From Nucisporomicrobium flavum (lineage in GTDB: Bacteria; Actinomycetota; Actinomycetes; Mycobacteriales; Micromonosporaceae), in contig NZ_JADMLH010000010.1 in NCBI RefSeq assembly GCF_016464385.1, positions 255,593 through 319,592 on the forward strand: a stretch of 64,000 bases of DNA, written 5' to 3'. Every line of letters begins with the position of its first letter. Position 1 is the stretch's first letter. The notes below the pieces were generated by a model that was not told the origin of the DNA, ran no database searches, and saw only the letters and a program-made list of their open reading frames with translations. Positions 1-64,000 of this stretch are shown in pieces. The translations under genes were made by a program, and so were the position numbers.

Positions 1-3000
1 GGCCTCGAGGTCGTCGAACGTGCTGTCGCCGAGGAAGTTCTGCAGCACGTACAGGGTGTCGAAGAGCTGCTCGTGCCCGGCCGCGCGCTGGATGTCGCCC
101 AGGCCGAGATACTCGTGCGGCGCCAGGTCCAGCCGGTCCCGCTGGGCGCGGCGGGCGAGATCCGCGACGGTGTCCGACGGGCTCGCGGCGACCCGGGCCG
201 GCACGGTGTTGAGGAACAGCCCGATGACGTTCTCGATGCCGGGCAGCTCGGTGGGGCGGCCCGCCACGGTCGTGCCGAAGGTGACGTCCCCCCGGCCGGT
301 ACGGTGCCCGAGGACGAGCCCGAGCGCCACGGTGAGCACCGAGTTGAGGGTGATCCCGGCCCGGCGTGCCTGCTCGGTGAGGCGGGTCGTGACCGCGGTC
401 GGGAGCGCGGCGAGCACCCGCTCGGACAGCATCGGCGCGCGTCCGGCGGCCTCCGGCACCACGATCGTCGGCTCGCCCGTCCGCGCTGCCCAGGCGGCCG
501 CGGACGCGTCCCGGTCCTGGGCGTCGATCCAGGCCAGGTAGTCGGTGAAGGACGGGCCGCCGGCGGGCAGGGCGCCCCGGGCGCCACGCGAGTCGTAGAG
601 CGCGAACAGCTCGCGCAGGACCAGCTCGCGCGACCAGCCGTCCCAGAGCAGGAAGTGGCACGTGAGCAGCAGCCGGTCGGTCCCGTCGGGGTTGCGGACC
701 ACGGTCAGCCGGATGAGCGGCGGCTCGGTGAGGTCGAACGGCTTCTCCCGGTCCTCGGCCGCGACCGCCTCCGGGTCGCCCTCGACCACGGTCACGGTTG
801 CCGGGACGCGAGCGGCGATGTGCTGCCGCGGGCGCGGCTCGCCGACGAACGCGGCGCGCAGGGTCGGGTGCCGGTCGAGCAGGGCGGCGAACGCCAGCTC
901 CAGCGCGGGTACGTCGATCCGCCGGTCCAGGTCGAACACGTTCTGCGCGATGTACGTGGCCGCGCCGTCGGTGAACGTGGCCTGGTAGTACACGCCCTGC
1001 TGCAGCGGGGACAGCTCCCACACCTCGCCGGGCTCGTCCGCGGCGATCGCGGCGGCTGTACGGTTCTGGAACACGTCCTGGATGGACACGTCGATGCCGT
1101 CGCGGGCGAGCAGATTCACGAGGCGGATCGCGGTGATGCTGTCACCGCCGCGCGCGAAGAAGTCGTCGTGCACCCCGACCGTCGCGGCGCCCAGCACCTC
1201 GGCGAAACGGGCCACGACCTGGGCCTCGCGCGGCGTCCTCGGCGGTTCGGCCACCGTGGCGGCCGGGTCCGGCAGCGCGCGCCGGTCACGCTTCCCGTTG
1301 GGCAGCAGCGGTACGGCGTCCAGCACGGTGACCGTCGCGGGCACCAGGTACGCCGGCAGCTCGCCGCGCAGCGTGGTGAGCAGGGCCTGCGGGTCCAGCC
1401 GCTCCCCCGGCTCGGGCACGACGTACCCGTGCAGGGTGTTGCGGCGCGCGACCGCGACCGCCTCCCGCACGCCCAGCCGCCGCAGCAGCGCGGCCTCGAC
1501 CTCGGCGAGCTCGACGCGGTGACCGTTGACCTTCACCTGGTCGTCGTTGCGGCCGAGGAACTCGACCCGGTCGCCGATCCAGCGGCCCAGGTCGCCGGTG
1601 CGGTAGAGGCGCTCGCCCGGCAGATGGGGGTCGGCGACGAACCGGGCCGCGGTCGCGCCACCCTGCCCCCGGTAGCCGCGGGCGAGCTGCACGCCGCCGA
1701 CGTAGATCTCGCCCACCGCGCCGGGCGCCACCGGCTCCAGCGCCGCGTCGAGCAGGTGGATGCGGACGCCCGGAACAGCCCGGCCCAGCGTGACGGTTCC
1801 GCCGGGCGTGACGGTTCCGGCCAGCACGTCCCCGGTGTTCTCCGAGGCACCGTACGAGTTGACGATCTCCGCGTTCGGCGACGCGGTGGCCAGTGCGGCA
1901 ACCGTGGCGGCGTCCAGCGCCTCGCCGCTGGTGATCCACCGGCGCAGCCCGCGGACCTGCTCCGGAGCCGTCTCGGCGAGAGCGGAGGCGAGGCTCGGCA
2001 CGGCCAGCAGCTGCGTGGCGCCGGACTCCGCGACCAGCCGGGCCAGCGCGGTTCCGTCGGTCGCGGCGGTCTCGTCGGCGATCACCACGGTGGCGCCGGC
2101 GACGAGGCCGCCGAGCAGCTCGGTGGTGCCATCGATGAAGCTCATCGAGCTCTTCGCGACCCGCACGTCGCCGTCCCACCGCTCGCGTGCCCAGGCAAGA
2201 CGGTTGGCCAGGCCGGCGTGGGTGCCCACGACCGCCTTCGGGCGCCCGGTCGACCCGGAGGTGTAGACGACGGACGCCGCGTCGAGCGGTCCGATCTCGA
2301 CGGCCGGCGCCGCGCCGCGGGCGGTCCGCAGCCGCAGGGACGGCAGGTCGTGCGGGGGCAGTGCGCGCCCGGCGGCGTCGTCGGTGAGCACGCACACCGG
2401 CCGCGCGTCATCGAGCATGAACTCGATCCGCGCCGCCGGGTACGCCGGATCCACCGGCAGGTACGCGGCCCCCGCGCGCAGCACACCGAGCAGCGCGACG
2501 GGCAGGTCGGCCGTACGCCGGGTGGCCACCGCGACCACGTCCCCGCGGCGTACCCCGGCGGCGTGCAGCGCGGCGGCGACCGAGCCGGAACGGGCCCACA
2601 GGTCCGCGTACGTCAGCTCGGCGGCACCGCTGCGCACGGCGATCCGGCCGGGCTCGACCGCCCCGATCAGGTCGGGCACCAACGTCTCGGCGCGGGCCGG
2701 TCCGCCCCTGCCGAGCGCGAGCACTTCGGCGCGTGAAACGTCGGAGAGCAGGTCGATGGCGGCGACCGGGGTGTCGGCAGCCGCGGTGAGCACGCGCACG
2801 TACTGGTCGAGCAGACGCGCGGCGACGGCCGGGTCAAGCCGGTGGGTGAGCGTGACGGTGACGGTGTCCCCCGGCGTCACCATCAGCGTCGCCGGGTAGT
2901 GCGGGGCCTCGACCACGTCCACGCCGGTGATCCGCAGCCCGTCCGCGGCCGGAGCCGACGCAACCGGATAGTTCTCGACGACCACGAGCGTGTCGAACAG

Positions 3001-6000
3001 CTCGGGCAGCCCGGTCCGGCGCTGGATCTCGGCGAGCGAGGTCTGCTCGTGCTCGACCACCGACCGCTGATCCGCGGCGAACCGGGACAGGACGTCGGCC
3101 AGGGTCTCCGAGCCGGACCAGCGGACCCGGGCGGGCACGGTGTTGAGGAGCAGCCCCACCATCGCGTCGATGCCCGGCAGGTCACCGGAGCGCCCGGCCA
3201 CGGCCGAGCCGATCACCACATCGGTGCGGCCGGTGACCCGGCCGACAAGCACCCCCCAGGCGGCGGCGAGGACGTTGCCGGTCGTCACGCCGAGCCGCCG
3301 GGCCACGGCCTGCACGGCCGCGCCGTCCACGGTGGCCGTCACGCTCGCCGCGGGGCCGTTCGCGCCGGGTGCCAGCAGGGTCGGCTCGGTCACGCCGTCG
3401 AGGAGGCGGGCGTACGCGTCCGGGTCGCCCTCGCCGCGCCGGGCCAGGAAGTCCCGGTACGGCGGCGCCGGCGGCAGGGGCTGTCCGGCGTACCGGGCGA
3501 GCAGGCCGGTGAGCATCAGCGGTACGGACCAGCCGTCGGCGACGATGTGGTGCACGGTCTGCACGAGGACGTGCCGGTCGGCGGCGAGGCGGACCAGCGC
3601 GTACCGCATGGCCGGTGGGCGGGCGAGGTCGAACGGGCGGGCGCGCTCGGCGGCCGCAACCCCCGATCCGACCACCCCGCCGCCACCCACAAGCGGACTA
3701 AAGGCCGTCTCCACGTCGCCGGTCTCGACGTACCGCCACGGCGTCTGGACCGGGCCGCCGAGCATGGCCACGACCTCACCGTCACCGGTCGCCCGGAAGG
3801 CGGCCGCGAGGTTGGGGTGGCGGTTGAACAGGTCGGCGGCGGCCCGGTGCAGGCGGTCGGCGTCGAGCGGGCCGTCGAGGTGGATCAGCTGCTGGACCAC
3901 GTACGGGTCGGCGCCCGGCGCGTACGTGGCGTGGAAGTACAGCCCGGCCTGCAACGGGGTCAACGGCAGCACGTCGCGCACGTCCGGCCCGAGCGCGTCC
4001 ACGTCCGGCTGGGTCAGGCGTACGAGCGGGAAGTCCGATGGCGTGTGCCCGGCCACGTCGGGGTCCGCGGCGATCGCCGTGAGGAGTTCCGCCCAGCGGT
4101 CCGCGTACGCCTGAACTGTCTCGCGTGCCAGCGCCTCGCCCGGCCAGCTGAACACGGCGGACAGCTCGGCGCCGACCGTGACCGCGTTGACCTCGAGCGC
4201 CCGGGGCAGCGGCATGCGCGGGTCCCGCCGCTCGACGACCACCTCGCCGTCGTCGAAGCGGCCGAGGTAGTTGAACAGCACCTGCGGCTGGACGGCCAGT
4301 TCGTCGTGGCCGTGCAGGAAGCGCAGGACGCCGTACGAGATGCCGTTGCGGGGAACGGCCCGCAGCTGCTCCTTGACCGCCTTCACCGCGGCGGCCGGCG
4401 CGAGCCCGGTGACATCGAGCGGCACCGGGAAGAGCGTGGTGAACCAGCCGACCGTCCGCGACAGATCGAGATCGGCCATGTCCTCCTCGCGGCCGTGCCC
4501 CTCCAGCTCCAGCAGCAACGGCTCGTCCGGCGAGACCGCCAGCGCCAACGCCGCCACGAGCGCGTCGTTGACCCCGCCATGGATCGCCGCGGGTACGGCG
4601 CTCAGCAGCCGCTCGGTCACCTCGGCGGGCAGGGTGACGGTCAGCGTCTCCTCGGTGGCCACGGTGCCGGTGGCCGCCGGCAGGCCCACCCGTGTCTGCG
4701 CCGCCCGGGTCCAGAACGGCAGATCCGCGCTGACGTCGGCCTCACGCAGCGCCGTGGCCCACTGCCGGAACGAGGTGGGCGCCGGGGCGATCGGCAGGCC
4801 GCCACGCAGGTCTTCGGCGAGCACCCGCAGCGAGACGCCGTCGGCGATCACGTGGTGCAGGGCGACGATCAGCTCGCCGCTCTCCGGCAGATGCGAGAAG
4901 GCGGCCAGCCGTCCGGTGCTCAGCCGGGCAACCGTCGCCTCCAGGTCCTCACCGGTGCGCAGCACGTCCGCGGCTGTCAGCTCACCGGCCGGGCGGACCG
5001 TCAGCACGGCGCCGTCGATGCTCGCCCGCAGCACGTCGTGCGCTTCGAGGAGGCCGTCGATCACCGCGGCGACGTCGCCCGCGGGCGCGGGCAGGGTGAC
5101 GGCCTGGAAGAAGCCGTCGAGCCCGTTCCCGACCTCGTCCAGCCAGGCCAGGATCGGCGTCGGCGGGACCTCGCCGACCGCGTCCACCGCGGCGGCCTCC
5201 GGCTCGTCCTCGGCCACCACCAGGGCGAGCGCGGCCGGGGTCGGGTGGGCGAAGAGGTCGCGGGCCCGCAGCGAGAAACCGGCCCGGCGGGCGGCCCGGA
5301 CCGCGCCGATGGCCACGATGCTGTCGCCGCCGAGCGCGAAGAAGTCGTCCTCCGCGCCGACCGCGTCGAGACCCAGCACGGACGCGAACACCTCACACAG
5401 CCGCGCCTCGGTCTCGGTTCGCGGGCGTCGCGACCGCGAAGGGCCCAGCACCGGGACGGGCAGGGCGCGGCGGTCCACCTTGCCGTTCGCCGTGAGCGGG
5501 AACGCGTCGAGGACCACGAACGCCGACGGGACCATGTACTCCGGGAGCCGGTCGGTACACCAGGCGCGCAGCTCCTCGGGTGTGGCGGGGGCGGACAGGG
5601 TCGCGTACCCGATCAGGTGCCGCTCGTGGACGGTGACGACGGCCTGGCGCACCGCGGGGTGGGTCGCGACGGCGGCCTCGACCTCCTCGAGCTCCAGCCG
5701 CATGCCGCGGATCTTCACCTGGTTGTCGGCGCGCCCGACGAACTCGAGGCTGCCGTCGCCGGTCCACCGGGCCAGGTCACCGGTGCGGTACATGCGCTCG
5801 CCCGGGGCGCCGAACGGGTTGGCGACGAAGCGGGAGCCGGTCAGCGCGGGCGCGTTGACGTACCCGCGGCCGAGCAGGAAGCCGGCCGCGTACAGCTCGC
5901 CGGTGACGCCCGGGCCGACGGGGTTCAGGTCGTCGTCCAGGACGTGCAGCTGCGTGTACGGGTTGGGCCGCCCGATCGACGTGGCGATGCGCTCGGCGGA

Positions 6001-6906
6001 GTCCCGGTAGACGACGTGCGAGACGCCGATCGTCGCCTCGGCGGGGCCGTACCCGTGGTAGAGCGTCGTGGTGAGCTGAGCGCGGAAGCGTTCGAACAGC
6101 TCCGGCGTGAGCACCTCGCCGCCGCACCACACGTGCCGCAGCCCGTCCAGCAGGTGCGTGCCCCGGGCGAGCTGGAGCAGCACGTCGAGCATCGAGCTGA
6201 CCAGGTAGACGAAGGTCACGCCCTCGGTCGCGATGAGGTCGAGCAGGTACTGGGGATCCCGTTCACCGCCGGGCTCGGCCACGACGACGTACCCGCCGGA
6301 GACCAGCGGCAGCAGGATCTCGTTGACGCTGATGTCGAACGACAGCGGCGCCTTGAACAGCGCGGCGTCGCCGGGTCCGAAGTGCAGGATCTCCTCGCGC
6401 TGCCAGCGCAGCCGCTCGTGGATGGCCTCGTGCCGGATCATCGCGCCCTTGGGCCGGCCGGTGGAGCCGGAGGTGAAGATGACATACGCGAGCTGCCCGG
6501 GCGCGACGGCCACGCCGGGTGCTGCGGCGGTGCCGGCCGGGACGTCGGCGACGGTCAGGACCAGTTTTGCCCGGGCGTCGGCGAGGACCTGCTCGCGGCG
6601 GCGGTCCGGCCAGGCCGGGTCGACCGGGACGAACGCCCCGCCCGCGACCATCGTGGCCAGCACCGCGATCACCATCTCGGCCGAGCGCGGCATGCCGATG
6701 CCCACCACGTCCTCCGGCCCGACGCCGCGTTCCCGCAGGTCCCGGGCGAGCGCGTAGACCCGGCCGCTGAGCTCCGCGTACGTCAGCCGGGTCTCGCCCG
6801 CGACGAGCGCGAGGGCGTCCGGGGTCCGGGCCGCCCGGTCCCGGAAGGCCTCTACCACCGTGGCGGTCGTGGCGGGGCGGGTGGGGTCCTGCAGGCCGGC
6901 CGTCAT
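1..6906 (-). CDS. Siderophore-type non-ribosomal peptide synthetase, 5' part (partial)
   Basis: The gene runs off the left edge with no stop; about 2,302 codons are present from the ATG at 6906. Domains in order: A1 (residues ~10-480, FTSGSTGRPKG, closing NGK lysine), T1 (GGDSI near 527), epimerization domain (~580-1010, HHVIADGVS and NYLGRFD), C2 (~1030-1450, intact HHIVADGWS), A2 (~1470-1890), T2 (GGDSI near 1922) and C3, cut by the edge. A1 pocket residues aligned by eye to GrsA read D-I-N-Y-W-G-G-I-G, which I recall as the code for N5-hydroxy- or formyl-hydroxy-ornithine. With no C domain before A1, this is a starter module making a D-residue, as in coelichelin-type synthetases. An iron box lies 58 bp upstream, and MbtH, exporters and an importer are adjacent. 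The siderophore assignment is inference but well supported. A2 specificity was not assigned. Confidence 0.93.
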   Translation of the reverse strand, partial: MTAGLQDPTRPATTATVVEAFRDRAARTPDALALVAGETRLTYAELSGRVYALARDLRERGVGPEDVVGIGMPRSAEMVIAVLATMVAGGAFVPVDPAWPDRRREQVLADARAKLVLTVADVPAGTAAAPGVAVAPGQLAYVIFTSGSTGRPKGAMIRHEAIHERLRWQREEILHFGPGDAALFKAPLSFDISVNEILLPLVSGGYVVVAEPGGERDPQYLLDLIATEGVTFVYLVSSMLDVLLQLARGTHLLDGLRHVWCGGEVLTPELFERFRAQLTTTLYHGYGPAEATIGVSHVVYRDSAERIATSIGRPNPYTQLHVLDDDLNPVGPGVTGELYAAGFLLGRGYVNAPALTGSRFVANPFGAPGERMYRTGDLARWTGDGSLEFVGRADNQVKIRGMRLELEEVEAAVATHPAVRQAVVTVHERHLIGYATLSAPATPEELRAWCTDRLPEYMVPSAFVVLDAFPLTANGKVDRRALPVPVLGPSRSRRPRTETEARLCEVFASVLGLDAVGAEDDFFALGGDSIVAIGAVRAARRAGFSLRARDLFAHPTPAALALVVAEDEPEAAAVDAVGEVPPTPILAWLDEVGNGLDGFFQAVTLPAPAGDVAAVIDGLLEAHDVLRASIDGAVLTVRPAGELTAADVLRTGEDLEATVARLSTGRLAAFSHLPESGELIVALHHVIADGVSLRVLAEDLRGGLPIAPAPTSFRQWATALREADVSADLPFWTRAAQTRVGLPAATGTVATEETLTVTLPAEVTERLLSAVPAAIHGGVNDALVAALALAVSPDEPLLLELEGHGREEDMADLDLSRTVGWFTTLFPVPLDVTGLAPAAAVKAVKEQLRAVPRNGISYGVLRFLHGHDELAVQPQVLFNYLGRFDDGEVVVERRDPRMPLPRALEVNAVTVGAELSAVFSWPGEALARETVQAYADRWAELLTAIAADPDVAGHTPSDFPLVRLTQPDVDALGPDVRDVLPLTPLQAGLYFHATYAPGADPYVVQQLIHLDGPLDADRLHRAAADLFNRHPNLAAAFRATGDGEVVAMLGGPVQTPWRYVETGDVETAFSPLVGGGGVVGSGVAAAERARPFDLARPPAMRYALVRLAADRHVLVQTVHHIVADGWSVPLMLTGLLARYAGQPLPPAPPYRDFLARRGEGDPDAYARLLDGVTEPTLLAPGANGPAASVTATVDGAAVQAVARRLGVTTGNVLAAAWGVLVGRVTGRTDVVIGSAVAGRSGDLPGIDAMVGLLLNTVPARVRWSGSETLADVLSRFAADQRSVVEHEQTSLAEIQRRTGLPELFDTLVVVENYPVASAPAADGLRITGVDVVEAPHYPATLMVTPGDTVTVTLTHRLDPAVAARLLDQYVRVLTAAADTPVAAIDLLSDVSRAEVLALGRGGPARAETLVPDLIGAVEPGRIAVRSGAAELTYADLWARSGSVAAALHAAGVRRGDVVAVATRRTADLPVALLGVLRAGAAYLPVDPAYPAARIEFMLDDARPVCVLTDDAAGRALPPHDLPSLRLRTARGAAPAVEIGPLDAASVVYTSGSTGRPKAVVGTHAGLANRLAWARERWDGDVRVAKSSMSFIDGTTELLGGLVAGATVVIADETAATDGTALARLVAESGATQLLAVPSLASALAETAPEQVRGLRRWITSGEALDAATVAALATASPNAEIVNSYGASENTGDVLAGTVTPGGTVTLGRAVPGVRIHLLDAALEPVAPGAVGEIYVGGVQLARGYRGQGGATAARFVADPHLPGERLYRTGDLGRWIGDRVEFLGRNDDQVKVNGHRVELAEVEAALLRRLGVREAVAVARRNTLHGYVVPEPGERLDPQALLTTLRGELPAYLVPATVTVLDAVPLLPNGKRDRRALPDPAATVAEPPRTPREAQVVARFAEVLGAATVGVHDDFFARGGDSITAIRLVNLLARDGIDVSIQDVFQNRTAAAIAADEPGEVWELSPLQQGVYYQATFTDGAATYIAQNVFDLDRRIDVPALELAFAALLDRHPTLRAAFVGEPRPRQHIAARVPATVTVVEGDPEAVAAEDREKPFDLTEPPLIRLTVVRNPDGTDRLLLTCHFLLWDGWSRELVLRELFALYDSRGARGALPAGGPSFTDYLAWIDAQDRDASAAAWAARTGEPTIVVPEAAGRAPMLSERVLAALPTAVTTRLTEQARRAGITLNSVLTVALGLVLGHRTGRGDVTFGTTVAGRPTELPGIENVIGLFLNTVPARVAASPSDTVADLARRAQRDRLDLAPHEYLGLGDIQRAAGHEQLFDTLYVLQNFLGDSTFDDLEA

Positions 6907-6963
6907 CCGTGGCGCACCTTTCGACGTGGACCCGCGCGAGGCGGGGCGTCACGCGACGCGGAC

Positions 6964-6980
6964 TTAGGCTAGCCTAACCT
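6964..6980 (-). promoter_or_regulatory. Iron box (DmdR1/IdeR type) for the NRPS gene
   Basis: The 14-bp perfect palindrome TTAGGCTAGCCTAA lies at 6964-6977 and closely matches the actinobacterial iron-box consensus (TTAGGTTAGGCTAACCTAA). It is 58 bp before the NRPS start and overlaps the last codons of the exporter gene ending at 6969. Iron-loaded DtxR-family repressors bind such sites, so iron starvation should switch on the synthetase. Confidence 0.85.
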
Positions 6981-8720
6981 TCTCTCCGCCGTCGTGGGGG
7001 CCCGGGACTCCCAGGCCGACCAGAGCGCGGCGTACCGGCCGCCGGCGGCGACCAGCTCGGCGTGCGTACCGGACTCCACGATGGAGCCGTGGTCGAGCAC
7101 GATGACGCGGTCGGCCGACGCCGCCTGGGTCAGCCGGTGCGCCACCACGAGCGTCGTCCGGCCCTTCGTCGCCGCCGCGGCCGCCTCCTCGAGCACCCGG
7201 GCGCCCGAGCTCCCGGCCTCCGCGGTCGCCTCGTCGAGCACCACGACCGCCGGATCCAGCAGCACGAGCCGGGCGAGCGCGAGGTGCTGCGCCTGCGCGG
7301 CGGTCAGCTCGTGACCGCCCTCGCCGACGACCGTGTCCAGCCCGTCCGGCAGGGCGCGCGTCCACCCGAGCGCGCCGGCCGTCTCCAGCGCCGCCTCGAC
7401 GTCCGCCCGGTCCGCGCCCGGGCGGGCCAGCCGCAGGTCCTCCAGCAGCGGACCGGCGAAGACGTGCGTCTCCTGGCTGATCAGGGCCACCGTCCGCGCG
7501 GGCAGGTCCCGGACCGGTACGCCCCCCACCCGCGCCTCACCCCCGCCGGGCCGCAGGATGCCGGCCGCGATCGAGGCGGCCGTGGTCTTCCCGGCACCCG
7601 TCGAGCCCACGAGCGCGACCCGCTCCCCCGCCTCCACCCGCAGCGACACGTCGTGCAGCACCGGGGTCACGCCGTCGTAGCTGAAGCTCACGCCGTCCAG
7701 GGTCAGGGCGGCATCGCCCGGCGCCCGGCCGGCCGCGGGGTCCGGGGTGGACATCCGCAGCACCCCGACCAGGCGTCCCAGGCTCGCCCCGGCGGCCTGC
7801 ACCTCGTCGAAGGTGAACAGCAGCGTCGAGACCGGGTTGAACAGCCGGTGGAACAGCAGGGCCGCCGCCGAGGTCTCGCCGACGCTCACCGACCCGTCGC
7901 GGACCAGCAGGAACCCCACGACGAGGATCGCGGCCAGCCCCACGAACTCGGCGCGGTTGACCCGGCCGACGAAGCGCGTGAAGAGCGTGAAGACGTCCAC
8001 CGAGATGTCGCGGGCCCGGCCCGAGGCGCCGTCGAGGTCGCGCAGGTGCCGGTCCTCCAGCCGGTACGCGTGCACGGTCCGCAGCCCCTGCATGCTCTCC
8101 ACGAGCAGCTGCGAGCGTTCCGCCACGGCCGCGCGCTCCTGGGCGTACCGGGGGGCCGACCGCGGCAGGTACCAGCGCAGCGCGATCACGTACAGCGGGA
8201 CGGCGACCGCGCCGGCCAGCCCGAGCCGCCAGTCGATCCCCGCCATCGCGGCGAGACTGAGGACGGCGAGCAGGAACGCCGAGATCACCTGCGGCAGCAC
8301 GTCCGAGACCGCCTTGCCGATCGCCGCGATGTCCGCGCCGACCCGGGACAGCAGGTCGCCGCGCCCGGCCCGGTCCAGCACCAGCGCGGGCAGCCGCAAC
8401 GCCGTCGCCACGGTGCTCTCGCGCAGGTCGGCGAGCATCCGCGCGCCCAGCCGTCCGATCAGGTACGTCGACAGCCCCATCGCCGCCCCGCCGGCCAGCG
8501 CGGCCACCACGATCACCACGGCGACGGGCACGATCGCCGACGCGCCGGCGTTCTCGCGGACCCGGTCGACCAGCAGGCCGAGGGCGTACACGGGCACGAT
8601 CGAGGCGGCGGCCGCGAGCACGCCGGCCAGCAGCGTGCCGGCCACCTCGGCCCGGCGGCCGCGCAGCTCGGCACGCAGCCAGGCGCGGCTCTCCCGCGCG
8701 GTGGCGATCGGCAGGGTCAT
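6969..8720 (-). CDS. ABC exporter half-transporter (TMD-NBD), siderophore locus, subunit with intact Walker A
   Basis: 583 residues: an N-terminal six-helix ABC exporter domain (~25-310) and a nucleotide-binding domain. Walker A is intact (GSTGAGKTT, 372-380), as is Walker B (VVVLDEAT, 492-499), but the signature loop reads LTAAQ (472-476) instead of LSGGQ. The start ATG overlaps the stop of the upstream exporter gene by 4 bp, so the two are translationally coupled and probably form a heterodimer. From context it probably moves the siderophore across the membrane; fused pairs of this type also include the mycobacterial importer IrtAB, so direction is not settled by sequence. The last codons (L-G-stop) lie inside the NRPS iron box. 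Confidence 0.9.
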   Translation of the reverse strand: MTLPIATARESRAWLRAELRGRRAEVAGTLLAGVLAAAASIVPVYALGLLVDRVRENAGASAIVPVAVVIVVAALAGGAAMGLSTYLIGRLGARMLADLRESTVATALRLPALVLDRAGRGDLLSRVGADIAAIGKAVSDVLPQVISAFLLAVLSLAAMAGIDWRLGLAGAVAVPLYVIALRWYLPRSAPRYAQERAAVAERSQLLVESMQGLRTVHAYRLEDRHLRDLDGASGRARDISVDVFTLFTRFVGRVNRAEFVGLAAILVVGFLLVRDGSVSVGETSAAALLFHRLFNPVSTLLFTFDEVQAAGASLGRLVGVLRMSTPDPAAGRAPGDAALTLDGVSFSYDGVTPVLHDVSLRVEAGERVALVGSTGAGKTTAASIAAGILRPGGGEARVGGVPVRDLPARTVALISQETHVFAGPLLEDLRLARPGADRADVEAALETAGALGWTRALPDGLDTVVGEGGHELTAAQAQHLALARLVLLDPAVVVLDEATAEAGSSGARVLEEAAAAATKGRTTLVVAHRLTQAASADRVIVLDHGSIVESGTHAELVAAGGRYAALWSAWESRAPTTAERRLG

Positions 8721-10396
8721 CGGAGCACCATCCGGCGGTAGGAGTCGTGCGTGCCGCTCAGCTCGGCGTGCCCGCCCTCGGCGGCGACCTCGCCGTCACC
8801 CAGGACCACGACCCGGTCCGTGGCGGCGAGCAGCGCGGGGCTGGTGGTGATCACGATCGTGGCGAAGGCCGAGCCCGGGCCGTGCCGCAGCGCCCGGATG
8901 CCCTCCGCGACGGCGTGCTCGGTGACGGCGTCCACGGCGGTGGTCGGGTCGTGCAGGACGAGCACGGGCGGCCTGGCGAGCAGGGCGCGGGCCAGGGCGA
9001 GCCGCTGGCGCTGGCCGCCGGAGAGGCTGGCGCCGCGCTCGGCGACCTTCGTGTCGAGGCCGGCGACCTCGTCGGCCGCCGCCGCGCTGAGCGCCTCCGC
9101 GAGCCCGGCGTCGCCGTGCGGGGCCACGTTCCCCGCGATCGTGCCGGTGAAGAGGTCGGCGTGGTGCGGCTCCACCAGCAGCAGCCGGCGGGCGTGCTCC
9201 CGGTCGATCGTCTCGAGCGGCTCGCCGCCGAGCAGCACCTCCCCCTGATACCCGGCCGGTACGGCGAGCAGCCGCACCAGCGCCTCCGCGTCGGCGGGGC
9301 GGCGGGTGGCCACGCCGACGAACTCGCCAGGCCGTACGTGCAGGTCGAGGCCGGCGAGCGGGCCGTGCCGCACCCCGGTCAGGCGCAGGTCGCAGCCGTC
9401 CGCCGCGGGCGTCGCGATGCCCTCCGGCAGCACCATCCCGGCGGCCGTCACCTGCGCGACCCGGTCGGCCGACGCACGCGCCTCGGCGATCCAGCTCGGG
9501 ACGACCGCCAGCAGCCCGAACGGCTCGACGAGGAACTGGGCGGAGCCGATGACGGTGATGAACTGGCCCACGGTGATCCGGCCGGTCAGCGCGAACCAGC
9601 CGGCGAGGATCGCGACGCCGCAGGCCAGCAGCGTGCTCAGGGTGGTGGAGGCGGCGAGGTAGCCGCCCTGGGTCCGGGCAGCACGCAGGGTTGCGGCCAG
9701 CGACCGCCGGCTCACCGCGTGGTAGCGCTCGGCCGCCGCGTCCTGGGCGCCGATGCCGCGCAGCGGCCGCAGGCCGGTGACCAGGTCGGTGGCGAGCGAG
9801 GTGGCACGGCCGGCCTGTTCCTGCTGGTCGGCGACGCGCCGGGTGATCACCGGCGAGCTGACCTGCAGCACCACCAGCACGAGCGGCGTGGCGACCAGCA
9901 CGGCCAGCCCCAGCGGTACGGAGATCAGCAGCAGCGTCACCGCGCTGATGGCGGTGGCCACGATCGCCCCGGCGATCCGGGGAACGTAGTCCAGCAGGTA
10001 CGACGTGTTGTCGGCGTCGCTCGTGGACACCGTGAGCAGGTCACCGGTGCGCATGCCGGTACGGGCCCCGCGCGGGTGCAGGATCTTCGCCGCCACCTCC
10101 AGCCGCAGCAGGTGCGCCTCCTCGGCGATGGCGCGCATGAGCTGCCGCGCCCCCAGCCGGTACGCCGTCGTCAGCAGCACGAACAGCACGCCGAGCGCCG
10201 CCACCCACAGCGCGAGCGCGGTCCCGTCGCCCGGGGTGACGGCGGTGTCGACCACCACGCCGATGAGGATCGGGATGGCGGCCTCGCAGGCCTGGTGCAC
10301 GCCGATCAGCGCGGTCCCGGGCCAGAGCCGCCGGCCGTTGCGGGTGATCGTCCGGCGCAGGATGCGACCGCCGGAGCGGCTCAGCGACTCATTCAC
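8717..10396 (-). CDS. ABC exporter half-transporter (TMD-NBD), siderophore locus, subunit with degenerate Walker A
   Basis: 559 residues with a six-helix membrane domain (~25-310) and a nucleotide-binding domain. The Walker A position reads [11 protein letters not shown] (361-371), lacking the GK[ST] core, and Walker B ends HDP (482-484) instead of DEP. The signature LSGGQ (458-462) is intact. This is complementary to the partner gene downstream, so the dimer would keep one complete ATP site. The GTG start overlaps the mbtH-like stop by 4 bp (GTGA). Members of this family are often annotated as siderophore exporters; the substrate is inferred from the locus. Confidence 0.9.
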
Positions 10397-10605
10397 CGCG
10401 CCATGCTGTCGCGCAGGCTCTTCGGGCGCAGGTCGGTCCAGTGCTCGTCCACGTAGTCCAGGGCCTCCTGCCGCGACGACGGGCCGAAGACGCTGCGCCA
10501 GCCCGACGGGATCTCCTTGAACGCCGGCCAGAGGGAGTGCTGCTCCTCGTCGTTCACCAGGACGTGGAAGGTGCCGTTCTCGTCGTCGAACGGGTTGCTG
10601 GACAC
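10393..10605 (-). CDS. MbtH-like NRPS accessory protein
   Basis: 70 residues, normal length for the family. The conserved signature is visible: NPFDDENG near the start, HSLWPAF, PSGW, then the C-terminal WTDLRP. MbtH-like proteins bind adenylation domains and support their folding and activity, so the partner is the NRPS three genes downstream. The GTG start at 10605 is preceded by GAAGGAG at a good distance. It is first in an operon with the two exporter genes, 30 bp downstream of an iron box. Confidence 0.96.
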
Positions 10606-10634
10606 GCGGACTCCTTCAGGGGCGGGGTTAGCCA

Positions 10635-10651
10635 GGTAAGGCTAGCCTAAG
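10635..10651 (-). promoter_or_regulatory. Iron box for the mbtH-exporter operon
   Basis: The core GGCTAGCC flanked by TAA on both sides (10637-10650) matches the other two boxes in this locus. It sits 30 bp upstream of the mbtH-like GTG and covers the stop codon of the upstream ATPase gene (TAG at 10642-10644). Confidence 0.8.
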
Positions 10652-11424
10652 CCGGAGCGCGGAATGACCATCGGGGTGTGCGTCTCCGGGTCGTCGATGA
10701 TCCGGCAGCCCAGCCCGAACACCCGCTCCACCAGGGCCGCGGTCAGCACCTCGCGGGGATCGCCCTGGGCCACCACGGCACCGGACCGCATCACGACGAG
10801 GTGGTCGGCGTACCGGGCCGCCTGGTTCAGGTCGTGCAGCACCGCCACCATCGTCGTGCCCTGCTCGCGGTTGAGGCGTACGCACAGCTCCAGCAGCTCG
10901 ATCTGATGGGCGATGTCCAGAAACGTCGTGGGCTCGTCGAGCAGCACGATCGGGGTCTGCTGGGCGAGCACCATGGCCACCCAGACGCGCTGCCGCTGGC
11001 CGCCGGAGAGCGTGTCGACGAGCTCGCCGGAGAGGTCACCGACGCCCGTGGCGGCCATCGCGGCGACCACGGCCGCCTCGTCCTCCGGCGACCACTGCCG
11101 GATCAGCTTCTGGTGCGGGAACCGCCCCCGGGCGACCAGCTCCGCCACCGAGATGCCGTCCGGCGCGATCGACGACTGCGGCAGCAGCCCGAGCCGGCGC
11201 GCGACCTCCTTGGCGGGTCGCGCGTGGATGTCCCGCCCGTCCAGCAGCACCGCGCCGGCCGACGGCTTGAGCAGCCGGGACAGCGCGCGCAGCAGCGTCG
11301 ACTTCCCGCACGCGTTCGGGCCGATGATCGCCGTGAACCGGCCGGCCGGCAGGTCCAGGTCGAGGTGCTCGGAGATCGTCCGGCGGTCGTAGCCGATCGT
11401 GATGTCGCGCGCTGCCAAGGTCAC
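10642..11424 (-). CDS. Ferric-siderophore ABC transporter ATP-binding protein (FecE/FepC type)
   Basis: 260 residues with Walker A GPNACGKST (~35-43), Q-loop LLPQ, signature LSGGQRQR, Walker B IVLLDEPT and the switch histidine in VLHDLNQ. The layout and length are those of FepC/FhuC/BtuD-like ATPases that power ferric-siderophore uptake. It begins 10 bp after the stop of the second permease and completes a permease-permease-ATPase operon. The final codons TTA-GGC-TAG are part of the next operon's iron box. No periplasmic-binding-type lipoprotein gene is adjacent. Confidence 0.95.
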   Translation of the reverse strand: MTLAARDITIGYDRRTISEHLDLDLPAGRFTAIIGPNACGKSTLLRALSRLLKPSAGAVLLDGRDIHARPAKEVARRLGLLPQSSIAPDGISVAELVARGRFPHQKLIRQWSPEDEAAVVAAMAATGVGDLSGELVDTLSGGQRQRVWVAMVLAQQTPIVLLDEPTTFLDIAHQIELLELCVRLNREQGTTMVAVLHDLNQAARYADHLVVMRSGAVVAQGDPREVLTAALVERVFGLGCRIIDDPETHTPMVIPRSGLG

Positions 11425-11434
11425 GGTTGCCCCC

Positions 11435-12478
11435 TCACCGACGGGCCTGGCGCAGCAGCAGCCAGACGAAGTAGACGCCGCCCACCGACACGGTCACCAC
11501 GCCGACCGGCAGCTGGGTGGGCGCGAACGCCCGCTGCGCGAGCCAGTCGCTGAGCATCAGCAGGAACGCGCCCATCGCCGCCGACGGGACCAGGGCGATG
11601 CCCGGCGTCCGGGTCAGCCGCCGCGCCAGCTGCGGGGCGGCCAGCGCGACGAACGAGATCGGCCCGGCGGCGGCCGTCGCGACCGCGGTCAGGGCCACCC
11701 CGATGACCAGGTACGCGAGCCGGACGGCACCGACCCGGACGCCCAGCGAGGCCGCCGCGTCCTCGCCCATCTCCAGCAGCGCCAGGCGTGGCCCGTACGC
11801 GACAAGGCTTAGGCAGAGCGCACCCAGCGCGACCGCCACCGGGGTGACCTGCGCCCAGCCGAGCCCGTTCAGGCTGCCCTGGCCCCACAGCGCCGCGGCG
11901 AAGGCGGCCTGCAGGTCGGCCTCGGCGATGAACCACTGGTTGGCCGAGGCCAGCATGGCGCTGATCGCGATGCCGACGATGATGAGCCGGAAGCCCTGCA
12001 CGCCGCGCCGGAACGCGAGCAGGTACACGACGACCGCGGTGGCCAGGCCGCCGACGAGCGCGCCGGCCGCGACCGGGTAGTAGCCGTTGCCGGCGACGAC
12101 CGTCACGACGAGCACGCCCGTGTACGCGCCGGTGTTGAAGCCGATGACGTCCGGGCTGCCCAGCGGGTTACGGGTCAGCGCCTGGAAGATCGCCCCGGCC
12201 AGCCCGAGCGCCGCGCCGATCATCAGGGCGAGCAGCACGCGCGGCAGCCGCCACTCGACCACGACCAGACGGGCGGCGCGGGTGCCCTCGCCCGCCAGCG
12301 CCCGCAGCACCTCGGCCGGGGACAGCGTGAACTCGCCCGTACCCAGCGCCAGCACGGCCACGGCCAGCGCCATGAGGGTGAGCAGGACGCAGACGAGCGC
12401 GGGCTTGACCGCGATCCGGCCGCTGACGTGCCGGCCGGCGCGGACCGTCAGAACGCGCCGCCCGAAGTCCACGTTCAC
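11435..12478 (-). CDS. FecCD-family ferric-siderophore permease (second subunit)
   Basis: 347 residues from a GTG at 12478 whose GTGA overlaps the stop of the first permease. A longer open frame continues upstream but is the shadow of that permease. Hydrophobic throughout, with about nine to ten membrane segments. FecCD hallmarks are present: RLPRVLLALMIGAALGLAG near residue 75, TRNPLGSPDVIG, and AAGPISFVALAAPQLAR in the segment contacting the ATPase. It would form the membrane channel with the 13530 permease. Substrate is inferred from the neighbouring synthetase. Confidence 0.93.
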   Translation of the reverse strand: MNVDFGRRVLTVRAGRHVSGRIAVKPALVCVLLTLMALAVAVLALGTGEFTLSPAEVLRALAGEGTRAARLVVVEWRLPRVLLALMIGAALGLAGAIFQALTRNPLGSPDVIGFNTGAYTGVLVVTVVAGNGYYPVAAGALVGGLATAVVVYLLAFRRGVQGFRLIIVGIAISAMLASANQWFIAEADLQAAFAAALWGQGSLNGLGWAQVTPVAVALGALCLSLVAYGPRLALLEMGEDAAASLGVRVGAVRLAYLVIGVALTAVATAAAGPISFVALAAPQLARRLTRTPGIALVPSAAMGAFLLMLSDWLAQRAFAPTQLPVGVVTVSVGGVYFVWLLLRQARR

Positions 12479-13530
12479 AGGGCGCTCACCGTGCGGCGGC
12501 GGATCCACCAGATCAGCACCGGCGCGCCCACGAAGGCGGTGACCACGCCGACGCGCAGCTCGCCCGGGCGCACCACGAGCCGCCCCACGATGTCGGCGAC
12601 GAGCAGCAGCACCGGCCCCAGCACGACCGTGTACCCGAAGATCCAGCGCTGGTCCGGCCCGACGATCCAGCGCACGACGTGCGGCACCATCAGGCCCACG
12701 AACCCGATCGGACCCACCGCCGCGGTAGCCGCGCCGGCCAGCAGCATGACCGAGGCGGTCGCAAGGATCCGGGTACGCCCGACGCCGGCGCCCAGCGTCC
12801 GCGCCAGGTCGTCGCCGAGCGCCACCGCGTTCAGCGAGCGGGCCACGAGCAGGGCCAGCACCGTACCGGCGGCGACGAACGGCAGGATCGTCACGGCCAC
12901 GTCGGCGGGCCGGCCGGCCAGCGAGCCGATGTCCCAGAACCGCAGGTAATCGAAGGCGCGCGGGCGGACCAGCCGGATGCCGCCGGAGATGCCGTCCATC
13001 ACCGCGCCGAGCGCCACCCCGGCCAGGGTCAGGCGTACGGGCGTCGCACCGGCCCGCCCCGCCGCACCGAGCAGGTACACCAGCGTCAGCGCGAACGCGA
13101 CGCCGGCGAAACCGAACCACAGGTACTGGGAGAGGCTCGTGAGGCCGAGCACGCCGACCGCGAAGACGACGAAGAGCCCGGCGCCGGAGTTGATGCCGAG
13201 GATCTGGGTGTCGGCGAGGGGGTTGCGGGTGACGGCCTGGATCACCGCGCCGGACAGTCCGAACGCGACCCCGGCGAGCAGCCCCAGCACGGTCCGCGGC
13301 ACGCGCAGGTCGCGCACGATCGACTGGTCGTCGGTGTCGGTGTAGTGGAAGAACGCGTCCCAGACGGTCTGGGCTGAGACGGTGCGGGTGCCCAGCGCGA
13401 TGCTCAGTACGCACACCGCGGCCAGGACGCCCAGGCAGACCAGCAGGCCCACGCCACGACGGGCCCCGGTCCGTGCGACACCGGACGCCGGCTGCGGACG
13501 CGCAGGCGCCGGCGTACGCGTCAGGACCAT
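12475..13530 (-). CDS. FecCD-family ferric-siderophore permease (first subunit)
   Basis: 351 residues. After a cytoplasmic proline/arginine-rich start come multiple membrane helices with FecCD motifs: DLRVPRTVLGLLAGVAFGLS, TRNPLADTQILGIN and AAVGPIGFVGLMVPHVVR. First gene of the import operon; an iron box ends about 10 bp before its ATG. It starts a three-gene unit with the permease and ATPase downstream. The function as ferric-siderophore permease is firm at family level; the exact siderophore is inference. Confidence 0.93.
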   Translation of the reverse strand: MVLTRTPAPARPQPASGVARTGARRGVGLLVCLGVLAAVCVLSIALGTRTVSAQTVWDAFFHYTDTDDQSIVRDLRVPRTVLGLLAGVAFGLSGAVIQAVTRNPLADTQILGINSGAGLFVVFAVGVLGLTSLSQYLWFGFAGVAFALTLVYLLGAAGRAGATPVRLTLAGVALGAVMDGISGGIRLVRPRAFDYLRFWDIGSLAGRPADVAVTILPFVAAGTVLALLVARSLNAVALGDDLARTLGAGVGRTRILATASVMLLAGAATAAVGPIGFVGLMVPHVVRWIVGPDQRWIFGYTVVLGPVLLLVADIVGRLVVRPGELRVGVVTAFVGAPVLIWWIRRRTVSAL

Positions 13531-13539
13531 GCGGTGAGC

Positions 13540-13556
13540 TTAGGCTAGCCTTCCCT
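13540..13556 (-). promoter_or_regulatory. Iron box for the siderophore import operon
   Basis: TTAGGCTAGCC followed by a weaker right arm (TTCCCT) lies directly between the rsmE stop (13562) and the permease start (13530). It is the third copy of this box in the locus and is degenerate on one side, so it may be a weaker operator. Confidence 0.7.
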
Positions 13557-13561
13557 ACCCG

Positions 13562-14296
13562 TCACCATCGGTCCAGCCGCACCGACAGCACAGCCAGCGC
13601 CGCGACCCCCGCGGTGGACGTTCGCAGGACCGAGTCGCCGAGCTTCACCGGCTGCCCACCGGCGGCCACGAACGCGCCCAGCTCCTGGTCGCTGATGCCA
13701 CCCTCGGGCCCGACGACCAGGACGACCTCGCCGGACTCGGGCAGCTTCGCGGCGCTGAGCCGGTCGGTCGCCTCCTCGTGCAGCACGAACGCCGCCGCGG
13801 CCCGCCCCAGCCGGGCGGCGACCTGCTTGGTGGAGACGTCCGGGTCGCCGGCGACCACCGGGAGCCACGGCCGGCGGGCCTGCTTGGCGGCCTCCCGCAC
13901 GGTGGCGACCCACTTCTCGCGGGCTCGTACGCCCCGGTCGCCACGCCACTGCGCCACCGACCGGGACGCCGCCCACGGCACGATCTCGTCCACGCCGGTC
14001 TCGGTCATCGCCTGCACGGCGAGCTCGCCCCGGTCGCCCTTGGCGATGCCCTGCACCACGACCAGGCGTGGGTCCGCGGCGGCCGCGAACGACCGCTCGC
14101 CCACGACGACGTCCACGCTGCCCCGGCCCACCGCCGTGACCTCGGCCCGGACCGACCCGCCCCGGCCGTCGGCCAGCACGATCTCCTCGCCCGGGCGGAC
14201 CCGCTGCACGTCGGCGGCGTGATGGCCCTCCTTGCCGGCCAGCGTGTGGCGCGGCCCGGCCGGCAGGTCCTCCACGAGGAACAGCGGAGCCGACAC
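13562..14296 (-). CDS. rsmE: 16S rRNA (uracil(1498)-N(3))-methyltransferase
   Basis: 244 residues. The SPOUT-class RsmE pattern is clear: N-terminal PUA-like part, then VVVQGIAKGDRGELAVQAMTE, the RSVAQW stretch, KQARRPWLP, VVLVVGPEGG and the C-terminal knot GDSVLRTSTAGVAAL. It methylates U1498 of 16S rRNA. Its start is 3 bp after the dnaJ stop, and hrcA-dnaJ-rsmE is a usual actinobacterial order, so it is probably cotranscribed from the CIRCE-controlled promoter. Confidence 0.96.
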   Translation of the reverse strand: MSAPLFLVEDLPAGPRHTLAGKEGHHAADVQRVRPGEEIVLADGRGGSVRAEVTAVGRGSVDVVVGERSFAAAADPRLVVVQGIAKGDRGELAVQAMTETGVDEIVPWAASRSVAQWRGDRGVRAREKWVATVREAAKQARRPWLPVVAGDPDVSTKQVAARLGRAAAAFVLHEEATDRLSAAKLPESGEVVLVVGPEGGISDQELGAFVAAGGQPVKLGDSVLRTSTAGVAALAVLSVRLDRW

Positions 14297-14298
14297 GG

Positions 14299-15444
14299 TC
14301 AGTGGCCGTTGAACGCGTCACGCATACGCGAGAAGAAACCACCCTGCTTGCTGAGCTCCGCCACGTCCTCCCCGCGGGTCTTGGCGAAGTCGCGCAGCAT
14401 CCGCTCCTGGTCCGGGGTCAGCTTCGTCGGCGTCTTCACGTCGAGGTGCACGAAGAGGTCGCCGCGGCCCTGCCCGCGCAGGTGCGGCACGCCCTTGCCG
14501 CGGACGCGCAACGTCGACGACGGCTGCGTACCGGGCTTGACCTCGATGTTCTCCTCGGAGTCCAGCGTCTTGATGGTCAGCCGGGTGCCGAGCGCCGCGG
14601 CGGTCATCGGCAGGGTGACCCGGCAGTGCAGGTCGTCGCCCTTACGCGAGTACACGTCGTGCGGCCGCTCGTGGATCTCGACGTACAGGTCGCCGGCCGT
14701 GCCGCCGCCCGGGCCCACCTCGCCCTGCTGGGCCAGGCGGATGCGCATGCCGTCCTCGACGCCGGCCGGGATCTTCACCGTCAGCGAGCGGCGGGTCCGG
14801 ATGCGGCCGTCGCCGGCGCAGGTCGGGCAGGGGTGCGGGATGACCGTGCCGTGCCCCTGGCAGGTCTGGCACGGACGCGACGAGACGACCTGGCCCAGGA
14901 ACGTCCGCTGCACCGACTGCACCTCGCCCCGGCCGCCGCACGTCTCACAGGTGGCCAGGTGCGTTCCGGGCGCGGTGCCGGCGCCGGAGCACTGGGTGCA
15001 CAGCACGGCGGTGTCCACGGTGATCGGCGCCTCGACGCCGAACGCCGTCTCCACCAGGTCCAGCTCCAGGCGCAGGATCGCGTCCGCGCCGGGCCGGGTG
15101 CGCGGGCGCGGTCCCCGGGCGCCGCCGCCGGCGGTCGTGCCGAAGAAGGCGTCCATGATGTCCTGGAAACCCACGAACGGGCCCGCGCCGCCGGGACCAC
15201 CGGGGCCGCCGGGACCACCGCCGCCGGGCGCCAGGGGGTCGCCGCCGAGGTCGACGATCTGCCGCTTCTGGTCGTCCGAGAGAACCTCGTACGCGGCGTT
15301 GATGTCCTTGAACTTCTCGTGCGCCTCGGGGTCCGGGTTCACGTCCGGGTGGTACTGACGGGCCAGCTTGCGGTAGGCGCGCTTGATCTCGTCGTCGGTG
15401 GCTTCGCGGCTGACGCCGAGAATTCCGTAGTAGTCCTTGGCCAC
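14299..15444 (-). CDS. dnaJ: Chaperone protein DnaJ
   Basis: J domain with the HPD triad (QYHPDVNPD), a Gly/Pro-rich linker, four CxxCxGxG zinc repeats ([32 protein letters not shown]) and the C-terminal substrate-binding domains. I chose the GTG at 15444 ([10 protein letters not shown]), which matches the usual DnaJ N-terminus; an in-frame ATG at 15462 would add six residues. It is a co-chaperone of DnaK, separate from any dnaK operon here, lies in the hrcA operon and corresponds to actinobacterial DnaJ2. Confidence 0.95.
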
Positions 15445-15509
15445 AGGGTTTCGAGTCCTCATGTCTGCCCCGCGCTGTGCGCTGGAGACCGTCGTCCGTC
15501 GCTTGTCCG

Positions 15510-16532
15510 TCAGTTCTGTGCGAGCAGATCGCCAACGTAGCGTGCCACGGCACGCACAGTCGCGATGGTGCCGGGGTAGTCCATCCGGGTCGGCCCCAGC
15601 ACGCCGAGCCCACCAACGATTGTGGTACCCGGTCCGTAACCGGTGCTCACCACCGATGCCGCCCGGAGATTGTCGATCTCGTTCTCATCGCCGATGCGCA
15701 CCCGGGTCGTGCTGGGCTCCACCTCGCCGATGAGCTTGAGCAGGATGACCTCCTCCTCGAGGGCCTCGAGCACCGGCCGCAGCGAACCCTGGAAGTCCAG
15801 CACGCCACCGCGGGTGAGGTTGGCGGTCCCGGCCAGCGCGAGGCGCTCGTCACTGCGCTCGACCAGCGTCTCCAGCAGCACCGACGCGACGCACGTCATC
15901 GTGTTGCGCTTCTCCGGCGCGCACTCGTCGACCAGCGCCTGCACCAGCGGCGGCGCGTCGGCGAGCCGCTCACCGGCGAGCTTCGCGTTGACCTTGCGGC
16001 GCATGTCCAGCACGTCGTCGCTGTCGGTGGGGCCGGGCAGCTCCACCAGGCGCTGCTCCACCCGGCCGGTGTCGGCGATCATCACGAGCATGAGCCGGGT
16101 GGTGGAAATCGGCACAAGTTCCAGATGGCGCACCGAGGAGCGGGACAGGCTCGGATACTGCACGACGGCGACCTGGCGGGTGAGCTGGGCGAGCAGCCGT
16201 ACGGTGCGGTGCACGACGTCGTCCAGGTCGACCGCGCCGGCGAGGAACCGCTCGATCGCCCGCCGCTCGGCCGGGCTCAGCGCCTTGATCCGGGACAGCC
16301 GGTCGACGAAGAGCCGGTAGCCGGCGTCGGTGGGCACGCGCCCGGCGCTGGTGTGCGGCTGCCGGATGTAGCCCTCCTCCTCGAGGACGGCCATGTCGTT
16401 GCGGACGGTCGCCGGGGAGACCCCCAGCTGGTGCCGTTCCACGAGCGCCTTGCTGCCCACCGGCTCCTGGGTGGCGACGTAGTCCTCGACGATGGCCCGG
16501 AGCACCTCGAGCTTGCGGTCATCGAGCGGCAT
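15510..16532 (-). CDS. hrcA: Heat-inducible transcription repressor HrcA
   Basis: 340 residues. An N-terminal winged helix ([35 protein letters not shown] region, residues ~22-56) is followed by the HrcA core and the C-terminal [18 protein letters not shown] motif. HrcA binds CIRCE operators, and one lies 32 bp upstream of this start, so the gene is autoregulated. First gene of the hrcA-dnaJ-rsmE operon. Confidence 0.97.
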
Positions 16533-16563
16533 GACCCCTCCCCCTGATCGTCTGCAAGAGCTC

Positions 16564-16590
16564 TTGGCACTCCCGTGAGCAGAGTGCCAG
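16564..16590 (-). promoter_or_regulatory. CIRCE operator upstream of hrcA
   Basis: An inverted repeat TTGGCACTC - 9 nt - GAGTGCCAG matches the CIRCE consensus TTAGCACTC-N9-GAGTGCTAA with a conservative change in each arm. The spacing is exactly nine and it sits between the divergent hrcA and DUF4870 genes. Confidence 0.92.
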
Positions 16591-16720
16591 TCTACGTCGC
16601 CGCACGCCCGCGCGCGATGATCGGCCGGTGGTCCGGGTGTACTTAGCCGAGTGTCTATTCTCCGACCTCACCAGGGTGTTGCCCTCGCCACGTTCGACCG
16701 GCGGTCCTACCGTGTTGCCC

Positions 16721-17443
16721 ATGACTGAACCGCCGCGTCCGCCCGGTGAGGGAAATCCCTCGGACCCCACCGCGCCGATCAACCCATATCCGGGCAACGA
16801 CCCGACCCCGCCGCCGCCTCCGGCGTACGGCTCTCCCCAGCCGCCGAGCTACGGCACCCCGCCGCCCACGTCCGGCGCCGGTGGGTACGCCCCGCCGCCG
16901 CCGTCCGGTGCCGGTGGCTACGCCCCGCCGCCCTCGTCGGGTGCCGGCGGCTACGGCCCGCCCCCGTCGTCCGGTGCCGGCTACGGCCAGCCCCCGTCGT
17001 CCGGCGCGGGTGGCTACGGCACCCCGCCGCCCGGGTACGGCACCCCGCCGCCCGGCGCGTACGGCCAGCCCGGCTACCCGCCGCAGGGCTACGGCCAGGG
17101 CGGCGGCGACGACAAGACCTGGATCCTCGTCTCCCACTTCGGCGGCGCGGCCGGCGCGTTCCTCGGCGGCGGCTGCTCCGGATGGATCGCGCCGCTGATC
17201 GCGCTGCTCGCCAAGGGCAACCAGTCCCCGGTGGTGCGCGCGGAGGCGGTCAAGGCGCTGAACTTCCAGATCCTCTGGTCGATCATCGCGGTGGTGGGCT
17301 GGATCCTCAGCTGCATCGTCATCGGCATCTTCATCGGCATCGCTGCCTGGCTGATCGCCACGATCGTCGGCGTCATCGCGGGCGTGAAGGCCAACAACAA
17401 CGAGCCGTACAACTATCCGATGACGGTCTCGATGATCAAGTGA
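16721..17443 (+). CDS. DUF4870 membrane protein with Pro/Gly/Tyr-rich N-terminal tail
   Basis: 240 residues from the ATG at 16721; an upstream in-frame ATG at 16628 is less likely. Residues ~20-125 are repeats rich in Gly, Pro and Tyr (SSGAGGYG-type units), predicted disordered. The C-terminal ~110 residues carry the DUF4870 pattern (GGAAGAF..., [20 protein letters not shown]) with about three membrane helices. A TACCGT hexamer seven bases before the ATG suggests a leaderless transcript. Function unknown. Confidence 0.85.
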
Positions 17444-17449
17444 CCGCAC

Positions 17450-17478
17450 GGCGGCGCCGGGCTCTCGACGGCGCCGCC
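17450..17478. terminator. Hairpin between convergent genes
   Basis: A perfect 9-bp stem, GGCGGCGCC (17450-17458) with GGCGCCGCC (17470-17478), and an 11-nt loop, just after the DUF4870 stop and before the subtilase stop at 17504. No U-tract follows. Placement suggests a bidirectional terminator. Confidence 0.6.
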
Positions 17479-17503
17479 CGCCCGGCCCCCACCGGGCCGC
17501 CGG

Positions 17504-19279
17504 TCATCCCACCCGGATCGAGCGGCCGGCCCGAAGGACCCGGCCGTTGTGGTCGACGGCCTGCAGGCTCAGCGTCCCGGTCCGGGCTCCCTGCACCGGC
17601 AGCACCGAGAACGACACGTTGTCGCCCGCGCTCACCCGCACGGATGCCAGCACGACGGTCCGGGTCGACTTCCGGTAGGCGTACGTCTCCCGCACCACGA
17701 CCGTGCTCCCGGGCCGCAGCGACGTCCCGCGCACGACGATCCGGCCCTTCTTGAGCACCGACGTACGGTTCACCGACAGCCCGGCGGCCGCCCAGCGTGC
17801 CGTGCCCACCGCGCTGACCCGCGCCGACGTGCCACCGGCCCCGAACGCCTCCACGGCGTACGTGTACGCGACCCCGCCGTCCACCGGATCGGTGAAGCTG
17901 GTCCCGGCGAGCGTGGCCCGCAGCGTCCCGTTCCGATACACCCGGTAGCCCTCGACCGGCGCGGTGTCCGTGCCGGCGACGGCGGTCCACGTCACCCGCA
18001 GCGCCTCCGTCTGCGCGACGACCTGCACCGAAGCCGGAGCCTCGGGCGCCACCAGAGAAGGAACGGGCGCCGGCTCGTCCACGACGGGAGCGGGAGCGGG
18101 AGCGGGCTCGGGATCCTCGACAACAGGCTCCGGGGCCGGCGTCAGCAACTCGTAGGGATTCACCAGGCCGTAGCCGTAGAGGTCGTCGAAGCCGGAGGTG
18201 CCCAGGTCGGTGGCCGTGGCGATCAGCGCGTCACGCAGCTGCTCGACCGTGCCGGCCGGGTGTGCCGCCAGCCACAGCGCGGCGATCGCGGCCACATGCG
18301 GGCTCGCCATCGAGGTGCCGCTCATGTACACGTACGGCGTGCCGGGCGTGGTGTGCCTGGCGTCCATGCTGAGGATCCGGCTGCCCGGGGCCGCGATCAG
18401 CGCCGTGCCGCTGCTGTTGCTGTAGTACGCCGAGTCTCCGCCGGCCTCGGTGGCCGCGACCGCGATGACGCCGGGCGCCGCCGCCGGCCACTGCGGGGCG
18501 TTCCCGCTCAGGCGGTTGTTGCCGTTCGCCACGACCACGGGCACCCGGTGGCCGGCCGCGTACGCGACAGCCGCGTCGTACGCACCCGACTGCGGCCCGC
18601 CGATCGACATGTTGATCACCGTGGCGCCGTGGTCGACGGCCCAGACGAGGCCCCGGGCGATGTCGACGTCGCCGCCGGAGCCGGAGGCGTCCAGCGCCCG
18701 TACGGGCAGAATCTGCACCCCGCCCGCGACCCCGGCCATCCCGATGCCGTTGCCGGCGACCGCCCCGACGGTCCCGGCGACGTGGGTGCCGTGTCCGTGC
18801 GGGTCGACGCAGCCGGTGCCGCCGCTCGACGCCGTGTACGCGTCACCCACCACATCCGTGCCGAGGTCGCAGCGCACCTGGCCGGACGCCCAGTCCTCCT
18901 CGGCGGCGCTCACCCCGGTGTCGATCACCGCGACGAGCTGCCCGGCGACCGCGGGCCGGGGCGTGATGGCGTCGAGGCGCAACGCGTCGTTGTCCCATTG
19001 CAGGGAGCGCAGCGGGTCGGCGGAGGCCGCGCCGGTGATCGTGACCGGGGTCTCGACGGCCGCGCCGACCGAGCCCGGCAGGCTCTCGGCGCGGCGGATC
19101 TCCTGCGCCGCGGTGGGCGCCTCGACCTCGACGTACGTGGGGCGGCCGGACGGGTCGACGATCGTCGCGTACGTGTCCGCGGTCTCGCCGTCGGCCGCGA
19201 CAGCCGGGGTCGCCGCGCCCAGGACGATCACGCCGCCCGCCACCGCGGTTGTCAGCCACCGCCGGGTTCCTGCCCGCAT
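17504..19279 (-). CDS. Secreted subtilisin-like (S8) serine peptidase with fibronectin-like C-terminal region
   Basis: 591 residues from the ATG at 19279, preceded by GGGAGG; the open frame upstream belongs to hemW's shadow. A signal peptide is evident (RR in the first seven residues, hydrophobic core, AVA-A cleavage near 28). The catalytic triad is visible: Asp120 (VIDTG), His163 (HGHGTHVAG) and Ser323 (SGTSMASP), with Asn252 as oxyanion residue. A Pro/Glu/Val-rich linker (~410-440) leads to a fibronectin type III-like domain (YRVYRNG) and a further beta-rich region. The Cys pair 137/157 could form a disulphide. Probably an extracellular protease; substrate unknown. Confidence 0.95.
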   Translation of the reverse strand: MRAGTRRWLTTAVAGGVIVLGAATPAVAADGETADTYATIVDPSGRPTYVEVEAPTAAQEIRRAESLPGSVGAAVETPVTITGAASADPLRSLQWDNDALRLDAITPRPAVAGQLVAVIDTGVSAAEEDWASGQVRCDLGTDVVGDAYTASSGGTGCVDPHGHGTHVAGTVGAVAGNGIGMAGVAGGVQILPVRALDASGSGGDVDIARGLVWAVDHGATVINMSIGGPQSGAYDAAVAYAAGHRVPVVVANGNNRLSGNAPQWPAAAPGVIAVAATEAGGDSAYYSNSSGTALIAAPGSRILSMDARHTTPGTPYVYMSGTSMASPHVAAIAALWLAAHPAGTVEQLRDALIATATDLGTSGFDDLYGYGLVNPYELLTPAPEPVVEDPEPAPAPAPVVDEPAPVPSLVAPEAPASVQVVAQTEALRVTWTAVAGTDTAPVEGYRVYRNGTLRATLAGTSFTDPVDGGVAYTYAVEAFGAGGTSARVSAVGTARWAAAGLSVNRTSVLKKGRIVVRGTSLRPGSTVVVRETYAYRKSTRTVVLASVRVSAGDNVSFSVLPVQGARTGTLSLQAVDHNGRVLRAGRSIRVG

Positions 19280-19350
19280 GCCGATCCCTCCCCTGGCGCC
19301 CGGAGCTTCCGGCACCAACGGACAATCGGCAGACCTTTCGCGGCGGATAG

Positions 19351-20550
19351 CTAAACCAGCGTGCGAACCACCACATCCGCGAGTAAGCGACCACGCAGAG
19401 TGATCACCGCGCGGCCCCGGGCGTACGCCTCGGGTTCCAGGAGACCGTCGGCCAGCGCCTGCCGGGCCCCCGCCGGGTCGGCCAGCTCGAGCGGCAACCC
19501 CTCGGCGAGGCGCAGCCGCAACATGACCTCCTCGACGCGGCGGTCCTCGTCCGACAGCACCTCGCGGCCCAGCCCCGGGGAAACGCCCTCGGCCAGCCTC
19601 TTCGCGTACGCGGAAGGGTGCTTGACGTTCCACCACCGCACCCCGCCGACGTGGCTGTGCGCGCCCGGCCCGAGCCCCCACCAGTCGCCGCCGGTCCAGT
19701 ACAGGCGGTTGTGCCGGCACTGCGCCGTGGGTGAGGTGGCCCAGTTGCTGACCTCGTACCAGGAGAACCCGGCGGCGCCCAGCGCTGCCTCCGCGGCCAG
19801 ATAGCGGTCCGCGGCGACGTCGTCGTCCGGGTACGCGAGCTCCCCGCGCCGCATCCGGGCCGCGATGCGGGTGCCGTCCTCGACGATCAGCGAGTACGCG
19901 CTGACGTGGTCCACCCCCGCCCGGATCACCGCGTCGAGCGAGGCGGCGAAGTCGTCGGCGGTCTCCCCCGGCGTCCCGTAGATCAGGTCGAGGTTGACGT
20001 GGTCGAAGCCGGCCTCGCGCGCCTCCTGGGCGGCCCGGGGCGCGCGCCCGGCGGTGTGCCGGCGGTCGAGGATCGCCAGCACGCCCGGCGACGCGGACTG
20101 CATGCCCAGCGAGATCCGGTTGTAGCCGGCCTTGCGCAGCGCCTGCAGGGACGCCGGGGTCACCGACTCGGGGTTGGCCTCGGTGGTGATCTCCGCGTCG
20201 GCCGCGAGCCCCCAGGTGCGGTCGATGCCCTCGAGGATGCGGCCGAGGTCCCGCGGCTCGAGCAGCGTCGGGGTGCCGCCGCCGACGAACACCGTGTCGA
20301 CCCGGGCCTGCACGATGCCTCCGGCCAGCGCCAACTCGCGCAGCACGGTGTCCGCATACTCGTCGCGGCTCGCCCCGCCGCCCAGCTCCGCCGCCGTGTA
20401 CGTGTTGAAGTCGCAGTATCCGCACCGGCTGGCGCAGAACGGCACGTGCACGTACACCCCGAAGCCGTTGCGGCCCACGTCGTGCAGCGCGGACGGGGGC
20501 AGCGAGCCGTCACTCGGTACGGGCTCACCCTCGGGCATGGGACCAGGCAT
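19351..20550 (-). CDS. hemW: Radical SAM heme chaperone HemW
   Basis: 399 residues. The N-terminal CASRCGYC cluster motif follows VYVHVPF, as in HemW rather than the true oxygen-independent coproporphyrinogen oxidase HemN. Other family landmarks: VFVGGGTPT, EANPES, GMQSASP and HVNLDLIYGTPGE, then the C-terminal HemN-type domain. It carries heme to acceptor proteins. Start chosen at 20550; Met5 (20538) is also possible. Adjacent to hrcA/lepA in many actinobacteria. Divergent from the hydratase gene with a 37-bp gap. Confidence 0.94.
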   Translation of the reverse strand: MPGPMPEGEPVPSDGSLPPSALHDVGRNGFGVYVHVPFCASRCGYCDFNTYTAAELGGGASRDEYADTVLRELALAGGIVQARVDTVFVGGGTPTLLEPRDLGRILEGIDRTWGLAADAEITTEANPESVTPASLQALRKAGYNRISLGMQSASPGVLAILDRRHTAGRAPRAAQEAREAGFDHVNLDLIYGTPGETADDFAASLDAVIRAGVDHVSAYSLIVEDGTRIAARMRRGELAYPDDDVAADRYLAAEAALGAAGFSWYEVSNWATSPTAQCRHNRLYWTGGDWWGLGPGAHSHVGGVRWWNVKHPSAYAKRLAEGVSPGLGREVLSDEDRRVEEVMLRLRLAEGLPLELADPAGARQALADGLLEPEAYARGRAVITLRGRLLADVVVRTLV

Positions 20551-20587
20551 CCGTCAAGTGTGCCCGGGTGCCGTTAGGGTCTGGCGC

Positions 20588-21358
20588 ATGGCTCTGGTCC
20601 GTACCGTCACCGCCGCCGGCGTGGCCACCCTCACGCTGGACAGTCCCGCCAACCGCAACGCGCTGTCCTCCCCGCTCATGCGTGAGCTGCTCGACGGCCT
20701 CACCGCCGCCCTGACCGACACCGCGGTCCGCGCGGTCGTGATCTCGCACACCGGACCGGTGTTCTGCTCGGGCGCCGACCTCAAGGAGACGGCCGAGGCC
20801 CGGGAGAACGGCCGGGTGCCCGCCGAGATGCTCGCCGACGTGCTGGCCGCGATCTGGGAGTTTCCCAAGCCGGTCGTGGCGCGCGTCGCCGGCCCGGCTC
20901 GCGCGGGCGGCCTGGGCCTGATCGCGGCGGCCGACCTGGCCGTCTGCACCCGGGAGGCGACGTTCGCCTTCTCCGAGGTGCGGCTCGGCGTGATCCCGGC
21001 GGTGATCAGCGCGACAGTGCTGCCCCGGCTCGCCCCCCGGGCCGCCGCCGAGCTGTACCTGACCGGCGACGTGTTCGACGGCGACCGGGCGGCACAGATC
21101 GGCCTGGTCACCGCGGCGGTCGCTGCGGACGGGCTCGACGCCGCGGTGCAGGCGTACTGCGACTCCCTGGTCCGCGGCGGCCCGCTCGCCCTCGCCGGCA
21201 CCAAGCAGCTGCTGCGCCGCCCGGCCGCCGACTCGATCCGCGCCGACCTCGCCGACCTGTCCGCACGCTCCGCCGGCTACTTCCGATCGGCGGAGGGACG
21301 CGAGGGCGTGGCCGCATTCCGGGAGAAGCGCCCGGCGAGCTGGGTGCCGCTCGCGTAA
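20588..21358 (+). CDS. Enoyl-CoA hydratase/isomerase family protein
   Basis: 256 residues, standard crotonase length. The oxyanion-hole segments FCSGADLKE and ARAGGLGLIAAADLAV are present, and SEVRLGVIPAVIS keeps the second acidic position, while the first catalytic Glu position appears to be Leu, so hydratase chemistry is not certain. It resembles methylglutaconyl-CoA hydratase-type paralogues. TAGGGT seven bases before the ATG suggests leaderless transcription. The ATG at 20588 fits the family start; the open frame upstream is the hemW shadow. Confidence 0.9.
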   Translation: MALVRTVTAAGVATLTLDSPANRNALSSPLMRELLDGLTAALTDTAVRAVVISHTGPVFCSGADLKETAEARENGRVPAEMLADVLAAIWEFPKPVVARVAGPARAGGLGLIAAADLAVCTREATFAFSEVRLGVIPAVISATVLPRLAPRAAAELYLTGDVFDGDRAAQIGLVTAAVAADGLDAAVQAYCDSLVRGGPLALAGTKQLLRRPAADSIRADLADLSARSAGYFRSAEGREGVAAFREKRPASWVPLA

Positions 21359-21407
21359 CCCGCGAGTGATCGTTGTCTAGGCTTGAGCGACGACGAGGAG
21401 GTTCGAG

Positions 21408-22241
21408 GTGAAGAAGCCGATCGCGATCATCGCGGTGGTCGTGCTGCTCGGCGCCCTCGGACTGATCGTCAGCTCGTCCTTCGGCGGCGGCCTCAAGCTG
21501 CCCCACCTGGGCCCGGAGTGCACGGTGCGCGCCGACGGCGAGGTCACCCTCGACGCCGTGCAGATGGCGAACGCGGCGACGATCTCGGCGGTGGGCATCC
21601 GCCGCAAGATGCCCGAGCGTGCCGTGGTCGTGGCCCTCGCCACCGCGCTGCAGGAGTCCAAGCTGGAGAACCGCGACGACGGCGACCGCGACTCCGTCGG
21701 CCTGTTCCAGCAGCGTCCCAGCCAGGGCTGGGGTTCGGCGGCGGAGATCCAGGACCCGAGGTACGCGGCGGAGAAGTTCTACTCGGCCCTCAAGAAGGTC
21801 AAGGGCTGGAAGAAGATGCGCGTCACCGACGCCGCCCAGAAGGTGCAGCGCTCGGCCTACCCGAACGCGTACGAGAAGTGGGCCGACGAGTCGGCGGTGC
21901 TGGCGCGGGCGCTGACCGGGCGGGCCACCGGCGCCGTCGCCTGCACGGTGTCCGGGGAGCCCGCCCTGCGCGGGGCCGCCGCGACCGCCGCGCTCGCCGA
22001 GGGCTTCGAGCTGGACTGGGGCATCCCGGCGGCCCGGGCGGCCGGTATCGAGGTGACGGTCGAGAACCCGAGCTCCGGCTGGCGGTACGCGCACTGGCTC
22101 GTCTCGCACGCCAAGACCACCGGACTCGAACGGGTACGTTTCGCGGATCTGGAGTGGACCGCCCCGGATGGGAAGTGGCAGCCCGTAACCGGGGACCGCC
22201 GGGTCGGCAACGACACGGTGGTGGCCGAGGTGTTCCGCTGA
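21408..22241 (+). CDS. Membrane-anchored lysozyme-fold-like protein of unknown function
   Basis: 277 residues from a GTG with a strong GAGGAGG site. One N-terminal membrane segment (residues 4-27) places the rest outside. The motif QESKLENRDDGDRDSVGLFQ followed by QRPSQGWG resembles the lytic transglycosylase active-site region, with a possible catalytic Glu in QESK. Such actinobacterial proteins are often annotated hypothetical or, without basis, heavy-metal transporter. The C-terminal ~100 residues form a separate region ending in VAEVFR. A cell-wall role is inference. Confidence 0.85.
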   Translation: MKKPIAIIAVVVLLGALGLIVSSSFGGGLKLPHLGPECTVRADGEVTLDAVQMANAATISAVGIRRKMPERAVVVALATALQESKLENRDDGDRDSVGLFQQRPSQGWGSAAEIQDPRYAAEKFYSALKKVKGWKKMRVTDAAQKVQRSAYPNAYEKWADESAVLARALTGRATGAVACTVSGEPALRGAAATAALAEGFELDWGIPAARAAGIEVTVENPSSGWRYAHWLVSHAKTTGLERVRFADLEWTAPDGKWQPVTGDRRVGNDTVVAEVFR

Positions 22242-22378
22242 GCTGCGGGCTTTCCCGACCAGCTCTCGTCTTCACGGCCGGGCACGTAGCTCGATGTGGT
22301 CGTCGGCGGCCGCCCTGGTCATTGCGCTGCGTATACATCGACATGGACAGACAGCGACCGTACTGGTACTAGTTATTC

Positions 22379-24070
22379 GTGCTCCAAGCCCTCGAATGGA
22401 TCCTCTTCGGAGCCGTGAGCGTCGGCGCCGTGGCCGCCGGGATCAGCCGGCACCGACCCGCCCGGATCGGTCCATGGCTGATGCTGGCCGCCTCGGTGGC
22501 CTGCCTCGCCGTCGGTGACGTCTTCTACGCGTTCGCGAAGTACACGGCCTCCGACGTCTGCTACCTCACCATGTTCGTCTTCGTGGTGCTGGCGCTCCTG
22601 CAGTTCACCCGCGGCGGCGCGGCCCTGCTGAGCCGAGCCCGCCTCATCGACCTGCTGGCCTGCGCCAGCTCGGCGCTGCTGGTGGTGTGGGTCTTCGGCG
22701 TCGGCCCCAACGAGCAGTTCGCCACGATCTCGGCGTCGGACGTGATCGGCGGCCTCCTGCTCGTGGTCGTCGCCGCCCGCCTGGCCGCCGCCACCTGGCT
22801 GAACTGGTCGGCCGTGCTGCTGTGCACCGGCGCCATCGCGATGCTGATGAGCGACATCGCGTACCCGCTCGCCCCCGGCCCGCTCGCCGAGACCGGCTAC
22901 ATGGTGCTGTACCTGAGCTGGGGCGCGGCGGCCCTGCACCCCTCGATGGCCCGCCTCACCGACCCGGCGTCGGCCCGCCCGGTCCCGTGGGACGGCCGCT
23001 GGGCGGCGCTGCTCGGCCTGTCCGTGGCGACGCCCCCGCTGGTCCTGCTCACCGAGGCGGTGTCCGGCACGGTCACCGACGGCGTCGCCATCGCGGTCAC
23101 CGGGCTGCTCACCCTGGTCCTGACCATCACCCGCCTCGCCGACTCGGTGACCCAGAACAGCCAGTCACTGACCCGCGAACGGGCACTCCGCGAGGCCGGC
23201 GAGGCCCTGGTGGCGGCGGCGGACGAGGCCGCCGTCGGCACCGCGGTGCGCGCGGCCGTCACCCAGCTCCTCCCGCCGGGCACGATCCACCGCATCGACT
23301 TCGCCACCGACGACCGCCAGCTCACCGTGAAGCCCCCACCGGCGTCCGCCGGCACCGGCCAGCGCAGCTGGTGGGCCCCTGCCGACCCCGCGGTCGCTTT
23401 ATCAGATGTTTCCGATATTCCCGGCGTAGCTTCAGATGGGCCGGGCCCGCAGGACGCCACCCTGGTCTGCCCGCTCCGGCTCGAACCCCTCGCGGTGGCC
23501 CGCCCCAACGGCGGCGCCCTGATCCTGGCGGGCCGCCACGACATCCTGACCGCGGGCCGCGACGTCCTCGAGGTGCTGGCCGGCCAGGCGGCCCTCGCCC
23601 TGGACCGCATCGCCCTGGTCGAAGCGGTGGGCCGCCGCGACAGCGACCTCTACCTGCGAGCGGTCATCCGCAACACCGCGGACCTCATGCTGGTCATCGA
23701 CGAGGACCAGGTCATCCGCTACGCCAGCCCGGCCCTCAAGGAACTCCTCGGCACGGACGGCCTGCCCCCGTTCGCCACCCTGCCGGACCTCGTCCACCCC
23801 GACGACAGCAGCCACGTCCGCCGAGCCCTCCGCGACGAGGGCGACGGCATCCTCCACTGCGCCCTGCGCCGCCCCGACGACACCCAGATCCTGGTCGAGG
23901 CCACCTACCGCGACCTGCGAAAAGACCGCCTCGTCCAAGGCTTCGTCGTCACCCTGCGCGACGTCACCAAGGCCCACGACCCGCTCGAAAGAATCCCCCA
24001 CGTCGAGCACGTCGACGAACTCCCGGCCTGGGTGAACCGCCGCAGCGCCCAGCACAAATTCCGCTACTGA
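22379..24070 (+). CDS. Membrane sensor protein with GAF-like and PAS domains, no output domain
   Basis: 563 residues from a GTG without a clear ribosome-binding site. Residues 1-230 hold seven or so membrane segments, ~255-425 a GAF-like region, and ~430-540 a PAS domain (LYLRAVIRNTADLMLVIDED, then YASPALKELLG). The protein ends ~25 residues after the PAS core, with no GGDEF, EAL or kinase domain. The N-terminal layout resembles that of GGDEF-EAL receptors of Actinoplanes-like bacteria. A short AT-rich patch with a TTA codon lies at 23397-23440. It may signal by protein contacts, or be a truncated receptor. Confidence 0.85.
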   Translation: MLQALEWILFGAVSVGAVAAGISRHRPARIGPWLMLAASVACLAVGDVFYAFAKYTASDVCYLTMFVFVVLALLQFTRGGAALLSRARLIDLLACASSALLVVWVFGVGPNEQFATISASDVIGGLLLVVVAARLAAATWLNWSAVLLCTGAIAMLMSDIAYPLAPGPLAETGYMVLYLSWGAAALHPSMARLTDPASARPVPWDGRWAALLGLSVATPPLVLLTEAVSGTVTDGVAIAVTGLLTLVLTITRLADSVTQNSQSLTRERALREAGEALVAAADEAAVGTAVRAAVTQLLPPGTIHRIDFATDDRQLTVKPPPASAGTGQRSWWAPADPAVALSDVSDIPGVASDGPGPQDATLVCPLRLEPLAVARPNGGALILAGRHDILTAGRDVLEVLAGQAALALDRIALVEAVGRRDSDLYLRAVIRNTADLMLVIDEDQVIRYASPALKELLGTDGLPPFATLPDLVHPDDSSHVRRALRDEGDGILHCALRRPDDTQILVEATYRDLRKDRLVQGFVVTLRDVTKAHDPLERIPHVEHVDELPAWVNRRSAQHKFRY

Positions 24071-24585
24071 AACGCCCCGACCCCCATAGGTACGGTCACA
24101 GCCACGTCCCGTGCCCCACACCCGACCGCGGAGGCCGGTCCAGGCCGTAACGGGACCGCCGGGCTCACCCGCGGGGTCCGCCCCACCCTCTTGCTTCCTC
24201 CCCGCCCTGTTGCTTCCTCTCCGCCCTTCACCTCCCGCCCCGCCGTCTTGCCTCCTCCCCACCCTCCCCCGCTTGCTTCCTCCCCGCCCCCCGCTTGCTT
24301 CCTCTCCAGCCCTCCCCTGCCCGCTCCCGCCCTTCCGCGTCTCCGCCCTTTGCCCGCGCCCGGGTCCGACCTTTCGCGGCCGTCGCGGGCCTTTCTTCGC
24401 GGGCCGTCCGGACCGCTTCCCCGCGCCCTGCCCGACCGTTCTCCGCGCTTTCCTCGCTTCCTTTCCGGCGGGCCGCCCGGACCTTTTCCTCGGACCTATT
24501 CCGGACATGCAGAAACGCCGGGCCCCCATGGGAGACCCGGCGTTCTGTGGCAGTGCGGTTCCTGCGGGCCGCGAGGGCCCGAAGG
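24071..24585. other. Intergenic region with pyrimidine-rich repeats
   Basis: No gene is supported here. From 24181 to about 24345 the plus strand is almost entirely C/T, with imperfect copies of TTGCTTCCTCCCC starting at 24191, 24210, 24248, 24273 and 24295. A terminator hairpin follows at 24514-24544. Confidence 0.7.
24514..24544 (-). terminator. Terminator of the YeaQ/GlsB-like gene
   Basis: A 9-bp perfect stem AACGCCGGG/CCCGGCGTT with an inner CCC/GGG pairing in the loop. On the minus strand the hairpin is followed by a short TTTCT run, fitting termination of the gene that ends at 24586. Confidence 0.75.
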
Positions 24586-24861
24586 TCAGCGGGTGTAGCT
24601 GCGGCGACCGCCGATGCCGGCAACCAGCGCGACACCGATGGCGGCGAGAACAACCTGGAACAGCAGCTCAGTCCAGTCGAAGCCGTTCGTGTCGGCCAGG
24701 CCGACGGCGCGGGCGATCACGGTGCCCAGCAGCGCGGCGACGACACCGATGACCATGGTCAGCCAGATCGGGATGTTCTGCTTGCCCGGTACGACCAGGC
24801 GGCCCAGCGCGCCGATGATCAGACCGACGATGAGCGCGGTGATGATGCCGGTGACAGTCAT
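24586..24861 (-). CDS. GlsB/YeaQ/YmgE family small stress-response membrane protein
   Basis: 91 residues with three membrane segments and the family pattern: IITALIVGLIIGALGRLVVPGKQ, then IWLTMVIGVVAALLGT, and a C-terminal helix ending GGRRSYTR. The length is right for the family. AGGAGGAA lies just before the ATG. Single-gene unit with its own terminator. Biochemical role unknown; homologues are often general-stress induced. Confidence 0.92.
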   Translation of the reverse strand: MTVTGIITALIVGLIIGALGRLVVPGKQNIPIWLTMVIGVVAALLGTVIARAVGLADTNGFDWTELLFQVVLAAIGVALVAGIGGRRSYTR

Positions 24862-25545
24862 GGGTTGTTCCTCCTCGGGGGTGGAGCATTCGTTGCGTCC
24901 GTCGAACGGCAGATTTCCCGACCGCCTCGAAAATCAAACCGCCGATTTCGCAGGAACCTCTCAGCCAACCGCCCCAAGATCCCCACCCACCGACAAACCC
25001 GCAGGTCAGCGCCCCTCCACCCGACCCCAACCCGCACCGGCCCGCCACCAAGATTGATCCGCGGGTGACATACCGGGCGTCCCCACCGGCCCCAGAGCTC
25101 CCCCAGAGCCCACCAGCAACGACCCACCCGAGCCCGGTCGCCGACCGCCCACAGCACTGGTCCGCGCGCCTCCCAGGACTCAGCCAGGCATCCCCGCACC
25201 CGCCCAGCCAAATGCGCTCGTGCACCACCCAGCCGGCCACGCTCATGCACAACCCAGCCGACCACGCTCATGCACCACCCAGCCGACCACGCTCATGCAC
25301 CACCCAGCCGGCCGCCCGCGCACCACCCAGCCGACCACACTCGTGTACCGCCCAGCCGACCACGCTCGTGTACCGCCATGCCGGCCGCGCTCGTGCACCA
25401 CCCAGCCGGCGCGCTCATGCACCACCCAGCGGCCGCCCTCGCACCGCCCGCCAGCCACTCCCACGCATCAGCCGAGCCGAGCGCCGTTACCCGCCGGCCG
25501 CCCAGCCAGCTTCCTCAGGTCACCGCAGCGAACGCGGCCCGGCCT
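24862..25545. other. Intergenic region upstream of the YeaQ-like gene, with a tandem array
   Basis: 684 bp with no convincing gene. The half next to the YeaQ-like gene should hold its promoter, though I could not fix a -35/-10 pair. The half near lepA contains a 25-bp tandem array at 25215-25434. Apparent reading frames across it only reflect the repeat and change frame at every unit. Confidence 0.7.
25215..25434. repeat. 25-bp tandem repeat array, about nine units
   Basis: Units follow the pattern CGCTCATGCACCACCCAGCC + G[AG]CCA. Copies begin at 25215, 25240, 25265, 25290, 25315 (shortened, 23 bp), 25338, 25363, 25388 (24 bp) and 25412 (partial). Variation is mainly C/T or A/G changes at fixed positions. 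Repeats are directly contiguous with no spacers. Confidence 0.9.
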
Positions 25546-27423
<1,878 letters not shown>

Positions 27424-27761
27424 GTTCGTCCGTTCTTCTCACTCAGGATCTGGCCTACCGATCGGCAGGGTCCACCCTGCCGGACTGGCAACCGGTAGGA
27501 ACACCGGCCCATCTATCGTCCCACGCCGCGAACCCCACCCCGGACGAGACCCGAGCCACCCCCCGAACCACCGCCCCCAGACCCGCCCGCCGGCCAGTCA
27601 CCGCACTCCGACGGCGGCCGGTCACCGCACTCCGATGGCGGTCGGTCACCGCACTCCGGCACCAGCTGGTCACCGCGCTCAGGCGCCTGCCGGTCACCGC
27701 ACCGTCACCACGCCCAGCGCCGGGGCCCGAGCAACGGCCCGCCACCGCGCACAGACGTCGG
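27424..27761. other. Intergenic region upstream of lepA, with a tandem array
   Basis: 338 bp without a supportable gene. Contains four complete 24-bp tandem units and a partial fifth (27597-27703). The lepA promoter should lie in the lepA-proximal ~150 bp, but no confident hexamers were found. Confidence 0.65.
27597..27703. repeat. 24-bp tandem repeat array, four full units plus a partial
   Basis: Each unit begins GTCACCGCACTCCG or a close variant and the starts are exactly 24 bp apart: 27597, 27621, 27645, 27669 and a partial unit from 27693. The first half of the unit is conserved and the second half varies. Confidence 0.88.
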
Positions 27762-28556
27762 TCACACCCGATCCAGCGGCCGATGCGGCCCGGCCGGCAA
27801 TTCCACGGATACCGCATCGCCCGGCCTGATCACGCCACCACGCAACACGACCGCCATCACCCCGGCCCGGCGCACCGGATTGCCGGCCTCGTCCTTGCCG
27901 AGCACCCGCTTCAGCAGCCCGGGCCGGAAGCGGTTGATCTGCTGACACGGGTTCCGCAGCCCGGTCACCACAACCGCAGGCCGGTCATCGACGTCAGCCC
28001 GCTCGGCCTCGGCGGCCACAACAGCCGAAAGCACCGCAACAGCGCCGGCGGTGGGATCATCCAGCGTGGCCCGCCCGGCGGCCGCCACCACATCGGCAGG
28101 CCCCTGCCCCGGCCCAACGCCGGCTCCGACGCTCGCGCCAGCCCCGGCCCCAGCTCCCCCACCGCTGCCGACACCGACACCCACACCCACACCCACACCG
28201 GCACCGAATCGCAGGATCGTGCCGCACGGCAGGCCGAGCAGGTCGATCCCCGTAGTGGTGACGTTCTCGCCCATTCCACCGGCCGGCACGTCGAACCCCT
28301 CGGCTCGTACCTCGTCGTGCAGCTCGGCCTGGATGAGGTGGACCTGGCGCAGGTTCGGCTGAAGCGGGTCGACGGCCACCCGGCTGCGGTGCCGGACCGT
28401 GACACCGGCGTGGATGTCGCCCTCGACGCCCAGCCCGGGGACCAGGACGATCTCCGGCCGGTTCGGTTTGCTGAACGAATACGCATCGTTGCAGCTCACC
28501 GCGGCGACTCCGCCACGCAACGACACTTCCGCGGGAACCTGCTGCTCAACGCTCAT
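27762..28556 (-). CDS. MOSC domain-containing protein with a low-complexity insertion
   Basis: 264 residues from MSVEQQ at 28556; an in-frame ATG at 28598 would add 14. The MOSC fold (sulphur-carrier domain of molybdenum-cofactor sulphurases) is shown by KPNRPEIVLVPGLGVEGDIHAG, AGGMGENVTTTGIDLL and VTGLRNPCQQI, whose Cys is the family's sulphur carrier. Between GTILRFG and VTGLRNPC, normally nearly contiguous, lie about 85 extra residues. The first part is almost pure Gly/Ala/Val encoded by CCCACA-type repeats, and the rest looks helical. Substrate unknown. Confidence 0.88.
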   Translation of the reverse strand: MSVEQQVPAEVSLRGGVAAVSCNDAYSFSKPNRPEIVLVPGLGVEGDIHAGVTVRHRSRVAVDPLQPNLRQVHLIQAELHDEVRAEGFDVPAGGMGENVTTTGIDLLGLPCGTILRFGAGVGVGVGVGVGSGGGAGAGAGASVGAGVGPGQGPADVVAAAGRATLDDPTAGAVAVLSAVVAAEAERADVDDRPAVVVTGLRNPCQQINRFRPGLLKRVLGKDEAGNPVRRAGVMAVVLRGGVIRPGDAVSVELPAGPHRPLDRV

Positions 28557-28722
28557 GGCCCAACCCTGCCCACGGTCGCCGTCCTTTCTCGACCCCATTT
28601 CCCGCCCACTGGCGAGCGGCCCACATCACCAGCGGCACACATCACAGCGGCACAATCACCCCCGCCACCCAGCGCGGCGCCGCCGAACCAGCCGCAGATG
28701 CCAAAACACCTCGCTCCAAGAG

Positions 28723-29256
28723 CTAGTCCGGCGGCTCCAGGAACAGCGACGACAACCGGGGCAGCCGCCGCTGCATCTCCTCCTCGTCGTCAAAATCCCA
28801 GAGCATCGCCGCGTCCGGCCGTCCAGGAGGCGCCTCGCTGGGCGGCATCTCCTCGCCGGTCGCCTGCTGGTACGCCATCTGGGCGATCGTCAGCACTTCC
28901 TCGGCCTCGAACACCGCGCCGGTGCTCGCGGCGGAGCGGACGGCGGGGACGTCGGCCAGCGAGTCGGGGTCTCGGACCGCCCGGGCCAGGACGTCGCGCC
29001 CGTTGGCGATGAGCCAGCCACGGAAATGGTCGAAGCCGTCGTCGGAGCAGCCTCCGTTGATGAGGTAGGCCGCCGCCCACAGGTCTTCCTTGCCGGAGGC
29101 GCTCATCACCTTGTCGAGGTGGCGGGCCCAGTCCACGATCTCGGCGGGGTCGCGCCCGGCCAGCTCGGCTGCCGCCCGTTTCGCCACCTCGTCCGGCGAG
29201 GCCGGCCGGTCGGCGGTCGCCCGGTCGATGACCGCCCAGAAGTCGTCCGTTCTCAT
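28723..29256 (-). CDS. DUF4240 domain-containing protein
   Basis: 177 residues from the ATG at 29256 (MRTDDFWAVID); an ATG 30 bp further upstream is possible. The DUF4240 signature is clear: FWAVID at the start, DLWAAAYLINGGCSDDGFDH, FRGWLIANGRDV and RDPDSLA. The C-terminus is acidic (DFDDEEE). The family is widespread and uncharacterised. It is divergent from the phosphotransferase-like gene, sharing a 53-bp promoter gap. Confidence 0.9.
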   Translation of the reverse strand: MRTDDFWAVIDRATADRPASPDEVAKRAAAELAGRDPAEIVDWARHLDKVMSASGKEDLWAAAYLINGGCSDDGFDHFRGWLIANGRDVLARAVRDPDSLADVPAVRSAASTGAVFEAEEVLTIAQMAYQQATGEEMPPSEAPPGRPDAAMLWDFDDEEEMQRRLPRLSSLFLEPPD

Positions 29257-29309
29257 GTCCGACAGCCTGCCAGCCGGGTACGACAAAAGCGGGGAGGCAG
29301 GATGGGGGC

Positions 29310-30272
29310 ATGCGTCCGGTATCGCTGCCCGAGATCGCTTACGGCGCTACCGCCGTACGCCCGGATTGGGATGATCTGCCACCCACCGTGCGGTCGGCGA
29401 TCAACGACCGGTTCGGGTCTCCGGTCGTTTCCGCCGCCACCGCGGGTGGCGGCTTCACCAGGGCTTTCGCGGCCATCGTCGAGACGGCAGCCGGCGAACG
29501 CGCCTTCCTCAAGGCGGCCCCGCTCGCAGACCCCCCATCCGACGCGTACGCCCGTGAGGCGGCCATCACATCAGCGCTGCCACCCGAGGTCCCCGCCGCC
29601 CGCCCGCGCTGGACCCTCGTCGCCGGAGGCCACTACGTGCTCTGCCTGGAGGCGGTTCGCGGGCGCGTACCCGAGCTGCCCTGGAAGCCGGACGACCTCG
29701 CCTCGGCCTTGCAGGCGTGGCAGCGAGCATCGACAGCACTGGCCGTCTCACCGGTGGCGGCGTTGCCCCGGCTGAGCGACATCGTCCGCGGAGAGCTGTC
29801 GTGGTGGTCGGAGATCGCAGCGGGACGCGCGCCGATCCCACCGTCGCCCGCGTGGGTCCGTAGTCACCTCGACGACCTCGCGCGCCTGGAACAGGGCCTT
29901 CCCCCGCTGGTCGAGGGCCCGGCGATGCTCCACGGCGACCTCAGGATCGACAACATCATGATCGATGCGTACGGGAAGAGCTGGCTGTGCGACTGGACGT
30001 GGCCCTGCCTCGGCGCACCGTGGTTCGACACCGTCACGTTGCTCGTCACCGTGTACGCGAGCGGCCTGGACACCGACCGCCTGCTGGAGCCGTGGGGAGC
30101 TCCGGACGCCGGCGTGGACGGCACGCTGGCCGCGATGAGCGGCTACTGGCTGACCCGGGCGGCCGGTGGCCCGAGCAGCGCCTCCCCGCACGGCCGGCAA
30201 CACCAACGGTTCAGCGGCGGCCAGGCGCTGGCCTGGCTCGCGGCACGCCGGGGCTGGCCGACAACGGGCTGA
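29310..30272 (+). CDS. Aminoglycoside phosphotransferase-fold (APH) family protein
   Basis: 320 residues. The kinase-like core is visible: a glycine-containing N-lobe (TAGGGFTRAFA), Lys in AFLKAAP, the catalytic LHGDLRIDNIMI and the metal-binding Asp in CDWTWPCLGAPWFD. GGAGG lies 14 bp before the ATG. The fold covers antibiotic kinases, homoserine and choline kinases; nothing here shows a resistance function, so only the family is assigned. Confidence 0.88.
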   Translation: MRPVSLPEIAYGATAVRPDWDDLPPTVRSAINDRFGSPVVSAATAGGGFTRAFAAIVETAAGERAFLKAAPLADPPSDAYAREAAITSALPPEVPAARPRWTLVAGGHYVLCLEAVRGRVPELPWKPDDLASALQAWQRASTALAVSPVAALPRLSDIVRGELSWWSEIAAGRAPIPPSPAWVRSHLDDLARLEQGLPPLVEGPAMLHGDLRIDNIMIDAYGKSWLCDWTWPCLGAPWFDTVTLLVTVYASGLDTDRLLEPWGAPDAGVDGTLAAMSGYWLTRAAGGPSSASPHGRQHQRFSGGQALAWLAARRGWPTTG

Positions 30273-30296
30273 GCTGCCGCGGTGCCCCGGCTGGAT

Positions 30297-30326
30297 TTGG
30301 GGACGCCCGAGCGAGCCTGATACATT
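30297..30326 (+). promoter_or_regulatory. Putative rpsT promoter
   Basis: TTGGGG (30297-30302), an 18-bp spacer and TACATT (30321-30326) resemble a housekeeping sigma-70 promoter. The rpsT GTG is 90 bp downstream. Similar to the rplU promoter (TTGGGA-18-TACTCT). Confidence 0.5.
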
Positions 30327-30415
30327 GGTTCGTCGCGTGTGGTGACGCGCTGCTACCCGCTGCGCCCGCCACCGTCCGAGTACATCATCCGAACTAGTCA
30401 GGACAAGGCTGTCGC

Positions 30416-30682
30416 GTGGCGAACATCAAGTCCCAGATCAAGCGCAACCGGCAGAACGAGAAGGCCCGGCTGCGCAACAAGTCGGTCAAGTCGTCGCTGA
30501 AGACCGTGATCCGCAAGCTGAACGAGGCGAGCGAGGCCGGAGACACCGCGACGGCCACCACGCTGCTGCGTGTCGCCTCGCGCCAGCTCGACAAGGCCGC
30601 TAGCAAGGGCGTCATCCACAAGAACCAGGCGGCGAACCGCAAGTCGGCCATCGCCAAGCGGATCGCCTCGCTGTCCGCCTGA
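30416..30682 (+). CDS. rpsT: 30S ribosomal protein S20
   Basis: 88 residues starting at a GTG ([22 protein letters not shown]). Highly basic, all-helical, and collinear with bacterial S20 to its end ([11 protein letters not shown]). It binds the 5' domain of 16S rRNA. Monocistronic: its own promoter upstream and a strong hairpin terminator 80 bp downstream. Confidence 0.98.
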
Positions 30683-30762
30683 CCTGCGCCGCCCCGCGCC
30701 CGCCGCGGAGCAGCACAACGGCCGCCGCCTCCGGGTGAGCGGCCGGGTCGAGGACCACACTC

Positions 30763-30798
30763 CAGGCACCGCCGGACCTTCAGGTCCAGCGGTGCCTG
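30763..30798 (+). terminator. rpsT terminator hairpin
   Basis: CAGGCACCGC pairs with GCGGTGCCTG, and inside this GGACC pairs with GGTCC around a TTCA tetraloop, giving a 16-bp stem with one mismatch. No long U-tract follows, as is common in actinobacteria. Confidence 0.85.
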
Positions 30799-31032
30799 AG
30801 TCGTATCCCCACCCAGCCCAGGCGCCCCATCCCGGCCGGCCGGCGAACGTGGCGAAGACCACTCACCTCCGGCGCGCTCCTACCGATCCGGTGAGCCTGG
30901 TGGACAGAACTGCACTCTTCGTAGCGGCCGCGGACGGCGTGCCCACAAACGCCGGGCGCCGAGCCACGGGCGCTGTGCCACGGGCGCTGTGCCACGGGCA
31001 CCGGGCGCGAGGCGCCGACCACGTGGCGACGG

Positions 31033-31244
31033 CACGGGCCACGGGCGACGGCACGGGCCACGGGCGACGGCACGGACCACGGGCCACGGCACGGACCACG
31101 GGCCACGGCACGGACCACGGGCCACGGCACGGACCACGGGCCACGGCACGGACCACGGGCCACGGCACGGACCACGGGCGACGGCACGGGCCACGGGCAC
31201 GAGCGACGGGCGACGGGCGACGGGCGACGGGCGACGGGCGACGG
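31033..31244. repeat. 19-bp tandem array (nine units) merging into a 7-bp array (six units)
   Basis: Unit CACGGACCACGGGCCACGG, 19 bp, repeated from 31033 with exact spacing (31033, 31052, 31071, 31090, 31109, 31128, 31147, 31166, 31185). Five central copies are identical; the outer ones carry GGGCC and GCGACGG variants. From 31203 the sequence becomes six copies of GCGACGG. Confidence 0.92.
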
Positions 31245-31735
31245 CCTGAGGGGCCATGGGTGCCGGGCCACCGGCGCCGGGCGCGGGGCGACGGCCACGG
31301 GCCGAGAGGGCCGCGATTGGTTCTTCCGCACCCCGAACCACCGACCGGCACGGCGGCCGGCGACGCGACTTGGCCGCCGGGGCCGGCATTGCACCCAAGC
31401 CCGGATGCGGGCGCGACCAGGCCGGGACGGCACCCGCCGGGCCGTGCGCCACGGGACCGTGCTGCGGCCGTACCTATATAGGCCATCACCGCGAAAGGGC
31501 AACCGGACACGCCCGAGTTAGGCCGTCTGTGCGATTCGACCCTCGGCGATCGGTTCGGATGTGCGTCGGATCACGTTGGCCTCGCGGGCCAGACATCCAG
31601 CCTGATCGAGTACGTCACGCCTGGGGCAGGCATGGCGGTTTGCCGATATGTCTGGTTTCGCGTTCCCCGGTCAGAGGGATGCGCGCAGGAGTGAGCCGTA
31701 CGGAAGTGTCGGACCAGCGTGCGAAGATTCTCGGC

Positions 31736-32707
31736 GTGAACAGCGCGCCTCCCTCCCTGCTCCTTGTCGTCGGCGACGAGGAGCTGCTTGCCGCCCGGGC
31801 GGTCGCCGCGGCGGTCGAGGCGGCCCGCGCGGCCGAGCCCGGTGCGGATGTCCGGGAGTATGAGGGCGGTCAGCTGGCCGCCGGCGAGGTGGCCGAGATG
31901 CTGAGCCCGTCGCTGTTCGGCGGGCGGCGGGTGCTGGTGATCCGCAGCGGGCAGGACGCGCGGAAGGATCTGATCACCGCGTTGCTCGCGTATGCGAAGA
32001 ATCCCGACCCCGACGTGACGTTGATCGTCACGCACCTCGGCGGCGCGAAGGGCAAGGCGCTGACCGACGGGCTGAAGTCCGCGGGGGCGACCGTGGTGGC
32101 CGCCGCGAAGCTCAAGGGTGATCGGGAGCGGACGGCGTTCGTGCGGGACGAGTTCCGGCGCAACGGCGGGCGGTGCGACGAGCCGGCCGCCGCGGCGCTG
32201 CTCCAGGCCGTCGGCACCGACCTGCGCGAGATCGCCGCCGCGTGTTCGCAGCTGCTCGCCGACACCGACGGCAAGATCACCCCTGCGGTGGTCGCGCGGT
32301 ACTACAAGGGCCGGGCGGAGGTCAGCGGGTTCGCGGTGGCCGACGCTGCGATGATCGGCGACGTTCCCGCGGCGCTCGAGGCGCTGCGGTGGGCCCTGCA
32401 TGTCGGCGTGGACCCGGTGCCGATCGCCGACGCGATCGCTGACGGCGTGCGGACGGTCGCTCGGGTCGCGTCGGCGGGTCGCGGCAATCCGTACCAGATG
32501 GCGAGTTCGCTGGGGATGCCCGCCTGGAAGATCCAGAAGGCTCAGGAGCGGGCGCGCGGCTGGTCCCCGGAGGGTCTGGTCGACGCGATGCGCGCGGCCG
32601 CCGAGTGCAACGCCGCGGTCAAGGGCGGCGGCGAGGACCGGGGGTACGCGCTCGAGCAGGCCGTGTTCGCCGTGGCCGAGGCGCGCCGTTCCGGAGGATC
32701 CCGGTGA
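31736..32707 (+). CDS. holA: DNA polymerase III delta subunit
   Basis: About 323 residues. LLLVVGDEELLAARAV at the N-terminus, FGGRRVLVIR and the C-terminal region (GNPYQMASSLGMPAWKIQKAQERARGW) are typical of HolA, which opens the sliding clamp as part of the clamp loader. The GTG at 31736 fits homologues best; in-frame GTG at 31706 and ATG at 31679 (near AGGAG) are alternatives and should be tested. The stop overlaps the next start (GTGA). Confidence 0.93.
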   Translation: MNSAPPSLLLVVGDEELLAARAVAAAVEAARAAEPGADVREYEGGQLAAGEVAEMLSPSLFGGRRVLVIRSGQDARKDLITALLAYAKNPDPDVTLIVTHLGGAKGKALTDGLKSAGATVVAAAKLKGDRERTAFVRDEFRRNGGRCDEPAAAALLQAVGTDLREIAAACSQLLADTDGKITPAVVARYYKGRAEVSGFAVADAAMIGDVPAALEALRWALHVGVDPVPIADAIADGVRTVARVASAGRGNPYQMASSLGMPAWKIQKAQERARGWSPEGLVDAMRAAAECNAAVKGGGEDRGYALEQAVFAVAEARRSGGSR

Positions 32708-34260
32708 CCCGTTCCCGCCGCGCCGGCCTCTCCCGCGACGAAGCCCGCCGCCAGCCCCTGTACGCCCGCATGCTCGGCCTGCAGTATCTGGCCCCGAGCG
32801 GGTTCCTGTGCTTCGTGTTCCTCGAAGGCGCGATCGCCCTCGGCATCCTCCTGGCGCTGGCCGAGCTGGTCAGCTGGTGGGGAGTGCTGGTGCTGCCGGT
32901 CACGGTCGCGGTGATGGTCAAGCTGAACGATGCGGTGGCGGGCGCGCTGACCCGGGCTTCCACGGGAGCGTCCCGGCCTGCGTCCGGCGGGCCCGGGGCC
33001 GGCGCCGCGGGGCGTGCTTCACGCGGTCGGCGTTCTGCGGCCGCCGGCCACGCAACCGATGGGCGGCAAGCCGCAGAGCTGGGCGTGGTGGGCTCCGGTT
33101 CGGAGTTCCGCTCCGCTGCGCTCGGTGACGCCGGGCATGGCACGGCGTTGGCTGAGGCGGGGCTGAGCGATCTCGGGTTCGCAGCGGAGTTGGCTGACGC
33201 CGGGCGCCGGGCGGACGTGAACCGCGAGACCGGGTTCTCCCTGCGCGATGACGATGGGGTGGGCGGTTCCGGTGTCTACGCGAGCACCAGGGCGAAGCCG
33301 GGGGACGGCGGAGCGACCCGTCGCATGGCCGCATCGACGGGCTCGGGTGACGCGACGCAGCGGCTCTCGAGGCGCCGGGCGCCTGGAGTGCAGACGGTCC
33401 GGCTCCCACCCTCCGTGATCGAACAGGCCGCCCAGGACGCCGGCCACGACCAGTCGGCGTACGGCACCTGGGCGACCGACCGTCCCGTGACGCCGGAACC
33501 GGCTCGGGACGAGCCCGGGATCGACCTGTCCACTCAGGAGCTGGACCGATTCCCGCCCGGGCAGCAGCGCCGTTTCGCGCCGGAACCGGACGATGCCGAC
33601 CCGTTCCCGGCCGACCGAGGCCGCTTCTCGGCGGAACCCGTCGTGTTGGCGCCCGAGGCCGAGTCGTTCGCGCCGGAGGCATTCACGCCGGCACCGCTCG
33701 CGCCCGGGCCGTTCACCCCGGCACCGCTCACGCCCGAGCCGTTCACCCCGGCGCCGCCGCTGTCACCGGAGCCGTTCGCGCGCGAGGACGACTACTTCAC
33801 CGCAGCACCTGATCCGTTCGCGCCCGAGGGTGACCGCTTTACCGCAGCAGCTGACCCCTTCTCGTCGGAGCCTTATCCGCTCCGCCCCGGCTACGGCGAC
33901 CCCGCCTCCACCGGCGCGGGCGCCGTGCCCGACGGGAGCGCAGGCCTGCGTCGACCGTCAGAGCGCAGGCGACGGGCAACCCACGACGACTACCTGCCGC
34001 CACTCGCGGGCGAGCTCCACAGCGACGCGGCCGGCGAACTCCGCCGCCACGCGGACGACGGACTCCGCAGCGACGCTGCCGGCGAGCTCCGCAGCGGCAC
34101 GGCCGCGACGGAACCGGACCTGTTCCCGACCGCGGACCCGTCGGCCTTCCCCATCGACCCGTCGGCGATCAACGGGCCGCGAGCTGCCACGCCGTGGCCG
34201 GCCCAGCTCGACGACCAGGACCAACGCACCCGCCAGTCAGCATCCCGCCGCTACGAGTAG
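32704..34260 (+). CDS. Membrane protein with long disordered Pro/Glu/Ala-rich C-terminal tail
   Basis: 518 residues from a GTG overlapping the holA stop. Residues ~20-85 contain a basic start and two hydrophobic segments (LAPSGFLCFVFLEGAIALGI; GVLVLPVTVAVMV), and this part is conserved beside holA in related actinomycetes, as far as I recall. The remaining ~430 residues are low complexity: PEPFTPAP-type repeats around 350-385 and GELRSDAA-type repeats around 440-465. The reading frame keeps high third-position GC to the end, so the tail is probably translated. Function unknown. Confidence 0.8.
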   Translation: MTRSRRAGLSRDEARRQPLYARMLGLQYLAPSGFLCFVFLEGAIALGILLALAELVSWWGVLVLPVTVAVMVKLNDAVAGALTRASTGASRPASGGPGAGAAGRASRGRRSAAAGHATDGRQAAELGVVGSGSEFRSAALGDAGHGTALAEAGLSDLGFAAELADAGRRADVNRETGFSLRDDDGVGGSGVYASTRAKPGDGGATRRMAASTGSGDATQRLSRRRAPGVQTVRLPPSVIEQAAQDAGHDQSAYGTWATDRPVTPEPARDEPGIDLSTQELDRFPPGQQRRFAPEPDDADPFPADRGRFSAEPVVLAPEAESFAPEAFTPAPLAPGPFTPAPLTPEPFTPAPPLSPEPFAREDDYFTAAPDPFAPEGDRFTAAADPFSSEPYPLRPGYGDPASTGAGAVPDGSAGLRRPSERRRRATHDDYLPPLAGELHSDAAGELRRHADDGLRSDAAGELRSGTAATEPDLFPTADPSAFPIDPSAINGPRAATPWPAQLDDQDQRTRQSASRRYE

Positions 34261-34267
34261 GAATCCG

Positions 34268-36679
34268 TCAGTGGTCCCGGGGCAGATCACCGGGCGCCGT
34301 AGCCCATCCCGTATCCGCCTTCTCCCCCAGTGCGAACGCCACCGTTCCGCCCCGCTGCACGAACGACTCCGGCAGCCACGACTTCTTCAGCACCGCCCCG
34401 TTCAACCGCACCCCTTGCACGTACATCCCTGTCCCGCCGGCGTTGATCGCCAACCGGACCCCGTTGCTGCGGTCGATCTCGATCCGGGTGAACACCGGGC
34501 TCCCGAGCAGTAGTTCCGCCCTGCCGGGCACCTGCGGGAACAGCCCGATGGCGGCGAACACGTACCAGGCGCTCATCGTGCCCAGGTCGTCGTTGCCGGG
34601 GAGGCCGGCCGGGCCGGTGCCGTACGCGGTGTCCACGATCTGCCGTACGGTCTCCTGCGTCTTCCACGGCTGCCCGAGCCCGTTGTACAGCCACGGCGCG
34701 TGGATGCCCGGCTCGTTCGTCGGGTCGTAGCGCAGCGCGTTGCCGCCGAGCACCGCCCAGTTGCCGTTCTCGTCGTGGAAGAAGCCGTCGAGCCGGGTGG
34801 CCGCCGCCGTCCGGCCGCCCATGAGCGCGGCGAGGCCGGACACGTCCTGCGGCACCATCCACGTGTACGTGGCGCTCGACCCCTGCGCGAAGCCGACGTC
34901 CGTGGCCGGTGTGAAGCCGCTCTGCCAGCTCCCATCGGCCCGGCGCGCGGCCTGGTAGCCGACCGCGGGGTTGAAGGTGTTCGTCCAGTAGTCGCCGCGC
35001 GGGAGCAGCTCGCGGTACAGATCCGTACGCCCGGCGCGCTGCGCCCACATGGCGAGGGAGAAGTCGGCGAGCGAGTTCTCCAGCGTTTCCGCCGCCCCAC
35101 CCCAGCAGTGACAGATGTCGTTCGCGGCGTACTTGAGGGCGAGGTACGTGGTGAGCGTCGGCCGCTGTCCCAGGCACTGGCCGGGGCACCCGGCGTCGGA
35201 GAGCGCGTCGGGGTTCTGCACGGTGGCCTGCCTGACCAGCGAGTCGAGGGCCCCGCGGACGTCGAAGTCGCGCACGCCCATCGCGTAGTACGTGGCCAGC
35301 GTCGGCGCCGCAGGGTCGCCGGTCATGACGTGGGTCGGGGCGCCGAGGTGCAGCCACCGGTCCCAGATGCCCCGGTTCTGCGCGGCGAAGTCCATCATCG
35401 ACTGCGCCATGTCCCCGGCGACGTCCGGGCGCAGGATGGCCAGCAGCTGGATCTGCGCGCGGTACTGGTCCCAGCCCGAGAACGTGCCGTACGCCGCTTC
35501 CTGTCCCGGGCGGAGGCTGTGGATCTGCAGGTCGGCGCCAAGGTAGCGGCCGTCGACGTCATTCATCGTCTGCGGCTGCATGAGCGAGTGGTAGACGGCG
35601 GTGTAGAAGGCGGTGGTGCGGGCCTCGGTGCCGCCGCCGACGCGGATCCGCTTCAGCTCGGTGGTCCAGGCAGTGCGGGTGGCAGCCGCGACCGAGTCGA
35701 CGGTCGCGCCGGCGGGCACCTCCGCCTCCCGGTTGGCCGCGGCGCCGGCCGATGAAACGTACGAGATCCCGATGCGCATCCGCACGTCCGTGTCCGAACC
35801 GGTGTCGAAGCCGACCCACCCGCCGGAGCCGCGGCCGGCCCGATCGGCGCCGGTCAGGTAGCCCTCGCCGCCGCCGGCCGTGGTGCCTCCGGGCGTGACC
35901 GCCGAGTCCTTCCACGTGCCGGTCCGCGCGAAGTCACGGTCGAACACCGCGCTGAAGTAGAGCCGGTAGTAGGAGCGCCGGTTCGGGTTGGAGGCGCCGC
36001 CCCCGTTGCCGCGCCGCCCGCAGAAACCCCCGGTCAGGACCGAGCCGTTCACCGTACGAGCGGAGGCGTCGATGCTGATCTCGGCGTCCTCGCTGCCGTT
36101 CAGCGAGTTCGAGGTGCGGAACAGCAAGTTCGCGGCCGCCCCCGCGGGGAACGAGAAGTCCCCGACGCCCGCCCGGGTGCTCACCGCCAGGTCGGTCCGC
36201 GCGCCGGAGTCGAGCGTGACCGTGTACCGCCCGGGGCTCGCCGACTCGTTGGCGTGCGAGAACGTGGCCGCGTACTTGGCGTCGCGGGTGTCCGCGGTCG
36301 GTGAGGTGTCCACGTCGCCCACGTACGGCATGATCGGCACGTCGCCCGCGGCGCCCGGATTGCACCCGGCACCGTTGACGTGGGTGAGGCTGAACCCGCG
36401 CACCTTCGTGACGTTGTACTCGTACCCGTTGGCGGCGCCGGTGCTGGTCTGGTCGCCGGTGGTGCTGGTCGGGCTCCACGCGATCATGCCGAACGGCCGG
36501 GTCGCCCCGGGCCACGTGTTGCCGCCCCGCGAGCTGCCGATGAACGGGTCCACGTACGCGGCGGGATCCGCCACGAGCGGCACGGGCGCGGCTTCCGCCC
36601 GTACGGCCGGGGCCACGGAAACGACCAGCACCGTTCCCACAGCCGCGGCCAGCAGGGAACGAACACGAGGCTTCACCAT
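34268..36679 (-). CDS. Secreted GH92 alpha-1,2-mannosidase-like glycoside hydrolase
   Basis: 803 residues from the ATG at 36679, with a signal peptide (basic start, hydrophobic core, cleavage near AEA-A at ~30). GH92 landmarks: DPFIGSSRGGNTWPGATRPFGM near the N-terminus, FSGWDQYRAQ, GFAQGSSATYTWMVPQD, and GNDDLGTMSAWYVFAAIGLF with the conserved Asp pair. The family removes mannose from mannans and N-glycans in a calcium-dependent way. The residue before the Gly in the FAQG motif is Gln599 where I expect Glu. Single secreted enzyme; no sugar transporter is beside it. Confidence 0.93.
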   Translation of the reverse strand: MVKPRVRSLLAAAVGTVLVVSVAPAVRAEAAPVPLVADPAAYVDPFIGSSRGGNTWPGATRPFGMIAWSPTSTTGDQTSTGAANGYEYNVTKVRGFSLTHVNGAGCNPGAAGDVPIMPYVGDVDTSPTADTRDAKYAATFSHANESASPGRYTVTLDSGARTDLAVSTRAGVGDFSFPAGAAANLLFRTSNSLNGSEDAEISIDASARTVNGSVLTGGFCGRRGNGGGASNPNRRSYYRLYFSAVFDRDFARTGTWKDSAVTPGGTTAGGGEGYLTGADRAGRGSGGWVGFDTGSDTDVRMRIGISYVSSAGAAANREAEVPAGATVDSVAAATRTAWTTELKRIRVGGGTEARTTAFYTAVYHSLMQPQTMNDVDGRYLGADLQIHSLRPGQEAAYGTFSGWDQYRAQIQLLAILRPDVAGDMAQSMMDFAAQNRGIWDRWLHLGAPTHVMTGDPAAPTLATYYAMGVRDFDVRGALDSLVRQATVQNPDALSDAGCPGQCLGQRPTLTTYLALKYAANDICHCWGGAAETLENSLADFSLAMWAQRAGRTDLYRELLPRGDYWTNTFNPAVGYQAARRADGSWQSGFTPATDVGFAQGSSATYTWMVPQDVSGLAALMGGRTAAATRLDGFFHDENGNWAVLGGNALRYDPTNEPGIHAPWLYNGLGQPWKTQETVRQIVDTAYGTGPAGLPGNDDLGTMSAWYVFAAIGLFPQVPGRAELLLGSPVFTRIEIDRSNGVRLAINAGGTGMYVQGVRLNGAVLKKSWLPESFVQRGGTVAFALGEKADTGWATAPGDLPRDH

Positions 36680-36707
36680 GGACCGAACCCTACGGCGACG
36701 TCGATGA

Positions 36708-37484
36708 TCACCGATACGTCCGAGGATCATCGTCGCGGTGAATGCTCGGCGAACCCGCCGCCTCGGCCAGCCATTCGTCGAATGTCTGCACCCCGCGCGG
36801 CCCCGGACCGGTCGGCAGCAGTCCACCCGTACGCATCGGGCCGGGCAGCCAGAGCGGCACCACCGGCCGGCGGCGGGCAAGCCCGGCCCGGATCACCCGC
36901 CGGGCCATGTCGACCAGGGACTCGACGCGCGGCCCGGCCAGGTCCCCCGCCATGCCCTTGGGCTCCCCGACGGCCAGCTCCACCAGCGCCTCGGCGACTT
37001 CCCTGACCGCGACCGGCTGCACCTTCATCGCCGGCACCAGCGCCACCGGTCCCGGCAGCCGCTCGAGGATCTGTCCCGGGAACTCGTGGAACTGCGTCGC
37101 CCGCAGCACGCTCCACGGGACCCCGCCCTCGCGCACGACCGCCTCCTGACGCAGTTTCCCCTGGTAGTAGCCGGTCTTCACGCGGTCGATGCCGACGATC
37201 GAGAGCGTGACGTGGTGGCGGACGCCGGCCCGCGCCTCCGCCTCCGCCAGGGTGCGCCCGGCCTTGTCGAAGAAGCCGACGGCCGCCTCCCGCTTCATCG
37301 TGGTGACGTTGCTGACGTCGATCGTCGCCTCCACCCCGGCCAGCGCCGCGTCGAGTCCCGAGCCGGTGAGCAGGTCGACGCCCGCCGCCCGCGACAGCGG
37401 GACCGGCTCGTGCCCCGCCCGGTCCAGCAGCTCGACCACGTGCCGCCCGGTCAGGCCGGTGCCTCCCGCGACTGCAACCTTCAT
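36708..37484 (-). CDS. NmrA-like/atypical SDR NAD(P)-binding oxidoreductase
   Basis: 258 residues from the ATG at 37484 (GGAGGGA just upstream). The Rossmann motif VAVAGGTGLTGRHV opens the protein, LSIVGIDRV and YYQGKLRQEAVV follow, and the Tyr-x-x-x-Lys pair is present as YYQGK. This is the layout of NAD(P)-binding NmrA/atypical SDR proteins; the reaction cannot be told. Stands alone between the mannosidase and comEC. Confidence 0.88.
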   Translation of the reverse strand: MKVAVAGGTGLTGRHVVELLDRAGHEPVPLSRAAGVDLLTGSGLDAALAGVEATIDVSNVTTMKREAAVGFFDKAGRTLAEAEARAGVRHHVTLSIVGIDRVKTGYYQGKLRQEAVVREGGVPWSVLRATQFHEFPGQILERLPGPVALVPAMKVQPVAVREVAEALVELAVGEPKGMAGDLAGPRVESLVDMARRVIRAGLARRRPVVPLWLPGPMRTGGLLPTGPGPRGVQTFDEWLAEAAGSPSIHRDDDPRTYR

Positions 37485-37559
37485 CGTTCGCTCCCTCCGA
37501 GAACCACCGGTTGTCTCGCTCAGGGGACGAGACACCGGGCCGGAACGTGACAGGCCGGC

Positions 37560-39911
37560 TCACGACGGCGGGTCACCCCGTGCCACCACGGCCAACCCTC
37601 CTCCGGTGCGCACCGCCGCGAGATCACCTTCCTCATCGGTACGCAGCACCGTGGCCCCGTCCCGCCCGAGCTTCGCGAGCAACGACGCGTTCGGGTGCCC
37701 ATAGTCGTTGTGCAGCCCCACCGACACCAGCGCAACGGCCGGGTCCACGGCGTCGACGAACTCGGGCGACTGGTACGCGCTGCCGTGATGCGCCACCTTC
37801 AGCACGTCGGCGCGTACCGCACGAGCGCCGAGGTGCCGCAGCAGCTCGTCCTGCTCCTCGGTTTCCGCGTCGCCCGGCAGCAGCACCGTCCGGCCGTCGA
37901 CCCGGGCCAGCAGGACGAGCGAGTTGTTGTTGGGATCGGAGTTCGTCCCGTGCAGCGGCTCGAACGGCCCGATGACGGTCAGCTCCAGGCCGCCGGCCGC
38001 GTACCGCCAGCCCGGCCCGACGGCGGCCATGGGCGCCCGGGCGCTCCCGGCCTCGGCGGCGACGGCGGCCCGGCCCGCGGGCGGCTCCGGCCAGTCGGGC
38101 GTGACGACCGCGCCGACGGTACGCCCGCGGAACACCCCTTTCACCCCACCGATGTGGTCCACGTGGAAGTGGCTGACGACGAACAGCACGACCTGCCGTA
38201 CGCCCAGCCGCCGCAGGCAGCGGTCCACCGCCTCGGGCTCGGGCCCGGCGTCCACGACGATCGCCTGTCCCCGGCCCACCGGCAGCACCACGGCGTCGCC
38301 CTGCCCCACCGCGCAGGTCACGACGATCCAGCGCGGCGGCGGCCATCCCGAGGCGAGCAGCCGTACGGGCAGCGCACCCAGCATCGCCCCGGCCGCGACC
38401 ACCGCCACGAGCCGCCGTACGACGGGCCTGCGCGCCGCCACCAGCAACGTCACGGTGAGCGCCCCGAGCAGCACCGCCCCGCCGACGCCACCGGGCCACG
38501 GCAGCGCTCCCGCGGGCACCCGGGCCCCGTACGTCGCCACGACCACGAGCCACCGCGCCGGCCACTGCCCCACCCAGGCCGTGAACTCGGCGCCGGCCGG
38601 CCACACCGGTGACAGCACGGCGGCCGACACCCCGAGCAGCGTCGCGGGCGCGATGGCCGGCACGACCAGCAGGTTCGCCGGTACGGCCACGAGGCTGACG
38701 CTGCCGGAGAGTCCCGCGACGACGGGCCCGCAGGTGACCTGGGCCGCAGCGGGCACGGCGAGCGCCTCCGCCGCCCAGGACGGCCAGCCGCGCCGCACCA
38801 GCGCGTCCCGCCACCCCGGCGCCACGAGGAGCAGCCCGGCGGTGGCCAGCACGGACAAGGCGAACCCGGGGTCCCCGGCGAGCTCGGGGTCGGCAACGAT
38901 CAGGGCGCCCACTCCCGCCGCCAGCGCCGGCACAGCCGCCCGGGGCCGCCCCGAAGCCAGCCCTACCAGCCCGATCGCCCCCATGGCCGCGGCCCGTACG
39001 ACGCTCGGCGACGGCCGGGCGAGGATCACGAAGCCGGCCAGCCCGCCGGCACAGATCACCGCGGTGACCACCGGACCGGCCCGCGTGCGCCGGACGGCGA
39101 ACAGCACCACGCCGAGGATGATCGCCACGTTCGCGCCGCTCACCGCGTTGAGGTGGGTCATGCCGGTGGTCCGGAAGTCCTCCTCGAGCGTGGGCTGCAA
39201 CCGGCTCGTGTCCCCGACGACCAGCCCGGGCAGCAGCCCACCGACGTCGTCGGGCAGCGGTTCGCAGGCACGCTGGAGCCCGGCCCGCAGCGAACCGGCG
39301 GCGCGCTGCGACCACGACGGCCGCCCGTGCAGCACCGGAGCGTCCTTGACGGACAGCACGGCGGCGCGCAGGTCGCCACCGCGCGGGCCGAGAAGCTTGC
39401 CGGTGGCCGAGAGCCGCTGCCCCGGCAGCAACGGCCGCCACGCCGGGTTCTTCCCCAGCACGATCGCCCGCGCCGACAGCCGCATCGCGGGGGCGTCCTC
39501 CGGCTGCAGCCCGGTCAGCTCCACCGAGACCAGGTACGTGGGAGGCAGGCCCGGCGACCCGTCGAGCGCCCGGGGATCGTCGCGCACGACCAGCTCCGCC
39601 CGTACGGTGGCCCCGGCAGCGACCAGAGCGGCCAGCGGGCCGGCCTCACGCACACTGACCCGCGCGGCGGTGGCGACGGCCCCGCACCCGGCACCGAGCA
39701 GCACTGCCGCGACCACCCACCGCCCGCCGCCTAGCCACAGCCGTCCGGCCTTCCCACCCGCAGCCGAAGCCGGCGCGAGGGCCGCGGCAGCAGCGGTGAG
39801 CAGAGCGGCTCCACCCACGACCAGCCCCACGGGGAACGACAGGTGGAGCGCCGCCAGCGCGGCCAGCCAGCATCCGACGGCGAACCCGGCGAGCCGCAGA
39901 TCGGCCATCAT
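37560..39911 (-). CDS. comEC: ComEC/Rec2 family competence-type DNA translocation protein
   Basis: 783 residues from ATG 39911, whose ATGA overlaps the comEA stop. N-terminal DUF4131 region with membrane segments, then the ComEC core (MTHLNAVSGANVAII near residue 255; PSPSVVRAA), and a C-terminal metallo-beta-lactamase domain (SHFHVDHIGG, LLPGDAE, KVAHHGS). In competent bacteria ComEC forms the channel for single-stranded DNA. All three domains are intact. No other competence machinery lies nearby apart from comEA and the unrelated pilin-like pair at 50.3 kb. Confidence 0.95.
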   Translation of the reverse strand: MMADLRLAGFAVGCWLAALAALHLSFPVGLVVGGAALLTAAAAALAPASAAGGKAGRLWLGGGRWVVAAVLLGAGCGAVATAARVSVREAGPLAALVAAGATVRAELVVRDDPRALDGSPGLPPTYLVSVELTGLQPEDAPAMRLSARAIVLGKNPAWRPLLPGQRLSATGKLLGPRGGDLRAAVLSVKDAPVLHGRPSWSQRAAGSLRAGLQRACEPLPDDVGGLLPGLVVGDTSRLQPTLEEDFRTTGMTHLNAVSGANVAIILGVVLFAVRRTRAGPVVTAVICAGGLAGFVILARPSPSVVRAAAMGAIGLVGLASGRPRAAVPALAAGVGALIVADPELAGDPGFALSVLATAGLLLVAPGWRDALVRRGWPSWAAEALAVPAAAQVTCGPVVAGLSGSVSLVAVPANLLVVPAIAPATLLGVSAAVLSPVWPAGAEFTAWVGQWPARWLVVVATYGARVPAGALPWPGGVGGAVLLGALTVTLLVAARRPVVRRLVAVVAAGAMLGALPVRLLASGWPPPRWIVVTCAVGQGDAVVLPVGRGQAIVVDAGPEPEAVDRCLRRLGVRQVVLFVVSHFHVDHIGGVKGVFRGRTVGAVVTPDWPEPPAGRAAVAAEAGSARAPMAAVGPGWRYAAGGLELTVIGPFEPLHGTNSDPNNNSLVLLARVDGRTVLLPGDAETEEQDELLRHLGARAVRADVLKVAHHGSAYQSPEFVDAVDPAVALVSVGLHNDYGHPNASLLAKLGRDGATVLRTDEEGDLAAVRTGGGLAVVARGDPPS

Positions 39912-41074
39912 ACCGTCACCAGGTCCTTGAGCTGCTCGAACCGCGCGTCCCCGATGCCGTCGACCTTCCGCAGGTCCGAGACGGCCTTGAAGCCGCCCTG
40001 CGCGTCCCGGGCGTCGAGGATCCGCTGGGCGAGCACCGGCCCCACCCCCGGCAGCGTGTCGAGGTCGGCGAGGGTCGCGGTGTTCAGATTGACAAGCCCG
40101 CCGCCGGCCGCCGATCCAGGGCCGGCCGGTGCGCTCGGTGCGGCCCCGGGCGGCGGCGTGACCCCGACCATGATCAGCTCGCCGTCGACGACCTTGCGGG
40201 CCAGATTGAGCGGGGCGACGTCGACACCGGGCACCGCACCCCCGGCGGCCTGCAGCGCATCGGCCACCCGCGCCCCGGGGGCCAACTGCACGAGCCCGGG
40301 CCTGCGCACCTTGCCACCGACCGCCACCACCACCTCGGCCGCCGCGGACGACGTGACGGGGGCGCCGGTGACGGCCTCGGTCGACGGCAGCGGCACGGGC
40401 TCCACCCGCGGCCGCGACCGCCACGCGATCAGAGCGGCGACCAGCACGACCACGGCCGCGACGGCAGCGAGCGCCTTGACGCCCCGCCGCCCCGGGTCGA
40501 ACGCCCCCAGCCGCGGGCCCGCACCCCCGCCGAACACCCCCGAGCCGGGTGCGGGTTCCTCGGCTGATCGAAGCGGCGCGTCGGAGGCGGACCAGGCCGG
40601 CCGGCAAGCAAGATCCCCCGAGCTGCCCACGGCGGCCCCGTCATCCCCGGGCGGATCGTCCGGGGAGGCCCGGAAGGCACCCAGCGACGAGGGAGGCAGC
40701 GTCACATCATCGGGCCAGCCCGGCGCGTCATGCGGCCACCCCGGCACGGCGTCCGACCACCCGGGCACCACATCCACCCAGCTCAGCCGAGACCCACCGG
40801 GAACCGGCCATCCCGAGGAGGAAGCCAAGCCCGACCGGGAAGCCGAGCCCGGCTGGGAAGCCAGGCCCGCCTGAGAAGCCAGGCCCGCCTGAGAAGCCAG
40901 GCCCGGCGAGGAAAGCGAGGCCGGCGAGGAAGGAGGAACAGCCTCCCCGGGCGGCGCAGCCCACGGCGACCCAGCCCGGAACCCGGAGGACTCGGCAGAT
41001 GGCACCGCCGCCCGCGCCAGGACAGTGCTGAGCCTGGCACGTACGGCCGCTTCGGATTCGTTCGCCTCAGACAC
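39908..41074 (-). CDS. comEA: ComEA-type helix-hairpin-helix DNA-binding protein
   Basis: 388 residues from the GTG at 41074 (VSEANESEA); an ATG at 41143 is possible but its extension looks like non-coding. Residues ~60-190 are low complexity with GLASQA repeats. A single membrane segment (~210-228, VKALAAVAAVVVLVAALIAW) leads to a SLBB domain (VAVGGKVRRPGLVQL) and a C-terminal pair of HhH motifs (NLNTATLADLDTLPGVGP, VSDLRKVDGIGDA). It binds DNA at the cell surface and hands it to ComEC; the two genes form an operon. Confidence 0.93.
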   Translation of the reverse strand: MSEANESEAAVRARLSTVLARAAVPSAESSGFRAGSPWAAPPGEAVPPSSPASLSSPGLASQAGLASQAGLASQPGSASRSGLASSSGWPVPGGSRLSWVDVVPGWSDAVPGWPHDAPGWPDDVTLPPSSLGAFRASPDDPPGDDGAAVGSSGDLACRPAWSASDAPLRSAEEPAPGSGVFGGGAGPRLGAFDPGRRGVKALAAVAAVVVLVAALIAWRSRPRVEPVPLPSTEAVTGAPVTSSAAAEVVVAVGGKVRRPGLVQLAPGARVADALQAAGGAVPGVDVAPLNLARKVVDGELIMVGVTPPPGAAPSAPAGPGSAAGGGLVNLNTATLADLDTLPGVGPVLAQRILDARDAQGGFKAVSDLRKVDGIGDARFEQLKDLVTV

Positions 41075-41154
41075 GCCGCGACCGTAGGGTTTCGGCGGCG
41101 AGGAGCGCCGGCACCCCTGTGGACGACGGCGCAGTGTGGACAACCGGGAGATCG

Positions 41155-41928
41155 ATGAAATCTGTGGTACAGCCCGAGGTCGTGGAGCGGCTGCGCGCCG
41201 CCGGCTGCGTGTTCGCCGAGGACGAGGCGGCGGTCCTCACCGAGGCCGCTCCCGACGCCGCCACGCTGGGCGAACTCGTCCGTCGCCGGGTCGAGGGCGA
41301 GCCGTTGGAGCAGGTCGTCGGCTACGCGGACTTCTGCGGCGTCCGGGTCCGGCTACGCCCCGGGGTCTTCGTTCCCCGATGGCGCAGCGGCCTGCTGGTC
41401 GAGCTGGCGGCGGCGCATGCGGGAGCGCGGAGCACGGTCCTGGACCTCTGCTGCGGCTCCGGAGCCCTCGGGATGGCCGTTCGTCACCGCGTACCGTCCA
41501 TCACCCTGCACGCCGCGGACGCCGATCCCGCCGCCGTAACCTGCGCCCGCGACAACCTCGGCGGGGGCGTGCACCGCAGTGACCTCTTCGCCGGCCTGCC
41601 CGCGCACCTGCGCGGGACCGTCGACGTCCTGCTCGCGAACGTCCCGTACGTCGCCACCCGCCACCTGCCGTTCCTCCCCGCCGAGGCGCGGTTGCACGAG
41701 CCCCGCACGGCGCTGGACGGCGGTGAGGACGGCCTCGACCTCTTCCGCGCCGTCGTGGCCGCGGCTCCGGCCTGGCTCGCCCCCGGCGGCCTGCTGCTCT
41801 CCGAGGTCACCGAGGCGCAGGTACCGGCCGCCATCGATGCCGTGCGTGCGGCGGGCCTGCGGGCCGCCGTCCATTCCGATGACGACCTTGATGCGACGGT
41901 CGTGACAGGCGCGTCCCCGAGGCGATAA
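41155..41928 (+). CDS. PrmC-related putative protein N5-glutamine methyltransferase
   Basis: 257 residues from the ATG at 41155. The class I methyltransferase motifs are VLDLCCGSGALGMAV (SAM site) and LLANVPYVA, the family's version of the NPPY catalytic motif, followed by EARLHEPRTALDGGEDGLDL as in HemK/PrmC. The NVPY variant marks the subfamily related to but distinct from release-factor methyltransferase PrmC. Substrate unproven. Divergent from comEA. Confidence 0.88.
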   Translation: MKSVVQPEVVERLRAAGCVFAEDEAAVLTEAAPDAATLGELVRRRVEGEPLEQVVGYADFCGVRVRLRPGVFVPRWRSGLLVELAAAHAGARSTVLDLCCGSGALGMAVRHRVPSITLHAADADPAAVTCARDNLGGGVHRSDLFAGLPAHLRGTVDVLLANVPYVATRHLPFLPAEARLHEPRTALDGGEDGLDLFRAVVAAAPAWLAPGGLLLSEVTEAQVPAAIDAVRAAGLRAAVHSDDDLDATVVTGASPRR

Positions 41929-41968
41929 GGTCGGCGGCCGACCGACACGCGGGGAGGGCACGAGCGCC

Positions 41969-42994
41969 GTGGGGCTGTTCCGCAGTGTTGCCCGGGCGCG
42001 CCTGGCGAGCCAGGTCCTCCGGCGCCTGCGCCGGGCCGGCGTGCCGGATGCCCGCTACCACCGGGGTACTTTCTCGGTTCACGCCACGCGGCCGGGCGAC
42101 GGCGAGCCGAGCGTGCTCCGCCTCGACGAGGTCCGCCGCGGCCGGGTGCGCGAGTTCGTCGCGGCGTTCCTGCGGGCGCCCGGGCTGCCGGCGACCTGGG
42201 CCGAGGCGCGGCCGCTGCTGCGCCCGGTGTTGCGCGGCATCGTTCCACCGGCCGACGTCGGCACGCCGCTGCGCCGGCCCGCGTTCCCCTTCCTCGCGGA
42301 GTACGTGGTGGTCGACCAGCCCGACACGATGACGTACGTGAACGCGGCGCACGGCTGGGGCGTGACCGACGACGAGGTGTTCGCCGCCGCGCGCGCCAAC
42401 CTGTCCGGGGCGACGCTGATGGGTGCCGCCGACGAGCCTGTGGTGGTGCAGTTCGTGGACGACGGCGACTCGTACTGGACGTCGCACCTGCTGCTCGACG
42501 GCTGGCTCGCGGGGCTGGCCGGGCAGGTGGGTGGCCGGCCGGTGGCGTTCGCGCCGGAGCGGGGCACGCTGCTGGTCACCGCGGACGGCAGCGACCTGCT
42601 TCCGGGGTTGTTCGAGCAGGCCGAGGCGGCCTTCCTGGCGTCGCCGCGGGCGATCACCCCGATGGCGTACGTCTCCGACGGGAGCGGCCGGACCGTGCCG
42701 TATCCGGCGCCGCCCGGCTCGCCGTTCGAGGTTTGCGTGCGGCGGGCCGAGGCCGTTCTCGCGGCCCGGGCGTACGAACGTCAGGCGGAGAGCCTCCCGC
42801 TCGCGGCTGAGCTGCTCATCACGGGGCAGGGGCGCACCCGCGCGGTCTGGCCCTCGGACGGCCCGGCGCTGCTGCCCCGCGCGGATGAGGTCCAGTTCGG
42901 CGAGACGGTCCGGCCGTGGGACGAGCTGGCACCGCACCTGACCGCGCAGGGCCTCGATCCGGAACGCTGGCGCGCCGAGAAGTGGCCGGTCTAG
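41969..42994 (+). CDS. DUF1444-like hypothetical protein
   Basis: 341 residues from a GTG. The stretch FAEYVVVDQPDTMTYVNAAHGWGVTDDEV... has the pattern of DUF1444/UPF0354 proteins (D..x..YV....W.V..DE...A..NL), and I make only that weak assignment. Soluble, no signal peptide. Its TAG stop (42992-42994) lies inside the terminal inverted repeat of the MITE-like element, so the natural C-terminus may have been changed by the insertion. Confidence 0.8.
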   Translation: MGLFRSVARARLASQVLRRLRRAGVPDARYHRGTFSVHATRPGDGEPSVLRLDEVRRGRVREFVAAFLRAPGLPATWAEARPLLRPVLRGIVPPADVGTPLRRPAFPFLAEYVVVDQPDTMTYVNAAHGWGVTDDEVFAAARANLSGATLMGAADEPVVVQFVDDGDSYWTSHLLLDGWLAGLAGQVGGRPVAFAPERGTLLVTADGSDLLPGLFEQAEAAFLASPRAITPMAYVSDGSGRTVPYPAPPGSPFEVCVRRAEAVLAARAYERQAESLPLAAELLITGQGRTRAVWPSDGPALLPRADEVQFGETVRPWDELAPHLTAQGLDPERWRAEKWPV

Positions 42995-43159
42995 GGTCTG
43001 TTTCGTGCCCGGGGTCGGAGCGAGGCGGAGTCCAGATTTCGTCTGCGTGCGGCCCGGGGAAGCCTGGATACCGGTGTTGTATCCCGGCTTTCGCGGGACG
43101 TGCGCAGGCGGGATCTGGGCCCGCCGCAGCCCGGCCTCCGGGTGCGAAACAGACCCTAG
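42991..43159. mobile_element. MITE-like element with 15-bp terminal inverted repeats
   Basis: The left end CTAGGGTCTGTTTCG (42991-43005) is the exact reverse complement of the right end (43145-43159), enclosing 139 bp without a gene. An inner hairpin, GGATAC-7 nt-GTATCC, is visible around 43064-43082. The stop codons of both convergent neighbours (TAG at 42992-42994; TAG on minus at 43156-43158) are formed by the repeat ends. A 14-bp copy of the end (AGGGTCTGTTTCGT) recurs at 54545-54558. Could also act as a bidirectional terminator. Confidence 0.7.
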
Positions 43160-44004
43160 CCGCGCCGGTGCACGACCACGCCCGCCACGCCCGGCCCGAC
43201 GTGCGCAGCCACCACGGCCCCGATCTCGGTGATGTAGCAGTCCCGTAGCCGGTCACCCAGCCGCATGGAGACCGCGTCGGCGAGCGACCTGGCCCGGTCG
43301 GCGCTGCCCAGGTGGTGCACGGCGATGTCGACGTCGCCGGTGCCGGCGGCTTCCACGGCGAGGTCCACGAGCCGGGCGAGCGCGCGGCCCGCCGTACGCA
43401 CCTTGTCGCGGACGACGATCGACCCGTCGACCACGTGCAGGATGGGTTTCACCGACAGCGCGGTGCCGAGCAGGGCCGAGGCGGCGCCGATGCGGCCGCC
43501 CCGGCGCAGGTGCTCCAGCGTGTCGACGTAGAAGAGCGTGCTCACCTGTGCGGCGTTGTCGGCCGCGGATCGGCGTACCTGTTCCAGCGTGCCGCCCGCG
43601 CGGGCCGTGCTGGCCGCGGCGAGCGCCGCGAAGCCGAGCCCCATGCCGGTGGTGCCGCTGTCGACGACCTGGACCTGCGGACCGACCTCGCCGGCCGCCA
43701 GCACCGCGGCGTCGTACGTGCCGGACAGCCGCGACGACAAGTGCACGGACACCACGCCGTCCGCCCCGGAGTCGAGCAGCTTGTGGTACGCGGCGACGAA
43801 CTGCCCGGGCGCGGGGCGTGAGGTGCTGACGGCGAAGCGCCGGCCGCCGAGCGCGCGGGCCACCTCGGCCGGCGAGATCTCCTGCCCTTCGAGCCCTTCG
43901 TCGCCGTTGATGACGACGGTGAGCGGTACGACGGTCAGGTCGTACGTCCCGCTCAGCTCGGGGGGAAAGTACGCGGTGGAGTCGGTGACGACCGCGACGG
44001 GCAT
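43156..44004 (-). CDS. DegV family fatty-acid-binding protein
   Basis: 282 residues. VAVVTDSTAYFPPE at the start, VHLSSRLSGTYDAA (fatty acid contact region), TTGMGLGF, YVDTLEHLRRGGRIGAA and SVKPILHVVDG are all DegV signatures. DegV proteins bind fatty acids, and some (FakB) present them to the kinase FakA; no fakA-like gene is in view. The stop codon lies in the MITE-like terminal repeat. Near comEA and nadD, as often in actinobacteria. Confidence 0.94.
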   Translation of the reverse strand: MPVAVVTDSTAYFPPELSGTYDLTVVPLTVVINGDEGLEGQEISPAEVARALGGRRFAVSTSRPAPGQFVAAYHKLLDSGADGVVSVHLSSRLSGTYDAAVLAAGEVGPQVQVVDSGTTGMGLGFAALAAASTARAGGTLEQVRRSAADNAAQVSTLFYVDTLEHLRRGGRIGAASALLGTALSVKPILHVVDGSIVVRDKVRTAGRALARLVDLAVEAAGTGDVDIAVHHLGSADRARSLADAVSMRLGDRLRDCYITEIGAVVAAHVGPGVAGVVVHRRG

Positions 44005-44029
44005 GCGGGCACGGTAGCCGATGCGGGGC

Positions 44030-44410
44030 CTAGTTCGCGCGGATCGCGGTCACAAGGAACGGCGTGCCCTGCATGCAGGTGGTCATCGTGCCGGGCTGGG
44101 AGCGCCCGGTGACGGTGACGGAGGCGCCGTCCTTGGCAGCCGGGCGCAGCTTCTCGTCCCGGATGATCAGCAGGTTGTCGTCGAGCATCAGGCAGCCCGG
44201 CTCGACGCCCGCGGTGATCGTGCCGGAGATCGTCCGGGTGCGGGTGTCGACGGGCGTGCTGGGCTCTTCCGTGGGGACGGCGGAAGAGGCGGGCGTCTGC
44301 GGGGCGGGTGCTCCGGCCGGTTCGGCGGCATCGCCGCCCCCGTTGGCGCAGCCGGCGACGGACAGCGCCAGCGCGGTGGCGGCGAGCAGAGTCATACGTC
44401 GGATCATCAT
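44030..44410 (-). CDS. Small secreted lipoprotein of unknown function
   Basis: 126 residues. Signal sequence with lipobox LSVAGC (Cys ~21), a Pro/Ala/Glu linker to ~55, then a ~70-residue beta-rich domain with Cys pair in PGCLML and TTCMQG. That domain resembles small OB-like folds, but I do not recognise a family. A double ATG at the start makes Met1 or Met2 possible. Confidence 0.82.
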   Translation of the reverse strand: MMIRRMTLLAATALALSVAGCANGGGDAAEPAGAPAPQTPASSAVPTEEPSTPVDTRTRTISGTITAGVEPGCLMLDDNLLIIRDEKLRPAAKDGASVTVTGRSQPGTMTTCMQGTPFLVTAIRAN

Positions 44411-44457
44411 GGCCCTTGGACGCTACCGGTCCGCCGATCCGTTCCGGGCGGAGGTGG

Positions 44458-45096
44458 TCAAACCGGCGGCGGGACCGGCCGCTCGGAGAACGGCCCCACG
44501 TTGTACGCCGCCAGCTGCCACCCGCGCGACTCGTCGTGGGTGAGCTCCGCCCAGTGACAGTTCTGCAGCGCCCGAAGCGTCCGCAGCTGCTCGCGGGGCC
44601 AGCCGAGCAGGGTGCCGATCCCCTGGCGGGCCGCGGCCCCGTGGGTGGCCACGATGACCGTGCCGCCCGCGGGCGCGGAGCCGACAGCCTCCTGGAACGC
44701 GTCGGCGACCCGTTTGCCCATGGCGTCGAGGGTCTCGATGTCGCCGCCGATGACGTCCTCGCCCGCCTTCCAGCGGGCGTGCTCCTGCGGGCGGGTCTCG
44801 GCGACCTCGTCCATCGTCAGGCCCTGCCAGGCGCCGAAGTAGCGCTCCCGGAGCCGCTCGTCGTGGCGCACGGAGTGCCCGGTCAGCGCGGCCAGGGCGG
44901 CCGCGGTGTCGGCGGCGCGGCGCAGGTCGCTGGAGACCAGGGCGGCGGGGCGCAGGCGGACGAGCAGCTCGGCCGCGTCGACGGCCTGCTGCTCGCCGAG
45001 CCCGTTGAGCGGCACGTCGGACTGCCCCTGGACGCGGCCGGCCGCGTTCCAGTCGGTGTTGCCGTGCCGCCAGACGATGAGGCGGGTCGTGGTCAT
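44458..45096 (-). CDS. Histidine phosphatase family protein (possible glucosyl-3-phosphoglycerate phosphatase)
   Basis: 212 residues from ATG 45096, overlapping the rsfS stop by 4 bp. The catalytic RHG is in VWRHGNTDWN, with the second His in VIVATHGAA and SSDLRRAADTA between. In mycobacteria the gene in this position encodes GpgP of the glucosylglycerate pathway, so that is a reasonable but unproven guess. Cotranscribed with rsfS and probably nadD. Confidence 0.9.
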   Translation of the reverse strand: MTTTRLIVWRHGNTDWNAAGRVQGQSDVPLNGLGEQQAVDAAELLVRLRPAALVSSDLRRAADTAAALAALTGHSVRHDERLRERYFGAWQGLTMDEVAETRPQEHARWKAGEDVIGGDIETLDAMGKRVADAFQEAVGSAPAGGTVIVATHGAAARQGIGTLLGWPREQLRTLRALQNCHWAELTHDESRGWQLAAYNVGPFSERPVPPPV

Positions 45097-45491
45097 GCCA
45101 CGCCGGAGGAGTCGGCCTCGACCATGTCCCGGTCGACGAATTCGATCGTCGGGCAGTCCTTCCACAGCCGGTCGAGCGCGTAGAACTCCCGCTCCTCGGT
45201 GTGCTGGATGTGCACGACGATGTCGACGTAGTCCAGCAGGACCCAGCGGCCCTGGCGCTCGCCCTCGCGGCGGACCGGCTTCGCCTTCTCCGGGAGGTTG
45301 ATCAGGGCCTCCTCGACGGCGTCCACGATCGCGACGACCTGCCGCTCGTTGGAGGCCGACGCGATGACGAACGCGTCGGTGATGTACAGCTGCTCGGCCA
45401 CGTCGATGATGACGATGTCCTGAGCCTTCTTGTCGGCGGCGGCCTGCGCTGCCGTCAGCGCGAGCTCGCGGGCGCGGTCGGTGACGGGCAC
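45093..45491 (-). CDS. rsfS: Ribosome silencing factor RsfS
   Basis: 132 residues from the GTG at 45491, with GAGGGGAG upstream. Shows the RsfS/Iojap pattern: DIVIIDVAEQLYITDAFVIASA, ERQVVAIVDAVEE, GRWVLLDYVDIVVHI and LDRLWKDCP. It binds L14 and blocks subunit joining in starvation. The frame continues upstream but without the family's sequence. Lies between nadD and the phosphatase, a conserved order. Confidence 0.95.
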   Translation of the reverse strand: MPVTDRARELALTAAQAAADKKAQDIVIIDVAEQLYITDAFVIASASNERQVVAIVDAVEEALINLPEKAKPVRREGERQGRWVLLDYVDIVVHIQHTEEREFYALDRLWKDCPTIEFVDRDMVEADSSGVA

Positions 45492-45580
45492 CGGTCTCCC
45501 CTCGTTAGGTTTCGTGTCGGGCTCAAGCCTCTCACACCGGTATGACAACCCGATCCGGACAGACACCCCGAAAGCGGTCG

Positions 45581-46168
45581 TCAGTCCCGATAAAGATGCC
45601 GCTTGGCGATGTACTGCACCACACCATCGGGTACCAGGTACCAGACGGGGTGCCCCTTCGCGACCCGCGCCCGGCAGTCGCTGGACGAGATCGCCATCGC
45701 CGGCACCTCCACCAGCGTCACGCTGTCGGCCGGCAGGTGGGCGGCGGAGAGCTCGAAACCGGGCCGGGTGACGCCGACGAAGTGCGCCAGCGAGAGCATC
45801 TCGAGCGCGTCCTTCCACGACAGGATCCGCTCCAGCGCGTCGGCACCGGTGATGAAGTAGAGATCGGTCTCGGGCCCGTAGATCGCGCGCAGGTCCCGCA
45901 GGGTGTCGATCGTGTACGTCGGCCCGTCCCGGTCGATGTCGGCCCGGCTCACGTGGAAGCGCGGGTTCGACGCGGTCGCGATCACCGTCATCAGGTAGCG
46001 GTCCTCGGCCGGGCTGACCGCGCCCTTCTGCCAGGGCTGGCCGGTCGGTACGAACACCACCTCGTCGAGGTCGAAGCGGCTCTGCACCTCGCTCGCCGCC
46101 ACCAGGTGACCGTGATGGATCGGGTCGAACGTCCCGCCCATGATCCCGATCCGTCGACGCCTGTCCAT
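45581..46168 (-). CDS. nadD: Nicotinate-nucleotide adenylyltransferase
   Basis: 195 residues. The nucleotidyltransferase motif [15 protein letters not shown] opens the protein; [16 protein letters not shown] and the C-terminal [14 protein letters not shown] (the ISST-R motif) confirm NadD. It makes deamido-NAD from NaMN and ATP. Followed by rsfS after ~90 bp. Confidence 0.97.
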
Positions 46169-46194
46169 CGGCGAATCCTAGATCAATCGTCCGT

Positions 46195-47718
46195 TCAGCT
46201 GTCGAGGCGCTTGCGGACCGCTGCCAGCAGGTCCTCCGCGGTGAACGGCTTCTCGAGCAGCGCCACGCCCGGGTCCAGGGTGCCCTGCGAGGCCAGGACC
46301 GGCTGGGCGTACCCGGACATGTAGAGCACCCGCGTCTCGGGCCGTACGCCGGTGAGCCGCTCGGCGAGCTCCTTGCCCAGCATGCCGGGCATCACGACGT
46401 CGCTGACCAGCAGGTCGATCGCGCCCTCGTGCAGCGCCGCCACCTCGAGCGCCCGGGTGCCGCCGTCGGCCGACAGCACGTGGTAGCCCGCCCCGGACAG
46501 GATGCGCCCGGCCACGTCCCGCAGCGCCGCCTCGTCCTCGACCACGAGGAGCGTCTCGCCGTGGCCGAGGGTGGCGACGGGCTCCGGCTCGGCCGGCTCT
46601 TCCGTGGCCTCCTCCTGCGAGGCCGGCAGCAGCACGGTGACGGTGGTGCCCACGCCGGGCTCCGAGGCGATGCCGACGCTGCCGCCGGCCTGGGTGGCGA
46701 TGCCGTACACGGTCGCCAGGCCCAGCCCGGTCGCCTCGTGGTTGGGCTTCGTGGTGAAGAACGGCTCGAACGCCCGCTCCACCACGTCCGGCGTCATCCC
46801 GCGGCCCGAGTCGCAGACCCGCAGCCGGACGTAGTCGCCGGGGGCCAGCTCCGGGTGCTCGCCGGGCGACAGGTGCGCGGCCGCGGTGTCGATGACGAGG
46901 CTGCCGCCGCCGGGCATCGCGTCGCGGGCGTTCACGGCGAGGTTGACCAGGAGCTGCTCGATCTGGCCCGGGTCACAGGTCACCGGGGGCAGCGCCGCGG
47001 CCGTGTTGGTGACCAGCCCGATGTGCTCGCCGAGCGTACGGCGCAACAGCTCCTCGACCTCGCGGAGCACCTCGTTCAGGTTGAGCACCTGCGGCCGGAT
47101 CACCTCGCGGCGGGCGAACTTGAGCAGCTGGTGGGTGAGGCCGGTGCCCCGCTCGCCGGCCTTGACCACCTGGCGCGCGTCGGCCGCGATGGTGGCCACG
47201 TCCGGGGTGGGCGACTCGGCCTCCTCGATGACGAAGTGGGCGTAGTTCACGATCACGCCGAGGAGGTTGTTGAAGTCGTGCGCGATGCCGCCGGCCAGCT
47301 GCCCCAGGGCCTCGAGCCGCTGGCTGCGGTGCCCGTGCGCCGCCGCCTCCAGCTGCCGGCGCTCGGTGACGTCCCGGACCACCGCCACGGTGAGCTCACC
47401 CTGGGGGGTGGAGACCACGGCGAGTGACGCCTCGGCGGGAAACTCCGTGCCGTCGCGCCGGAGCACGTTCAGGGAGATCGTGCCCATCGGCCCGGCGCCC
47501 ATCCCCCGGCCGGAACGCTTGGCCTCCTCCGGGAAGGCCTCGAGGGCGGCCTCGGTGAGCAGCACGCCGGCGTGCTTGCCGAGCAGTTCGCCGCGGGTCC
47601 AGCCGAAGATCTCCTCGGCCCGGTCGTTGAGCAGGACGATCCGGCCCTCGTCCATGACGACGATCGCATCCGGGGCGGCCTGCAGCAGACCGCCGGACAG
47701 CTCCTCGGACCACTCCAC
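46195..47718 (-). CDS. Soluble hybrid histidine kinase (PAS-HisKA-HATPase-REC)
   Basis: 507 residues, no membrane segment. PAS domain (~8-118), H-box LAGGIAHDFNN with His147, N-box with Asn263 (NLAVNARDA), G-boxes DSGRGM and GLGLATVYG, then a receiver domain with phosphoacceptor Asp440 (LLVSDVVMPG) and Lys490 (EKPF). The HDFNN subtype often lacks a partner regulator and passes phosphate to its own receiver. No response regulator with a DNA-binding domain is adjacent, so the output is unknown. Confidence 0.94.
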   Translation of the reverse strand: MEWSEELSGGLLQAAPDAIVVMDEGRIVLLNDRAEEIFGWTRGELLGKHAGVLLTEAALEAFPEEAKRSGRGMGAGPMGTISLNVLRRDGTEFPAEASLAVVSTPQGELTVAVVRDVTERRQLEAAAHGHRSQRLEALGQLAGGIAHDFNNLLGVIVNYAHFVIEEAESPTPDVATIAADARQVVKAGERGTGLTHQLLKFARREVIRPQVLNLNEVLREVEELLRRTLGEHIGLVTNTAAALPPVTCDPGQIEQLLVNLAVNARDAMPGGGSLVIDTAAAHLSPGEHPELAPGDYVRLRVCDSGRGMTPDVVERAFEPFFTTKPNHEATGLGLATVYGIATQAGGSVGIASEPGVGTTVTVLLPASQEEATEEPAEPEPVATLGHGETLLVVEDEAALRDVAGRILSGAGYHVLSADGGTRALEVAALHEGAIDLLVSDVVMPGMLGKELAERLTGVRPETRVLYMSGYAQPVLASQGTLDPGVALLEKPFTAEDLLAAVRKRLDS

Positions 47719-47777
47719 CGCTCACCCCCGTGCTGTCGAGGCTATCCTCTCGAACCGGGAGCAAGGGGCGAAATCAT

Positions 47778-50288
47778 CTATCCGCGGGCGTGCAGCGCGC
47801 GCCGGACGTCGTCGTCGCCGTCGGTGACCACCCGGCGCAGGATCGCCGAGAGGTCGCCGCGGCCCAGCAGCTCGGCGGCGAGCTCGCGGGTGCGCTCGGC
47901 CACCACCACCGACGGGTACGCCGTGACGGCCAGCCGCTCCCCGCTCATGCCGGTCCGGCGCGCGAGCATTCCCGGCATGTCGGCGAAGTACCGCTCGGCG
48001 TACGGCTCGACCAGCGCCAGCTGCTCCGGCTGCCAGAAGCCCTGCGCGGTGGCCTCGAGGATGCGGTTGGACGCGTCCGGATCCGAGATCACGAACTCCC
48101 AGGCGCGCGCCTTCGCCTCCGGGTCGGGCAGCGCCGCGCGGCACCGGGCCGCCGCCTGCTCGCCCTGGGCGCTGCGGTCGCGCGCCAGCTCGGCCTCGAT
48201 CCGCTCCGGTCCGGCCGCGCCCAGCACCACCAGGCGCTGCAGGATCAGCCAGCGCAGGTCGGCGTCCACGGCCACGCCGTCGGGCACGTTCTCGCCGTCG
48301 AGCCAGCCCTGCAGGCGGGCCGTGTCGACGCTCGAGCCGATCAACCCGCGCACCCCGGCGAGCTGGCGCGAGCTGCCCGGCTCGGCGGCGGCGACCAGCC
48401 GGTCGCAGGCCTGCGCGAGCATCTCCAGCGCGGCCGGCCGGGACTCCGGCGTCGGGTAGCGGTCCACCAGGGCCCGGGTCATCCGCAGCACGTCCTCGAC
48501 GATGACCACCTCGCGCTCCACCGGCAGCGCGGCCAGCACCAGCGTGACCAGCTCGGCGACGGGCCGTTCGCCGTCGGTGACGGCGTCCAGCATCCCGCTC
48601 CAGAGCACCGCGCGCGCCAGCGAGTCGTCCAGGAGCGGCAGGACCGCGGGCACCGCCGCGGCCGACTCCGGGTCGAGCCGGATCTTCGCGTACGCCAAGT
48701 CGCCGTCGTTGACGAGCAGCAGGTCGGCGACGGGCTCCCCGGCCAGCTCCGCGATCACCGTCCGGGCGCCGTCGGTCTCCGGGTCCACGTCGACCTCGAT
48801 CATCCGGCGCAGGGCCACCGCACCGTCCGCGCCGCGGTCGTAGAGGCCGAGGCAGAGCTTGTGCGGCCGCAGCACCGGATGCTCGTCCGGCGCCGTCTGC
48901 ACGAGCGTGACCTGCGCATACCGGCCGTCGCCGGTGCGCTCCACCTCGGCGCGCAGCGTGTTGACCTGTTCGCGGCGCAGCCACACGTCGGCCCACGCGC
49001 CGAGGTCACGGCCGCTGGCCCGGGACACGGCGGCCAGCAGGTCGGCCAGCGTGGCGTTGCCGTACGCGTGCGCCGCGAAGTGCTCGTTCAGCCCCGCGAG
49101 GAACGCCTTGTCCCCCACGTACGCGACGAGCTGGCGGAGCACGGCCGCGCCCTTCGCATAGGAGATGCCGTCGAAGTTGAGTAGCGCCAGCGCGGTGTCG
49201 TCGACGTCGGCCGGCGCGACGGGATGCGTCGAGGGGCGCTGGTCGGCGCGCATGCCCCACGCCTTGCGCTGCATCGCGAAGGTCGTCCAGGTCTCGGTGA
49301 AGCGGGTGGCCTCGGCGGTGATCCGGGTGCCCAGGTACTCCGCGAACGACTCGTTGAGCCACAGGTCGTCCCACCACGCCATGGTCACCAGGTCGCCGAA
49401 CCACTGGTGGGCCATCTCGTGCGCGACGACCATCGCCCGCTGCTCGCGCTGGCCGTCGGTGACGGCGGAGCGGTAGATGAACTCGTCGCGGAACACGACG
49501 ATCCCCGGGTTCTCCATCGCGCCGAAGTTGAACTCCGGCACGAACGCCTGCCCGTAGTGACCGAACGGGTACCGCACCTCGAAGAGCTCGTGGTAGCGGT
49601 CCAGGCACTGCTTCGTGACCGTGAACAGCTCGTCCGCCTGCCCGTCGAGGTGCTCGGCGAGCGCCTGCCGGCAGTAGAGCGCCAGCGGGATGCCGTCGTG
49701 CTCGTCGGTCACCGCGTGGTACGGCCCGGCGATCAGCGACACGAAGTACGTGGCCAGCGGCTTGGTCTGCGCGAACTCCCAGCGCCCGCCGCTCGCCGCA
49801 CCGGCCCGCTCGCCGTTGGCCGCCACGAGCCAGCCCTCGGGCGCGGTGACCGCCAGCGTGAACGGCGCCTTGAGGTCCGGCTGGTCGAAGCAGGGGAAGA
49901 TGCGCCGGGCGCCGTCCAGGAACATGTGCGCGTACAGGTAGACGCGGTCGTCGGCCGGGTCGACGAAGCGGTGCAAACCCTCGCCGGTGTTCGAGTAGCG
50001 CATCTCCGCCTCGACCACCAGCTCGTTGGCGGCGGCGAGCCCGGTCAGCGTGAGCCGCTCGCCGGCCGACGCGGACGGCTCCAGCGGCGTGCCGTTGAGC
50101 GTCGCCGAGATCAGCGAGGCCGGCTCCCACTCGACGAACGTCGAGCCGCCCGGTTCGGCGGAGAAGGTCAGCACCGTCCGCGACCGGAACGTGTCACCGG
50201 GTGCGGTGATGTCCAGGTCGACGGCGTAATCCGTGACGGTGATGGCGGCGGCCCTCTCGGTGGCCTCGGCGCGGGTCAGGCTCGGCAT
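47778..50288 (-). CDS. pepN: Aminopeptidase N (M1 family)
   Basis: 836 residues from ATG 50288 (MPSLTRAEATERA); ATGs up to 50318 would add 10. GAMEN exopeptidase motif, zinc motif HEMAHQWFGD (~289) with the downstream Glu in LNESFAEYLG, and the large C-terminal ERAP1-like domain (ILQRLVVLGAAGPERIEAEL). A zinc metallopeptidase removing N-terminal residues, cytosolic with no signal peptide. Length typical of actinobacterial PepN. Confidence 0.96.
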   Translation of the reverse strand: MPSLTRAEATERAAAITVTDYAVDLDITAPGDTFRSRTVLTFSAEPGGSTFVEWEPASLISATLNGTPLEPSASAGERLTLTGLAAANELVVEAEMRYSNTGEGLHRFVDPADDRVYLYAHMFLDGARRIFPCFDQPDLKAPFTLAVTAPEGWLVAANGERAGAASGGRWEFAQTKPLATYFVSLIAGPYHAVTDEHDGIPLALYCRQALAEHLDGQADELFTVTKQCLDRYHELFEVRYPFGHYGQAFVPEFNFGAMENPGIVVFRDEFIYRSAVTDGQREQRAMVVAHEMAHQWFGDLVTMAWWDDLWLNESFAEYLGTRITAEATRFTETWTTFAMQRKAWGMRADQRPSTHPVAPADVDDTALALLNFDGISYAKGAAVLRQLVAYVGDKAFLAGLNEHFAAHAYGNATLADLLAAVSRASGRDLGAWADVWLRREQVNTLRAEVERTGDGRYAQVTLVQTAPDEHPVLRPHKLCLGLYDRGADGAVALRRMIEVDVDPETDGARTVIAELAGEPVADLLLVNDGDLAYAKIRLDPESAAAVPAVLPLLDDSLARAVLWSGMLDAVTDGERPVAELVTLVLAALPVEREVVIVEDVLRMTRALVDRYPTPESRPAALEMLAQACDRLVAAAEPGSSRQLAGVRGLIGSSVDTARLQGWLDGENVPDGVAVDADLRWLILQRLVVLGAAGPERIEAELARDRSAQGEQAAARCRAALPDPEAKARAWEFVISDPDASNRILEATAQGFWQPEQLALVEPYAERYFADMPGMLARRTGMSGERLAVTAYPSVVVAERTRELAAELLGRGDLSAILRRVVTDGDDDVRRALHARG

Positions 50289-50359
50289 GCCGACCATCAT
50301 GCCCGAGAACATCGTCACGGCTTCTCACAGACTGCTGACCGATGCCGACTGAGGTGGTC

Positions 50360-50938
50360 ATGCGGCTCAGCAGCGGGCGGCCCGCCGACGACGGGTTCAC
50401 GATCATCGAGGTGATGGTCGCGCTCGCCCTCATCAGCACGGTGATGGCCGCGCTCGGCACGTACTTCGTGTCGTCGGCGCGTACGAGTCGCTATCAGGCC
50501 CAGATCCAGACCGCGACGCGCCTCGCCCAGAGCGGGATGGAGGCCGCTCGCGGATTCGGCGGGCCGACCCTGCTCGTCGGGCGCGCGCAGTGCGGCGCCT
50601 GCACCGACGTGAGCGGCTTCGACTCCCTGGGCTACCTGTCCGACACCGTGCGCTGGGACGCGCCCGTGGCCGCCGTGACGGCGACCGTGCCGCTTCCGGA
50701 CGTCGCGGAGATCACCTCCGTCAACGGCGTCTCCTACTACCGCTACTACTTCGTCGGACGCTGCTGGCAGGCGTCCGGCGGCGGCCGGTGCGGCGTGAAC
50801 AACGCGCTGCCCGCGGCGATGGTCCGGCTCGTCGTCGGCGTCGCCTGGCGCTCCCCCGACTGCCGCCACGCCGTGTGCATCCGCGCCGCCACCTCGCTGT
50901 TCAGCGCGGACCCGTCCGACCCGGTGTTCGCGCAGTGA
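50360..50938 (+). CDS. PilV-like type IV (pseudo)prepilin
   Basis: 192 residues from ATG 50360 with GAGGTGG just upstream; an ATG at 50342 is the alternative. A short leader ends in Gly12, followed by FTIIEVMVALALISTVMAAL, the class III prepilin signature with Glu at +5. The C-terminal part has two Cys clusters (CGAC; CW..RCG..CRHAVC). It would need a prepilin peptidase and assembly motor, which are not nearby. The stop overlaps the next start (GTGA). Confidence 0.88.
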   Translation: MRLSSGRPADDGFTIIEVMVALALISTVMAALGTYFVSSARTSRYQAQIQTATRLAQSGMEAARGFGGPTLLVGRAQCGACTDVSGFDSLGYLSDTVRWDAPVAAVTATVPLPDVAEITSVNGVSYYRYYFVGRCWQASGGGRCGVNNALPAAMVRLVVGVAWRSPDCRHAVCIRAATSLFSADPSDPVFAQ

Positions 50939-52527
50939 TCCGCCGGGCCGTCTCCCGGGCCACCGGCGACCGCGGTTCGCTGCCCATGGCGATGCTGCTG
51001 ATCCTCGTCGGCGTGTCGCTCAGCGGCCTGCTCGCCGCCGCGGTGTCCGCGCAGATCTCCGGCACCCGCGCGACCGTGCACAGCTCCGAGGCCCTGGACG
51101 CGGCACAGTCCGGCATCGACGTCGCCCTGGGCCAGATCCGCCTCGCCGTCACCGACGGGGCAGGCGACCCGGCGAAGCTGCCCTGCGGCCCGTTCACCGG
51201 CGCGGTCAACACCGCCACCGACCAGTCGTACACCGTCGCCATCTTCTATCTGCGCACGCAGCCGCCCGCCGGAGACGTCGGCTGGGCGCAGGCCAACAAG
51301 ATGACGTGCACGGGCAGCCACCTGTCAGGGGCGGAAACCCCCGTCTACGTCCTGCTCTCGTCGACCGGTCGCGCTCTGGACACCGGAGGAACAACTGCTC
51401 CACGTACGGTCACAGCGACGTACACGATGCACAGCACCACCCGCGAGAACGTCGCCGGCGGACTCGTGCACGTTCTCGGGCAGAACAACCCCGACCTGTG
51501 CTTCTCCGCGCCCGGCAAAACGCCGGTGGCCGGTGCGCCGCTGACCCTGCAGGTGTGCGACAGCAACGACGACCGGCAGAAGTTCGCGTACGTGTCGAAC
51601 CTGAACCTGGTCCTGGTGGCCTCCCGCGCGGACGGCTCGACAGGCATGTGCCTGGACGCGGCGCCGGTGCACGGCGAGCAGGTCGTCTTCCGTCCCTGCG
51701 CCGACCCGACCGCGGAACAGCAGCAGTGGAGCCTGAACGACCGCGCGAACTTCGAGGGCACCAAGAACGCCGTGCGCGACCAGCAGTGCTTCCATGTGGT
51801 CAGCCCGGGGATCGCCGGGAGCACGATCGTGCTGCACGCGGCCGCCAATGACCCGGCCGGCGTCTCGCAGTACGACAAGGCCTGCGGAGACGACTACACC
51901 GTCACCCGCAGCTTCCAGCCGGAGGCGGCCGTCGGAACCGGCGGCGCGGGCGCCAGGAGCAACCAGTTGGTGAACTTCGAGCAGTTCGGCCGCTGCTTCG
52001 ACGTCTCGGGCAACGACGTGTCCGAGAAGTACATGGTCATCTGGCCGTGCAAGCAGAGCCCCAACGGCGTCGTGCAGTGGAACCAGGTCTGGCACCTGCC
52101 GGCGATCCCGGACGGACACAGCAGCGGTACGGGCGTCATCTGGCTGCACAGCGACCAGGACAACCGCACCTACTGCCTCAGCAGCCCCGGCTGGCTCAAC
52201 CCGCCCGGCTACGCCCCGGCGACCGCGTCGTACCCGAAGCTGGTCACCTGCGACCCGACGGCACCCGCCACCCTCGCGACCACGTGGACGCGCCGCGGTG
52301 CCACGGGCGTGTTCGCCACCGCGTACCGGATCGAGACGACGTACGGCGCCCCGACCGGGACCGCCTGGTGCCTCGCCCCCACCGACACCGCGTACGACTA
52401 CTGGTACACGGGCAACAAGGACGTCAGCAAAGGCACGCTGGCGGTCTGCGACGGCACGCGCGGCCAGAAGTGGAACGCGGACCCGATGGTGCTCAGCTCC
52501 GCGGTGAGCGACGTCAGCGAGAAGTGA
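50935..52527 (+). CDS. Pilin-operon membrane-anchored protein with ricin-type beta-trefoil region
   Basis: 530 residues from the GTG at 50935, coupled to the pilin-like gene. Residues 14-45 form a hydrophobic PilX-like N-terminal helix (GSLPMAMLLILVGVSLSG) without a clear Glu+5. Residues ~190-525 look like one or two ricin-B lectin trefoils: CFSAPGK and TGMCLDAAP starts, and QxW-type motifs EQQQWS (~261), NQVWHL (~385) and GQKWN (~510). Probably a surface carbohydrate-binding tip or accessory. The sugar is unknown. Ends 14 bp inside the convergent acetyltransferase gene. Confidence 0.82.
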   Translation: MIRRAVSRATGDRGSLPMAMLLILVGVSLSGLLAAAVSAQISGTRATVHSSEALDAAQSGIDVALGQIRLAVTDGAGDPAKLPCGPFTGAVNTATDQSYTVAIFYLRTQPPAGDVGWAQANKMTCTGSHLSGAETPVYVLLSSTGRALDTGGTTAPRTVTATYTMHSTTRENVAGGLVHVLGQNNPDLCFSAPGKTPVAGAPLTLQVCDSNDDRQKFAYVSNLNLVLVASRADGSTGMCLDAAPVHGEQVVFRPCADPTAEQQQWSLNDRANFEGTKNAVRDQQCFHVVSPGIAGSTIVLHAAANDPAGVSQYDKACGDDYTVTRSFQPEAAVGTGGAGARSNQLVNFEQFGRCFDVSGNDVSEKYMVIWPCKQSPNGVVQWNQVWHLPAIPDGHSSGTGVIWLHSDQDNRTYCLSSPGWLNPPGYAPATASYPKLVTCDPTAPATLATTWTRRGATGVFATAYRIETTYGAPTGTAWCLAPTDTAYDYWYTGNKDVSKGTLAVCDGTRGQKWNADPMVLSSAVSDVSEK

Positions 52528-52966
52528 GCGCCAGCGACTTCTCGAAGCACACGCTGTACGGATTCCCCACGTACTCCCCGTACACCGGGATCGGCACGTA
52601 GCCCGCGGAGCGGTACAGCGCGATGGCCGCCGGCAGGTAGGTGCCGGTCTCGAGGCGCAGCACCGGCCGGTCCGCCGCGAGCGCCTCCTCCTCGAGCGCC
52701 ACGATCAGCTGCCGGGCGATGCCCCGCCCCCGGTACGCCGGCCGCACGTACATCCGCTTGAGCTCGGCGGCCCCCGGCTCCAGGGGCTGCCACGCCCCGC
52801 ACGCCACGACCCGCTGATCGACGATCACGACGAGGTACGACACGTCGTCGTGCAGCTCGTAGACCTCGTCGTCCGCGCCCTCACCGGCCTCCCCCAGCTC
52901 GCGCTGCTGCGCCATGAGCAGCGCGGCGAGCTCGGGATCGGTGGCGGTACGGGACTCGATCAGCAT
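52514..52966 (-). CDS. GNAT family N-acetyltransferase
   Basis: 150 residues. Acetyl-CoA motif A is clear (LKRMYVRPAYRGRGIARQLI, with the Q/RxxGxG/A core), followed by LRLETGTYLPAAIALYRSAGY. It ends NPYSVCFEKSL as in many small actinobacterial GNATs. Substrate not predictable. Overlaps the convergent lectin-like gene by 14 bp. Confidence 0.92.
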   Translation of the reverse strand: MLIESRTATDPELAALLMAQQRELGEAGEGADDEVYELHDDVSYLVVIVDQRVVACGAWQPLEPGAAELKRMYVRPAYRGRGIARQLIVALEEEALAADRPVLRLETGTYLPAAIALYRSAGYVPIPVYGEYVGNPYSVCFEKSLALTSR

Positions 52967-53025
52967 CCGTACAACCTAGATCGCGCCCGTTTCCAGCACG
53001 TTGCGCCCATCTGGACGGGAGCGGA

Positions 53026-54525
53026 TCACTCGTCGTCCAGGTCGTCGTCGTCCGTGACGAGAACGGGCTTGGCCGCCATCGAGACCGTCGACACCGTGCC
53101 GTCCTCGGACATGTGCAGCAGCTCGTCGTCCGAGCGGATGCGGCGCGACTTGCGGGCGGCCAGGCGTTCCGCGGCCGAGGCGCGGCCCGTGGCCTCCTCG
53201 AGGCGGGCGTCCGTGCCGCGCGGGCCGGAGACGAACTCGCCGGCGTTGGGCTGCCAGTCGAACTCCTGCTCGGCGATGCGCACCGGGTCGCCGGCCTTGG
53301 CGCCCTTCTTCGCCAGCGCCGCCTCGACCCCGACACGCTCGAGCCGGTCGGACAGGTAGCCGACGGCCTCGTCGTTGTCGAAGTTCGTCTGGCGGATCCA
53401 GCGCTCGACCTGGACGCCCCGGACGACGTACACGCCGTCGGCGTCCTGCTCGATCGTGAAGCCCTTCTCGTCCACGGCGCGGGGGCGGACCACCGTACGC
53501 GTGGGCTCGATGACCGGGGTGGCCAGGCGGTGCGCGGCGACGGCCTCGGCCAGCGCGTAGGTGAACTCCTTGAGCCCTTCGCGGGTGATCGCGCTCACCT
53601 CGAAGACGCGGTAGCCGCGGGCCTCCAGGTCGGGGCGGACCATCTCGGCCAGGTCCCGCCCGTCCGGGATGTCGATCTTGTTGAGCACCACCATGCGCGG
53701 CCGCTCCTCGAGCCCCCCGTACGCGGCCAGCTCCGCCTCGATGGCGTCCAGGTCGGCGATCGGGTCGCGTTCGATCTCGGGCGCCGCCGCGTCGAGGACG
53801 TGGACCAGCACGGAGGTGCGCTCGATGTGCCGCAGGAACTCCAGGCCCAGCCCCTTGCCGGTGGCCGCGCCCGGGATCAGGCCGGGCACGTCGGCGACCG
53901 TGAAGGTCTCCTCACCGGCCTGCACGACGCCCAGGTTCGGCACCAGCGTGGTGAACGGGTAGTCGGCGATCTTCGGCTTCGCCGCGGAGATGACCGAGAT
54001 CAGCGAGGACTTGCCGGCCGACGGGAAGCCCACCAGCCCCACCTCGGCGACGCTCTTGAGCTCCAGGACCACGTCGAAGCGGTCGCCGGGCTCGCCCAGC
54101 TCGGCGAAGCCGGGCACCTTGCGCCGGGTGTTGGCCAGCGACGCGTTGCCGCGTCCGCCCCGGCCGCCGCGGGCCACGTCGAAGGTGGTGCCCTCCCCGA
54201 CGAGGTCGGCGAGGACCTCGCCCTCGGGGGTCTGCACGACCGTGCCGTTGGGCACCTTCAGGACGAGGTTCGCGCCGTTCGCGCCGTCCCGGTTGGCGCC
54301 CATGCCGCCGGTGCCGTTCTGCGCCTTGACGTGCGGGCGGAAGTGGAAGTCGAGCAGCGTGTGCTGCTGCGGGTCGACGACGAGCGTGATGCTGCCGCCG
54401 TGGCCGCCGTCGCCGCCGTCGGGCCCGCCCAGGGGCTTGAACTTCTCCCGGCGCACCGAGACACAGCCGTGGCCGCCGTCACCTGCCTGCAGGTGCAGCA
54501 CGACCCGGTCGACGAACGTAGCCAC
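53026..54525 (-). CDS. obg: GTPase Obg
   Basis: 499 residues from GTG 54525, with GAGGAG 9 bp upstream. The glycine-rich Obg fold occupies ~1-158 ([20 protein letters not shown]). The G domain follows: GFPSAGKSS (G1, ~165), DVPGLI (G3) and NKID (G4). The C-terminal OCT domain ([15 protein letters not shown]) is followed by an acidic tail. Needed for late 50S assembly and stress control. Third gene of rplU-rpmA-obg, with a 148-bp gap before it that holds a hairpin. Confidence 0.97.
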
Positions 54526-54544
54526 CTTGCCAACTCCTCGAGGT

Positions 54545-54558
54545 ACGAAACAGACCCT
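54545..54558 (-). repeat. Solo copy of the MITE-like end sequence
   Basis: On the minus strand AGGGTCTGTTTCGT is identical to the first 14 bases shared by the 42993-43006 end. It lies 20 bp upstream of the obg start. No second inverted end was seen within several hundred bp. Confidence 0.6.
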
Positions 54559-54604
54559 TGTGGCAACGCCCGCAGGGTCGCCCGGCTTCCCGCCGGGGAA
54601 ACGC

Positions 54605-54642
54605 CAGCGGGCCGCGGACCCCGTAAGGTCCACGACCCGCTG
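54605..54642 (-). terminator. Hairpin between rpmA and obg
   Basis: CAGCGGG (54605-54611) pairs with CCCGCTG (54636-54642), and the inner GGACC/GGTCC pair (54616-54620, 54627-54631) surrounds a 6-nt loop. Located 31 bp after the rpmA stop, it could reduce read-through into obg. Confidence 0.65.
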
Positions 54643-54673
54643 CGATGCTGTCGGCCGCCGCGGCGGCCGGGTC

Positions 54674-54946
54674 TTACTCTGCCGAGGCCGGAGCCGCGAC
54701 CGGCACGATGCTGATGGTCTTGCGGCCACGCTTGTGACCGAAGAGCACGTTGCCCGCGGCGAGCGCGAACAGCGTGTCGTCGCCACCGCGGCCGACCAGG
54801 TCGCCCGGGTGGAACTTCGTGCCGCGCTGCCGGACGATGATCTCGCCTGCGTTCACCAGCTGGCCGCCGAACCGCTTGACACCGAGCCGCTGGGCGGCGG
54901 AGTCACGGCCGTTCCGAGAGCTGGATGCACCCTTTTTGTGAGCCAT
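54674..54946 (-). CDS. rpmA: 50S ribosomal protein L27
   Basis: 90 residues. [20 protein letters not shown] start, then [10 protein letters not shown] and [12 protein letters not shown] are invariant L27 features. The N-terminal tail reaches the peptidyl-transferase centre. Starts 12 bp after the rplU stop. Confidence 0.98.
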
Positions 54947-54958
54947 GGCGGTTCGTCC

Positions 54959-55273
54959 CTACTTCCCGCTGGAGATGCCGGTCACCTTGACGCGGGTCAG
55001 CGGCTGACGGTGACCCTGGCGCTTGTGGTAGCCGGTCTTGTTCTTGAACTTGTGGATCCGGATCTTCGGACCCTTGGTGTGCTCGGCGATCTCGCCGGAC
55101 ACCGTCACGTTGGCAAGCTTGGCCGCATCGGTCACCAGGTTGTCACCGTCGACGAGGAGGACCGCGGCGAGCGTCAGCGAGTCGCCGGGCACACCCGCGA
55201 GCTTCTCGACCTCGATCACGTCGCCCTCGGCAACCTTGTACTGCTTGCCGCCGGTCTTGACGATCGCGTACAT
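54959..55273 (-). CDS. rplU: 50S ribosomal protein L21
   Basis: 104 residues. [18 protein letters not shown], then the loop with [21 protein letters not shown] binding 23S rRNA, closes with TRVKVTGI. First gene of the rplU-rpmA-obg operon, with a ~155-nt leader from the promoter at 55429-55458. Confidence 0.98.
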
Positions 55274-55401
55274 GGGACGCGGACTCCCTGAGACTTACGC
55301 AGCGAAGATCGCTGCTTGGCGGATGAAACTCGGTCCCGGCCCCGCAGCTCACTGTCACGACCAACTACTGTCAGGCAGTCACTGCGTCACGCACGGGAAC
55401 A

Positions 55402-55422
55402 TGGCGCCACGAAAATGCGCCG
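55402..55422 (-). promoter_or_regulatory. Small hairpin in the rplU leader
   Basis: GGCGC (55403-55407) and GCGCC (55417-55421) form a short stem with a 9-nt loop just downstream of the predicted -10. It would be at the very 5' end of the rplU transcript. Possible stabilising stem or regulatory structure; short, so uncertain. Confidence 0.35.
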
Positions 55423-55428
55423 TCAGAA

Positions 55429-55458
55429 AGAGTACTTCATGAGACTGCCGCTTCCCAA
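55429..55458 (-). promoter_or_regulatory. Putative rplU-rpmA-obg promoter
   Basis: On the minus strand TTGGGA (55458-55453), an 18-bp spacer and TACTCT (55434-55429) make a plausible sigma-70 promoter, lying just after the stop of the upstream lipoprotein gene. Confidence 0.5.
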
Positions 55459-55469
55459 ACCGGGGAGCG

Positions 55470-55997
55470 TCAGTCGGTCCCGCAGGCCTTCGACAGCGTC
55501 TCCTGCAGGCCGTCCAGCTTCTCGGCGTCGAGCTTGCGCACGTCGCCCTTGAGCGCCGACACCTGCTTGCTCATCGCGCCCAGGGCCTTCTTCAGCTGCG
55601 GCTCCGAAGCCAGCTTCGCCATGTCGCCCAGGGCGAAGGAGTAGTTCTCCACGTCCCGGGTGGTCTTCGCCTTGGCGGCGGCGACCGCGGCCTTGTCCTG
55701 CGCCGACTCGGCGTCGATCAGCAGCTTGAGGTCCTGGGCGAAGTTCTTCGCGGCGTCACCGCCGGTCTTCGCGGCCTGGTCGCAGATCGCCTTCGTGTTG
55801 CCCTTGAGCGCCGCGTCACCCTTGCCGGCCGCCGACGAGCGGGGTGCCGGTGCGCTGCTCCCGCCGGACGTGGGCGTGCCCGCCGGGACGGAAGCCGCCG
55901 GCGTCGCCGCGGCCGGGGTGTCGGCGGACTTGTCGGTCGAGCAGGCGCCGAGCAGCAGGGCGCTGCTCAGGACCGCCGCGCACAGAACGCGTCGCAT
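55470..55997 (-). CDS. Secreted lipoprotein, helical, unknown function
   Basis: 175 residues from ATG 55997 (MRRVLCAAV); an upstream ATG at 56045 would spoil the signal sequence. Lipobox LLGAC with Cys ~19, a Thr/Ala/Pro/Ser-rich linker to ~60, then ~110 residues of amphipathic helix rich in Lys/Ala with Cys in AICDQAAK and SKACGTD. Likely a surface-exposed helical bundle. No family recognised. Confidence 0.85.
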   Translation of the reverse strand: MRRVLCAAVLSSALLLGACSTDKSADTPAAATPAASVPAGTPTSGGSSAPAPRSSAAGKGDAALKGNTKAICDQAAKTGGDAAKNFAQDLKLLIDAESAQDKAAVAAAKAKTTRDVENYSFALGDMAKLASEPQLKKALGAMSKQVSALKGDVRKLDAEKLDGLQETLSKACGTD

Positions 55998-56115
55998 GAT
56001 GCTCCTACAGGGGATGAGCGAGGGGATCACGAGACTAGCCGACATAGATCATCCGACATGGAGCGGGCGGCCCCAGCAGCACGTTCTGCCAGGACCGCCC
56101 GGAAAACCACACTTC

Positions 56116-59100
56116 TCAGGGCCGGGTACGCCGCCGTGCGCCACCGCGCCGCGAGCGACGCCGTCCGCCGGTGCCCGCACCGACCGACCCGTCGTCGTCC
56201 TCGTCGTCGTCGGCCGCGTCCGGGTCGTCCGCGCCCGTCAACTGCAGCGGCTCCGTGCCGTCGGCCTCGTACCGCGACAGGTCGTAGCCGCTGATGTCGT
56301 AGTCGTCGTCATCGTCGTCCGAGGAGACCTTCGGCGCGGGACTGATCACACCCGAGCCGGCCGCGACGATCCCCGAGCCGGCCGGGGGCAGCCCCGCCGT
56401 CTCGGCCGCCGGGTCCTCGGCCACCGCGTGCGCGGTGACCGGCTGCTCCGCGATCGGCTCCTCGGCCGCCACGACCTCGGGCTCGACGGGGGCCTGCTCG
56501 CCGCCACCGCCGCGACGGCGCCGCGACTTGGCGGGCTGAGCCGGGGCCTCCGTCCGCGCAGCCGCCGCGACAGCCTTCACCTGGGTGCCCGCGCCCGTAC
56601 CGGCCGACCGCTTCTCCGGCACCGGCTCGGTGTGGATGATCACGCCGCGGCCCTTGCAGTGTTCGCAGGTCTCGCTGAACGCCTCGAGCAGCCCGGCGCC
56701 GATGCGCTTGCGGGTCATCTGCACGAGTCCCAGCGAGGTGATCTCGGTGACCTGGTGCTTCGTCCGGTCCCGGCCCAGGCACTCGGTGAGCCGCCGCAGC
56801 ACCAGCTCGCGGTTGCTCTCCAGCACCATGTCGATGAAGTCGATCACCACGATGCCGCCGATGTCGCGCAGCCGCAGCTGCCGGACGATCTCCTCGGCCG
56901 CCTCGAGGTTGTTGCGGGTGACCGTCTCCTCGAGGTTGCCGCCGGCGCCCGTGTACTTGCCGGTGTTCACGTCGACGACGGTCATCGCCTCGGTACGGTC
57001 GAAGACCAGGTGGCCGCCCGAGGGCAGGAACACCTTGCGGTCCAGGCCCTTGAGGATCTGCTCGTCGATGCGCTTGTCCGCGAACACGTCGCCCCCGCCG
57101 GTGTAGCGGTGCATCCGCTCGACCAGGTCGGGCGAGACGGAGTTCAGGTAGTTCTCCAGCTCGCCGTACGCCTGGTCGCCCTGCACGATCAGCTCGCGGA
57201 AGTCCTCGTTGAAGAGGTCGCGGACGACGCGGATGACCAGGTCGGGCTCCTCGGAGAGCGGGCGCGGCGCGGCACCCTCGGCCGCCTTCGCCTGGATCTC
57301 CTCCCACTGCGCCTGCAGCCGCTTGACGTCGCGGGCCAGCTCGTCCTCGCTGGCGCCCTCGGCCGCCGTGCGCACGATCACGCCGGCGCCGTCCGGGACC
57401 AGCTTCTTCAGCACGTCACGCAGCCGCTTGCGCTCGTTGTCGGGCAGCTTGCGGCTGATGCCGGAGGCGTTCCCGTTCGGTACGTACACCAGGTGCCGGC
57501 CGGAGAGCGCGATGTGGCTGCTCAGCCGTGCGCCCTTGTGCCCGATCGGGTCCTTGGTGACCTGGACCAGCACGGAGTCGCCGGAGCGCAGCGCCTGCTC
57601 GATCGAGCGTGCCCGCCCCTCGAGCCCGGTGGCGTCCCAGTTGACCTCGCCGGCGTAGAGGACGGCGTTACGCCCCCGGCCGACGTCGACGAACGCGGCC
57701 TCCATGCTCGGCAGCACGTTCTGCACCTTGCCGAGGTACACGTTGCCGACCATGGTGCCGGAGGTGGACCGGGACACGTAGTGCTCGACCAGGACGCCGT
57801 CCTCGAGCACGGCGATCTGCGTCCGGTCGGGCTTCTGCCGGACGACCATGACCCGGTCGACGGCCTCGCGGCGGGCCAGGAACTCCGACTCGCTCAGGAT
57901 CGGCGGGCGGGTCCGGCGCTGCTCGCGGCCGTCCCGGCGGCGCTGCCGCTTCGCCTCCAGGCGCGTGGAGCCGGAGACGCCCTGCACCTCGTCGCTGCGG
58001 CGCGGCTCGCGCACCCGCACGACCGTGTGCACGCCGTCCTCGACCCCGCCGGACTCGGCGTCGCCCGAACCCTTGCGGCGCCGGCGCCGGCGGCGGCGGG
58101 TGACCCCGTCGCCCTCCTCGGCGTCGTCCTCGTCACCCTCGGCCTCGGCGGCGTCCTCGGGCTGCTCGGCGGCGCCGTCATCCTCGTCGGCCTCGTCGGA
58201 CGGGCCCTTGCCGCGCCCGCGTCCCCGGCGTCCCCGGCGACGCCGGCGGCGGCCGGCGCTGTCCTCGTCGTCATCGTCCTCGTCGGCGCCGTCCTCGATG
58301 TCGTCCGCGGTCTCGTCGGTCTCCTCGAGCACGGGAGCCTCGACGGCCTCGACGGCGGTCGTCTCCTCGGCCTCGGCCGCGGCGCCACCCCGGCGGCGAC
58401 GCCGGCTCTTGCGGACGCCCTCGGCGGGCTCCTCCGCAGCGTCGGGAGCCACGAGCTCGGCGACGGCCTCGGTGGTCTCGGCGACCGGCTCGACTGCGGA
58501 AGCGGCGGCTCCGCGCCGGGTGCGGCGGGTCGTCGGCGCGGGCTCGGCCTCCGGGTCCGGCGGCATGAACAGCACGGCGGGCGGCAAGGCGGCCTTCCGG
58601 CCACGGCGCGGCTTCGGCTCCTCCTCGACGAAGTCGTCGTCGAGCGGCAACACCCCGATGACGGGTACGCCGGCAGCAGCGTCCTGAGCGGTCTCGTCCT
58701 CGTCCTCGACGACCGGCTCCTCGACAGCGGGAACCGGGACCGGCGTGGACACGGCCGACGTGGACACGGCCGGCGTCTCGTCCAGGGATGCGGCCGGCGG
58801 CTCGGCGGGCGCGGCGGCCGGCGCGGCCTTCTTGCGCGCCCGGCTCCGGGTGGCCTTCACGGGCGCGACCGGCTCGGCATCGCTGAGCAGGCTCTCCGCA
58901 ACGGCGGCGGGCTCCTCCGCCAGGGCCTCCGCAGCAGCCGGGGCGGCCTTCTTGCGCGCCCGGCTCCGGGTGGCCTTCACCGGGGGTGTCGCAGCGGTCT
59001 CCGCCGCGGCGACGGCGTCGCCGGCGTTGGCCGCCTCGTCGGCGGCGCCGGGCTCCGCGCCGGGCGCGTCCACCGGCACAGCCGGCGGCGTGGCCTTGCG

Positions 59101-59205
59101 ACGCGGGGCGCGGGTGCGGCGCGCGGGTGCAGCGGTCTCGGCGGCTTCAACGGTGGGAGGCGTTGCCTCGTCCCGTTCACCGCCCTGTGGCTCGTTATCG
59201 AGCAT
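56116..59205 (-). CDS. rne: Ribonuclease E/G
   Basis: 1,029 residues from ATG 59205 (MLDNEPQGGERDE). A ~430-residue disordered N-terminal extension of alternating acidic and basic tracts (EDDDDEDSAGRRRRRR style) precedes the catalytic half: S1 domain (YLGKVQNVLPSMEAAFVDVG), DNase I-like site with Asp in VVDVNTGKYTG (~743) and VIDFIDMV (~790), and the Zn-link CEHCKG (~847). A shorter acidic C-terminal tail follows. As in other actinobacteria the catalytic core is central, with scaffold regions on both sides. Major mRNA decay and rRNA processing enzyme. Confidence 0.95.
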   Translation of the reverse strand: MLDNEPQGGERDEATPPTVEAAETAAPARRTRAPRRKATPPAVPVDAPGAEPGAADEAANAGDAVAAAETAATPPVKATRSRARKKAAPAAAEALAEEPAAVAESLLSDAEPVAPVKATRSRARKKAAPAAAPAEPPAASLDETPAVSTSAVSTPVPVPAVEEPVVEDEDETAQDAAAGVPVIGVLPLDDDFVEEEPKPRRGRKAALPPAVLFMPPDPEAEPAPTTRRTRRGAAASAVEPVAETTEAVAELVAPDAAEEPAEGVRKSRRRRRGGAAAEAEETTAVEAVEAPVLEETDETADDIEDGADEDDDDEDSAGRRRRRRGRRGRGRGKGPSDEADEDDGAAEQPEDAAEAEGDEDDAEEGDGVTRRRRRRRRKGSGDAESGGVEDGVHTVVRVREPRRSDEVQGVSGSTRLEAKRQRRRDGREQRRTRPPILSESEFLARREAVDRVMVVRQKPDRTQIAVLEDGVLVEHYVSRSTSGTMVGNVYLGKVQNVLPSMEAAFVDVGRGRNAVLYAGEVNWDATGLEGRARSIEQALRSGDSVLVQVTKDPIGHKGARLSSHIALSGRHLVYVPNGNASGISRKLPDNERKRLRDVLKKLVPDGAGVIVRTAAEGASEDELARDVKRLQAQWEEIQAKAAEGAAPRPLSEEPDLVIRVVRDLFNEDFRELIVQGDQAYGELENYLNSVSPDLVERMHRYTGGGDVFADKRIDEQILKGLDRKVFLPSGGHLVFDRTEAMTVVDVNTGKYTGAGGNLEETVTRNNLEAAEEIVRQLRLRDIGGIVVIDFIDMVLESNRELVLRRLTECLGRDRTKHQVTEITSLGLVQMTRKRIGAGLLEAFSETCEHCKGRGVIIHTEPVPEKRSAGTGAGTQVKAVAAAARTEAPAQPAKSRRRRGGGGEQAPVEPEVVAAEEPIAEQPVTAHAVAEDPAAETAGLPPAGSGIVAAGSGVISPAPKVSSDDDDDDYDISGYDLSRYEADGTEPLQLTGADDPDAADDDEDDDGSVGAGTGGRRRSRRGGARRRTRP

Positions 59206-59334
59206 CGGGCGCTCTCCAGTTCTGGCGGCCCCGGGCGCGGGTGAGCGCTGCCACGCAGGGTCGCCGCAAGTTTTTCGGTCCCGGCCGTCGGACGGGCTTC
59301 CGAAGTCTGCCAACGCGGGCGCCGGCCGAACCGG

Positions 59335-60108
59335 TCAACGCCCTCCGATGGGTGCGTCCTCGCGATCCGCGTCCAACGGATCGACGATCTCCCCCTGCGG
59401 GGTGAGCGAACCCTGGGCCAGCCGGGTCACCCGTGGGGGCACCGGCGGCTCCAGGCCGGCCACCACATGCAGGCCGGACAAGACGTCATCGGGCCGTACG
59501 GCGGGCGTGACCTGCCGCACGACAAGGTCGATTATCGCACACCGTGCCGCCCCGGCCCCGGAAGGTGCGCCAGACTGCTCGGTCACAGCGAAGAACGCAA
59601 CTGCATTTCGGGCGTCGAACGAGCGCCGTCCCTGCTTCGTCATGCGCTCGACCAGCACTTCCTCGGCCGCGAGGAACGCCCGGACGGCCTCGGCCGCCAC
59701 CGCGGGCTCGACCTCGGGAAGCTCGATCAGCCACCGGGACGCGTCGATCCGGTCGGCCAGGCTGCCCTCGCGCGCCACCACGGCGTCAAGGACGTCCAGG
59801 CCCGGGGAGAGCGCCGCGTCCAGCGCCACGCGCAGCTGCTGCGGGTCCACCTCGGCCTGCAGCCCGATCTCCAGGTACTCCGCCTCGCTCCCGACGCCGG
59901 TCGGCGCGGCACTCGCGTACGAGATCTTGGGGTGCGGGGTGAAGCCCTGGGAGAACGCGATCGGGACCGCGGCACGCCGCAGGGCCCGCTCGAAGGCTCG
60001 CGCGAAGTCGCGGTGCGAGGTGAAACGCAGCGGGCCGCGCTTCGCGTAGCGCAGGCGGATCCGCTGGACGACGGGCGCCTGACCGCCGACGGGCTGGTTC
60101 TTGGCCAT
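59335..60108 (-). CDS. TIGR03936/DUF2344 radical SAM-associated protein
   Basis: 257 residues from ATG 60108. The DUF2344 pattern is clear: RIRLRYAKRGPLRFTSHRDFARAFERALRR, FSQGFTPHPKISYA and EYLEIGL. It starts 3 bp after the stop of the radical SAM gene, with which it is fused in some bacteria. The pair precedes rne in most actinobacteria, suggesting an RNA or ribosome modification role; this is inference. Confidence 0.93.
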   Translation of the reverse strand: MAKNQPVGGQAPVVQRIRLRYAKRGPLRFTSHRDFARAFERALRRAAVPIAFSQGFTPHPKISYASAAPTGVGSEAEYLEIGLQAEVDPQQLRVALDAALSPGLDVLDAVVAREGSLADRIDASRWLIELPEVEPAVAAEAVRAFLAAEEVLVERMTKQGRRSFDARNAVAFFAVTEQSGAPSGAGAARCAIIDLVVRQVTPAVRPDDVLSGLHVVAGLEPPVPPRVTRLAQGSLTPQGEIVDPLDADREDAPIGGR

Positions 60109-60110
60109 GG

Positions 60111-62054
60111 CTAGACGGGTACTCGCAGACTGTTCACGGGGGTCAGGGGCAGCAGCTTCTTGCCGGTGGGGCCGATCTGGATCTCGGTGTCCATCGCCGG
60201 GCACACGCCGCAGTCGAAGCACGGGGTCCAGCGGCAGTCGTCCTGCTCGTACTCGCCGAGCGAGTCCTGCCAGTCCTGCCAGAGCCAGTCCTTGTCCAGA
60301 CCCGAGTCCAGGTGGTCCCAGGGCAGCACCTCGAGCTGGTCACGCTCGCGGGTCGTGTACCAGTCGAGGTCGACGCCGAAGCCGGGGAGCACCTCGGCGC
60401 AGGCCTCGACCCAGCGGGTGTACGAGAAGTGCTCGGACCAGCCGTCGAAACGCCCGCCTTTGTCCCAGACGCGCCGGATGACCTTGCCGACCCGGCGGTC
60501 GCCGCGGGAGAGCAGGCCCTCGATCAGTGACGGCTCGCCGTCGTGGTAGCGGTAGCCGATCGCCCGGCCCAGCGACCGGTCGCTGTTGATCTCCTGCTTG
60601 AGCAGCCGGAGCCGGTTGTCGATGACCTCCGGGCGCTCCATGGCGGCCCACTGGAACGGGGTGTGCGGCTTCGGCACGAACCCGCCGATCGAGACCGTGC
60701 AGCGGATGTCCTTGGTACCCGCGGCGGCCCGGCCGGCCCGGATCACCTCGTGCGCCATGTGCGCGATCTCGAGCACGTCCTCGTCGGTCTCGGTGGGCAG
60801 GCCGCACATGAAGTACAGCTTCACCTGCCGCCACCCGTTCGAGTACGCGGTGACGACCGTCCGGATCAGGTCCTCCTTGGTCACCATCTTGTTGATGACC
60901 TTGCGGATCCGCTCGGAGCCGCCCTCGGGCGCGAACGTGAGGCCGGTGCGCCGACCGTTGCGGGACAGCTCCTGCGCCAGGTCGATGTTGAAGGCGTCGA
61001 CCCGGGTGGACGGCAGCGACAGCGAGACGTTGGTGTCGGCGTACTGCTGGGCCAGGCCCGAGCACATGTCGCCGATCTCGGAGTGGTCGGCGCTGGACAG
61101 CGAGAGCAGGCCGACCTCGGAGAAGCCGGAGAACTCCAGGCCCTCCTTCACCATCTGCCCCACGGTGGTGATCGACCGCTCGCGTACCGGGCGGGTGATC
61201 ATGCCGGCCTGGCAGAACCGGCAGCCCCGGGTGCAGCCGCGGAAGATCTCCACGGCGTACCGCTCGTGGACCGTCTCGGCGAGCGGAACCAGCGGCTTCT
61301 TCGGGTACGGCCAGGCGTCCAGGTCCATGGTCGTGCGCTTGGCCACCCGGAACGGCACGTCCGGACGGTTCGGCACGACGCGCTGGATCCGGCCGTCCGG
61401 CAGGTAGTCGACGTCGTAGAAGCGCGGCACGTAGATGCTCTCCGTACGCGCGAGGCGCAGCAGCAGCTCCTCACGACCACCGGGGCAGCCCTCGGCCTTC
61501 CACTCCCGGATGATGCCGGTGATCTCGAGGACCGCCTCCTCGCCGTCGCCGAGCACCGCGGCGTCGATGAAGTCGGCGATCGGCTCCGGGTTGAAGGACG
61601 CGTGCCCGCCGGCGAGCACGATCGGGTCGTCGTCGCCCCGGTCGGCGGCGTCCAGCGGGATGCCGGCCAGGTCCAGGGCGGAGAGCATGTTGGTGTAGCC
61701 GAGCTCGGTCGCGAACGAGATGCCGAGCACGTCGAACGCCTTCACCGGGCGGTGCGCGTCGACCGTGAACTGCGGGACGCCCCGCTCCTTCATCAGCGCC
61801 TCGAGGTCCGGCCAGACCGCGTACGTCCGCTCGGCCAGCACGTCGGGCTGCTCGTTGAGCACCTCGTACAGGATCTGCACGCCCTGGTTGGGCAGGCCCA
61901 CCTCGTACGCGTCCGGGTACATCAGCGCCCAGCGCACGGTGGTCGCGTCCCAGTCCTTGACGACGGCGCCGAGCTCGCCGCCCACGTACTGGATCGGCTT
62001 ACTGACCCGGGGCAGCAACTGCTCGAGCTGAGGAAAGACCGAAGCGATACTCAT
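60111..62054 (-). CDS. TIGR03960 family B12-binding radical SAM protein
   Basis: 647 residues. N-terminal B12-binding-like region (ALMYPDAYEVGLPNQGVQILY; AGGHASFNPEP), then the radical SAM cluster CTRGCRFCQAG near 275 and SLPSTRVDAF. The C-terminal part has CRWTPCFDCGVC, a likely second cluster site. Substrate unknown; conserved with DUF2344 and RNase E/G. Its ATG overlaps the stop of a short upstream reading frame (62051-62134). Confidence 0.94.
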   Translation of the reverse strand: MSIASVFPQLEQLLPRVSKPIQYVGGELGAVVKDWDATTVRWALMYPDAYEVGLPNQGVQILYEVLNEQPDVLAERTYAVWPDLEALMKERGVPQFTVDAHRPVKAFDVLGISFATELGYTNMLSALDLAGIPLDAADRGDDDPIVLAGGHASFNPEPIADFIDAAVLGDGEEAVLEITGIIREWKAEGCPGGREELLLRLARTESIYVPRFYDVDYLPDGRIQRVVPNRPDVPFRVAKRTTMDLDAWPYPKKPLVPLAETVHERYAVEIFRGCTRGCRFCQAGMITRPVRERSITTVGQMVKEGLEFSGFSEVGLLSLSSADHSEIGDMCSGLAQQYADTNVSLSLPSTRVDAFNIDLAQELSRNGRRTGLTFAPEGGSERIRKVINKMVTKEDLIRTVVTAYSNGWRQVKLYFMCGLPTETDEDVLEIAHMAHEVIRAGRAAAGTKDIRCTVSIGGFVPKPHTPFQWAAMERPEVIDNRLRLLKQEINSDRSLGRAIGYRYHDGEPSLIEGLLSRGDRRVGKVIRRVWDKGGRFDGWSEHFSYTRWVEACAEVLPGFGVDLDWYTTRERDQLEVLPWDHLDSGLDKDWLWQDWQDSLGEYEQDDCRWTPCFDCGVCPAMDTEIQIGPTGKKLLPLTPVNSLRVPV

Positions 62055-62134
62055 GCCACGGCCTCGCTTCGCTCCCCCGCGCCATGAGGCACGAGCGCAC
62101 TGAGTTGACTGATTCGCTCGCGTTGCTCGCTCAT
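62051..62134 (-). CDS. Candidate 27-residue leader ORF coupled to the radical SAM gene
   Basis: ATG at 62134 (or 62140) to TGA at 62051-62053, overlapping the radical SAM start as ATGA. The product would begin MSEQRERISQLSALVP. It contains the GAGCGA/GCGAGC short motifs that recur in Micromonosporaceae intergenic repeats, so it may be a dispersed repeat that happens to be open. No ribosome-binding site is obvious. Confidence 0.4.
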   Translation of the reverse strand: MSEQRERISQLSALVPHGAGERSEAVA

Positions 62135-62154
62135 GGGCATCCAGCGTACGCGGG

Positions 62155-62499
62155 CTAGCGGTTCACCTCTTCCGCGGCCTGGCGCAGGTTCGTGGCCAGA
62201 AGATCATCTCGGAACGCGCACAGCTGAAGCGTCATCCGGGCCGGCCCCGACTCGCCCACCACCAGCCGGATCGGGGTGCCGTTGCGATCCAGGTCACCCA
62301 CGAGCGAGTCGAGCAGCCGCACGCCCGCGCTGTCCAGGAACGAGACGGCGGTCAGGTCGATGAGCACCGCGCCGGCCCGGCCGGTGTGCCGCACGATCTC
62401 GCGGCCGATCGCCGGGGCGTTCGCCAGGTCGATCTCACCCGTGAGGCGGACCACCGCGGCGTCGCCAACCTTCGCGAAGGTCACCCACTGGTCGGTCAT
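62155..62499 (-). CDS. STAS domain anti-sigma factor antagonist
   Basis: 114 residues from ATG 62499, overlapping the upstream phosphatase stop by 4 bp. STAS pattern: VVRLTGEIDLANAPAIG, VLIDLTAVSFLDSAGVRLLDSL, with the phospho-acceptor Ser in FLDSAG. Such proteins bind an anti-sigma kinase unless phosphorylated. The coupled PP2C-HATPase protein is the obvious partner. Confidence 0.93.
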   Translation of the reverse strand: MTDQWVTFAKVGDAAVVRLTGEIDLANAPAIGREIVRHTGRAGAVLIDLTAVSFLDSAGVRLLDSLVGDLDRNGTPIRLVVGESGPARMTLQLCAFRDDLLATNLRQAAEEVNR

Positions 62500-64000
62500 C
62501 GCGCCTCTCCGCGGGAACGCCGCATGGTCACTGTCGTGCCGTCCGTACGGTCGAATGTCACGTCGTCCATCACCTGGTGGATCAGTTGCAGGCCGCGCCC
62601 GCGGGACAGGTCGGCGCCCGCCGCCTGCCAGTCGCCGCGATCGGTCACGCGGATCTCGACGGCCTCCTCGGAGATCGTCGCGGTGACGTCGACGATGCCG
62701 AACGGGTCGTTGCGGTAGCCGTGCTCGATGGCGTTCGCGACCGCCTCCGAGCCGGCCAGCAGCACCGCCTGGGTGCACTCCTCGTCGAGGCCGTGCGACA
62801 GGAGCCAGCCGCGCAGATCCTTGCGGAGCAGCGCTATCTGCACCGGGTCGGCGCCGATGGAGCGCTCCAGCCGGTCCTCGGTGCCGATCGCCAGGCAGAG
62901 CAGGCAGACGTCGTCGCCGTGCTCGCGGCCGACAAGGCTCTGCGCCAGGCCGGCGGTGAGGCCGGGCAGCGGGGCGTCGCGCCGGCCCGCGTACGCCCGG
63001 GCCAGCATCTCGAAGCCGGCGTCGATACGGCGGTTCCGGCGCTCGATCAGCCCGTCGGTGTAGAGCAGCACCCTGGTGCCGGCCGCCAGCGGCGTACGGT
63101 GCTCGATGCGCGTCCGGCGCCCGGCGTGCGAGCCGAGCGCACCGGAACGGCCGTCGAGCAGGTAGCGCGGGGAGCCACCCGGCTCGGCGAGCAGCGGCGG
63201 CAGATGCCCCGCGCAGGCGTACGTCATCTCGCGGGTGCTCAGGTCGACCTCGGCGTACGCGACTGTGGCCATGCGCGCCGACTCGACCCGTTCGACGAAC
63301 CGGTCCAGGCGTTCCAGCAGCCGGGCCGGGCCGGCCTCCGCCGAGGCGAGGGCGCGGATCGCGCTGCGCAGCTGGCCCATGGTGGTGGCCGCGTCGATGC
63401 CCCGCCCGACCACGTCGCCGACGACCACGGCCAGCTTGTCCGGGGTGATCAGGAACGCGTCGAACCAGTCACCGCCGACCTCGAGATCGTGGGCGGCCGC
63501 CTGGTAGTGGGTCTCGACGGCGAAACGCGGGTCGCTCGGCACGTCGCCGGCGAGCAGGCTGCGCTGCAGCGTCCGGGCGATGGCCCGTTCCTGCTCGTAG
63601 AGCCGGGCGTTCTCCAGCGCGAGCGCGGCGCGGTCGGCCAGGTCGGTGAGGAAGGCGGTCTCCTCGGCGGTACGCCGGCCCGCGGCCGACCGCAGCGCGA
63701 GGGTGCCCAGCACCTTGCCGCCCACGCTCAGCGGCAGCACGGCGCAGTCGAGGCCGGCGCCGGGCTCGGCGAACTCGGCCTTGCCGTTGGCCACGACCAG
63801 GGCGGTCCGCTCCGCGAGCCGGTCCGGGTCGGGCTCGGGACCGCCGGCGTCGGCGACCAGGCCGGCCGGGCCGATCTGCAGGCGTACGGCGGCCCACTCG
63901 GCGATCTCGGGGACCAGCCGCTCGGCCAGGCGCCGGGCCCGGGGCATGAGCCGCTGCAACTCCTCGAGGGAGCGGGTGGTCTCGGCGAGGAACGTGGCGC
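62496..64000 (-). CDS. GAF-PP2C (SpoIIE) phosphatase with C-terminal HATPase domain (partial)
   Basis: At least 501 codons; the frame is open at the right edge, so the start lies outside. Visible order: a GAF-like domain (~first 130 residues: AALALENARLYEQE), a SpoIIE/PP2C domain (VGGDWFDAFL, VVGDVVGRGIDAAT, GHLPPLL, LYTDGLIE), then an anti-sigma kinase-type HATPase (LAGSEAVANAIEHGY, GRGLQLIHQVMDD). It can thus both remove and add phosphate on a STAS protein such as the one encoded next to it. Confidence 0.92.
   Translation of the reverse strand, partial: ATFLAETTRSLEELQRLMPRARRLAERLVPEIAEWAAVRLQIGPAGLVADAGGPEPDPDRLAERTALVVANGKAEFAEPGAGLDCAVLPLSVGGKVLGTLALRSAAGRRTAEETAFLTDLADRAALALENARLYEQERAIARTLQRSLLAGDVPSDPRFAVETHYQAAAHDLEVGGDWFDAFLITPDKLAVVVGDVVGRGIDAATTMGQLRSAIRALASAEAGPARLLERLDRFVERVESARMATVAYAEVDLSTREMTYACAGHLPPLLAEPGGSPRYLLDGRSGALGSHAGRRTRIEHRTPLAAGTRVLLYTDGLIERRNRRIDAGFEMLARAYAGRRDAPLPGLTAGLAQSLVGREHGDDVCLLCLAIGTEDRLERSIGADPVQIALLRKDLRGWLLSHGLDEECTQAVLLAGSEAVANAIEHGYRNDPFGIVDVTATISEEAVEIRVTDRGDWQAAGADLSRGRGLQLIHQVMDDVTFDRTDGTTVTMRRSRGEAR

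What the first reader, a model, noticed from the sequence alone, without database searches (positions are those of the whole stretch)
50360..52527. Two-gene unit: pilin-like protein plus membrane-anchored ricin-type lectin
A PilV-like class III prepilin is translationally coupled to a PilX-like protein whose C-terminal ~340 residues resemble ricin-B trefoils. No pilus motor, prepilin peptidase or major pilin is nearby. This could be a minimal, lectin-tipped surface fibre or an adhesive minor-pilin cartridge used by a pilus system elsewhere, possibly for polysaccharide attachment or spore/mycelium adhesion.
Basis: partly seen in the sequence, partly recalled or inferred. Interest (0 to 1): 0.65.

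Follow-up and report, generated by a model that had tools for sequence, protein, structure and literature searches.

The report
Second lectin tip for spore pili
This pair of genes most likely makes an extra sugar-binding tip for the type IV pili of a soil bacterium that probably makes swimming spores and keeps its pilus motor genes elsewhere in the genome; it matters because it suggests which part of the pilus could choose what a spore sticks to.

Summary
Window 50360-52527 holds two genes overlapping by four bases: a PilV-like prepilin and a PilX/GspK-like prepilin without Glu5 that carries two ricin-type lectin domains. The genome has a full type IVa pilus locus on another contig, ending in its own PilV, PilW and lectin-PilX; the window pair is a diverged paralogue without PilW. 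In 250 genomes of the family, lectin-PilX occurs in 84 and this type of PilC in 85, together in 83; all 84 have flagellin. In the class, 12 of 13 further lectin-PilX loci lie beside pil genes. Seven orthologous pairs sit at one chromosomal site behind CTCA-N16-GCCGA, a flagellar-sigma-like promoter also seen before flagellin and, more loosely, pilB. Relatives have lost the pair, two leaving remnants. Best reading: an accessory tip-adhesin cassette of a FliA-controlled spore pilus, assembled by the remote machinery. Sugar binding and tip location are inferred; both AlphaFold jobs failed. It is a new variant of the known 'modular pilin' kind; four directed searches of the held open-access library listed no ricin-type pilin (two of those listings were capped, and the key Actinoplanes pilus paper is not held).

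The parts
50324..50351 (+). predicted flagellar-sigma (FliA/WhiG-type) promoter: -35 CTCA 50324-50327, 16-nt spacer, -10 GCCGACTG 50344-50351; 8 nt before the ATG, so the transcript may be leaderless
   Evidence: same element with the same 16-nt spacing in 7 of 7 orthologues; looser form upstream of pilB in 16 of 20 and of flagellin in 13 of 15
50360..50938 (+). PilV-like class III prepilin (192 aa from ATG 50360), short form without the Ig-like domains of its motor-locus paralogue
   Evidence: PF07963 and TIGR02532 over cut-off; 32% identical to motor-locus PilV
50935..52527 (+). PilX/GspK-like prepilin with C-terminal lectin (530 aa), GTG start overlapping the pilV stop by 4 nt
   Evidence: 34% identical to motor-locus PilX-lectin
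50935..51036 (+). predicted leader peptide (cleavage after Gly14), then hydrophobic helix with Ala, not Glu, at mature position 5
   Evidence: G-S invariant in the 43 rows of alignment A3; residue 5 is Ala in 42 and Val in 1
51448..51924 (+). ricin-type trefoil 1 (about residues 172-330; lobes C189-C208, C239-C255, C285-C317)
   Evidence: PF00652; PDB profile hits are ricin-type lectins; invariant cysteines
51967..52482 (+). ricin-type trefoil 2 (about residues 345-516; lobes C354-C372, C414-C439, C479-C505); the first of these lobes keeps likely sugar-site residues
   Evidence: 35 of 41 relatives match PF00652 at E <= 0.01 in this part alone, the window itself at 16.9 bits, below cut-off; PDB profile hits; Asp at C+2 in 42 of 43, aromatic two before the second Cys in 42 of 43

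Best explanation
The pair is an accessory minor-pilin cassette of the type IVa pilus that this actinomycete (probably zoospore-forming, by kinship and flagellin) encodes elsewhere. Steps: (1) a FliA/WhiG-type sigma factor switches the pair on together with pilB and flagellin when motile spores are made (inferred from conserved promoters); (2) the two prepilins are made from coupled genes and processed by the remote PilD (inferred from prepilin motifs and paralogy); (3) the Glu5-lacking PilX-like subunit caps a minor-pilin complex with PilV, probably borrowing PilW from the motor locus, and primes the pilus made by PilB, PilC and PilA (inferred from the usual V-W-X set and from what is known of Glu5-less caps); (4) its two ricin-type trefoils are thereby shown at the pilus tip and bind a glycan, at least through the first lobe of the second trefoil (inferred from conserved residues). 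As a second, diverged and dispensable set beside the motor-locus V-W-X set, it gives the pilus an alternative or additional binding specificity. Shown here by computation: the genes, paralogy, co-occurrence, shared site, promoter element, purifying selection and losses.
For: Machinery and paralogues in the same genome: L004 pilB, T, C, A, D, M, N, O, V, W, X; PilX 34%, PilV 32% identical. Co-occurrence in 250 family genomes: lectin-PilX 84, PilC 85, both 83; the three exceptions are assemblies 77-86% complete. Flagellin over cut-off in all 84 and in three others. In the class, 13 of 14 lectin-PilX genomes have a PilC match at E <= 1e-20, one of them weak; 12 of 13 loci lie beside pil genes. 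Promoter: CTCA-N16-GCCGA in 7 of 7 orthologues; the looser pattern before pilB in 16 of 20, before separated cassettes in 10 of 16 and in 1.1% of random 200-nt windows, and before flagellin in 13 of 15. Same site in 7 of 7; dN/dS 0.09-0.54. Lectin. Genome G119 has V-W but no X at its motor locus, and the only X genes found in it are the window-type one and a lone distant one.
Against: Gene 2 has no N_methyl, PilX or GspK family hit, so processing by PilD is inferred from a Gly-Ser and a hydrophobic stretch. The pair lacks PilW in 7 of 7, whereas 18 of 19 other separated units mapped carry V, W and X. AlphaFold gave no usable model. QxW/F follows the second Cys in few relatives in two of six lobes (10 and 15 of 43), so several lobes are probably not sugar sites. 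In six class members, of four families, lectin-PilX occurs without a flagellin match, so the zoospore link is not general; and 75 of 88 class genomes with a PilC match have no lectin match. The strict promoter form is found in only 4 of 20 pilB and 4 of 16 cassette upstreams. The genome also has a Tad-type ATPase. The published zoospore-pilus phenotype is adhesion to hydrophobic surfaces (PMC8325347, passage), not to sugars.
Confidence: 0.72

Rival explanations
1. The pair is a T4P minor-pilin set as above, but the trefoils are structural or bind protein (a cap or spacer), not sugar.
For: Degenerate lobes: QxW/F in only 10 of 43 (lobe 1-gamma) and 15 of 43 (lobe 2-beta) relatives; published zoospore-pilus phenotype is adhesion to hydrophobic surfaces.
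Against: Lobe 2-alpha keeps Asp at C+2 in 42 of 43, an aromatic residue two before the second Cys in 42 of 43, and nearly invariant W-N-Q, the residue kinds that make the sugar site in ricin-type lectins (recalled).
Confidence: 0.17
2. The pair builds a minimal fibre or surface display of its own, without the T4P machinery.
For: No motor, peptidase or major pilin next to it in the window.
Against: No major pilin; paralogues of both genes sit in pil loci; near-perfect co-occurrence with PilC in the family; shared promoter class.
Confidence: 0.04
3. The pair serves the Tad pilus encoded on contig C45.
For: A T2SSE ATPase that reads as CpaF, next to a gene that reads as CpaE, is present there (the names are recalled).
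Against: Apart from the window type and one lone X, the relatives mapped lie beside type IVa pil genes or in V-W-X cassettes. Tad genes were not among the queries of those maps.
Confidence: 0.03
4. The pair is a decaying duplicate with no present function in this genome.
For: Relatives have lost it; G149 and G182 keep only fragments.
Against: Intact in 7 genomes, dN/dS 0.09-0.54, promoter spacing identical in 7 of 7, 12 invariant cysteines kept.
Confidence: 0.04

Closest known systems
PilA-PilC (with PilB) minor-pilin complex of Streptococcus sanguinis T4P, with a lectin-bearing modular pilin (PMC9934059, PMC8179133; passages seen)
   Same: Monoderm type IV pilus; a large minor pilin with a C-terminal lectin module, stabilised by a small minor pilin; modelled at the tip.
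   Different: S. sanguinis PilC has a concanavalin-A-like lectin, shown to bind glycans; here two ricin-type trefoils on a Glu5-less PilX/GspK-like pilin, binding untested. The S. sanguinis genes lie in its pil locus; here the cassette is separate and additional.
HIJK minor-pilin tip complex of T4aP and T2SS, capped by a subunit lacking Glu5 (PMC10191384; passages seen)
   Same: Set of minor pilins with a Glu5-lacking member as the likely cap.
   Different: Three members (V, W, X), or two here, and the presumed cap itself carries a lectin. A PilC/PilY1-like tip protein was not searched for.
Interchangeable 'Tip' complexes of the Kil/Tad pilus of Myxococcus xanthus (PMC12075869; abstract and passages seen)
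   Same: Several separate gene clusters of minor pilins with variable domains serve one pilus.
   Different: Tad rather than type IVa; prey killing rather than, as inferred here, spore adhesion; interchange has genetic support there and is only inferred here.
Zoospore type IV pili of Actinoplanes missouriensis (Kimura et al. 2019; paper not held, known from a citing passage in PMC8325347)
   Same: Related organism; type IV pili and flagella under WhiG-like flagellar sigma factors; adhesion of spores.
   Different: Whether its minor pilins or a lectin were described could not be checked.
Ricin-type beta-trefoil lectins / CBM13 (PF00652)
   Same: Cysteine-paired lobes, QxW motifs, Asp after the first Cys in some lobes.
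   Different: Fused to a pilin; two trefoils; two of six lobes degenerate.

Membership tests
Type IV minor pilin, PilV-like (gene 1) | class III signal peptide G-F-x3-E plus hydrophobic helix | tested here: met
   PF07963 29.6 bits (cut-off 21.2), TIGR02532 26.3 bits (cut-off 16.3)
Type IV minor pilin, PilV-like (gene 1) | match to the curated PilV model TIGR02523 | tested here: not met
   12.7 bits against 52.2; the name is by position and paralogy only
Modular pilin (Raynaud et al. 2021) | N-terminal IPR012902 prepilin signature on the protein that carries the extra domain | tested here: not met
   gene 2 has no PF07963 or TIGR02532 match (used here in place of IPR012902); it has Gly-Ser and a hydrophobic stretch without Glu5. 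A survey that demands the signature would probably miss this family
Modular pilin (Raynaud et al. [quoted passage not shown]
   PF00652 over cut-off; 43 of 43 relatives match at E <= 0.01
Modular pilin (Raynaud et al. 2021) | incorporated in the filament | not testable with these tools
   needs microscopy or purified pili
PilX/GspK-like cap pilin | prepilin lacking Glu5, encoded with other minor pilins | tested here: met
   Ala 42, Val 1 at position 5 in 43 relatives; encoded after V(-W) in the mapped sets except one (L050, order W-X-V) and one lone X (L064)
PilX/GspK-like cap pilin | match to a PilX or GspK family model | tested here: not met
   no hit in Pfam or NCBIfam at E <= 1 (filters drop most matches above 0.1); so 'works like', not 'is'
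Ricin-type beta-trefoil lectin (PF00652) | sequence match over the curated cut-off | tested here: met
   50.3 bits against 29 for trefoil 1. Trefoil 2 alone: window 16.9 bits, below cut-off; 35 of 41 relatives match at E <= 0.01
Ricin-type beta-trefoil lectin (PF00652) | beta-trefoil fold | tested here: inconclusive
   AlphaFold with 4 sequences: pLDDT 27.1 (whole) and 38.4 (trefoil 1); no fold search was run
Ricin-type beta-trefoil lectin (PF00652) | sugar binding | not testable with these tools
   likely site residues kept in lobe 2-alpha
FliA/WhiG regulon | flagellar-type promoter upstream | tested here: met
   CTCA-N16-GCCGA in 7 of 7 orthologues. The -35 departs from the published TAAA; the -10 resembles GCCGATAA (PMC8325347); flagellin upstreams show the same form in 13 of 15
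FliA/WhiG regulon | dependence of transcription on the sigma factor | not testable with these tools
   needs RNA from sigma mutants; one FliA_WhiG gene over cut-off and three at 174-189 bits exist in the genome

The most novel reading that the evidence does not exclude
Zoospore pili of Actinoplanes-type bacteria carry exchangeable sugar-reading tips: one motor, one major pilin, and one to five V(-W)-X lectin sets, many of them scattered over the chromosome, under the flagellar sigma factor, so that a spore population displays a repertoire of tip lectins that decides on which pollen, chitin, plant or microbial surface each spore lands. The window's W-less pair would be a minimal two-subunit version that docks onto the PilW of the motor locus.
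Probability: 0.35. Interest if true: 0.78.

Novelty: new variant of a known kind. Interest (0 to 1): 0.6.

Why it matters
Type IV pili on swimming spores of rare actinomycetes are known to help spores stick, but the passages I saw do not name the sticking part. This work points to one protein family, a Glu5-less pilin with two ricin-type trefoils, as a candidate: in the family it occurs with the pilus and flagella almost without exception, it recurs beside pil genes in other families of the class, and it has been moved and multiplied as small cassettes. That makes 'what do zoospores recognise?' directly testable with a deletion and a glycan array, and offers a natural system for studying how pilus tips diversify. 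It also suggests that surveys of modular pilins that require the usual prepilin signature miss Glu5-less members.

Tried and rejected
AlphaFold on gene 2 (4 sequences; pLDDT 27.1) and on trefoil 1 alone (pLDDT 38.4): unusable, so no fold search was made. Profile of the four close orthologues against the PDB: no hit; the 43-sequence profile succeeded. Relatives in viral contigs: none confirmed in one scan. PilV against the PDB: one hit at E 0.47, not used. Kimura et al. 2019 is not held.

Considered and rejected: a recent duplicate of the motor-locus set (in the tree the seven window-type proteins are one clade, 100/99, apart from the motor-linked copies of two of the same genomes, G000 and G188, the only two of the seven included; it joins the separated cassettes of G230, G194 and G204 at 95/89; long branches are present and deeper placement is unsure); an own fibre; the Tad system; a dead gene.

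Rows dropped before counting: G042 from the lectin set (E 4.6e-6 inside a 4045-aa frame); G017, G027, G038 and G042 from the family PilC set (165-197 bits, 29-32% identity; the kept ones score over 500); G042 from flagellin (below cut-off). In the class count no PilC row was dropped, so the weak G255 match (163 bits, 30%) is among the 13. Of 56 PilX frames collected, second copies of the same gene were left out of the tree (47 rows); alignment A3 (43 rows) also leaves out two short ones and two orthologues (L016, L046); A5 (41 rows) leaves out two more. Rows of A3 were mostly cut at a Gly-Ser/Thr motif found by pattern, so the invariance of that motif is partly by construction. Promoter pattern A was shaped after seeing pilB and window upstreams and, in the same output, the cassettes; so 10 of 16 is not a blind test. 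Flagellin upstreams were scanned over 300 nt, the others over 200 nt.
Full report
WHAT IS THERE. Gene 1 (ATG 50360 to stop 50938) is a class III prepilin; Pfam N_methyl scores 29.6 bits against 21.2. Gene 2 (GTG 50935 to stop 52527) overlaps it by four bases, GTGA, which suggests coupled translation. Gene 2 starts with a short basic leader ending in Gly14, then SLPMAMLLILVGVSLSGLLAA, and carries a Ricin_B_lectin domain (50.3 bits against 29). The neighbours read as pepN, a GNAT, obgE, rpmA and rplU (names recalled, no family search); none looks like a pilus gene.

THE PILUS IS ELSEWHERE IN THE GENOME. The assembly (9.02 Mb, 50 contigs) has a type IVa pilus locus on contig C13: pilB, pilT, pilC, pilA, pilD, pilM, pilN, pilO, then a PilV with four He_PIG Ig-like domains, a PilW, and a second PilX-lectin. 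Pfam was run on B, C, A, D, O, V, W and X; T was hit by PF00437; M and N are named by reading and position, and W by position (N_methyl 17.3 bits, below 21.2). A search of the genome with PilX finds itself and the C13 paralogue; PilV finds itself, the C13 paralogue (1.1e-15) and three hits at E 0.015-0.8. PilX is 34% and PilV 32% identical to the C13 copies. A second kind of ATPase, reading as Tad CpaF, lies on C45.

DISTRIBUTION. In 250 genomes of the family, lectin-PilX is found in 84 and the PilC of this type in 85, together in 83. The exceptions are two with PilC only (82 and 86% complete) and one with PilX only (77% complete). Flagellin is over cut-off in 87 of 250: all 84, the two PilC-only genomes, and one more. 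The same 61 same-genus genomes are listed with matches in all three searches; genomes without a match were only partly printed, so whether the draw holds others of the genus was not seen. These counts follow phylogeny, so the Fisher value should not be taken at face value. In 394 genomes of the class, a profile of 43 members finds relatives over most of its length in 14 genomes of six families; 13 of the 14 have a PilC match at E <= 1e-20, one of them weak (G255), while 75 of the 88 genomes with such a PilC match have no lectin match. The 14th, G262, shows pilA, V, W, X, D, M and O on one 8.5-kb contig. Eight of the 14 have flagellin over cut-off; six have no flagellin match. Of 13 loci looked at, 12 lie beside pil genes; in one only a V-W-X set was seen in 13 kb.

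CASSETTES. In 20 motor loci mapped, 10 end in V-W-X, 9 show no such set in the stretch fetched (their X genes lie elsewhere), and one (G119) has V-W but no X. In one search, 89 PilX matches in 60 family genomes lie more than 15 kb from PilC or on another contig; 11 genomes have both kinds and 49 only the separate kind. This overstates separation where draft contigs end, and counts a few fragments. Of 26 separated units mapped, 18 are full V-W-X sets (one in the order W-X-V), 7 are the window type V-X without W, and one is a lone X in G119. The X genes found in G119 are only the window-type one and the lone one, so its V-W set must use an X from another locus if it needs one. This suggests that subunits from different loci work together; it is one genome.

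THE WINDOW TYPE. The pair sits between pepN and GNAT-obgE in the seven genomes found to have it, among them Pseudosporangium ferrugineum, Winogradskya humida and W. consettensis. In a tree of 47 PilX proteins the seven form one clade (100/99), apart from the motor-linked copies of G000 and G188, so this is not a recent duplicate. dN/dS is 0.11-0.54 for X and 0.09-0.49 for V over 21 pairs each. At the same site in 12 other species of the genus, two keep fragments (G149 of X; G182 of V), five have pepN next to GNAT or obgE with about 40-84 bp between matches, and five have an unrelated gene that reads like a tryptophanyl-tRNA synthetase (the name is recalled). The pair was therefore probably present in the ancestor of a subclade and lost repeatedly: it is an accessory.

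PROMOTER. Just upstream of ATG 50360 lies CTCA-N16-GCCGACTG. The same element with the same spacing stands before all seven orthologues, 7 or 8 nt from the likely start (in the window a GTG at 2 nt is also in frame). A looser form, CT[CA]A-N15-17-[GT]CCGA, is found within 200 nt upstream of pilB in 16 of 20, of the separated cassettes in 10 of 16, of V inside motor loci in 2 of 10, of the second set in tandem cassettes in 0 of 2, and in 1.1% of random 200-nt windows; the strict form in 4 of 20 pilB and 4 of 16 cassettes. Flagellin upstreams, a positive control scanned over 300 nt, have the looser form in 13 of 15. The published flagellar consensus is TAAA and GCCGATAA, and in A. [quoted passage not shown] The genome has one FliA_WhiG gene over cut-off and three just below it. 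So the pair most likely belongs to the zoospore regulon.

THE LECTIN. All 43 aligned relatives match Ricin_B_lectin at E <= 0.01. Twelve cysteines are invariant and can be read as six pairs, three for each of two trefoils. The family profile hits ricin-type lectins in the PDB, best ebulin at 5.7e-10. The second half alone also does, more weakly: best 3.6e-5 as a sum of short stretches; of 21 hits at E <= 1, one (an antibody chain, E 0.56) is plainly unrelated; 35 of 41 relatives match PF00652 there. QxW or QxF follows the second cysteine in 42, 37, 10, 34, 15 and 43 of 43 relatives for lobes 1-alpha to 2-gamma. Lobe 2-alpha keeps Asp two residues after the first cysteine in 42 of 43 and an aromatic residue two before the second in 42 of 43 (Trp in 34), followed by nearly invariant W-N-Q. 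From recalled knowledge of ricin-type sites, this is the lobe most likely to bind sugar. AlphaFold with four sequences gave no usable model, so the fold rests on sequence.

HOW IT WORKS. A Gly-Ser opens the hydrophobic stretch in the 43 aligned relatives, and mature position 5 is Ala (42) or Val (1), never Glu. Tip complexes of minor pilins are described as capped by a subunit without Glu5 (PMC10191384, passages). In S. sanguinis a lectin-bearing modular pilin, stabilised by a small partner, is modelled at the pilus tip (PMC9934059, passages). The simplest reading is that PilX-lectin is such a cap, PilV its partner, and PilW, missing here, is lent by the motor locus. Work on Myxococcus Kil pili supports one pilus taking different tip complexes from separate gene clusters (PMC12075869, abstract and passages).

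WHAT IS KNOWN. The survey of modular pilins asked for the N-terminal signature IPR012902 on the same protein (PMC8179133, passages); gene 2 has no match to the corresponding Pfam and NCBIfam models, so its family would probably be missed. In the held open-access library, the listings of four directed searches showed no report of a ricin-type pilin: modular pilin and lectin (20 of 61 papers listed), actinobacterial minor pilin and ricin (15 of 27 listed), ricin and pilin (10 of 10 listed), and zoospore, pili, actinomycete and lectin (no paper). Three more searches on Actinoplanes pili led to papers cited here. Kimura et al. 2019 is not held, so prior mention there cannot be excluded.

VERDICT. 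Observation confirmed. An accessory lectin-bearing minor-pilin cassette of the type IVa pilus is the best explanation (0.72). New variant of a known kind; interest 0.6.

Noticed in passing
L004:6760-8496 (contig C13 motor locus): The motor-locus PilV carries four He_PIG (PF05345) Ig-like stretches after its pilin part, one of the frequent modular-pilin architectures named in PMC8179133; the window PilV has none.
   Followed up: partly
L004:8544-8741; also L073:7561-7713 and L079:10712-10894: A small conserved ORF (about 65 aa) lies in the pil locus of the subclade, twice between pilO and pilV and once after pilW; function unknown.
   Followed up: no
L073 and L064 (genome G119): The motor locus of G119 has V-W but no lectin-PilX, and a lone diverged PilX-lectin sits elsewhere beside a hydrolase-like gene (reading recalled): a natural test of mixing subunits from different loci.
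   Followed up: partly
L120 (G250), 5170-6105: Two pilA-like genes in a row in a pil locus of another family whose order is pilB-T-C-A-A-V-W-X-D-M-N-O.
   Followed up: no
G208:C1:445801-446988 and G210:C9:19763-20953: A second, distant PilC-like gene (27-28% identity) in two species of the genus, perhaps another type IV filament system.
   Followed up: no
window 1-11424: A very long frame that reads like a non-ribosomal peptide synthetase, a 70-aa MbtH-like gene and ABC transporter genes: perhaps a siderophore cluster (resemblance recalled, no family search made).
   Followed up: no
L147-L151, between GNAT and pepN: In five more distant species of the genus the site of the pair holds a gene that reads like a tryptophanyl-tRNA synthetase instead (name recalled).
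   Followed up: partly
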